Translations under genes and position numbers: made by a program
Shown here: positions 1 to 34,774 of the stretch, piece by piece
How positions within the stretch are numbered: the stretch's first letter is position 1
Layout: every line of letters begins with the position of its first letter
Source: Anaerolineales bacterium
GTDB taxonomy: Bacteria > Chloroflexota > Anaerolineae > Anaerolineales > E44-bin32
Length of the DNA: 34,774 bases
Assembly: GCA_037382465.1 (NCBI GenBank)
Contig: JARRPX010000056.1
Location: 1 to 34,774 of the forward strand
Direction: 5' to 3'
The notes under the pieces: generated by a model
Databases searched by the model: none
Told to the model about the DNA's origin: nothing
The model's input: only the letters and a program-made list of their open reading frames with translations

Positions 1-268
1 GCGCCTCAATCGCGGGACGTATCGGCGCAGGAAAGACGCTGCTGGCTCGCGGACTTCCGAGCAGTTTCCTGGCCAATTGGTCACACTTACGAGGTCCCGA
101 ATCCGGCAGTCCGAAGGGTATATCGACGGCAAGAACTACGGGCCTGGGCATGCGCTTCAGCAGACTCGCCATGGACGGGAATACTTCTGAGGAGATTTCA
201 GCCGAGAGCAGCTCTTTCGAGATGCAGAGCCAGCCCCCCTTGCAGCCATCGACTCCGGCGATCTGCAC
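1..268 (-). CDS. DUF429 family protein, N-terminal part, runs off window
   Basis: The first 89 codons are visible and the frame is still open at the left edge. The start is a GTG at 268 with a GGAGG 9 bases upstream. The N-terminus reads VQIAGVDGCKGGW, then AVDIPFGLPDSGPRKCDQ and ASSVFPAPIRPAIEA; the order VDGCxGGW, then DIPxGLP, then R-CD-AR, then SSVFPAP is typical of DUF429, a family predicted to have an RNase H-like fold. No biochemical role is established that I know of. It begins 48 bases after the hydrolase gene upstream and may be co-transcribed with it. There is no frameshift in the visible part. Family assignment is from motif recognition and fairly secure; function is unknown. Confidence 0.8.
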   Translation of the reverse strand, partial: MQIAGVDGCKGGWLCISKELLSAEISSEVFPSMASLLKRMPRPVVLAVDIPFGLPDSGPRKCDQLARKLLGSPRASSVFPAPIRPAIEA

Positions 269-316
269 GATCGAACACCTCCATGAATGGCCTGCGCGCG
301 GGATCAATCGAACCGG

Positions 317-1321
317 TTATTCGGCATACGGCTTTTCGAAAAACATCTCCTCGACGTACGAGAGTATGATCTCGTTGGCATACGCCATCGCCGAACCGGA
401 TCCGGGGAAAACACCCTCTGGATACGTATGAAAATGATAGCGTGCCAGTTCTTCCTCGGAATAGACTATGTTGGCTGGATTGTCGTTGCAGCGTGTCCAC
501 TGTCCACTTTTTTCGGCAGCCGCGTTGATTATCGCCAGCATGTGCTTCTTGCTCGTACCCTGGACGTGATCGACATCGAATTGGATGCGAAGATAGGGAC
601 AAGGTAATCCCTCGGCAAAACGTGAGGCGTCCCGTTCGGACCAATAGACTTCGTCCGAAATCACGCCTCCGCTTATGGTCAATTTCGATACTTCTTCCAC
701 ACCCATATCGCCGTTTCCGCCCAAGAGCGCAAGGGTATGAACGACCCACATTTCGTTGTCTTCTACGGCCCGCAGAATGTCCTTCGCCGGGCAGGAGGGC
801 CCTTCCCAGTCGATCAGAAAAGCAATCGGCATCTCCGGATAGCGGTATAGTGCACCTGTGGCCAGAACAACGCCATACGAATAGGACAGAATCCCGATGT
901 TCTCTTGCTGAATAAAGGGAAGCCGGCTGACGAAATCCACCACCGCTTTCAAATCATCTTGATGCACCCTCCCATAACGGTCGTCCTGCCCTTCGCTTTC
1001 TCCTCGGCCCTGTACGGCAAAGTCGACAGCCATGATCCCGAGATCATTAAGTCCTTCAGCAAACTCGCTCTCAAACGCGTAAATTCCACCCGTGCCGGGT
1101 ATGCCGATCAGAACCGGAAAAGGCCCGTCTCCCTGGGGCTTCACCATCCTCACCGACAGGAGGTTGCCGTTCAGCGAGGGCACGAACAACGAAGCCGATC
1201 CGTCGGATTGAAATTCGATTTCCGGTTGTTGTGTGGTGATCTGCTGGTTTTTTACACATGCCGATAGGATCAAGCCGAAGACAAAAAACCGAAAAATCTG
1301 CTTACATTCCTGTTTACTCAA
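317..1321 (-). CDS. Lipoprotein alpha/beta hydrolase (dienelactone hydrolase/BAAT-like)
   Basis: A 334-residue protein with a short signal peptide ending in the lipobox LSAC (around residues 20-23), so probably membrane-anchored outside the cell. GIPGTGGIYAF resembles the oxyanion-hole region, GILSYSYGVV is the nucleophile elbow (G-x-S-x-G-like; the Ser is the likely nucleophile), and DVDHVQGT is the likely acid segment. The C-terminal HTYPEGVFPGSG aligns with the HTYPGxGHGF region of dienelactone hydrolases, but the usual His is not in its usual place, so the catalytic His is uncertain. The start is a TTG with GGAAGG 6 bases upstream; it overlaps the stop of the small upstream gene by 4 bases. 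Substrate unknown; a carboxylic or carbohydrate ester is plausible. Confidence 0.75.
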   Translation of the reverse strand: MSKQECKQIFRFFVFGLILSACVKNQQITTQQPEIEFQSDGSASLFVPSLNGNLLSVRMVKPQGDGPFPVLIGIPGTGGIYAFESEFAEGLNDLGIMAVDFAVQGRGESEGQDDRYGRVHQDDLKAVVDFVSRLPFIQQENIGILSYSYGVVLATGALYRYPEMPIAFLIDWEGPSCPAKDILRAVEDNEMWVVHTLALLGGNGDMGVEEVSKLTISGGVISDEVYWSERDASRFAEGLPCPYLRIQFDVDHVQGTSKKHMLAIINAAAEKSGQWTRCNDNPANIVYSEEELARYHFHTYPEGVFPGSGSAMAYANEIILSYVEEMFFEKPYAE

Positions 1322-1488
1322 TCCAGACCTTCCTTTACATCAACACAATCCGCCCGATGATTTTGACCCGTTTGATGAGGATGTTTCTCGCTTGGATCCG
1401 GGTGTTGTTTCAAATGAAAATACTCCACGAGATCGGCCACTGCCACCACGATCGTGATCATCAGAACCAATCTTGCCCGGAGTTTCAT
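1318..1488 (-). CDS. Small membrane protein (56 aa), coupled to hydrolase
   Basis: A short reading frame with an ATG at 1488 and AAAGGA about 7 bases upstream. Residues 5-22 (ARLVLMITIVVAVADLVE) form one hydrophobic segment, followed by a hydrophilic tail rich in His (five) and Asp. Its TGA overlaps the TTG start of the lipoprotein hydrolase (TTGA), and the hydrolase ribosome-binding site lies inside its 3' end, which indicates translational coupling. I do not recognise the family. The good ribosome-binding site, the coupled stop/start and the signal-anchor-like N-terminus support a real gene. Confidence 0.55.
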   Translation of the reverse strand: MKLRARLVLMITIVVAVADLVEYFHLKQHPDPSEKHPHQTGQNHRADCVDVKEGLD

Positions 1489-1578
1489 CCCATTTCCTTT
1501 CTACTCACGAACGCGGCCTGGCGAATCCAACGGATCAGTCAACTCTCCCGAAGTTTCAAAACAGGCTTGTTTGAGACT

Positions 1579-1602
1579 CCCTGATCGTGCGATCGGGTTT
1601 TT
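1579..1602 (+). terminator. Hairpin with T-run just after the glycosidase-like gene
   Basis: CCCTGATCG-TG-CGATCGGG forms an 8-bp stem with one bulge and is followed by TTTTT on the plus strand. It lies 11 bases past the stop of the minus-strand glycosidase-like gene. The T-run suits plus-strand transcription, although no plus-strand gene ends here; on the minus strand the same hairpin lacks an adjacent T-run. It may act as a weak 3'-end hairpin or block antisense transcription. Confidence 0.35.
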
Positions 1603-1612
1603 CGATCTGCTT

Positions 1613-3502
1613 TCACTCGAAATAACCTTCGAGAAACAAACCCTGCAGCGGACCGATCGTGAATTGCTTTCCGTACGGAAGCCGCACGACGACCTCGGAC
1701 GTCGTCCTGTTGTAGGCAATCAAGCCTCTCTCGAACCGCTTGTAGGCCATGCCATCGACGACGGTCACCATATCGGAAATTGGCTTCCCAAAATCTGTCA
1801 GGTAGAAATCATAATACGCATGCTGGTGGTCACCGCCATCCCAATCGTCGTTGTTGTCGGCGTAGAGGATGTAGCCGTTTTCCGGAATCACCACCGCCAT
1901 GGCGGCGAACAACCTTGCGTAGCGTAGATTCTCTTCCGTGTAGCGATCGGCTACGTAATCGTCCGTGGTGATCTTCCACGGCTCGAAGGCGATGATTTTC
2001 GGCCACAGCAGGTGCGTGTCCCAGTAGATCAAAAGATCTTCCATGCGTTCGATGGACGGGTTCCATCCAAATTCATTTTCCTCACTGTAGGTGAGGGCAT
2101 ACCCTTCGGCCGGTTCCGATTTCCACAATTCGAGAAACACACCGGAGAGATACTGCGCGGTGGGATCGTCCACGCCCCAATTGACGTTGCCCATGAGGAT
2201 GAAATCGTCCCCCACGCGCATGCGAATGGCCTTTGAGATTGCAACGCGTGCGGCCTCGACAACCTCCTCGCTGCGTCCGTTGCCTGCACCGTTGTGCCAC
2301 CAATCCAGCATCATGCCGTCGAAGCCGGCGATCTTAAAATTCAAAGCTTTCTCAGCCATCAGCGCAGGCCACTCGGGATGGGTAAAGTTGATCACCAGCG
2401 TCTGATCATATTCGGAGCCGATATGGGGTTGATACACCTCGTCGAGGTAAAACGGCGAATCGGGGGACAAAGTTCGCCAGCCGGGATACCAGTAATGCCA
2501 TTGCTCGGAAATCAGGTACAGCGTATCGCCGTCCGACTGCATGAGGATCCTCTGCGGTGCAGAGACGGCCGGCTGCGTCGATTCGAGGTCCTGGGCAAGA
2601 CCAGCACCGATCCAGACCAATCCATACGGCGTGTCTTCCGTGTCGCAATCAAAATAGAACTCCGAAAGGTGTTCGCAGTTGCTCGACCAGGGATAGAAAA
2701 CCGGAATCGTGCGTTTGTTGTCGACCTTCTCCTGGATCGAGTAGACCGTGCCGTCGTAGGGTTCGACGACGAGATCGCCCGGGTCGACCAGCGGAATCCC
2801 GTTCTCGTCCAATCCCCATACAAGGATGTCGTCCACACACACTTCAGTGTTGGGCGCGGCGCCAAAACCGGCCCGGCCGGAATCCCGCCGGTCATCACGC
2901 ACCTGCAGGACCAATTCGCCGTTCAGGAAATATTTCAGCTCCTCCCCCACGAAGCGAACTTGAAACTCAACCCATTCATTCTGCTCGATCTGTACCGAAG
3001 CGCCGCCCAATTGCGAGGCGGGGGGATAATAACCTACGGCTGCCCATTCGTTGTTGAAGATGCTGGCTCGATAGCCGTCGATCGATGAATTGATGCGAAC
3101 GTACGCTTCCGCCCCCTGATTGGGATTGTCCGAAAGGAACTTCGCCCGCAGCGAAAGAGCGTAGTTCTCCCATTCGTCGAGGCCAAACAGGAAACTGGAC
3201 CAATCGTCGGAAATCTGACTGCAGAAAACGGCATTGCTGTCGCTCTCATTTTGCACCTGCCACGATTCCGACCAATCATACAACTCGAATGGAAATCCGG
3301 TTTCGAAGTCGATACTGAGAAGCGTGGCCGCTTCGATCTGTGCCTGTACATCCGGTGTATCCGTTGGCTGAGGAAGGTCAATGGTCGGCGTAGCTACCGC
3401 AGTAGCACCGGGAGTTTCGGGAGTGGATCTGCCGGGAGTACACCCGCTCAGCAATGCGATCCAGAGGCATACGACCGCGAAACTGGAGTATCCACTACGC
3501 AT
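1613..3502 (-). CDS. Lipoprotein with lectin-like N-domain and glycosidase-like barrel
   Basis: A 629-residue protein. The start chosen is the ATG at 3502 (MRSGYSSF) because AAGGAGG lies 6-7 bases upstream; an upstream in-frame start would add 11 residues. A signal peptide ends in the lipobox LLSGC, followed by a Thr/Pro-rich linker. Residues of about 55-230 (IDFETGF ... CVDDILVWG) look like a concanavalin/LamG or DUF1080-type beta-sandwich, commonly carbohydrate-binding. The rest resembles the putative glycoside hydrolase families of TIM-barrel type: VINFTHPEW, FDGMMLDWWHN (acidic residue at a strand end), GVFLELWKSE and ENGYILYADNNDDW. Probably an extracellular polysaccharide-degrading enzyme. 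The exact GH family and catalytic acids cannot be fixed by eye. Confidence 0.7.
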   Translation of the reverse strand: MRSGYSSFAVVCLWIALLSGCTPGRSTPETPGATAVATPTIDLPQPTDTPDVQAQIEAATLLSIDFETGFPFELYDWSESWQVQNESDSNAVFCSQISDDWSSFLFGLDEWENYALSLRAKFLSDNPNQGAEAYVRINSSIDGYRASIFNNEWAAVGYYPPASQLGGASVQIEQNEWVEFQVRFVGEELKYFLNGELVLQVRDDRRDSGRAGFGAAPNTEVCVDDILVWGLDENGIPLVDPGDLVVEPYDGTVYSIQEKVDNKRTIPVFYPWSSNCEHLSEFYFDCDTEDTPYGLVWIGAGLAQDLESTQPAVSAPQRILMQSDGDTLYLISEQWHYWYPGWRTLSPDSPFYLDEVYQPHIGSEYDQTLVINFTHPEWPALMAEKALNFKIAGFDGMMLDWWHNGAGNGRSEEVVEAARVAISKAIRMRVGDDFILMGNVNWGVDDPTAQYLSGVFLELWKSEPAEGYALTYSEENEFGWNPSIERMEDLLIYWDTHLLWPKIIAFEPWKITTDDYVADRYTEENLRYARLFAAMAVVIPENGYILYADNNDDWDGGDHQHAYYDFYLTDFGKPISDMVTVVDGMAYKRFERGLIAYNRTTSEVVVRLPYGKQFTIGPLQGLFLEGYFE

Positions 3503-3586
3503 CTCTCTACCTCCTTGCCGGACACCCGTGAGCATCCATCCGCATGTCCTGCCTGAGGGCTGTGTATCGTCAACATCAGCCGGATA

Positions 3587-3838
3587 TCATGGGACAATGA
3601 CGGGATCCAGTTCTACCCAAGATCTCCCGCCGTTCGTGGTGTATACGAGAGACACGGCATCGTCGTTGGTCACGATGGCCCATCCGACCTGCTCGTTGAT
3701 GAAGTCGAAGTGGACGGAGTGCCATGCCACGGTCTTGATCGTGGTCCCGGTCAAACCGCCATCCGTACTTTGCTGCAATCTACCGGATTGGCTCTCATGT
3801 GAAGGATAAGTCTCTTCATTTCGCCCGAATCCAACCAC
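3587..3838 (-). pseudogene. C-terminal stub of a BNR/Asp-box (YCF48-like) protein
   Basis: An 83-residue frame with VHFDFINEQVGWAIVTNDD and then VYTTNGGRSWVELDP, which is the end of a BNR/Asp-box propeller of the kind found in photosystem stability factor/YCF48-like secreted proteins; STDGGLT is a second, degraded Asp-box. Such proteins are normally more than 300 residues with a signal peptide. Here the upstream 160 bases contain no continuation in any frame, so the gene has lost its 5' part. There is no convincing ribosome-binding site. Called a remnant. Confidence 0.6.
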
Positions 3839-3884
3839 CAGCCAGGCGTGCGCTATAAAAATCGACTAACGGCTTCGAGTTCAG

Positions 3885-3909
3885 CCCTCCGATCATACAC
3901 CAATCCAGG
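3885..3909 (+). repeat. Dispersed intergenic repeat, copy 1
   Basis: The segment CTCCGATCATACACCAATCC matches copies at 5068-5088 and 34509-34552, and more loosely those at 5665, 24129 and 26147. It lies upstream of the BNR stub. Confidence 0.55.
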
Positions 3910-3998
3910 AACGTTGGACGAACCCTGGGTATCCCACTGAGTACTATCGTCGGGAATCAGCAAGTACTCGAGAAGCCAGGCGTTCGATCGCCGGATTT

Positions 3999-5015
3999 TC
4001 ATTCCCACCACTCTCCAATGAAGTAGATGTCGTTATCGTCATTGGCGAAGACGGCCCAATGACACAAAAACTGCGCCGGAAAGTAGCCGGGCGTAACGTT
4101 GTGGCTGTCCGTACCGTCCGCGTTCATGATATAGATGTCGTACTTGCCAGTGTCCCCAATGGCGCTGACGATATAAACGAGCTGCTCGCCAGTGTGGGAC
4201 CAGCTTGCAAGACCCTGGGAAAAGCCCGTCGTCGTCAGGCGGATCTCTTCCATCGTGCCAAGATTCAGGCTGAAGAAATCGTATTCGCCGTACGGAGTGC
4301 CGTCCCCAACAAGCCGCTCGTAGACGACCTTCGTTCCGTCCGGGCTGATCCGGGGATCGTAGTCCCCGAACGGCAAGTTCGCCGCGCCCCACTCGCCGGC
4401 TTTCGGAGGATCAGTGAGCGCGCGAATCGAACTTCCATCGGGATGGATGCTCCAGATGCGGCTGGCCCGCGTGAAGACGACAAGATCGTCGCGCCAATCG
4501 ACGTCGGCCTCTTGATCGGGCGTATCGACCAACAGCGTCGTGTCTTCGCCATTCGAACCCATGAGGTAGATCCCGAGACTCTGCGTACGCCAGGACAGGA
4601 ACGCAATCCGGGTGCCATCCGAAGACCAGGCGGGGTAGAGATCCCAAAAGGAATTTTCGGTCAACCTGTTCAAGCCGCCGCTGTCGAGATTCAGCGTGAA
4701 GATCTCCTCCTGCTCATTGGCATTCCCATCGACGGGTTGCGAGAACACGAATTCATCGCCGCGCGGACTCCAGCGTAAACACGAGATACGGGCAGGTGAG
4801 GTGTAGATGAGCTCGACCTCGCCGGACTCAACTTCCAACTTGTAAATGCCCCATCGTTCGAGGTGGGGCACCGTGAATTGGCCGGTCGCATCAGACGGAG
4901 CTTCTGAATCCTGCGGAGCTGAGTTGGACTCCGGCAGCATCGTGCCAGCGGCACAAAACAAGCTGGACGCCGACACGAGAAGGACAATCACGAGAAGGAA
5001 TACTTTACGAGACAT
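3999..5015 (-). CDS. Secreted TolB-like WD40/PD40 beta-propeller protein
   Basis: A 338-residue protein with an N-terminal signal peptide (VFLLVIVLLVSASSLF); the following Cys is not in a good lipobox, so it is probably secreted or signal-anchored. It has repeated PD40 blades: RWSPRGDEFVFSQ, AWSSDGTRIAFLSW with IYLMGSNGED, DPRISPDGTKVVYE and SWSHTGEQLVYIV with IYIMNADGTD. This D-G-(T/S)-(R/K)-(I/V)-(A/V)-F pattern is characteristic of TolB/DPP-IV N-terminal type propellers. There is no enzymatic domain. GGAGG lies 4 bases before the ATG. Likely role: extracytoplasmic binding or scaffolding; partner unknown. The gene appears intact. Confidence 0.8.
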   Translation of the reverse strand: MSRKVFLLVIVLLVSASSLFCAAGTMLPESNSAPQDSEAPSDATGQFTVPHLERWGIYKLEVESGEVELIYTSPARISCLRWSPRGDEFVFSQPVDGNANEQEEIFTLNLDSGGLNRLTENSFWDLYPAWSSDGTRIAFLSWRTQSLGIYLMGSNGEDTTLLVDTPDQEADVDWRDDLVVFTRASRIWSIHPDGSSIRALTDPPKAGEWGAANLPFGDYDPRISPDGTKVVYERLVGDGTPYGEYDFFSLNLGTMEEIRLTTTGFSQGLASWSHTGEQLVYIVSAIGDTGKYDIYIMNADGTDSHNVTPGYFPAQFLCHWAVFANDDNDIYFIGEWWE

Positions 5016-5067
5016 CGAACCTCCAATTCAGCCACGGCGGACCAAAGGCCTTGATCTTAACAACATC

Positions 5068-5088
5068 CATCTCCGATCATACACTACC
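5068..5088 (+). repeat. Dispersed intergenic repeat, copy 2
   Basis: CATCTCCGATCATACACTAC, 53 bases upstream of the TolB-like gene; it shares CTCCGATCATACAC exactly with copy 1. Confidence 0.55.
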
Positions 5089-5275
5089 TATCGCTAAATT
5101 CGACTGGATCAGCTCAAGGGCAGCCAATCCGCTTTCCAGCATTCAAAGCATTTGACTATTCGCTGCTGTTCTCCCGCCGTGGCGGCAAGGAAGATTCATG
5201 ATAGTAGACTACTTTCCACTCATCCTTCATTTTCCGGAACACAAAACTGGCACCGGCTCGCTCAAAAACGTCCCG

Positions 5276-5332
5276 TTCGCCATTCTTAAAGCCAGCCTCA
5301 GCTTTGTAAACCCACGAGAGGATCGCCGTATT
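5276..5332 (+). repeat. Inverted repeat arm 1 inside the NTF2-like gene
   Basis: 57 bases, identical without mismatch to the reverse complement of 5416-5472. Similarity continues weakly beyond it through AAAAACG after a 5-base gap. The two arms are separated by 83 bases. This arm lies in the intact coding frame. Confidence 0.9.
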
Positions 5333-5415
5333 AGATCCCAGAATCCGATATTCCCGCTGCAGGGTGGTCAATGTAAAGGTGGAACAATCCATCAGATAAT
5401 CGACGTTATTTTTCA

Positions 5416-5472
5416 AATACGGCGATCCTCTCGTGGGTTTACAAAGCTGAGGCTGGCTTTAAGAATGGCGAA
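5416..5472 (-). repeat. Inverted repeat arm 2 inside the NTF2-like gene
   Basis: Reverse complement of arm 1 over 57 bases. It replaces the expected middle of the domain, so this arm is the inserted copy. The junctions carry short shared stretches (TATT at one end, AAAAACG near the other), as expected of template switching. Confidence 0.9.
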
Positions 5473-5664
5473 CGTTTTTCACACCCGGCGATCAGTGTAT
5501 CAAGGGCTTCGCGCAGTTCGCGTTCTATCAGTTCTTTTTCGGCAAGCGTTAGTTGTTCCGAGCGCATCGTTTCTCCTTCTACGCAGTAATCTACTGTGAC
5601 CTAATCCTAAACAGGCTTTGCGCTTTCGCGGGCCCCGGCGTTCTTCTTTGAAGCAGCTCACCCT

Positions 5665-5698
5665 CATCTCCGCTCGTCCACCCAAACTCGATTAATCC
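5665..5698 (+). repeat. Dispersed intergenic repeat, copy 3
   Basis: CCTCATCTCCGCTCGTCCAC and following bases lie between the SGNH esterase and the NTF2-like remnant. Its first 11 bases equal the copy at 34509; CATCTCCGCTCG equals the copy at 24129. Confidence 0.5.
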
Positions 5699-5751
5699 TC
5701 CTGATACTCGAGGTATTGACCTGGACCCTTTCGAATGCTTCCAGTGGTTTA

Positions 5752-6423
5752 TCATTCCATTCCAGGCGTGACATTACTGGACTCAACGCCGATACCTTGC
5801 AGAAAAGCTCCGGCAAGAACCTTGTGCCCGGTATCGTTGACGTGTACCTTGTCTGCCGCAAGTTCGTACGGGTCGATGTCCTGCAGAATCTCGTCGAACG
5901 CCGCCTGCGTGTCGACGAAGACCGCCTCGTGCAGCAGCGCAAGTTCCTGCACGACTTCTCCGAACCGGTCCATGAGGGACCGCATGGGGTCGCTTCGGTT
6001 CGGCTCGAGATAGTAGGGAGTCATCATCACCAGACCGTCAAGTTCCTGCCGGACCTGGCCGATCAAGCGCTCGAGCGTCCGGCGGTACTCCTCCAGAGAG
6101 ACCGGCGGCTTCGCTCTAAACGAGTCGAAGTGCTGCCACACGTCGTTGATTCCGATCATCACGCTGAGCCAGGAAGGATGCAGGCGCAGGACGTCCGAAT
6201 CCCAGCGGGCCGCGAGTTCCCGGACGGTGTCACCGCCGACTCCCGTGTTGAGAATGCGGATGCCGGCATCCGGGTAAGCTTTGGCAAGGACATCATGCAC
6301 GAAATTCACGTAGCCGTCGCCGAGGTACTGGCTCGATTCCCAACCAGGATGGCTGCGATCGCGGCCGCAGTCTGTGATGGAATCGCCGATGAAAAGGACA
6401 TGCGATGCAGGTTTCAGGAGCAT
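5752..6423 (-). CDS. SGNH/GDSL-family hydrolase (esterase)
   Basis: A 223-residue cytoplasmic protein without a signal peptide. All four SGNH blocks are present: block I FIGDSITD (Ser15), block II NTGVGGDT (Gly around 61-64), block III GIND (Asn93) and block V DKVHVNDTGH (Asp191, His194). Length is normal for the family. Close relatives include carbohydrate esterases that remove acetyl groups from sugars or oligosaccharides, and a role on an acetylated sugar would suit the sugar-catabolic genes in the window, but the substrate cannot be told from sequence. It stands alone, with gaps of about 100 and 180 bases on its two sides. Confidence 0.85.
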   Translation of the reverse strand: MLLKPASHVLFIGDSITDCGRDRSHPGWESSQYLGDGYVNFVHDVLAKAYPDAGIRILNTGVGGDTVRELAARWDSDVLRLHPSWLSVMIGINDVWQHFDSFRAKPPVSLEEYRRTLERLIGQVRQELDGLVMMTPYYLEPNRSDPMRSLMDRFGEVVQELALLHEAVFVDTQAAFDEILQDIDPYELAADKVHVNDTGHKVLAGAFLQGIGVESSNVTPGME

Positions 6424-6519
6424 GAGACAATCCTTTCAAATGCTTTTATGTACTGCTGCCCAACGATTTTGAGCTTACGTGACTTTCGACTTACTTGCAG
6501 TTCTGAGCCGGCTAAGATT

Positions 6520-7425
6520 TCAATTCTGCATGCTTGTAAGCAAGTCTAGCGTATGTTCAAGCAATCCGGGATCGAGGCGATCGCCATGGCCGGGAACCAA
6601 CATGTTAAAGTCGAAGCGGGAGAGATCGCGAACGGACTCGGGCCATGCTGCCATGTCCGCATCGGAAGTGTTGCCCACTTTGTCCTCACCGATGATCATA
6701 CACGTGCCAAAGAGTAGTTTTCGACTGGGGAAATATACGACCACGTTGTCCGGTGCGTGCGATGGCCCCGGATAGTAGACTTGAACCACCTCGTCGTCGA
6801 ACTTCAGCTGCAGGCCATCCTCCAGGTCGAAAAGATGCGTTGGCGCGACGTACGCCAAAGCCGCATGTGCCTCGTAGTAAGATCGATATTGGGGAGCTTG
6901 CAGCCAGTCCAGGGTCATTGCCCGCATATCTTCTCCGCGCTGCGCCAGCAAAGTAGCCGTCAGTTCCGATCCATAGACCGGGATTCCCTCGTCGATCAAA
7001 TAGCTGTTGCCTCCCAGATTGTCGTAATGAAATCCGGTGTTGATGGCGGTGATTTCTCGCTCGCCCATTTGCGCCTTAACCCAATCCAACACCTCTCGCG
7101 TCGCTTCTGGTGTGTAGGGTGTGTCCACAAGAACCAGGTCCGAACTCTTCATCTCGACGATCATCGAATTTCCGGGCCAGGGAAATGAATGGGTGATGAT
7201 GAACACCCCATCCTGGACCTGTCTCACGTACAAATCCTCACCGATGTCAAAACGCGCGTACGATTCTGGACTCGTATCGCCCGCAGTGGTCCGATCCAAA
7301 TCTGGAATCTGTGTATTTCCTTCCGAAGCTGCCGGTGAAGACGTCAATCCGGCACACGATGCCAGGATCGTACCCAGAAGAATCAGAAAGATCGTCCAGT
7401 GCTGATGTCGCTGTCGATGCAGCAA
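6520..7425 (-). CDS. Lipoprotein MBL-fold protein, B1-like, first metal His replaced by Gly
   Basis: The start chosen is TTG at 7425 with GGAGG 5 bases upstream; this gives a clean signal peptide (IFLILLGTILASC, lipobox Cys24) and 301 residues, whereas the longer in-frame version adds 40 residues without sense. The metal motifs follow subclass B1 metallo-beta-lactamases: INTGFHYDNLGG (HxHxD region), YPGPSHAPDNVVVYFP (His223, equivalent to H196), LLFGTCMI (Cys242, equivalent to C221) and LVPGHGD (His280, equivalent to H263). In the first motif the expected H116 is Gly131 (codon GGA), while His133 and Asp135 remain. So the Zn2 (D-C-H) site is complete and the Zn1 site lacks a ligand. It could be a lactamase-like hydrolase or a relative with another substrate. 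Confidence 0.8.
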   Translation of the reverse strand: MLHRQRHQHWTIFLILLGTILASCAGLTSSPAASEGNTQIPDLDRTTAGDTSPESYARFDIGEDLYVRQVQDGVFIITHSFPWPGNSMIVEMKSSDLVLVDTPYTPEATREVLDWVKAQMGEREITAINTGFHYDNLGGNSYLIDEGIPVYGSELTATLLAQRGEDMRAMTLDWLQAPQYRSYYEAHAALAYVAPTHLFDLEDGLQLKFDDEVVQVYYPGPSHAPDNVVVYFPSRKLLFGTCMIIGEDKVGNTSDADMAAWPESVRDLSRFDFNMLVPGHGDRLDPGLLEHTLDLLTSMQN

Positions 7426-7562
7426 AGAGTTCCTCCCACGAATCCTGAGCGGATTTTGATTTTCCGGTGATCCCGATGTTCTTCCCGGGAACAGCCCGTC
7501 GTAAGTGCAGATTGTACTCCAAGTCTGTTCGTAACTGGCAAACACTCGGCCGGATTAACGTT

Positions 7563-7599
7563 GAGTCCTTCGACGAAGTATGAAATCGCCGAAGGACTC
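7563..7599. repeat. Inverted repeat, 10-bp stem
   Basis: GAGTCCTTCG (7563-7572) and CGAAGGACTC (7590-7599) can pair around a 17-base loop. It lies upstream of the MBL lipoprotein gene and has no T-run, so it is not a typical terminator. The CTTCG/CGAAG core resembles the tails of the dispersed repeats. Confidence 0.5.
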
Positions 7600-7685
7600 C
7601 GATTTGCTTCCAGCCTTTATCGTATTTACGGTCGTTCTATTTCATGCGTGGAACACGAGTGCCTATCCCAACGATCCACGGTCCC

Positions 7686-7967
7686 CTACTTTGAACCTCC
7701 CGTACCTATCGTCGAGCAGCGGCCCACTACCGTATCGAGCGAAGGTCGTGAATTCCGGCACCTGCCCGGGATCGGCTCCACACGCTCACCAGGAAAGTCA
7801 ACTGTCTTTTTCCGTCCGATCCGGTCGAAAAACCAACTGGAACGCAGTCTCCTGGACCGGCGCTTCGATTCGGCGGCGTCGATGGTATTGCCGTACGTTC
7901 TGCTCTTTTGCTGCTCGATTTCCATCTCTCTTTCCAAGTGGACGATATGTAAAATCATTTGAAACAT
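7686..7967 (-). CDS. Hypothetical small protein behind the CCGG operator
   Basis: A 93-residue frame starting at the ATG at 7967, with AAAGGAG 12 bases upstream (rather far). The N-terminus MFQMILHIVHLEREMEIEQQ looks like an amphipathic helix; the C-terminal half is rich in Arg and Gly and looks less like real coding sequence. It lies directly downstream of the second TGCAACCGGTTGCA operator, which could control it. I do not recognise a family. It may be the truncated first gene of a lost operon. Between this frame and the MBL gene there is only the hairpin at 7563-7599. Confidence 0.3.
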   Translation of the reverse strand: MFQMILHIVHLEREMEIEQQKSRTYGNTIDAAESKRRSRRLRSSWFFDRIGRKKTVDFPGERVEPIPGRCRNSRPSLDTVVGRCSTIGTGGSK

Positions 7968-7998
7968 GGTCTTGTCAATCTCCTTTGTGATTAGCGGG

Positions 7999-8012
7999 TG
8001 CAACCGGTTGCA
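7999..8012. promoter_or_regulatory. Predicted LacI-family operator, downstream copy
   Basis: TGCAACCGGTTGCA, a perfect 14-bp palindrome with the central CG typical of LacI-family sites. It is identical to the operator at 8951-8964 and lies 18 bases past the end of the broken LacI gene, about 950 bases from the other copy. It could serve as an auxiliary operator or regulate a minus-strand gene starting at 7967. I see no clear -35/-10 beside it. Confidence 0.75.
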
Positions 8013-8030
8013 TTTCGGTCCCCAAAAAAA

Positions 8031-8932
8031 TCATGCGGATTCGCGGACGATCAGTTCGACCGGCATGGTCGTGTTCGTCAACAAACCCGTCTGCAGGTAC
8101 TGGAGCAGATTCTGAGACAGCGGCGTCCATGCCTGCGCAGCTCTTTCAGCGCCTCGATCGCCATCAAGTCGCTGTTGATGAAGACCGCATCCAGGTCCGG
8201 GGCTTGCTCCAGTAAAGTGCGCATCGCCACCGCCCCCGACGTATCCGTGAAGTCACCGTGGGCGATCAGTGCAGAATCGAGGCTTCTGCCTGCATCCTGC
8301 AGGGCCTGCTGGTAACCATCGAAACGATACTGGACTTCGAGTTCTTCCGCGGGGCCTCCCAGGAAGGCGATCCGCCGTCTTCCGGATTGAATCAGGTGCT
8401 CGGTTGCCAGCCTGCCGCCGCTCAGATTGTCGCCGCACACGCTGCAGTACTTCATACCCGGCTTGGGCGGTCCCCAGACGATGAAAGGCGCCTCCATCTC
8501 GACGAGCGCCTGGATGTGATCCGATTTCCTCGTCGAGGTCATCAGGATGAAACCATCCACACGGCCGGTATCCAGATACATGTGTGCCCACTCCGTTTCG
8601 CGCGGATCGACGTGAACCACGAGCATGTCGTATCCGTTTTCTGACAACCCGCTGGAGATCCCGCCCATGATCTCCAGTCCGAACAGATCCGCCACCGAAA
8701 ATTCCTTGTGATAGGCGTGGGTGACGAAGGCGATCGTGTTGCTCTGCTGCAGACTCAGCCGGCGAGCCGGAATGTTGATGCGGAACTGATGCTGCTTGGC
8801 GATGGCCCGGATGCGTTCCCTCGTCTCGTCCCCGATGAGCGGGCTGTCGTTCAACGCCCGCGACACCGTTGATTTGGAAACCCCGGCCAACCGGGCGATG
8901 TCAGCGATGGTTTTGACGTCTTTCTTGCTCAT
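8031..8932 (-). pseudogene. LacI-family regulator, internally deleted and out of frame
   Basis: The N-terminal helix-turn-helix is intact (TIADIARLAGVSKSTVSRAL), followed by the hinge and most of the sugar-binding domain (NTIAFVTHAYH, GRVDGFILMTS, GGRLATEHLIQSG, FINSDLMAIEALKEL). After LRRHGR near 8130 the frame jumps: in another frame the sequence continues as LSQNLLQYLQTG and MPVELIVRESA followed by TGA at 8031, the usual LacI-family C-terminus. The segment between, normally VPxDVAVVGFDD ... PPLTTVRQP, is absent, so roughly 100-130 bases are deleted. Read straight, the protein ends at 284 residues with a nonsense tail. It sits at the 3' end of the O-demethylase/uronate locus and probably was its local regulator. 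DNA binding could survive, but effector response should be lost. Confidence 0.85.
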
Positions 8933-8950
8933 CCGTTTCTTCCAGGTTTA

Positions 8951-8964
8951 TGCAACCGGTTGCA
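8951..8964. promoter_or_regulatory. Predicted LacI-family operator overlapping the promoter
   Basis: TGCAACCGGTTGCA, a perfect palindrome sharing one base with the -10 box of the promoter of the LacI gene (start 8932). Its position in the initial transcribed region implies autorepression by the LacI protein. Confidence 0.85.
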
Positions 8965-8992
8965 TTATACAACACCAAAAAGCCTTTGTCAA
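8964..8992 (-). promoter_or_regulatory. Perfect sigma-70 promoter of the LacI gene
   Basis: TTGACA at 8992-8987, a 17-base spacer, and TATAAT at 8969-8964: an exact consensus promoter, 32 bases before the LacI start codon. Strong basal transcription would need tight repression by the overlapping operator. Confidence 0.85.
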
Positions 8993-9106
8993 GCATCCCG
9001 GCGGTCGTCGTGCAGTCAAACGCATCCCGGTTGCTACGCTGCATATGCACCTCGGTGGAATACCCGGAAGAGGATCGTGAAATCGTGCCCTGGAATGCGT
9101 ACATCT

Positions 9107-9742
9107 TCACCCGAGCAAAGAACGCGTAAGTTCAACCGCCATGGCGGCATCGGGCGCGTAGCCGTCGGCGCCGATCTCGTCGGCGAAAACCTGCGTCACC
9201 GGTGCGCCGCCGACGATGATCTTGGCCCTGTCTCGCAGTCCCTGCTCCGCGATGGCCGCAATCGTCTTCTGCATCGCAGGCATGGTACTCATCAACAACG
9301 CCGACAGGCCCACCACGTCCGGTTCATGCTCCCGAATGGCTTCGATGAAGCGTTCCGGCGGGAGATTGATACCGAGATCGACGATCTCAAACCCGCCACC
9401 TTCCAGCATCATCGCAACCAGATTCTTGCCGATGTCGTGCAAATCCCCGGCTACCGTGCCCAACACGACTTTGCCGGCCGAAGGAGCGTCGGCTTCCGTC
9501 AGGAGAGGTTTGAGCACATCCATCCCGGCATGCATGGCACGGGCGGCGATGAGCACCTCAGGTACGAAGAGATCACCGTCACGGAAATCGACCCCGACGC
9601 GCTCCATCCCTTTGAGCAGGCCACCCTGGAGCACCTGCCCTGGCGTGAGACCCTCATCCAGGGCATTCTGGGTTAACTGCGCCACGGCGTCCTCGTCCCC
9701 TGCATAAAGTTTTTCACCAATTTTCACAAGTGTTTCGCTCAT
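9107..9742 (-). CDS. Corrinoid (cobalamin-binding) protein of a methyltransferase system
   Basis: A 211-residue MtbC1/MtaC/MtvC-type protein. The start chosen is the ATG at 9742 with GGAAAGGA 8 bases upstream. Residues of about 1-80 form the Met-synthase-cap-like helical domain (LTPGQVLQGGLLKGMERVG, then FVPEVLIAARAM). The B12-binding Rossmann domain follows with DLHDIGKN (His102 is the lower cobalt ligand), VDLGINLPPERF, GLSALLMSTMP and IVGGAPVTQVFADEIGADG. It carries the methyl group between the substrate methyltransferase and the pterin methyltransferase. The pterin methyltransferase gene lies 178 bases upstream on the same strand. No reductive activator (RamA/RACo) is in the window. Confidence 0.93.
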   Translation of the reverse strand: MSETLVKIGEKLYAGDEDAVAQLTQNALDEGLTPGQVLQGGLLKGMERVGVDFRDGDLFVPEVLIAARAMHAGMDVLKPLLTEADAPSAGKVVLGTVAGDLHDIGKNLVAMMLEGGGFEIVDLGINLPPERFIEAIREHEPDVVGLSALLMSTMPAMQKTIAAIAEQGLRDRAKIIVGGAPVTQVFADEIGADGYAPDAAMAVELTRSLLG

Positions 9743-9920
9743 AAATTGCATCCTTTCCGGCCGTAGCGTAAATCAAACACAGGCGTCTTCGGAAGGCGGC
9801 ATGCCACAAGCCTGGTTCGCAAATCGCAAGTATGTCATCGAGTCAATAATGCTTCGATCCTCCGGCTTCTCCTTCCCTTGCAAGGAGCATACACATCCAC
9901 TCGCGTCCTTGCCCGTGTCG

Positions 9921-10811
9921 TCAATCCTTGCACTCCTTCGCCTGCGTCTCGGTTTTCTGCCTGGCGCGGTAAGCCTTGATGTAGCGCCGCGCATAGGGAT
10001 CTTTCCCCAGGAGCACGTCGGCGGCCAGGATAAATTCGCGCACTTCTGCCACGCGAACGATCGGCGCGTTGACGCCCTCCCGCAAAGCCATGGCTAAAAA
10101 CATGGCGTTGAAGATATTCCGATCGGGCATGCCGAAGGAAACGTTGCTGGCACCGAGCGTCATGTTCACGCCGAGTTGATCTTTGATCCCCCGAATCGTC
10201 TCCAGCGTGACGCGTCCCGCATCGACTTCCGTGCCGGCGCTGAGGCACAGCGGATCGATGAGGATGTTCTCGGCCAGGACGCCCATTTCCCGGGCGCGCT
10301 CGACGATCTTGTGCGCGATCTCGATGCGCACATCGGCATCCCCGGGTACGCCGCGATCGTCCATGCAGAGACCGATGACTGCGGCCTCGTGCGCGGCGAC
10401 GAGCGGCAGGACCGCTTCCAGCGAACGTGCCTCTCCGTTAACAGAGTTGACCAGCGGTTTTCCCTGGTAAACCTTGAGGCTTTCTTCCAACGCTTTCGGA
10501 TCCGAAGTGTCGATGCTGACCGGCACATCCACCACTTGCTGCACGACTTCGACTGCCCGAGGCAGCATGGCCGCTTGATCGACTCCTTGCGCGCCAACGT
10601 TGACGTCGATAATATCCGCGCCGGCTTGCACTTGAGCGATCGCCTCTCGTTCCACCATACTCAGATCACCCATGCGAAGCCGTTCGGCAAGGGCCTTACG
10701 ACCGGTCGGATTGATGCGTTCGCCGATCAACGCCGTCGGCCGCTCCGGGCCGATCCAGACGCTGCATGCTGTTCCGCGAAATTCTGTTTCCATGACTCGA
10801 TTCTGTATCAT
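9921..10811 (-). CDS. Methyltetrahydrofolate:corrinoid methyltransferase (pterin-binding)
   Basis: About 290 residues of the DHPS/MeTr superfamily (AcsE, MtvA-like). Motifs of the pterin-binding barrel are in order: LIGERINPTGRK, ADIIDVNVGA, PVSIDTSDP, PLVNSVNGE, IGLCMDDRG, ILIDPLCLS and TLGASNVSFGMPDR. In an O-demethylase the enzyme moves the methyl group from the methyl-corrinoid protein to tetrahydrofolate (MT II). The start is uncertain: an ATG at 10811 follows AAAGG directly, and a second ATG at 10793 (METEFRGTA) has no better site. It is the first of two co-directional genes with the corrinoid protein. The 282 bases upstream hold no gene I can support. Confidence 0.9.
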   Translation of the reverse strand: MIQNRVMETEFRGTACSVWIGPERPTALIGERINPTGRKALAERLRMGDLSMVEREAIAQVQAGADIIDVNVGAQGVDQAAMLPRAVEVVQQVVDVPVSIDTSDPKALEESLKVYQGKPLVNSVNGEARSLEAVLPLVAAHEAAVIGLCMDDRGVPGDADVRIEIAHKIVERAREMGVLAENILIDPLCLSAGTEVDAGRVTLETIRGIKDQLGVNMTLGASNVSFGMPDRNIFNAMFLAMALREGVNAPIVRVAEVREFILAADVLLGKDPYARRYIKAYRARQKTETQAKECKD

Positions 10812-11093
10812 CCTTTTCGAAAGGTTCGAAACCGGCTGCGTTGGCCGCTATCCAACGAGCCAGGCTACCGCCCATACATCATTGAATGCCTGTTTCTACC
10901 TCCTCGAGCGTGCTTCTCGGCATGAATCGGCTAATTTTCCAAAGAACTTACGCATCTCTATCCCCATGTACGAGTGAAAATCAAGGCCCGCTCCTGGTCA
11001 GCCACCAGCGAACGGAGCATCGAGACTCTCAACGCAAATCATAATTTTCAAGGATCAATACCCTCTATCCCTGCAGCCTCGCAGGAACAGCTA

Positions 11094-11267
11094 TCAAGGT
11101 CGAACATCAAATCTCAGAAGGTAGATACCACTGTAGGCATTGAAACCCCCATCGATAGGTACGGCAACGCCGGTAACGAAGCTCGACGAATCGGAGAGCA
11201 GCCACAATGCGAAACCGCTTCCGGCCACCGAACGGCTGCCGGCCTTGATCCTGCCGTTCTCGGCCAT
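11094..11267 (-). pseudogene. C-terminal stub of an SDR oxidoreductase (mannonate-type)
   Basis: A 57-residue frame that begins 2 bases after the uronate isomerase stop (TGAGCATG). Its middle reads ALWLLSDSSSFVTGVAVP followed by IDGGFNAYSGI, the classical end of a short-chain dehydrogenase; the AYSG ending is one I associate with the SDR-type D-mannonate oxidoreductases (fructuronate reductases) of uronate catabolism. The catalytic YxxxK and the Rossmann TGxxxGIG are missing, so about 200 residues have been lost from the 5' side. The frame also reads past the usual end into YLLRFDVRP. Product non-functional; it matters as a sign of the original pathway. Confidence 0.65.
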
Positions 11268-11269
11268 GC

Positions 11270-12694
11270 TCACTCCCCAAGTCTGTAGGCGTGCCTGGCC
11301 AGATTGTAGGCGCAGTCCTTTGCCATCTCCGAGGCGTCCTCTCGATCAACGATGCCGCGCATCACCAACCCGGCGATCCAGTTGGCATCGACACGGCGGG
11401 CCAGGTCATGCCGGGCGGGGATCGAGGGGAAGGCGCGCGTATCATCATTGAAACCGACCGTGTTATGCAGACCGGCGGTCTCCATCACCTGATCGCGATA
11501 GCGCATCATACCGTTGACGCTGTCGTGGAACCACCAGGGTGGACCAAGGCGCATGGCCGGGAAGAGTCCGGCCAGCGGGGCCAGCTCTCGCGCATACGTC
11601 GCTTCGTCGAGTGTGAAAACGATCAGCCTCAGCCTGGAGTCGTTGCCATACTTACTCAGCAGCGGGCGCAGGTTGTGCGTGAATTCGGCGCTCTCTGGGA
11701 TGTCAACGCCCGTGTCGGGACCGAAGCGCTCGGCAATCAGTTCATTGTAATCACGCACCGATCCCACGTGGAACTGCATCACCAATCCATCCTCGATACT
11801 CATCCGGGCGCTTTCCATGATCATGTGGGCCGTAAAGCGGCGGGCGTCCTCGGTCGTGGCGGCACCGCGAAGCGCGCGCTGGAAAATTGCTTCCGCCTCG
11901 GCGGCCGTCAACTCGGCCGTATATGCGGATACTGCGGCGTGGTCGGTGGAAAGTGCGCCCATCTGCTTGAAGAAAGCCCGCTGCTTTTCCAATGCCTGGA
12001 TGTATTTCGGATAGGAACCGACCGTGATACCGCTGATATCACTAAGCGCATCGACGTCTCTTTTCCAACCTGGCGCGTCGATGTTCACAACAGCATCAGG
12101 CCGGAAAGTGGGGCGAATATCGCCCTTCCAGCCGGACTTCTTGATAACCTGGTGATGCTCGAGGGGATCGGTAGCGGCATCGGTCGTGCACAGCACCTCG
12201 ATGTTGAACTGCTCGTAGAGAACACGGGGCCGGTATTCCGGCTTGCGCAGTGCGGCTTCGATCTGGTCATAAATCGATTGGGCGGTATCGCCGCAAAGCT
12301 TCTCGCGCACGCCGAAGACTTCATACAATTCCTGCGCCAGCCAGGAACCTGTCGGGGTACCACGGAACAGGTAGAAGTGCTCGGCAAAGATCTGCCAGAT
12401 CTTGCGATGATCCGCTTCGACCTCCCCACCATCAATGCGGGGCACACCCAGCGATTCGAGCGGAATGCCTTGTGAGTACAGCATTCGGTAGATGTAGTGA
12501 TCAGGGATCAGCAGCAGTTCCGCCGGGGTGCCGAATGTGGCATTCTCATCGGCGAACAACCAGGGGTCGACGTGCCCATGGGGGCAGATAAGCGGCAGCG
12601 CCGCGACTTCCTCGTACAGCTCCATCGCCAGTTGACGATGGGTCGGAGTTGGATCAAAGAAGCGATATTCAGGCAGGCTCAGCGGCTTTCGCAT
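11270..12694 (-). CDS. uxaC: Uronate (glucuronate/galacturonate) isomerase
   Basis: A 474-residue protein of the UxaC family in the amidohydrolase superfamily, of the usual length. Near the N-terminus LICPHGHVDPWLF gives the HxH metal motif (His39, His41), then IPDHYIYRMLYSQGI; near the C-terminus LGPPWWFHDSVNGM and VGFNDDTRAFPSIPARHD correspond to the conserved substrate and metal region. It converts D-glucuronate to D-fructuronate or D-galacturonate to D-tagaturonate. The HGHVDP form differs from the HCHLPP motif of E. coli UxaC and marks a separate subfamily. AGGA lies 9 bases before the ATG. It follows the URO-D methyltransferase by 223 bases and precedes the SDR stub. Confidence 0.88.
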   Translation of the reverse strand: MRKPLSLPEYRFFDPTPTHRQLAMELYEEVAALPLICPHGHVDPWLFADENATFGTPAELLLIPDHYIYRMLYSQGIPLESLGVPRIDGGEVEADHRKIWQIFAEHFYLFRGTPTGSWLAQELYEVFGVREKLCGDTAQSIYDQIEAALRKPEYRPRVLYEQFNIEVLCTTDAATDPLEHHQVIKKSGWKGDIRPTFRPDAVVNIDAPGWKRDVDALSDISGITVGSYPKYIQALEKQRAFFKQMGALSTDHAAVSAYTAELTAAEAEAIFQRALRGAATTEDARRFTAHMIMESARMSIEDGLVMQFHVGSVRDYNELIAERFGPDTGVDIPESAEFTHNLRPLLSKYGNDSRLRLIVFTLDEATYARELAPLAGLFPAMRLGPPWWFHDSVNGMMRYRDQVMETAGLHNTVGFNDDTRAFPSIPARHDLARRVDANWIAGLVMRGIVDREDASEMAKDCAYNLARHAYRLGE

Positions 12695-12917
12695 TGTGTA
12701 GGTTCCTATTTGGGTAAAAATTCATCGCCGGCGACCAGATATTTCGCTGCAAGCTGATAACAACAGGAAGTGCCAACCCCGCACCGGCGAACACCAATTC
12801 AGTATACTATGACTTCAACGATAAAAATCCGGATACCGTAGAGCAAGCTTTAAAACTTATAAGACATATCAAGAACTGAATTTCGCTGGGTATTCTCGCA
12901 ATGCAATCATCCCCATA

Positions 12918-13958
12918 TCACTCATGGCTGTCCTTCTGCCATTCCCGCGCTGTGGCAATCAGCGCATCGATATTTTCTGCCGGCGTCTCGGGTGATACAC
13001 CACCGCCGAAGGACAGGATCAATCCGCCACCAGCCGCGGCTTTATCAAGGCAGGTTTGGGCCCACTGCGAGACATCTTCTGGTGAGCCGCGCATACCCAC
13101 ATCGACTGGCGGCACGTTGCCCATTACCGCAACGCGATGTCCCATGACGGCTTTGACTTCGCCGATATCGATTTTATGGCTGAAGTTGAACACGTCGAAA
13201 TTCGCATCGGCCAGGCTCGCCAGCAGGTGTGGGCAGGGTGTATCGTTGTGAAAGACGCGGATCAGACCATCGAACTCGTCAAATATGCGGCGCAGGTGGG
13301 GGTGAACCAGCGTCTCGTAGTGTTCCTTCGATATCATGCCGACCACGTCATCCAGCAGCATGATACCTTCCGGTTGGTGCAGGGTATCGAGCTGTGCGTG
13401 CAGCCAGCTAATGATGGTAGACGTCATCGTCTCCAGGACGCGAGTCACCCCTTGTGGGTTCTTCACGATGCCCATCATCAGTGGCGTAATGCCCATCACG
13501 AACGAAGCAACGGCCATCGGACCGCGTGCGCAGACCATACGGATGCCAAGCCCATCGGCATGAAGCCGCTCCTCCGCCAGTGCGTACAGTCGCAGCACCA
13601 GCGGCATCAATCCATGCTCGTTCGGGTCAGCCGGGCTCGCATTGCCCCAGGTTTCAATGTCGCTAATCACCGGCTCAATCGCCGGGGGCCGGTTGTCGTA
13701 GAAATGCATCTTGACGCCAAAACCGGACGGCTCTGCTGCCATGCCATACTCGACCCAGAAACCAGGAACCCAGGTAGCCTCCGGGAATCGTTCCAACAGT
13801 CCTTTATTGATCGCATACCAGCGATCTGGCAGCAGGTAGTAGTCCCGCGTGTCGATCCCGGCATAGCCGGGCAGCCAGGGGCTGTCGACGATCAGGCCAA
13901 CCGGTACCCGTTTTGGCTCTTCTAAACGCGCAGCCTGTTTGAATGCTTCCCACGTCAT
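12918..13958 (-). CDS. URO-D family corrinoid methyltransferase (putative O-demethylase MT I)
   Basis: A 346-residue protein. The start chosen is the ATG at 13958 (MTWEAFKQ) with AAAGGA about 8 bases upstream. It belongs to the uroporphyrinogen decarboxylase/MtaA/MtbA superfamily: MLLDDVVGMISKEHYE, VFHNDTPC, FNFSHKIDI, VAVMGNVPPV and SFGGGVSPETPAENI. In MtaA/MtbA zinc is held by H-x-C and a later Cys before TPxxN; here the first motif is HNDTPC (His237, Cys242) and the later Cys is Gly, so metal binding must differ. The N-terminus lacks the Arg-rich decarboxylase signature, so haem synthesis is unlikely. It lies between the importer genes and uronate isomerase, and probably removes a methyl group from the imported compound onto the corrinoid protein. 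The substrate is inferred only. Confidence 0.8.
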   Translation of the reverse strand: MTWEAFKQAARLEEPKRVPVGLIVDSPWLPGYAGIDTRDYYLLPDRWYAINKGLLERFPEATWVPGFWVEYGMAAEPSGFGVKMHFYDNRPPAIEPVISDIETWGNASPADPNEHGLMPLVLRLYALAEERLHADGLGIRMVCARGPMAVASFVMGITPLMMGIVKNPQGVTRVLETMTSTIISWLHAQLDTLHQPEGIMLLDDVVGMISKEHYETLVHPHLRRIFDEFDGLIRVFHNDTPCPHLLASLADANFDVFNFSHKIDIGEVKAVMGHRVAVMGNVPPVDVGMRGSPEDVSQWAQTCLDKAAAGGGLILSFGGGVSPETPAENIDALIATAREWQKDSHE

Positions 13959-14097
13959 ACTACTCTTTCCTTTACATAAATAAAGGTCTCGCAAATATCT
14001 GAGCGATTACTCCCCGCACCGGATCTATTGAATTTCCGCAACGGATGTATGTTTCTGTTCAAGCCGATATTATCCAATCCCCCTTGTCATAATTGCT

Positions 14098-15141
14098 TCA
14101 CTTCGCCACGATACCACTTAGGCTCAATTCCTCGGCAAAATGACAGGTCGCCCAATGCTCGGAGCCGTATGCCCGCCATTCCGGGATTTCCTGGGCGCAT
14201 TTCTCGCGCGCATATCGACAGCGGGGGTGAAACTTGCATCCGGAGGGCGGGTTGGCCGAGCTGGCGACATCGCCCGGTAAAAGAATCCGGGAAGTGACCT
14301 GATCAGGATCGGAGCGCGGCACGGCAGAAAGAAGTGCTTCCGTATAAGGATGCTTGGGAGAGGCATATAGCTCATCAGCCGCCGCCAACTCGACCACGGT
14401 CCCTAAATACATCACCGCCACGCGGTCGCTGATGTGCTCGACGACAGATAGGTCGTGGGCGATAAAAAGATATGTGAGACCGAAGTCGGACTGCAGTTCC
14501 TCCAACAGATTAAGCACTTGAGCCTGAACTGAGACGTCGAGAGCCGATACTGGCTCATCGGCGATGATCAACCGGGGTTGGAGGGCCAGAGCCCGCGCAA
14601 TGCCGATACGTTGGCGCTGCCCGCCACTGAATGCATAAGGATAGCGGTTCATGTGCTGGGGCTTCAACCCGACGGCTTCCAACAGTTCGCAGACTTGGTC
14701 TTTGAGCTGCTGACCCTTGGCCACACCGTGGATCACGAGGGGCTCACTGACGATGTCCATCACCGTCATGCGAGGGTTTAGCGATGAAAACGGATCCTGG
14801 AAAATAATCTGCATCTCTCGGCGAAGGGCCTTCATCTCGCGGCGGGGGATCTTGGCAATATCGACCATGTCCCCATCTCTGTGGAAGAGGATCTGACCGG
14901 ATGTTGGATCAATTGCCCGGAGGAGCAGCCGCCCTGTGGTCGTTTTCCCGCAACCTGACTCGCCGACCAATCCCAACGTTTCACCCTCATAAATCGAGAA
15001 ATTCACGCCGTCAACGGCCTTGACGTAGCCAACCACATTGCGCAAGAAGCCGCGCTGTATTGGGAAATACTTCTTTAAATCCTGCACTTGCACCAGGGTG
15101 GAGTGATGTTGTTCGCCTGTATCAGAATGAACGTCGCTCAT
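14098..15141 (-). CDS. ABC importer ATPase, Dpp/OppF type
   Basis: A 347-residue protein with Walker [11 protein letters not shown]-loop [12 protein letters not shown], signature [15 protein letters not shown], Walker [13 protein letters not shown] and H-loop AHDLS. It has the C-terminal oligopeptide-transporter extension ending [15 protein letters not shown], whose Cys residues are typical of the DppD/DppF families. It is the second ATPase of the importer; it starts 43 bases after the first ATPase ends and is followed by the URO-D methyltransferase after 139 bases. Confidence 0.92.
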
Positions 15142-15184
15142 CGCTATCTCTCATGGCTTGTGGCTACCACCAGTCCGCCGACAT

Positions 15185-16204
15185 CTACGAAGTGTACAAC
15201 GTGCATCTTACCTGGTGTCCTGATCTAACTTCCTTGAGTGGCACTTCCTCCAAACATTCGTCGCGCTTGGATGCCAGGCAGCGAGGATAAAAAGTGCAGC
15301 CGCTGGGCACCGAGAACGGATTAGGCACGCTGCCCGGGATGGGGATCAGATGCTTCTTGACCCGTTTGCCCAATTTGGGAATCGAGCGGAGCAAGCCCAC
15401 GGTGTATGGGTGAAGAGGGCAGTGGAAAAGCGTACTCGCATCGGCACTCTCCACGACTTTACCCATGTACATCACATCGATGCGATCAGCCATCTCTGCG
15501 ATCACGCCCAGATTGTGTGTGATCATCAGAATAGCGGTCCCCAACCGCTCCTGGAGCGAGCGCATCAAGTCCAATATCTGGGCCTGGATAGTCACATCCA
15601 AGGCCGTTGTCGGTTCATCGGCGATCAACAACCGGGGGTTGCACGAAAGGGCCATGGCGATCATGGCACGTTGCCGCATCCCCCCGGAAAACTGGTGCGG
15701 ATATTCATCATAGCGTTGGGCCGCCTGTGCGAGCCCTACCTGCTCCAGCATATCGATGGCGCGTTCTCTGGCTTCCTCCTTGTTGACCTTCTGATGAAGC
15801 TCAATTGCCTCTGCCACCTGGCTTCCGATGGTATGAACCGGCGAGAAAGATGTCAATGGTTCCTGGAAAATCATGGCGATTTCGTTACCCCGGATGTCGC
15901 GGATCAGCGTGCCCTCCGGATCAACGCACGTGAGGTCGATGGGCGCATCACTATTCCCTCGATAGTACAGAATCTGCCCATCGACGATGCGAGCGATTTT
16001 CTTGGGCAGAAGACGGAGTATCGAGAATGCCGTCACGCTCTTGCCACAGCCCGACTCGCCGACCAGGCCTAGTGTTTCGTCGGCATGGATACACAATGAA
16101 ACGCCATCCACCGCCCGGACAATGCCATCCAGCGTTTGGAAGTGGGTTTTTAGGTTGTCGATCTCGACGATAGGGCGTTGGTTTTGTTCGATCATCGCAA
16201 TCAC
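15185..16204 (-). CDS. ABC importer ATPase, Dpp/OppD type
   Basis: A 339-residue protein with Walker A GESGCGKS, Q-loop FQEPLTSFSPV, signature FSGGMRQRAMIAMAL, Walker B LLIADEPTTALD and H-loop THNLGV. The C-terminal GCTFYPRC ... ECLEEVP ... VRC cluster is the OppD/DppD Cys motif. Its start overlaps the end of the second permease gene by 4 bases, indicating translational coupling. It pairs with the following ATPase as the heterodimeric motor. Confidence 0.92.
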   Translation of the reverse strand: MIAMIEQNQRPIVEIDNLKTHFQTLDGIVRAVDGVSLCIHADETLGLVGESGCGKSVTAFSILRLLPKKIARIVDGQILYYRGNSDAPIDLTCVDPEGTLIRDIRGNEIAMIFQEPLTSFSPVHTIGSQVAEAIELHQKVNKEEARERAIDMLEQVGLAQAAQRYDEYPHQFSGGMRQRAMIAMALSCNPRLLIADEPTTALDVTIQAQILDLMRSLQERLGTAILMITHNLGVIAEMADRIDVMYMGKVVESADASTLFHCPLHPYTVGLLRSIPKLGKRVKKHLIPIPGSVPNPFSVPSGCTFYPRCLASKRDECLEEVPLKEVRSGHQVRCTLYTS

Positions 16205-17391
16205 ACTGTGTAAGGGTCAGATGCATCGCGCAGACCGTCGCCCAGGAAGTTGAAAGCCAGAATCGCGATCGCAATGGCAAGTGCGGGTGTAAATACCCAT
16301 GGATATAGGGCAATGGATTGAAAGTTCTGTACCTCTCTCAGGAGCACCCCCCAGCTCGTGATTGGCGGGCGAAGGCCTAATCCAAGGAAGCTCAACGCTG
16401 TCTCAGCCAGGATCATGGCCGGCATGGCTAATGTGGAAACCACGATGATGTGGCTAAACGTCGCCGGGATCAGATGCCTGAAGATGATGCGGAAGTCGCT
16501 TGCGCCGGCCAGCTTGGCTGCCAGGACGTAATCCTCATTTCGCAAAGACAGCACCTTGCCGCGCAGCTGGCGAGCCAACCATGTCCACCCGATCACCGAG
16601 AGGATCAGCGTGACGACGAAGTAGGTTCGCAGCGGAGGCCAATGGGGCGGCACGGCCGCCGAGAGCGCCATCCAAAGTGGGATGGCCGGGAATGAGCGTA
16701 CCAATTCGATCGAGCGCTGGATCAGATTATCGACCCGACCACCGTAATATCCAGAAACGACACCAAGCACCGAACCAAATATCAGACTGAGCAGGACACC
16801 GACCAGGCCGATGGTCAACGAGATCTGACTACCGAAGAGAATGCGCGAGAACATGTCACGACCCTGCCGGTCGGTGCCCAGAATCGACACTATCCCATCG
16901 TCAGAGCCAAACAGGTGAATATCCGTTTCCAGTAGACCTAAAAGTTTGTAGGGCTCACCGTGGACAAAGAATTTGATCGGGATCACCTTCTCTAGATCCG
17001 GCGTGTATATCTTGCGCAGGTCCTCATCGATTTCGAGGTTGATGTCGTAAACGTAAGGTCGAAACTTGCCATCGTGTAAGAAATGCACGCGCTGAGGCGG
17101 TAAGTAGATGTATTTGCCGAAGCGCTCAGTCAACGAATACGGTGCGATGAACTGGGCGAAAAGCACCGCAAGGTAGTACATCGCTATGACGATGCCGCCG
17201 ACAAGGGCGACCCGATTGCGAATGAATTTGCGCCAGATGAGCTGCCATTGGGAGGCAGCATAAATCGACTCCAACCGTCGACGTTCGGTCAGGGCAATGC
17301 TTCCCTCACTGTCCTCAGCAATATCATGCGTCGTCGCGTATTGCTCGTAGACCTTTTCCAGCGCCTCGGAGCAGTCCTGTAGATTTTTCAC
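16201..17391 (-). CDS. ABC importer permease, Dpp/OppC type
   Basis: A 396-residue protein with a long cytoplasmic N-terminus (about 60 residues), a first TM segment (VALVGGIVIAMYYLAVLFA), an extended extracytoplasmic part of about 100 residues, then the transport domain. The EAA loop is AAKLAGASDFRIIFRHLIP. It is longer than E. coli DppC (about 300) because of the N-terminal extension and the extracytoplasmic insertion, as often seen in carbohydrate-linked members. Its ATG overlaps the stop of the preceding permease by 4 bases. Confidence 0.9.
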   Translation of the reverse strand: MKNLQDCSEALEKVYEQYATTHDIAEDSEGSIALTERRRLESIYAASQWQLIWRKFIRNRVALVGGIVIAMYYLAVLFAQFIAPYSLTERFGKYIYLPPQRVHFLHDGKFRPYVYDINLEIDEDLRKIYTPDLEKVIPIKFFVHGEPYKLLGLLETDIHLFGSDDGIVSILGTDRQGRDMFSRILFGSQISLTIGLVGVLLSLIFGSVLGVVSGYYGGRVDNLIQRSIELVRSFPAIPLWMALSAAVPPHWPPLRTYFVVTLILSVIGWTWLARQLRGKVLSLRNEDYVLAAKLAGASDFRIIFRHLIPATFSHIIVVSTLAMPAMILAETALSFLGLGLRPPITSWGVLLREVQNFQSIALYPWVFTPALAIAIAILAFNFLGDGLRDASDPYTV

Positions 17392-18371
17392 GTGTACACA
17401 ATCCTTGGATCAATCCAGGCAAGGGCGATGTCAGCCAGCAGGTTGGAGAACATGAGCAGTAGGCTCATGAAGAGCAGAAACGTTCCGGCCAGGTACATAT
17501 CCTGACTGGTCAGTGCGCGCAGCAACAGCGGTCCGGTTGTCGGGACCGAGAGCACGATGCCGACAATGGTTGATTCCGAGATGATTTTGGGGACCTCCAT
17601 TGCCATAACGCTGATCAGCGGGTTGACCGCGACCCGTACGCCATATTTGTTAACAACCTTCCGTTCAGAGAGTCCCTTGGCGCGTGCGGTAACGATGTAT
17701 TGCTGCCTCAGCTCATCCAGTAGGTTGCCGCGCATGATGCGCTGGAGCTGGGCGGTGCTCGCCAATCCGAGGATGATCACGGGGGGCCAGAGATGATTCA
17801 GGTAATCGAGTATCTTGGCGGTAGTCCAGGGAGCATGCTGGTATTGCAGCGATAGCGTCCCCCCAACATCTACACGCAGCACGACAATTCCAAAATACAT
17901 CCACAGGAGACCCAGCAAGAAGCCAGGCAGACAAAGCCCCAGGAAACCGATGAGCGATAGCGCATGATCGCCGACGGAGTACTGGTGTGTGGCCGAATAG
18001 ATGCCTATAGGCACAGCGACGATCAACATAAAGATCAGCGAAAGACCGCCTACCAAGACGGTATAGGAAATGCGTTGGAGCACGATAGGAAGCACCGGAC
18101 TATTCCACTCCAGGGACCAGCCGAAGTCGCCGCGCGGGAAGCCGGAGACCCAACGGAAATACTGGACGGTGAGTGGTTTATCCAGACCATAGCGTTCCTC
18201 CATCACCTTGACCGTTTCTTTGTCCTGCCCACCGCCGGACTCGGCGATCTCGGCTTGGAGGGTGGTAAAGAAATCTCCAGGGGGTAATTGGATGATAATG
18301 AACGTGAGGATGGATACGATAATAATTGTGGGGATCATACCCACGATGCGTCTTGCGATATAGGCAATCAT
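17388..18371 (-). CDS. ABC importer permease, Dpp/OppB type
   Basis: A 327-residue DppB/OppB-like permease: N-terminal MIAYIARRIVGMIPTIII, a large first loop with ERYGLDKPLTVQYFRW and GDFGWSLEW, then TM helices and the EAA loop ARAKGLSERKVVNKYGVRVA. The ending SNLLADIALAWIDPRI is typical. It is the first of four tightly packed importer genes and begins 423 bases after the binding-protein gene. Confidence 0.9.
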   Translation of the reverse strand: MIAYIARRIVGMIPTIIIVSILTFIIIQLPPGDFFTTLQAEIAESGGGQDKETVKVMEERYGLDKPLTVQYFRWVSGFPRGDFGWSLEWNSPVLPIVLQRISYTVLVGGLSLIFMLIVAVPIGIYSATHQYSVGDHALSLIGFLGLCLPGFLLGLLWMYFGIVVLRVDVGGTLSLQYQHAPWTTAKILDYLNHLWPPVIILGLASTAQLQRIMRGNLLDELRQQYIVTARAKGLSERKVVNKYGVRVAVNPLISVMAMEVPKIISESTIVGIVLSVPTTGPLLLRALTSQDMYLAGTFLLFMSLLLMFSNLLADIALAWIDPRIVYT

Positions 18372-18748
18372 AAGCAGATGCCCCTACAGATAGCTTTCCT
18401 AAAAGTCAACATGCCAGGATGATGTACTCCAGCAATCATTGTATGGCAAATGCTCTGCTCTCTGGGATGATCAATGAACATTCCGTGCGCTTGGAAAACC
18501 GAATTCATTATAGCATCCGATGTCGGCGAGGATCTGCTCCGGTAATCAGTGTTTCGTGGCATAAGAAAACCCATAGTGAGAGTTACGTAGTATTTAGGCA
18601 GTTGGGCAAGAATGGTATCTCTTGACACCGTTTATATTTGCACCCAACTTTACCGGTAGGGTAGGCTATTCTCCCGCTTATCCTCCTCCTCGATTGCCGA
18701 AGGAGAAGAAAATGAAAAACCCTCGCTACCAGGCGAAAGAAGCAGGGG
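18372..18748. other. Long gap inside importer operon, no gene seen
   Basis: About 380 bases between the SBP hairpin and the permease. No supported reading frame on either strand. A TATAAT-like hexamer occurs near 18511 on the minus strand, but without a good -35 at 17 bases. It may be a long 5' leader for the permease genes after processing or partial termination. Confidence 0.4.
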
Positions 18749-18772
18749 AGAGGGCTGCTTACGCAGCCCCCT
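18749..18772 (-). terminator. Intra-operon hairpin after the binding-protein gene
   Basis: GGGCTGC-GTAA-GCAGCCC, a 7-bp GC-rich stem with 2 further pairs beyond one mismatch, 23 bases past the stop of the SBP gene. There is no T-run directly after it, so it is better read as an mRNA-stabilising or attenuating hairpin that lets the binding protein be made in excess over the membrane components, as known for many importer operons. Confidence 0.5.
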
Positions 18773-18794
18773 CCTTGCCTGTCAGATTTCTTTC

Positions 18795-20774
18795 TTATTG
18801 CTCAATCCAGAACTGTGGTGGATCCTGGGTTCCGGGTGTGAAGACCAGCCAGTCCGAAGTATGGTTCTCCATGACGTTGTGGAAGTTGTCCTTGACAACG
18901 ACCAGGCCGGGCGACATACCGACCGTGCCGATGGCGAACAGCCCTTCGGTAGACATCCTGACGATCTTCTTGGCGATCTCTAGCTGCTCGGCGGGATCCA
19001 CACTGGCTTTGTACTGATCATACAGATCCTGTACTTCCTTCAGCGTTGCGGGTGGTTCCTCACCTTGCTCGCCGCCCGACTTGTACCACACGCCGAACGC
19101 CGGCCCCATCCACGAACGTTCGTCGAACGGGAACAGGTAGATTGGGTCGACCATTGGAACCAGTCCGCGGTCGGTCTCCCAGGTGGCGATCATGACTTCG
19201 TTCGAGGTGGCTCGCGGCCAGTAGATGTCGCGCGACATGGTCTCCAAGACGGTCTTGAGGCCGATGTCATTCCAGCCGTCAACGATCAGTTCCAGGGTAT
19301 CCATGCTGGCGCCGGAAACAGCGTCGGTCGCCTCTACGGTCAGTTCGACCGGTGTGCCGTCTGCGAAGGTGTAGAAACCGTCGGCGCCCTTGACCAGGCC
19401 GGCGGCGGCGAGGAGTTCCTCGGCCTTCGCCGGATTATACTCGGCAAAGTAATTCTCGATGTCCTGCTGGAAGAGCGGTGAATCGCGTACGACGGTGATC
19501 GTGCGCGGGATACCCTGTCCCAGGAAGGCGACGTTGTTGATCATCTCGCGGTCGATCCCCAGCGACAGCGCCTGTCGGAACTCGAGGGTCTGCATCAGGG
19601 CGCGGTACTTCTCGTCCGCATAACTCTGGTTCGGAAAGATCGTGACGTTGGACGCAGCGGCCGTGCTCCACAGCAGTGTGTGGTAACCACCGGCCTCGGC
19701 GTTATCCTGGTAAACGGTGTACTTGGCGAAGTCGATTCGGCGGTGCTGCATGCTCAGTTCGCCTGCAATGGCCATCACATTGATTGCCTCGTTGTCTTCA
19801 ACCAGCGTGTAGTGAATGCGATCGATGTATGGGAGCTGCTTGCCGTCCGGGTCGACTTTCCAGTAGTAGGGGTTGCGCTCCGCGGTCATCTCGGTCGCGC
19901 CCTCTTCCCACTCGCTCACCTTCCAGGCGTACATCACGGGCAATTCGGTGTTGAAGTTGAATGCCTTGTTCTCGAAGTCCTCGTAGGTCGCCTCCGGGTT
20001 GTATTTGGGATGGTACTGCTCCAGGTAGTGCCTGGGGGCGAAGAACCCAAAGCGCTCGAAACCCAGCGGCCACTGGCCGCCGTGGAATGCTAACCCTACG
20101 CTCTCGGCCAGGCCGTTGGGGGCGGCAAACTTGAGGGTAATCGTGGCATCGTCGATCTTCTCCAGCACCATTGGTTCGCCATTGACTACCCACTCTGTGT
20201 GCGGGGCAGCCGTGATGTTCGGATCGTTCTCGATGTCTTCCCACCAGAAGATGACGTCATCGACGGTAAAGGGCTCGCCATCCGACCACTTGAGGCCCTT
20301 GCGGAAGTACAAGGTTAATTCCGTGCCGTCGGCTGACCACTCCCACTTCTCCGCCATACCGGGTTGGATGGGGTCGGCAGGGTCGCGCGGCCAGCGCAGA
20401 ACGGCATCGTAGATCAGGCGACCGAGTGCGTGGAAGTCCTTCACGCCGAGGAAGGCGCGTTCCCAGGTGCCGCCGTACTCACCGATCGACTCGACGGGTT
20501 CAACAACGAGCGGATTCTCTGGCAGACGCTCTTCGACGGGAGGAAGCCCCATATCGGCCAGCATCGGCGCCTCGCTATAGGCAGCAGCCGGTTCCGCAGG
20601 AACAACCTCTTCGGGTTCTCCTGCTGCAGGCTCTTCTGGGGACGCTTCGGGGGGTGCTTCTGACGTCCCTGGGAGGGGGGTGGTGGCACAAGCAGAGAAT
20701 ACCAGAGACAAAAGTAGAGCGAGTAATACGGTTATCCAGATCGTGCGTTTACTTGCATGGTATATCGTTTTCAT
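18795..20774 (-). CDS. ABC importer solute-binding lipoprotein, SBP_bac_5 family
   Basis: A 659-residue lipoprotein. The start chosen is the ATG at 20774 with GAGGAG 7 bases upstream; the longer in-frame version adds 39 non-signal residues. The signal peptide ends in the lipobox VFSAC, followed by a Pro/Glu/Ala-rich linker. Family motifs: YDAVLRWP, PGMAEKWEWSADGTELTLY, KGLKWSDGEPFTVDDVIFWW, ALSLGIDREMINN and YNPAKAEELLAAAG. This is family 5, known for peptides and nickel but also widely used for oligosaccharides in Thermotogae and Chloroflexota. Its place before permeases, a methyltransferase and uronate isomerase points to a sugar or methylated uronate ligand (inference). Confidence 0.9.
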   Translation of the reverse strand: MKTIYHASKRTIWITVLLALLLSLVFSACATTPLPGTSEAPPEASPEEPAAGEPEEVVPAEPAAAYSEAPMLADMGLPPVEERLPENPLVVEPVESIGEYGGTWERAFLGVKDFHALGRLIYDAVLRWPRDPADPIQPGMAEKWEWSADGTELTLYFRKGLKWSDGEPFTVDDVIFWWEDIENDPNITAAPHTEWVVNGEPMVLEKIDDATITLKFAAPNGLAESVGLAFHGGQWPLGFERFGFFAPRHYLEQYHPKYNPEATYEDFENKAFNFNTELPVMYAWKVSEWEEGATEMTAERNPYYWKVDPDGKQLPYIDRIHYTLVEDNEAINVMAIAGELSMQHRRIDFAKYTVYQDNAEAGGYHTLLWSTAAASNVTIFPNQSYADEKYRALMQTLEFRQALSLGIDREMINNVAFLGQGIPRTITVVRDSPLFQQDIENYFAEYNPAKAEELLAAAGLVKGADGFYTFADGTPVELTVEATDAVSGASMDTLELIVDGWNDIGLKTVLETMSRDIYWPRATSNEVMIATWETDRGLVPMVDPIYLFPFDERSWMGPAFGVWYKSGGEQGEEPPATLKEVQDLYDQYKASVDPAEQLEIAKKIVRMSTEGLFAIGTVGMSPGLVVVKDNFHNVMENHTSDWLVFTPGTQDPPQFWIEQ

Positions 20775-21029
20775 CTTCTTACTCCTCGCAATATGAGTAG
20801 AACTTGACCGAACGTTGACTCTATCCTTATGATGTATTTTTAGCTGCAGTACTCCTTTCAAGGCCTTCCCCCCACTCCGGGAAGCCATCACTCACCTTCG
20901 TTACCGAATATAGTCTGCCCGAAATGGGCGCGGATACTCGCTATTCATGATGTACTTGCAGTAAACGGAAACGGATGTCTGTCCGATCGAAATCAATCAA
21001 CCAGCTGTGAAAATACCCGTGATCTTTTT

Positions 21030-22031
21030 CTAGGGTGCACTGGCCCGGATGACGAGCTCGGGTGTTACAAGGACCTCCTTGCAGGCCTCCTCGCAGCCGC
21101 TGATGCGCTCAAGGAGCAGCTTGACGGCCTGCCAGCCCATCTCATATTGCGAAACATGACAGGTTGTCAGCGCCGGTGTTACCAGCTGCGCCAGCGGTAC
21201 ATCATCGTGGCCGACGACAGCGATATCATTCGGAACCGACAACCCCATCTGGGCGCAGGCTTTCAGTACGCCGACAGCAACGAGGTCGTTGAAACAAAAC
21301 AGGGCCGTAATCTCTGGATGCGCCGCCAGCAGTTCTTGTGTTGCCTGCATCCCCCCCTCTACCCGGGGAGAGCAGTTGGCCACGAGTTCGGAGTCAGACT
21401 CATGCCCTGCGGCACGCAATGTGTCATAGTACGCAATGACTCTCTGCTGTCCTGAATAGGAATTCTTAGGGCCTGCCAACATGCCGATAGCACGATGACC
21501 TGAATTCAACAGATGTTCGATCGCCACCTTGCCGCTGCGCCTGTCGTCGATCAGGACGGTGCCGATCCCTTCTTCATCCATTTGGCGGTTTACAAGAACC
21601 ACGTAGGGGAAATACCCGACCATCTCACGCAGCTCGCTCTCTTCGAGGCGCGAACTGCAAAGAATAAGGCCGTCCACTCCCTTTTCTTCCAGAGAATAGA
21701 TGACCGCCTTTTCACGATCCGTTTCTTCTTCCGTGTTACAGAGAAAAATATTGTAGCCTTCTTGATAAGCCAGATGCTCAGCACCCCGGGCGAACGCAGA
21801 GAAAAATGGGTTGGAATTATCCGGAACGACCAGCCCAAGCGTTCCGGTTCGATTGGTCGCCAGGCTTCGAGCGACCCCACTGGGTCTATAGCCAAGGCGC
21901 TCGATGACTTCACGTACCCGTTGACGTGTCGCCTCGCTGATGTCTCCCTTGTTGTTGACCACGCGGGAGACCGTCATCAGCGACACTCCTGCTTCTTGGG
22001 CGACATCGGCCATGATGATGCGTCGACTCAT
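21030..22031 (-). CDS. LacI-family transcriptional regulator
   Basis: A complete 333-residue regulator: HTH MADVAQEAGVSLMTVSRVVN, hinge YRPSGVARSLA, then the periplasmic-binding-like core with GLVVPDNSNPFFSAFARG, GVDGLILCSS, GHRAIGMLAGP, CFNDLVAVGVLKA and VPNDIAVVGHDDVPLAQLVTPALTT, ending TPELVIRASAP. AAGG lies about 8 bases before the ATG. It lies directly upstream of the importer gene set on the same strand (256 bases to the SBP start) and has its own promoter with tandem operators. The effector is probably a sugar or uronate from the pathway it controls. No copy of its operator is seen before the SBP gene, so read-through from its own promoter may drive the operon. Confidence 0.92.
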   Translation of the reverse strand: MSRRIIMADVAQEAGVSLMTVSRVVNNKGDISEATRQRVREVIERLGYRPSGVARSLATNRTGTLGLVVPDNSNPFFSAFARGAEHLAYQEGYNIFLCNTEEETDREKAVIYSLEEKGVDGLILCSSRLEESELREMVGYFPYVVLVNRQMDEEGIGTVLIDDRRSGKVAIEHLLNSGHRAIGMLAGPKNSYSGQQRVIAYYDTLRAAGHESDSELVANCSPRVEGGMQATQELLAAHPEITALFCFNDLVAVGVLKACAQMGLSVPNDIAVVGHDDVPLAQLVTPALTTCHVSQYEMGWQAVKLLLERISGCEEACKEVLVTPELVIRASAP

Positions 22032-22058
22032 GTCTTAGCCTTGTGAGGAATTCTTACC

Positions 22059-22082
22059 GTTAGCGCTAACGTTAGCGCTATA
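22059..22082. promoter_or_regulatory. Tandem LacI-family operators
   Basis: GTTAGCGCTAAC (22059-22070, perfect palindrome) followed without spacing by GTTAGCGCTATA (22071-22082, imperfect at its outer end). The two sites lie just after the -10 box of the LacI gene promoter, an arrangement expected for cooperative autorepression. Confidence 0.8.
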
Positions 22083-22108
22083 CTAGACAATTCAACCGAA
22101 ATTGTCAA
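22080..22108 (-). promoter_or_regulatory. Sigma-70 promoter of the LacI/importer locus
   Basis: TTGACA at 22108-22103, a 17-base spacer and TAGTAT at 22085-22080. It overlaps the first of the tandem operators and lies 49 bases before the LacI start codon. Confidence 0.8.
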
Positions 22109-22182
22109 TACCTTTCGAAACCAGAGCGTCGAAAGCGTGTCGGACGCGCGGGGATTGCGAACGCGGATTCGAGACGAGAAGT

Positions 22183-22216
22183 AAAACCCCGCTTGGGGAT
22201 CTCATCCCCCCAGCGG
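22183..22216 (-). terminator. Rho-independent terminator between MFS gene and LacI promoter
   Basis: On the minus strand CCGCT-GG-GGGGAT-GAG-ATCCCC-A-AGCGG forms a two-part stem and is followed by GGTTTTAC. It would end transcripts coming from the MFS gene before they enter the LacI promoter. Confidence 0.6.
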
Positions 22217-22513
22217 TTCGGGAGCGGCGTTTTGAGGGAACACGAATCACCAGTCCCATCGATCGAGCGTGCCGCCGTTCCTGGAAATTATCTGGACGCT
22301 CTCAAGGCATATCCGTTTACCGCAGGCCCATCCGCCAATAGGAACAGCCTATCGAAAAAAGCCGCCGCGGCAAAATGTGAGGCAGGAGGCAGACGAGTGG
22401 AAATAAAGATCTTGTGTGAGTGGTCCTTCGGGGGTGTTCAACGGCCTGGCGTTGTAGTAGATCCTGGCCTTCTCACGCTAAGCAGCCCGCCCTCTTCTTC
22501 GGCTCCTCCAGCG
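22217..22513. other. Gap after MFS gene, no gene seen
   Basis: About 300 bases of ordinary composition between the MFS stop and the terminator. Frames on both strands are short and carry no recognisable motif. Confidence 0.4.
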
Positions 22514-24001
22514 TCAGGAAAAATCGGGCGGCTTCTGGGGACGCTCGTCTCTACCGGCTGTTTCCACGGCCTTCTGGCGAGGGCCGCGCGCCATTGTGCT
22601 CGCTGCATCTTCGTCGTGAATGCGGCTGGCGAAGACGATCCCGAGCAGCCCGAAAACGATCGAGGCGGCGAAGGCCATATGGAAGGCGGACAGCGCGATC
22701 TGCTGGTTGGCCAGCGTCACCGCGCCGGAAGAGAGTGCACCCCCTGCCGTCTGGGTCAGGATCGTGGCCAACAGCGCAACGCCGACGGAACCGGCGGCCT
22801 GGCGGTTGGTGTTGAAGAGCGAGGAGGCGCGGCCGGTTTCAGCGGAGCTGATCGTGGCGAACGTCGCCGCCTGGGAGGAGACGATGGCGAAGCTGAACGA
22901 TATGCCGCGCAGGAACATGATGGCCCGGATCCACCACAGACTCGTCTGCAGGTCGACCAGAAGGAACAAAGCGCTCGTGATCGAAACGCCTGCCAGTGCG
23001 GTCATCAACATGCGCCGTGGACCGACGCGCGGATAAAGCCGGCTGGAGACCTGCGTCATCAGCAGCACGCCCAAAGCCTGCGGCGCCGTCGTCAAGCCGG
23101 ACTCCAATGGAGAGATCCCGCGCAGCTCCTGTAAAAATAGCGGCAGCAGAAAAATCACGCCGATGAGCAAGCTGTACGCCATGAACATGGTCACGTTGGC
23201 GTTGCGGAACATGCGGTCGGCAAAGAGACGCAGGTGCAGGAGCGGGTTCTGATGGCGCATTTCGATCCAGACCATCAAAACGAGCAGCACGATCCCCGCC
23301 ACACCGCTGATGAGAACCAGCGGCGATGTCCAGCCATCTTCAGGACCCCGGGAGAGGGCCAGGAGCACCAGAGCCAATCCACTTCCGGAGCAGATAAAGC
23401 CCCACAGGTCAAACTTGCCCGCCTTCGGTTCTTTGTGTTCGTGCAGAAAGAACCAGGTGAAGACAAAAGCGGCCATCGCAACCGGCAAATTCACATAAAA
23501 GATCCAGCGCCAGCTTGCGTTGTCCACCAGCCAGCCCCCCAGCAGAGGGCCGGTCGCAGGTGCCAGCGCCACGGGGATCGTGATCACGGCGGAAGCCTTG
23601 GCGCGCTCCGACTGGCCGAAGGCGCGGAAGAGCATCGTGGTCCCGACCGGCGTCATCATGCCGCCCCCGATTCCCTGGACGAGGCGAAAAGCGATGAGCG
23701 AGCTGCTGCTCCAGGCAAGGCCGCACAGGCCCGACCCAGCGGCGAACATGGCGAGCGCAAACATGAACGTCTTTTTCGTCCCGAAGCGATCGCCGATCCA
23801 GCCCGAGGCCGGGATCCAGATGGCCAGGCTGACCAGGTAGCCGGTGACTACCCATTCCAACGTCCCGACGTTCGCCCCAAAGTGTTGGCTCAAGGTCGGC
23901 AGCGCCACGTTGACGATGGTCGAATCCATGATGTCCATGAACAGCCCGGAGACAAAGGCGGTCGCGACCAACCACTTGTAAGGGATTTTCTTCAGATCCA
24001 T
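22514..24001 (-). CDS. MFS drug:H+ antiporter, DHA2 (EmrB/QacA) family
   Basis: A 495-residue protein fitting 14 transmembrane helices. The signatures are FMDIMDSTIVNVALP (motif D1), GWIGDRFGTKKTF (motif A), RLVQGIGGGMMTPVG (motif B) and PATGPLLGGWLVD (motif C). It exports hydrophobic or cationic compounds by proton antiport; substrate not predictable. The C-terminal 40 residues are hydrophilic and of low complexity. It stands alone between gaps of about 240 and 480 bases, with no regulator beside it. The ribosome-binding site before the ATG is weak. Confidence 0.9.
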   Translation of the reverse strand: MDLKKIPYKWLVATAFVSGLFMDIMDSTIVNVALPTLSQHFGANVGTLEWVVTGYLVSLAIWIPASGWIGDRFGTKKTFMFALAMFAAGSGLCGLAWSSSSLIAFRLVQGIGGGMMTPVGTTMLFRAFGQSERAKASAVITIPVALAPATGPLLGGWLVDNASWRWIFYVNLPVAMAAFVFTWFFLHEHKEPKAGKFDLWGFICSGSGLALVLLALSRGPEDGWTSPLVLISGVAGIVLLVLMVWIEMRHQNPLLHLRLFADRMFRNANVTMFMAYSLLIGVIFLLPLFLQELRGISPLESGLTTAPQALGVLLMTQVSSRLYPRVGPRRMLMTALAGVSITSALFLLVDLQTSLWWIRAIMFLRGISFSFAIVSSQAATFATISSAETGRASSLFNTNRQAAGSVGVALLATILTQTAGGALSSGAVTLANQQIALSAFHMAFAASIVFGLLGIVFASRIHDEDAASTMARGPRQKAVETAGRDERPQKPPDFS

Positions 24002-24128
24002 GGCTGCAGCAGCGTCAGCTCCTGTGGGATTGGAACGTTGCCCATACGGCTACGTTCCTCGATGGCCAGCATCGAAAAATATTTTGCATACATTTAAGTC
24101 TAACAGCTTAAAGCGAAGCAGAACCCTG

Positions 24129-24176
24129 CATCTCCGCTCGATCCGCCAACCCCGGACGAATCCGGCTCGATCTCTG
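24129..24176 (+). repeat. Dispersed intergenic repeat, copy 4
   Basis: Starts CATCTCCGCTCGATC and continues with AATCCGGCTCGATCT. It aligns over about 47 bases, with one gap, to the copy at 34509 and to the copy at 26147. It sits in the 243-base gap between the serine hydrolase and MFS genes. Confidence 0.6.
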
Positions 24177-24244
24177 TGACGTCTGTCTTGCAATGTACCG
24201 ATGGGCTCCTGCGCCCGGCCAACCAGCGGAAACCGTTGTTCGGT

Positions 24245-25190
24245 CTACTTGCCTGGCAATGAAGCAACGAAGTCGGCCACCAGATTGAGATTCGCCTTTT
24301 CTTTACGCCAGGGCTTATCTCCCCACTGTATGTGCAGCGGATCGACCAGGGCGACGATCAGCATGTCGAGGTCACGCACGATAGCGATCTGCTGCCCGCC
24401 GTGCCCCCAGGCGAGATTGTAGCGGTAGTCTCCGGCTTTGATCGACCACCACAGGTAGCCGTAACCGTTGTCACCCCAATTTTTCCCCACACGGATTTTC
24501 CAGGTCTTCTTCGAGTAGGCCTGCAGGGATTCGTCCACCCAGGCGGCCGGGACGATTTGCTCCCCGTTGTATTTTCCATCGTTGAGGTACATCAGGCCGA
24601 ACTTGGCCATGTCGGTGGAAGATAGATCGAGATCCGAAAAGCCCAGGTAGTTGCCGTCCCAATCCCGCTGCCAGAACCCCGGCTCGATTCCGAGCGGATC
24701 GAAGAGATGCTCCTGGGCAAAAGATTTAAGGTCGGTCTCGCAGGCGCGGGCCACGATGATGCCAAGAATGTGGGGGCTCAGGTTGCTGTATTCAGAGTCG
24801 GAACCCGGATCGCGAACGAGGGGGACATGGACGAGGGTGTCGGTATGAAAGCCGGTCACGAGCAGATCGAACAATTCCGGGGTCGATTCTTCCCAGGGAA
24901 AGCCGGCCCGCATCTGCAGCAGCTGCCGGATGGTGATCTCGTTCTTGCGTGGATCGGTAATCTGACTCTTCAATTCCGGGAAGAAATCCATCATCTTCTG
25001 GTCGACGCTCTCGATGCACCCTTCTTCGATGGCGATGCCCACCAGCGCCGAGGTGATACCGGGATGTCGGCGCGTAGTCCACGGCGTCGAGTTCGGCACG
25101 GCTCGGCCCGCATCCGACGAGGACGGAAAGGATGACGACCATGCTTGTAATCGTGAGCAGCAAATACCTGCGCGGGTGAGAAAATACCAT
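24245..25190 (-). pseudogene. Class C beta-lactamase-like serine hydrolase, SxxK region deleted
   Basis: The true N-terminus is the lipoprotein signal starting at the ATG at 25190 (YLLLTITSMVVILSVLVGC) followed by RAELDAVDY. Near 25070-25085 the frame changes: the continuing family sequence ITSALVGIAIEEGCIESVDQ, then DPRKNEITIRQLLQMRAG, is in another frame. The residues between, which hold the SxxK nucleophile and general base, are missing (my estimate is at least 150 bases). The later motifs remain: YSNLSPH (YxN) and WGHGGQQ (HGG, the KTG equivalent). So the protein should be both out of frame and catalytically dead. An upstream in-frame start at 25339 gives only nonsense residues before the junction. 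Confidence 0.8.
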
Positions 25191-25378
25191 CGCAACTCCT
25201 CCTGAGGTTTATTGAAGTGTACCATTTCCCCTGTACATGACTGCTGCCGGTTTCGAGTCTTCGGAGATCCGGCATTACAGGCCATCGATCGCCCGCCCGG
25301 TTTGAATGGGCCGGTTTCCGGTTTCCCTTTAGGGCTCAACCGTCGATAGACGAGCTCAGCCGGTCGGGGGGAAAAGAC

Positions 25379-26035
25379 TCAAGTCGTCCGCAATGCCCGC
25401 CGCCGAAGGTCAACTCCACATTCCCTGTGTTTTCGATACAGGAGCGCGATGTAGGTGCAATCGAAGAACAATATCGCGAGGAAGAGGAAGTTCAGCAGCG
25501 GAGACGATGGATCGAAAATGTGAAAGAGGATGGATGCCAGCAGCGTCCCCAACATCTTGAAAACCGCAACATACATCGATTGGCCCTTCACGTCTGCTCG
25601 TCGAAACAACATCACGTTGAACAGGATCGACATCATCAGATTCTGCCCGAAGGCTGCATACTTCCCTTCCCAGTCCTGGAATTCAAGCGTTACGGACAAC
25701 ACGGCGCCAAAGGCCGCAGCGATCCCGATGACGAAGGCCGGGTAGAACCATTTCCCCAGGAAGCCGCCAAAGGCTGCCGGTCCGAATCGAAGCGCTTGAT
25801 AAAGAATGATCAGATCGAAGACGAACCAGGTGATGTTGATGTAGATTTGCGGGCTGCTCTGCGGCAGGATGAAGGCGAAGATAAACTCCCAGGACAGATT
25901 TGCGGCCAGCGCAGGCAGGGGCATGCCAAAGGTTCGATCCTTAAACCCCCGATTGATGATCAAGATGTAGGTCAACGTCCACAGGATTCCCGATCCGATT
26001 TGGATGAGCCCCGCCAGTTCAGTTGAAATCGGCAC
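25379..26035 (-). CDS. Transmembrane-type terpene cyclase-like protein
   Basis: A 218-residue protein with about 7 hydrophobic segments. The pattern WTLTYILIINRGFKDRTFGM, NLSWEFIFAF, WFVFDLIILYQALRFG, WEGKYAAFGQNLMMSILF and FFDCTYIALLYRK matches the bacterial relatives of the Pyr4/AtmB integral-membrane terpene cyclases. In Pyr4 one Glu and one Asp are essential; Glu50 (SWEF) and Asp192 (FFDC) are the obvious counterparts here. The start is a GTG with GAGGAG about 10 bases upstream. It lies 217 bases downstream of the CPBP protease and CrtI-like genes on the same strand, so a terpenoid pathway is possible. The substrate is unknown. Confidence 0.7.
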   Translation of the reverse strand: MPISTELAGLIQIGSGILWTLTYILIINRGFKDRTFGMPLPALAANLSWEFIFAFILPQSSPQIYINITWFVFDLIILYQALRFGPAAFGGFLGKWFYPAFVIGIAAAFGAVLSVTLEFQDWEGKYAAFGQNLMMSILFNVMLFRRADVKGQSMYVAVFKMLGTLLASILFHIFDPSSPLLNFLFLAILFFDCTYIALLYRKHRECGVDLRRRALRTT

Positions 26036-26146
26036 TCCTCACTGTCTCCTCGATGTCTGCCGCTCGACGGCATTGAGCCGTCGGAAGCCAATCGTCCAGC
26101 CTGACTGGACTGGATCCCGGTATTCTTTCATAGTACTACCCACCTT

Positions 26147-26223
26147 CATTTCCGCTCGACTCTCCGACCCCGGGTCAGCCCGGCCGAATCTCGGACGTGG
26201 CAATCTCGAGCGAAGTCGAAGGA
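26147..26223 (+). repeat. Dispersed intergenic repeat, copy 5, with GAGCGAAGTCGAAGG tail
   Basis: Starts CATTTCCGCTCGACTC and continues CCGGCCGAATCTCGG, aligning with the copy at 24129. It is followed by CTCGAGCGAAGTCGAAGGA, which matches CCTGAGCGAAGACGAAGG after the copy at 34509. It sits between the terpene-cyclase-like and CPBP genes. Confidence 0.6.
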
Positions 26224-26252
26224 CGAGTGACTCATCGGACAGCTTTTGGTAA

Positions 26253-26960
26253 TTACATGAAAACCAAGCCGATAATATTGACGAGGAAATGCACCAGCAT
26301 CGGCAGATAGAGAGATTGGCTGCGTTCATAGAGATAATTCATCAACAAACCAAAAACAAATGCACCGGCCACCCAGCAGGCCATCGCCACCCAGGGCAGA
26401 TCGGGCCACAGGAAAAACAAGTGCGTCGCATGCCTGATTCCGAAAAATATCGATGAGACGATCGCAGCAAATGTAAAGCCCCTCGTCTTTCGAAGCACAC
26501 CCTGAAGATATCCCCGGTAATACAATTCCTCGCCTACCGGCGCCCAGATGATGACGAAGAAGGCGTAGAGCATCTGCGCGCTGTCCGGCGTGACGCTGAA
26601 CTTAACGGCGACGGCGTCTATCATATCGACGATGGCAGCGTTTAGGGAATAAAACGGATCGCCGCCCACCCCAAACCGGTCCAGTCCCCATTGGTAGAGC
26701 CAGGTAAACACGACTTTATCGAAGAACACGCCGAGAACGAGTATGGCTATGAATATCTTCCAGTATTTCCGCATTGCGTCGCGAAAGGATCCAAACCTGT
26801 ACGTCTTCAACACAATGGGAATGGCAATGGCCATAGCGGCGTAAACGATAAAGTAGGGAGACCATGGAGCAATTCGACTTTCGAGCAGGACGATGATCGT
26901 CAGAATAATGCTGGTCCACACCACACCGCGTTCCGTTAGCAACCAATTTCTAATCTTCAT
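26253..26960 (-). CDS. CPBP-family intramembrane metalloprotease
   Basis: A 235-residue multi-pass membrane protein. The start chosen is the ATG at 26960 (MKIRNWLL) because GGGAGGG lies 4 bases upstream. Motif 1 is EELYYRGYLQG (EExxxR), motif 2 is FFGIRHATHLFF (FxxxH) and motif 3 is near LPMLVHFLVNIIG, together defining the CAAX protease/bacteriocin-processing (ABI) family. It begins 33 bases after the CrtI-like gene ends, so the two are probably co-transcribed. Target unknown; it may process a prenylated or membrane substrate. Confidence 0.85.
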   Translation of the reverse strand: MKIRNWLLTERGVVWTSIILTIIVLLESRIAPWSPYFIVYAAMAIAIPIVLKTYRFGSFRDAMRKYWKIFIAILVLGVFFDKVVFTWLYQWGLDRFGVGGDPFYSLNAAIVDMIDAVAVKFSVTPDSAQMLYAFFVIIWAPVGEELYYRGYLQGVLRKTRGFTFAAIVSSIFFGIRHATHLFFLWPDLPWVAMACWVAGAFVFGLLMNYLYERSQSLYLPMLVHFLVNIIGLVFM

Positions 26961-26993
26961 AATTCCCTCCCACTTCTGCCCACCCCGCCGCAA

Positions 26994-28511
26994 TCAACAA
27001 GGAAGCTGCGTGGTGAATTCCTTCTTGTCCTCGGCGCATAGCTGCCGGACGATGTTCCGGCCCGACGTCGCCACGATCTGCAGGCCTCCCCCCGGTTCGA
27101 CCCACTGCCCGGTCATGTAAAAATCTTTCAAACCGGGCAAAGTGCTGCGCATCCCGATGAGCTTCATCGGTAGAGTCTCCTTCGTCAGCAGCCAACCGCA
27201 AATCGATCCGCGCCAGTTGCCGGTGAAACGCTCGTAGCTCAACGGGGTGGCGACGTCGATGAGCTCGATCTCACTCTGGATGCCCGGATAGATTTCCTCC
27301 AGGAGATCGATGAGCATGTCCGCTTCCTGGATTTGTTCGTGATCGTAGATGGTCCTTCCGTAAATACGCTGCCAGTAATCATAGGCGGTGTCCAGCGTCA
27401 TCACGATGGCCGACCTGCCTTCCGGCGCCATGGAAGGATCGAAGCCGTAGTGCCTGATCCCGACGCTGCGATGCTCCTGGCCGGCGATGTCCCTGGGCCG
27501 ATCGAGCAGAAAATTCACCAGATGGGGCTCGGCGGAAAGGTCACGTTTCACGCCGATCGACACCTGCAGCTGCGTGGAGATCGGCAGGTGACCGTCGTAG
27601 AGTCTTCTCAACCTGCGGCCGGCGTATTTTCCGCGCAGCATGTTGAAAACCGTCGCGCGTCCGTCACAGGCGGAGATGACGCGCCGGGCGCGATGTTCGT
27701 CGTTGTTGTAGAGCCGCACACCGACGGCCCGGTCGTCCTCCACCAGGATACGCTCCACCTGTGCCCGGTAATGGATTTCACCCCCAAGTTCGAGGTAACG
27801 CTTCTCGATGGCGCGGGCGAATTCGAGCGAACCCCCTTCGGGAAAACCGGCGTTCTCGTCGTTCGCACAGGCCAGGAAGGACATCCCGATCATCACCGGA
27901 ATGCTGCGCCAGGCGAACATCAACGGCACCGCACGCCGCAGGAACGGATCCTTGAAGCGCCGGGCGAAGTCCTCCGCGGAGATCAGGCCCCACTTCGCCA
28001 ACAGACCGGTATAGGGCAGCATGTCCGCCCCGAGCCTGGCCCAGTCGGCCGGACTCATCAACGCTTTGGGTTTCTGCTGCAGGCGGGTCAGATCGAAACT
28101 CGAGAAGGCGCGGATGCCGCTGCAGAGCTGCCGGATCGGCCTGCGATCGGCGGGCGACAATTCGAGCAGATGATCCTGCAGTCGATCGGGATCGCTGTAC
28201 ACCACGAGACGCTGCCCGTTCATCGCTCGAATCTGCATGAATTCTTCATGGTTGAAAATTTTCCGGTTTTGAACGGCGCCCAGTTCAAGCCAGAAGTCGT
28301 TGTAGGGTTTCCCGGTTCCCGACCCGAAGAGGTAATAGATGCAGCCGTCGAACGTGTATCCCTTTCGCTGCCAGGAGGTGCACAACCCACCCGGCAGGTG
28401 ATGCATTTCGAATATCCTGGTCTTGTAGCCGTTCATCTGCGCATAGCAGCCGGCGGCCATCCCGGCGATGCCTGCGCCGATGATGATGATGTCGTTGGAC
28501 GTTTTCGTCAT
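26994..28511 (-). CDS. CrtI/CrtISO-like FAD-dependent oxidoreductase
   Basis: A 505-residue protein. The N-terminal dinucleotide-binding motif IIIGAGIAGMAAGCYAQMNG is followed by an acidic strand end (IFEMHHLPGGLCTSW). The C-terminal FAD motif is YMTGQWVEPGGGLQIVATSG, and GFPEGGSLEFARAIEKRY is the phytoene-desaturase-type motif. Family members desaturate or isomerise carotenoids and other polyprenoid chains; many bacterial copies have unknown substrates. It is the first gene of a minus-strand set with the CPBP protease and the terpene-cyclase-like protein. The ribosome-binding site is weak. The gene is intact. Confidence 0.85.
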   Translation of the reverse strand: MTKTSNDIIIIGAGIAGMAAGCYAQMNGYKTRIFEMHHLPGGLCTSWQRKGYTFDGCIYYLFGSGTGKPYNDFWLELGAVQNRKIFNHEEFMQIRAMNGQRLVVYSDPDRLQDHLLELSPADRRPIRQLCSGIRAFSSFDLTRLQQKPKALMSPADWARLGADMLPYTGLLAKWGLISAEDFARRFKDPFLRRAVPLMFAWRSIPVMIGMSFLACANDENAGFPEGGSLEFARAIEKRYLELGGEIHYRAQVERILVEDDRAVGVRLYNNDEHRARRVISACDGRATVFNMLRGKYAGRRLRRLYDGHLPISTQLQVSIGVKRDLSAEPHLVNFLLDRPRDIAGQEHRSVGIRHYGFDPSMAPEGRSAIVMTLDTAYDYWQRIYGRTIYDHEQIQEADMLIDLLEEIYPGIQSEIELIDVATPLSYERFTGNWRGSICGWLLTKETLPMKLIGMRSTLPGLKDFYMTGQWVEPGGGLQIVATSGRNIVRQLCAEDKKEFTTQLPC

Positions 28512-28741
28512 GCGGGATTCATCTCGTCGATGGCTTTTGAACGGCGAACTTCGCCCTTCCTAAAAAAAGTTCCGGCTTCTCTCGATAGCTTCCACGACTC
28601 CAGCGCGTGGGGTTTCCCGGCCTTTTATTGTAACGATCTTCTCCAGATTTTGGGAATATGGTCGCGATTCATGCTGCTTCACACGTGCTGCAGCGAACGA
28701 CTATGAGATACCGATGCTTTTGGAATTCTTCCAGCAAACGG

Positions 28742-29203
28742 CTAGCCGGCCAATCCCTTCTCGACGAGTTCACGCAGCTCTGCGCTGTACAGGGCGTGTC
28801 CTTCCTGCCGCCACCATTCTTTCACGACGTCGCTTCTGAAAAGCTGGCGGACGCTCTGGGCGTAGGTTTCGACGGATGGATCGTCGATCAAACCGTCCTT
28901 GTGGTAGCCGATGGCCAGATCGAAGTTGCTCATCACCCGCATCACCAGGATTTGGAAACGAAAGCGCTCTGCCGGACTCAACTCTGCGGGCTGCTCTTTC
29001 GCTTTGAAATAGATCTGGATGAGGTCGGGCATCTCGATGAAGAACCGGCCCATTTCGTTCAAATCGCGGACGATGTCGCGGGCGACGGTCCGGCGCATGG
29101 CGCGCGTATTTTGACGGATCTGGTAACCCAGGTACAGCACCGAAGCGACGACGCCGACTGCGGATACGACGTCGAAGATAAAGGAATATTCCTGTAAAGA
29201 CAT
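28742..29203 (-). CDS. Small single-pass membrane protein of unknown function
   Basis: A 153-residue protein with one N-terminal TM segment (VVSAVGVVASVLYLGYQI), directly followed by RQNTRAMRRTVARDIVRDL and a helical cytoplasmic-type domain with LSPAERFRFQILVMRVMSNF and VRQLFRSDVVKEWW. This layout, a YQIRQNT motif after the helix and a following helical bundle, is common in hypothetical proteins of Proteobacteria and Chloroflexota. Role unknown. GGGAGG lies 8 bases before the ATG. The gaps on both sides (about 230-270 bases) hold nothing I can support. Confidence 0.75.
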   Translation of the reverse strand: MSLQEYSFIFDVVSAVGVVASVLYLGYQIRQNTRAMRRTVARDIVRDLNEMGRFFIEMPDLIQIYFKAKEQPAELSPAERFRFQILVMRVMSNFDLAIGYHKDGLIDDPSVETYAQSVRQLFRSDVVKEWWRQEGHALYSAELRELVEKGLAG

Positions 29204-29448
29204 GAAGCATCCTCCCCATGCGAAAGAGATCGGGCCGCGACGGATCTAAAAGACCGGCATTGATTGAAGCAGTGCGATGGAACGCATTCCATCCCGGAAA
29301 CACCATTGGCATCGTTCTCGTGAATTTTCATCGGCCGCTCGTCCGCTTTGCGCGGCCCGTTCCAGGTGTTCTTCCAGTGCTCCAACGAATGGTTGGCAGC
29401 TGGCTGCCTGCAACATTACTTCTCTTTCCGCTATCATTCTCAAATACG

Positions 29449-30276
29449 CTACGACTTTACCCCTACACACATAATATGAGGGCTTGCCCCTATCAAACTG
29501 GCTTCTTCTTCAATCTTGCCAATGATCTCGAGTAAAAACTTTCGATTGTCTTCAATACGCCAGTTCTTTTCAAAATCTTTCATCAGATAGCTGATCCCTT
29601 CAACTGCAAACAAACCGGCAATCTCGAATCCCGAATCGGAGACTTCTGCCCTCAATTCGTCCGGATGGTGAAAAAAAGTATCCATGAAATACGCAGGGTT
29701 ATTGGTCGGGTTATGATGCCGCCCGGTTTCCAAATCACCCCGCATAATCTCCCGAAATACCGGATCAAGAAAGTATCCGGAGAACAATCCATCCGTTGTA
29801 GAAGCAAACCGGGATATTCCAGCTGCGAACAAATACCCGCCGCTTTTCAATACCCGATACGCTTCCGACAAACAACGTTTGCGATCGACCACCTCGACCA
29901 AATGGTAAAGCGGACCAAGCAGCAAAACGGCGTCCGCAATTTCATCATCGAATTCTAGCTGGCGTGCGTCCCCAACTTTGCAGCTCGCAAGTGGTGCTTT
30001 GGGTTGATGATCCGAAGCCGTTCGTGCTTGTTGGATATGCAAGGGCACGGGGTCTATCAAATGTACTTCATGGCCTTCTTTGGCCAGCCAGCACGAATAT
30101 CGTCCGGCAGCGCCGCCAACGTCAAGGATTACCGATGGTGTTCTTTTCAGATAACGGCGGACGATATTTTGGGTTCGGAGGAACTCTATTTGCCCCCAAT
30201 TATTCGATAGACGCCCTTGCTCATCAAACTCGTTGTAATATTCTACAATCTTATCTTCGTCTCCTGATCGCTTCAC
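29449..30276 (-). CDS. Class I SAM-dependent methyltransferase
   Basis: 275 residues from the GTG at 30276 (GAGGAT 6 bases upstream); an ATG at 30345 would add 23 residues with no better site. Motif I is VILDVGGAAGRYSCWLA, the acidic loop is VHLIDPVP, motif II is ADAVLLLGPLYHLVEVVDR and motif III is AYRVLKSGGYLFAAGIS. These fit the UbiE/Methyltransf_11 type. The substrate is unknown; the C-terminal part has several aromatic and acidic residues that may form a small-molecule pocket. It stands alone next to the ABC-2 permease stub. Confidence 0.82.
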   Translation of the reverse strand: MKRSGDEDKIVEYYNEFDEQGRLSNNWGQIEFLRTQNIVRRYLKRTPSVILDVGGAAGRYSCWLAKEGHEVHLIDPVPLHIQQARTASDHQPKAPLASCKVGDARQLEFDDEIADAVLLLGPLYHLVEVVDRKRCLSEAYRVLKSGGYLFAAGISRFASTTDGLFSGYFLDPVFREIMRGDLETGRHHNPTNNPAYFMDTFFHHPDELRAEVSDSGFEIAGLFAVEGISYLMKDFEKNWRIEDNRKFLLEIIGKIEEEASLIGASPHIMCVGVKS

Positions 30277-30375
30277 AGATTTATCCTCAATTCGAATGCA
30301 GCCGCCCAACGGCTTGCGGTTCAGGCGCATGGCCGATGATGTCAAACCAGGCTCCTAGTATACAATCATCGAAGA

Positions 30376-30729
30376 CTACTGGCGCCTTGACCTCAAGCTG
30401 AAAAGCAGGTTGGCTGCAAGCGCGGGCCGGACGTTGACATGGAACCCAATCTGCATCGTGAAGCGCGGGGATTCCCATCGGAAAAGGCGCATAGAGAGAT
30501 ATCCAAAGACCATCGTGTAGCCGATCAGCAGCAGCAGCGGCTGCAGCGCAAGAGCGGTTCCCTGCATGGCGTTTTGCATAACCGCCACGCACGCGCCTGC
30601 CGGAATCCAATTGCGGATATCGAGCAGGACGTTCGACATGAGTGGACGCGGGATCCATAGTCCGCCGAAGAACAACAGCGCAATGAACAGAATCCCCCCA
30701 ATCGCTTTAGGGCGTGAATACTGAGTCAT
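30376..30729 (-). pseudogene. C-terminal stub of an ABC-2 type permease
   Basis: A 117-residue frame whose core KAIGGILFIALLFFGGLWIP, then LDIRNWIPAGACVAVMQNA and LLIGYTMVFGYLSMRLFRWE, is the last third of an ABC-2 (DrrB-like) export permease, which normally has about 250 residues. The first four helices are missing, and beyond FRWE, where such proteins end, the frame runs on for about 40 unrelated residues. There is no ATPase gene beside it. Probably a decayed or deleted gene; translation is possible but the product should not transport. Confidence 0.6.
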
Positions 30730-30807
30730 ATTTTATCCGCTGAAGCCGAAGATCATTTTCCCATGAAGCGAAGCTCGATACAGTATAAAATCAAAATGGA
30801 ACGACGA

Positions 30808-31728
30808 TCAGGTGGACGCCGTCGTCGACTCGATCCCGGCATCATCCCTGTCGATCAACACCTTCAGGTTCTTGGCGATTCCATCCGGCCACTGATCCAT
30901 TCCCAGGTAAAGGCTTTTCTCTTTCAACCCTTTGGGATAATCGTCGAACGAAGCGCCTGCCAGCAGGATATCCGTCTCCGCTTCGCTGAATTCGATCCGC
31001 CTTCCCGTGTTGTTTTTTTGATCTACGTTCAAAGGACAATACTTCTGGCATTGGATGCAGTCGTACAGCGTGTGATGCGCGCTCACGGGGAGCCAGTCGG
31101 GAAACGGGCCGCTGGATTCGTTCAAATAGGACAGGCATCGTTCGTTGTCGATAAGAAACGCATCCGCCTGGATCGCGCCGGTCGGGCAGACGCGCATGCA
31201 GGCCCGGCATGTTTCGCAGCGGGTCGAGACCTGAACGGGAGATAAACTGGACACGGCCGGCGGCAAATCCGAGTAGAATGCGATGTAGGAAAAATTGCTG
31301 CCGAATTCCGGGATATAGGTGATGTTGTTGCGCCCGTAGACGGCCAATCCGCTTTGAACGGCCAGGCGTTTCAAGGGCAGGCTTTCCACTTCCAGGAAGC
31401 TGAATTTCCCCTTCGATAATTCGCGCTTCAGCGTATTCCTCGTGCGCTCGAAATCGGAACGCACGAGCGAAACGCAGTGATAGCGTTTCTGATGGTGTTG
31501 AAACGTGACCTCGGAATAGAACGGATGCGGGACGGCAACGAGCAGAATCGACTCGATGCTGAAATCCGCTTCCGGAGGCGTAAAACAATACAGGTCGTCG
31601 ACGATCCATCTTTGGAAATCGTTGATTCGAGAGCTGGATACAAAGTTCCGTATTTCTGTTTCGAGCGTTTCCAACACGGACGCAGCGATTACCTGATACC
31701 GCTCGCCGTTCTGAAAATGGATATCCAC
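30808..31728 (-). CDS. QueG-like double [4Fe-4S] cluster protein
   Basis: A 306-residue protein. The start is a GTG at 31728 with GGAG 6 bases upstream. The C-terminal half has two 4Fe-4S sets: CETCRACMRVCPTGA (Cys171, 174, 177, 181) and CLSYLNE with CIQCQKYCPLN (Cys198, 224, 227, 231). ESLPLKRLAVQSGLAVYGRNN and PEFGSNFSYIAFYSDL match the epoxyqueuosine reductase region (AGLGxxGKNxLxxxxxxGS), with the catalytic-region Asp apparently Glu. It lacks the C-terminal HEAT-type part and is shorter than QueG. QueG uses cobalamin; whether this protein does is unknown. More probably a QueG-like paralogue than true QueG. Confidence 0.75.
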   Translation of the reverse strand: MDIHFQNGERYQVIAASVLETLETEIRNFVSSSRINDFQRWIVDDLYCFTPPEADFSIESILLVAVPHPFYSEVTFQHHQKRYHCVSLVRSDFERTRNTLKRELSKGKFSFLEVESLPLKRLAVQSGLAVYGRNNITYIPEFGSNFSYIAFYSDLPPAVSSLSPVQVSTRCETCRACMRVCPTGAIQADAFLIDNERCLSYLNESSGPFPDWLPVSAHHTLYDCIQCQKYCPLNVDQKNNTGRRIEFSEAETDILLAGASFDDYPKGLKEKSLYLGMDQWPDGIAKNLKVLIDRDDAGIESTTAST

Positions 31729-31936
31729 GATGGTCTCCGATGATCCTGGCCGCTGCAGTTTAAGTCCGCCCTATTCTACCGGAATTCCCGCGCTCCTTGC
31801 AGCGGACAGGCCGTTGGATTCTGCGAATCGAAACACACCTGCTGCTCGCCTTAGTCTGTGGTGTGGATCTCCGGCTGGCGATGATGCTTATTCGATGAAG
31901 ATCCTTTTGCTCAGGCTTTCCCCGCCAAGCTGATCT

Positions 31937-32674
31937 CTAGCGCCGCTTGATTCGGGAATGCCGCTCCAACCGCCTGCAGAGATCTTCCCGCGTTATCGGT
32001 TTGGCATGGCCCCCGACGTACAGTGAATACGCCTCACTTTCCAATGCTTCCAGCATGGACATAGAGATTTTAGGCTCGGACGTTTGCAGGTGAAGCGGCG
32101 GTGGATAATAACAATCGCCAAGAAACATCACTCCTGCCTCAGGTACCTTGACCACGATCGAATCTTCGGCGTGTCGGCCACCAACGTGCTCCAATTCCAG
32201 GCGAACGCGCCCGCATTGGAGGGACAGCGAGCGCTCGAAGACGGTTTCGGGAACCACGATGTGGAACGCTTTCCAATCCCGAACAGCACGCTCGAGCGCC
32301 GTATAGCTCGCCCGGAGCTTGGGATTGGATTCGATCTGCTGCCGAAGATAGGCTGCGCTCCACGGTTTTTTGGCCGCTTCGGTGAGAATGGATTTGCATT
32401 TCGCGTGCGCCACGACGGGAACCTGGAACTCGCAGGCACCATAAGTGTGATCCCAATGATGATGGGTATAGATGATACGGCTCAGCAGGGGAAACCCGTG
32501 TTGACTCAACGCGCGTTTTATCCTTCGCGCCAGCCCCGGACCGTTTCCGGCGTCCACCAGGACGGTCTCGGTTCCACAATGAATGACCCCCACGGAACTC
32601 TGGACGGCGGTGTAGCTGGGATTGTGCGGCCAAAGCCAGACCTGCCCGGTCAGTTGGGTGAGTTTTTGCTGCAT
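31937..32674 (-). CDS. MBL-fold metallo-hydrolase
   Basis: A 245-residue cytoplasmic protein with a full binuclear site: THHHWDH (HxHxDH, residues 71-76), GGRHAED (His168), FLGDCYY (Asp187) and GGHAKP (His223). Unlike the lipoprotein at 6520, all ligands are present, in the generic glyoxalase-II/quinoprotein-relay-like arrangement and not the B1 lactamase one. The substrate is probably a thioester or similar small molecule; not predictable. A gap of about 210 bases separates it from the QueG-like gene. Confidence 0.85.
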   Translation of the reverse strand: MQQKLTQLTGQVWLWPHNPSYTAVQSSVGVIHCGTETVLVDAGNGPGLARRIKRALSQHGFPLLSRIIYTHHHWDHTYGACEFQVPVVAHAKCKSILTEAAKKPWSAAYLRQQIESNPKLRASYTALERAVRDWKAFHIVVPETVFERSLSLQCGRVRLELEHVGGRHAEDSIVVKVPEAGVMFLGDCYYPPPLHLQTSEPKISMSMLEALESEAYSLYVGGHAKPITREDLCRRLERHSRIKRR

Positions 32675-33355
32675 GGTGTGCCCTTTGAAAATCTCGTCGA
32701 CCCTTGTCTGACAGCGTGCGCCTGACGGCTTTTAATCGGGAAGGGCTCGCGTTTTACGAGACGGCAACCTCCGCTCAATCCCGATATTACACCCAACCCA
32801 GTCAAATCCTGTAAAATCCCGAGGTAGGTTAACCTGAGCCGTATCGAAGCACTCGTTCGAATGGAGAGGCGCCGAAAAAGCAACTGCCAGACCCAATGAC
32901 TAGCCATACGAATCAGAAAATAAACGAGCCAGGCCTGGATAAAGGAAGAGTGGTACGAGGTCGAAGTGTCCCTTAGATGGTTTATCTGCACGGTACTGCC
33001 GCTGACCGGTACGAAATATCGAATTTACCGATTCACATGGATCGGAAAGCGACCGATCGAGGCGAATCCACGTGTAGGGATGAAAAACTATATCCGTCCA
33101 ACATTCCGATCCAACTTCATCCCAATCGGTGACACCTGTTAGTTTTCACAATGATATTTATCATAAGCATCTTGAAATTTCAGACTTCTTCGCCTTTCCA
33201 CTTACAAATTATTCAACACGGATGAGGTTTTTCCCCCCTACACCTTGTTGATCTTTTTTGGTTTAGCAATCTAACGGCTTGTGTTCGCGGCGCCGATTTG
33301 CGACCTCCACTGCACGCTTTGTTGGGTGTATTAAACTTGTTTCATATGATTGGGG
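32675..33355. other. Long intergenic region, no gene seen
   Basis: About 680 bases between the MBL-fold and GH5 genes. Frames on both strands are short and match nothing I know. CCTGAGCCGTATCGAAG near 32833 resembles the tail of the dispersed repeats. The part after about 33130 becomes AT-rich, in keeping with the neighbouring GH5 gene, and may be part of the same acquired segment. Confidence 0.5.
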
Positions 33356-34417
33356 TTATCGTTGTTGGGTGATAACCCTTAATAGCTCTTCATTAATCAG
33401 GTCGCTGTTTTTATCAACGAGGCCAAAGTCCATTTCCTTGTAGGACCAATAGGCATATCCGATTCTATTCTCATTGAGGATGTCAATAAAATCTCGGTTC
33501 CAGTTGATGCGGGTTTGCATGGGGGCTCGGTTAATAACACCAAATTCACCACAGTAGAGTATTTCATCTGTTTGTTGCATGAACTGTTGTGCAGGTTGCA
33601 ACATATCTTCAAGGAGTTGTTTGTCCAACCGACGGCCAAAGGATTGCTGATATCTCGGCATTTGAATGGGGTGTTGTGCTTCCAAGAATTGAGCCAATCC
33701 AGGAGCTTCTCCTGGATAGTTCACCGTTTTATTGAACTGTTCCATCTCAATCACCCAGGGAGCCTTTTGGTGGGTGACCACCAATGGTTCATAGAAATGG
33801 AAAGTGTGCAGTAAATATGGATCGGGATTTAGTTGAATATTGGTTAATTCAGTAATCGCGTTGTAGTTATTTCCTCCAACAATGATCAAGCGATGAGGAT
33901 CTTCCTCTCGGATATGATTGACGGTTTGTTGTGCCAATGTATTCCAGGGAGAGCTTTCTGGCAGCACGATCTCATTCAGCAGTTCGAACGCCAGAAAATC
34001 CTCGGCTTGATTAATATACCGGCGAGTGATAGCCCCCCATAAGTTAACGAAACGTTGTTGCATGGAGGGCTCTGTAAACAAGGTATTGACTGCTGTCATT
34101 TCAGCTTCGAGGGTGTTTGTAAAGCTATACCCGGGAGCTTTGTGTATATCAAAAACCACCCGTAACCCATTATCCTGGCACCATGCTAAACAATGATCAA
34201 GATATGCAAATCCAGATTCGTGATATACGGCAGGGGTGGAATCGTCTTCTAAAATTGGATAATCTATTGGTAGACGAATATGATCAAATCCCCAGTCCGC
34301 GATCTGGTGAATATCATCTTCAGTAATGAAAGTATCAAAATGGTGACGATCGAATTCTTTATACTGAGAAATCCATCCTCCTAAATTGACACCGATTTTT
34401 AATGATTCTTTATTCAC
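33356..34417 (-). CDS. GH5-family glycoside hydrolase (cellulase-like), intracellular
   Basis: A 353-residue TIM-barrel enzyme of glycoside hydrolase family 5: GVNLGGW at the N-terminus, FDHIRLPIDYP, LRVVFDIHKAPG, the acid/base motif AFELLNEI (Glu149), HFYEP, and the nucleophile ILYCGEFGV (Glu291), ending YAYWSYKEMDFGLVD. There is no signal peptide, so it should act on imported oligosaccharides. The start is a GTG with AAGGAG 6 bases upstream. The gene and its flanks are visibly richer in A/T than the rest of the window, with many AAT, GAA and ATT codons, which suggests transfer, perhaps from a Firmicutes-like donor. The exact subfamily (endoglucanase, mannanase or glucosidase) is open. Confidence 0.9.
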   Translation of the reverse strand: MNKESLKIGVNLGGWISQYKEFDRHHFDTFITEDDIHQIADWGFDHIRLPIDYPILEDDSTPAVYHESGFAYLDHCLAWCQDNGLRVVFDIHKAPGYSFTNTLEAEMTAVNTLFTEPSMQQRFVNLWGAITRRYINQAEDFLAFELLNEIVLPESSPWNTLAQQTVNHIREEDPHRLIIVGGNNYNAITELTNIQLNPDPYLLHTFHFYEPLVVTHQKAPWVIEMEQFNKTVNYPGEAPGLAQFLEAQHPIQMPRYQQSFGRRLDKQLLEDMLQPAQQFMQQTDEILYCGEFGVINRAPMQTRINWNRDFIDILNENRIGYAYWSYKEMDFGLVDKNSDLINEELLRVITQQR

Positions 34418-34508
34418 AACATACTCCTTTTTATATGTCTTCCAGAGATATGCCCAAGGCTTTGAGCTATTTCAGATCCTGGCGTTATTTCAGAGAACAG
34501 CCTGCCCT

Positions 34509-34583
34509 CATCTCCGATGATACACCAATACTAGGCAAATCCGGCTGAATCTTGGAGGCGCACTTCCTGAGCGAAGACGAAGG
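34509..34583 (+). repeat. Dispersed intergenic repeat, copy 6, with tail
   Basis: Starts CATCTCCGATGATACACCAA, continues AATCCGGCTGAATCT and ends CCTGAGCGAAGACGAAGGG. This is the fullest copy and links the short CTCCGATCATACACC form (3885, 5068) with the longer form (24129, 26147). Confidence 0.6.
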
Positions 34584-34597
34584 GCTCCAGCAAATGG

Positions 34598-34765
34598 TTA
34601 GGCGTCGCTTATCATATCGTCACGGATCTCCTGCAGTCTTCGCAGCACTGCAATGATGTGCCCACTCTCAAGCTCACTCACAAAGTGGCGCTCTACGAAC
34701 CTGTCCGCGCGTGAATGTGCAGTTAGAATTTTTCGCAAAGTTCGAAGATCCGCATCTTTTAACAT
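34598..34765 (-). CDS. DUF6508-like protein, C-terminal part or small protein
   Basis: A 55-residue frame from the ATG at 34765 to TAA. LTAHSRADRFVERHF followed by LESGHIIAVLRRLQEI fits the C-terminal end of DUF6508 proteins (RxxRFxxGxx ... ESGxxxxxLxRL). No good ribosome-binding site precedes the ATG, and the frame is open to the window edge, so it is probably the tail of a longer gene. Function unknown. Confidence 0.55.
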   Translation of the reverse strand: MLKDADLRTLRKILTAHSRADRFVERHFVSELESGHIIAVLRRLQEIRDDMISDA

Positions 34766-34774
34766 ACCTGGTTT

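Follow-up and report, generated by a model that had tools for sequence, protein, structure and literature searches.

An inverted duplication of 59 bp with an accompanying deletion in an NTF2-like gene of an Anaerolineales draft genome: template switch or assembly artefact

Short-range template switches, as formalized in the four-point model of Loytynoja and Goldman, copy a nearby stretch as its reverse complement before the original strand is regained, leaving a single inverted repeat and a deletion between points 1 and 4 (PMC7954356). Template switches in great apes mostly follow the 1-4-3-2 and 3-2-1-4 patterns, with copied stretches of at most 128 in length and a median of 12 (PMC7954356). 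In bacteria, comparable events go by the name of quasipalindrome template switches (cited in PMC8794818). Inverted copies also arise outside the cell: chimeras formed during multiple-displacement amplification (MDA) have a single inverted junction, at which intervening sequence is deleted (PMC1855051). In E. coli, inverted copies able to form hairpins are prone to subsequent loss, a process in which SbcCD is involved (PMC13334657).

Here, we describe an inverted duplication in a draft genome of an Anaerolineales bacterium. It is located in contig C56, which was analyzed over its whole length of 34,774 bp and is referred to as the window. The duplication shares the above characteristics of the four-point model and in its anatomy would correspond to the 3-2-1-4 pattern or the mirror pattern 1-4-3-2, although at 59 bp it is long against the great-ape median. 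With quasipalindrome correction (Ripley 1982; Dutra and Lovett 2006; both cited in PMC8794818) it would share the fold-back of the new strand and the copying of that strand by itself. Such a correction, however, perfects an existing imperfect palindrome, whereas in the window no long prior palindrome but only short homology is apparent. MDA chimeras likewise combine inversion, deletion and short homology, yet they possess one junction between segments mostly within 10 kb of each other (PMC1855051), while the window contains a 59-bp copy with two junctions. Small inverted triplications, described in yeast and tumours, resemble the locus in their short inverted copy, short spacer, few homology bases and ability to form hairpins, but are arranged as DUP/INV/DUP with parts of about 150 bp (PMC13334657), in contrast to the one inverted copy plus deletion found here.

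Anatomy of the inverted duplication and its effect on the gene

The two arms are exact reverse complements over 59 bp (5274-5332 and 5416-5474), with 83 bp between them, and extend to 62 bp (5274-5335 and 5413-5474) if one mismatch is allowed. The 57 bp for which the original prediction had claimed reverse complementarity (5276-5332 and 5416-5472) are exact and lie inside this match. The chance expectation for such an arm pair in the window is about 1e-28. No other inverted repeat of at least 17 bp with separate arms is present in the contig, and a genome-wide search for the 59-bp sequence returned no other copy, the only further match being that of the repeat to itself.

As had been predicted, the repeat sits in an NTF2-like gene. 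The minus-strand segment from position 5422 matches PF08332 (CaMKII_AD) with 32.1 bits against a cut-off of 22.1. This match covers only the second half of the domain, starting at about profile position 48-63 and reaching the profile end. The frame concerned, from 5416 on, reads LKNNVDYLMDC...REYRILGSNTAILSWVYKAEAGFKNGERDVFERAGASFVFRKMKDEWKVVYYHESSLPP. Proteins of solved structure that are related by sequence are NTF2-like association-domain proteins, albeit with weak similarity (3h51, E 0.005). The upstream part of the gene lies in a separate frame, which begins with an ATG at 5567 followed by 31 codons (MRSEQLTLAEKELIERELREALDTLIAGCEK), runs into the inverted copy at 5474 and then meets a stop inside the copy. 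Since the spacer and the left arm read through unbroken, the left arm is the original and the right arm the copy (Table 1). The copy is bounded by two junctions 59 bp apart, and the gene resumes in sense at 5415. Because the copy brings both a stop and a frame change, the NTF2-like gene is inactive as assembled.

The first half of the CaMKII_AD domain is largely missing. When both halves of the gene were joined by a run of X, the Pfam match did not extend into the first half. Comparison with the profile suggests that about 30 codons are gone; this size is a profile estimate because no close intact relative was found. The earlier claim that the copy has replaced the middle of the domain is true in substance, with its extent being given by this estimate. 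No close relative of the gene was present among 40 relatives of the organism, and about 300 genomes of the class yielded two weak matches but no close one. None of these genomes shows the same structure, for which a comparison with relatives had been proposed. Searches of viral contigs and plasmids gave no match. Two loci were retrieved from the GTDB contigs, neither of which was usable as a relative: one is a fragment of 25 residues and the other a chance match in a phosphatase-like protein. Members of the CaMKII_AD family from across the phylum are too distant to define the missing part.

The outer junction of the copy carries a candidate microhomology. The motif AAAAACG(T), 7-8 nt in length, recurs at about 5263-5270 on the plus strand, 5 bases outside the source arm. 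A match of at least 7 at such a junction position is found for 0.5% of random pairs (P about 0.005).

Table 1. Features of the interrupted NTF2-like gene in the window.
Feature	Position	Strand	Remarks
Original 5' part of the NTF2-like gene	5475..5567	-	MRSEQLTLAEKELIERELREALDTLIAGCEK; no stop between the ATG at 5567 and the inverted copy
AAAAACG at the outer junction, candidate microhomology	5473..5479	-	7-8 nt, 5-nt slip
Inverted copy, 59 bp, in place of about 90 bp of gene sequence (estimate)	5416..5474	+	Antisense in the gene direction, adds a stop codon
83-bp spacer (hairpin loop), original gene sequence	5333..5415	-	LKNNVDYLMDCSTFTLTTLQREYRILGS runs unbroken into the CaMKII_AD match
Source arm (original), belonging to the CaMKII_AD domain	5274..5332	-	NTAILSWVYKAEAGFKNGERD; in frame within the PF08332 match
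Remainder of the 3' part of the gene	5159..5273	-	VFERAGASFVFRKMKDEWKVVYYHESSLPPRRENSSE; PF08332 up to position 128/128

Inverted duplications elsewhere in the genome

The draft genome comprises 3.73 Mb in 126 contigs, with 95% completeness, 3.7% contamination and short N runs (18-39) representing scaffold gaps. We surveyed 1.89 Mb of it for inverted duplications with arms of at least 24 bp, 80% identity and a distance within 600 bp. Besides the locus in the window, two long inverted duplications were detected, L068 and L158, while perfect arms between 21 and 57 bp were absent from the stretches scanned.

L068 (G000:C32:12262-12319 and 12343-12400) possesses perfect arms of 58 bp with a gap of 23 and lies in a gene for an FAD-binding subunit of the molybdopterin dehydrogenase type (CoxM-like), in which PF00941 is matched in two pieces, together with CO_deh_flav_C. 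This gene was matched in 21 of 24 genomes of the same family, the matches listed lying in open frames of about 250-320 codons. The layout is that of the window locus: the 5' part of the gene is followed by an inverted copy of a downstream stretch, the spacer, the source and the 3' part. For L068 the ancestral state is known from relatives, so the switch points can be ordered there. An alignment with 11 relatives of the same family reveals that 12 codons (36 bp) between CRLE and GTIM have been replaced. At the outer junction 10 bp are shared as inverted homology, as the native TGC CGG CTC GAG (C-R-L-E) contains CCGGCTCGAG and the far end of the source carries its reverse complement, CTCGAGCCGG. 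At the inner junction the native GCGGGACG shares GCG, about 3 bp, with the copy.

The arms of L158 (G000:C36:78765-78865 and 78942-79042) are 101 bp long, 97% identical and separated by a gap of 76; their differences are as would be expected of an older event. In this locus (18765-19042; G000:C36:78765-79042), the N-terminal part of a PF06983 (VOC-like) gene stands inverted beside the rest of the gene. L158 also abuts a RibD_C gene that is seemingly frameshifted.

Origin of the inverted duplication

The structure is a known kind of copying error, being either an ordinary mutation type or an artefact. We consider the chances about even that a template switch in the cell gave rise to it. During replication of the plus strand, the new strand would have copied the source arm and the adjoining 83 bases, after which its 3' end may have folded back, held at the tip by two or three base pairs, and copied 59 bases of its own arm. 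The strand would then have detached and, via the short shared sequence, annealed to the true template at a point ahead, skipping an estimated 90 bases. The same product would arise from the mirror event, in which the strand jumps ahead to the opposite strand and returns. Either course would result in an inverted duplication together with a deletion and thereby inactivate the NTF2-like gene. For both perfect cases, the window locus and L068, the model would involve a tip of 2-3 bases, about 58 bases copied, a return aided by 7-10 shared bases and tens of bases skipped. Fold-back and return explains each feature with one event. The anatomy, the broken frame, the bases in common at the junction and the matching second event with its ancestral state are observed, whereas we infer a living cell rather than an in vitro step as the place of origin, the direction in which the strand was copied and how much was deleted at the window locus.

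The original prediction had offered a template switch at short shared bases next to an inverted chimera of MDA or misassembly. Of these, the template switch fits well. The copy has two junctions with homology at the return, which fit a switch of the fold-back-and-return kind, and the 7-8 nt shared beside one junction of the window locus are joined by the 10 bp and about 3 bp of L068. A simple MDA chimera is the poorer fit: here the original strand is regained after the copy, unlike in the single-junction chimeras described (PMC1855051). The perfect identity of the arms, which had been read as a sign of a recent event, carries this meaning only if the event is real. If it is, the locus would be a clean case of a bacterial gene inactivated by a long template switch and would be useful for comparing mutational spectra.

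Nearly as credible to us, at slightly below even chances, is that the structure is an artefact and that the gene is intact in the living population. Through a chimeric fold-back read or amplified molecule, or through the assembler joining two contig ends by a chance short overlap across poor coverage, the consensus could have acquired a tip of about 59 bases in reverse complement. The fragmentation of the draft and its N runs would suit such an origin. So would the arm lengths of 58 and 59 at two unrelated loci, both perfect, given that the scanned stretches contain no perfect arms of intermediate length down to 21 bp; near-equal perfect arms with such a gap below them are odd for a mutational spectrum. 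Moreover, both genes are destroyed without any later change, which likewise argues against a mutational origin, and in both loci the inverted copy is accompanied by a deletion, as a bridged coverage gap would give. The CoxM-like gene is widely kept in the family and lost here, and further genes on the window contig that look internally deleted may point to assembly trouble. Chimeras formed in vitro are, in addition, mostly inverted, with an intervening deletion and 2-21 nt of homology (PMC1855051). Against this stands that a simple fold-back or MDA chimera would have a single junction instead of two, and that the junction homology favours a polymerase over a random join. A count of broken conserved genes also revealed no clear excess over relatives: there were 13 candidate frame breaks in 370 gene regions here and 8 in 316 in relatives, many of them being fused or adjacent ABC genes. 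As this evidence weighs both ways, our estimates for the two origins were set accordingly. No paper describing such an assembly artefact was found. If the structure is an artefact, it serves as a warning that the consensus of a draft environmental genome can contain perfect hairpins and false pseudogenes, which are easily mistaken for regulatory elements or phase-variable loci.

A lineage with a raised rate of long fold-back template switches, caused for example by weak hairpin-nuclease activity or an unusual polymerase, appears improbable. The 1.89 Mb surveyed contain three short-spacer inverted duplications of 58-101 bp, while in 0.98 Mb of other genomes no inverted duplication of at least 40 bp was found and the longest was 36 bp; this difference is not significant, because the rate of this genome predicts 1.6 for the controls. 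SbcC- and SbcD-like genes are present on contig C33 of this genome, with the SbcD match below its cut-off. In another member of the class (G130, L006, 844-913), we observed a perfect 34-bp inverted repeat with a 2-bp gap.

A functional element is not supported, and we regard as very improbable that the repeat acts as an RNA hairpin under selection, serves in regulation or is a recombination site flipping the 83-bp spacer. Folding of the region, which had been proposed as a check, predicts a very stable transcript structure (-135 kcal/mol, z -16), but this stability follows from the repeat. The spacer and one of the arms simply encode part of the domain, a search of Rfam gave no match, a flip of the spacer restores no frame, and the repeat is single-copy in the genome with the structure seen in no relative. 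Least probable of all is a mobile-element remnant or a pair of diverged paralogues in inverted orientation: while inverted repeats are typical of mobile-element ends, the spacer is the host gene itself and the arms, exact and without a further copy in the genome, come from inside that gene. The coding continuity of spacer and source arm contradicts this reading.

Further damaged genes on the window contig

Three other minus-strand loci in the window were noted. In a LacI-type regulator (8078-8932), the Peripla_BP_1 match ends at position 208 of 281 and a LacI-like C-terminus (LLQYLQTGLLTNTTMPVELIVRESA) then follows in another frame, which suggests that about 120 bp were deleted internally near 8130, with loss of part of the C-terminal half. 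A gene for a lipoprotein of the beta-lactamase family (24245-25339) has its signal part (MVFSHPRRYLLLTITSMVVILSVLVGCG) and its body in different frames; the beta-lactamase-type body begins at profile position 59, indicative of a deletion with a frame change near 25040. Finally, a short open frame at 3587-3838 shows a weak match to the BNR/Asp-box repeat and is possibly a gene fragment.
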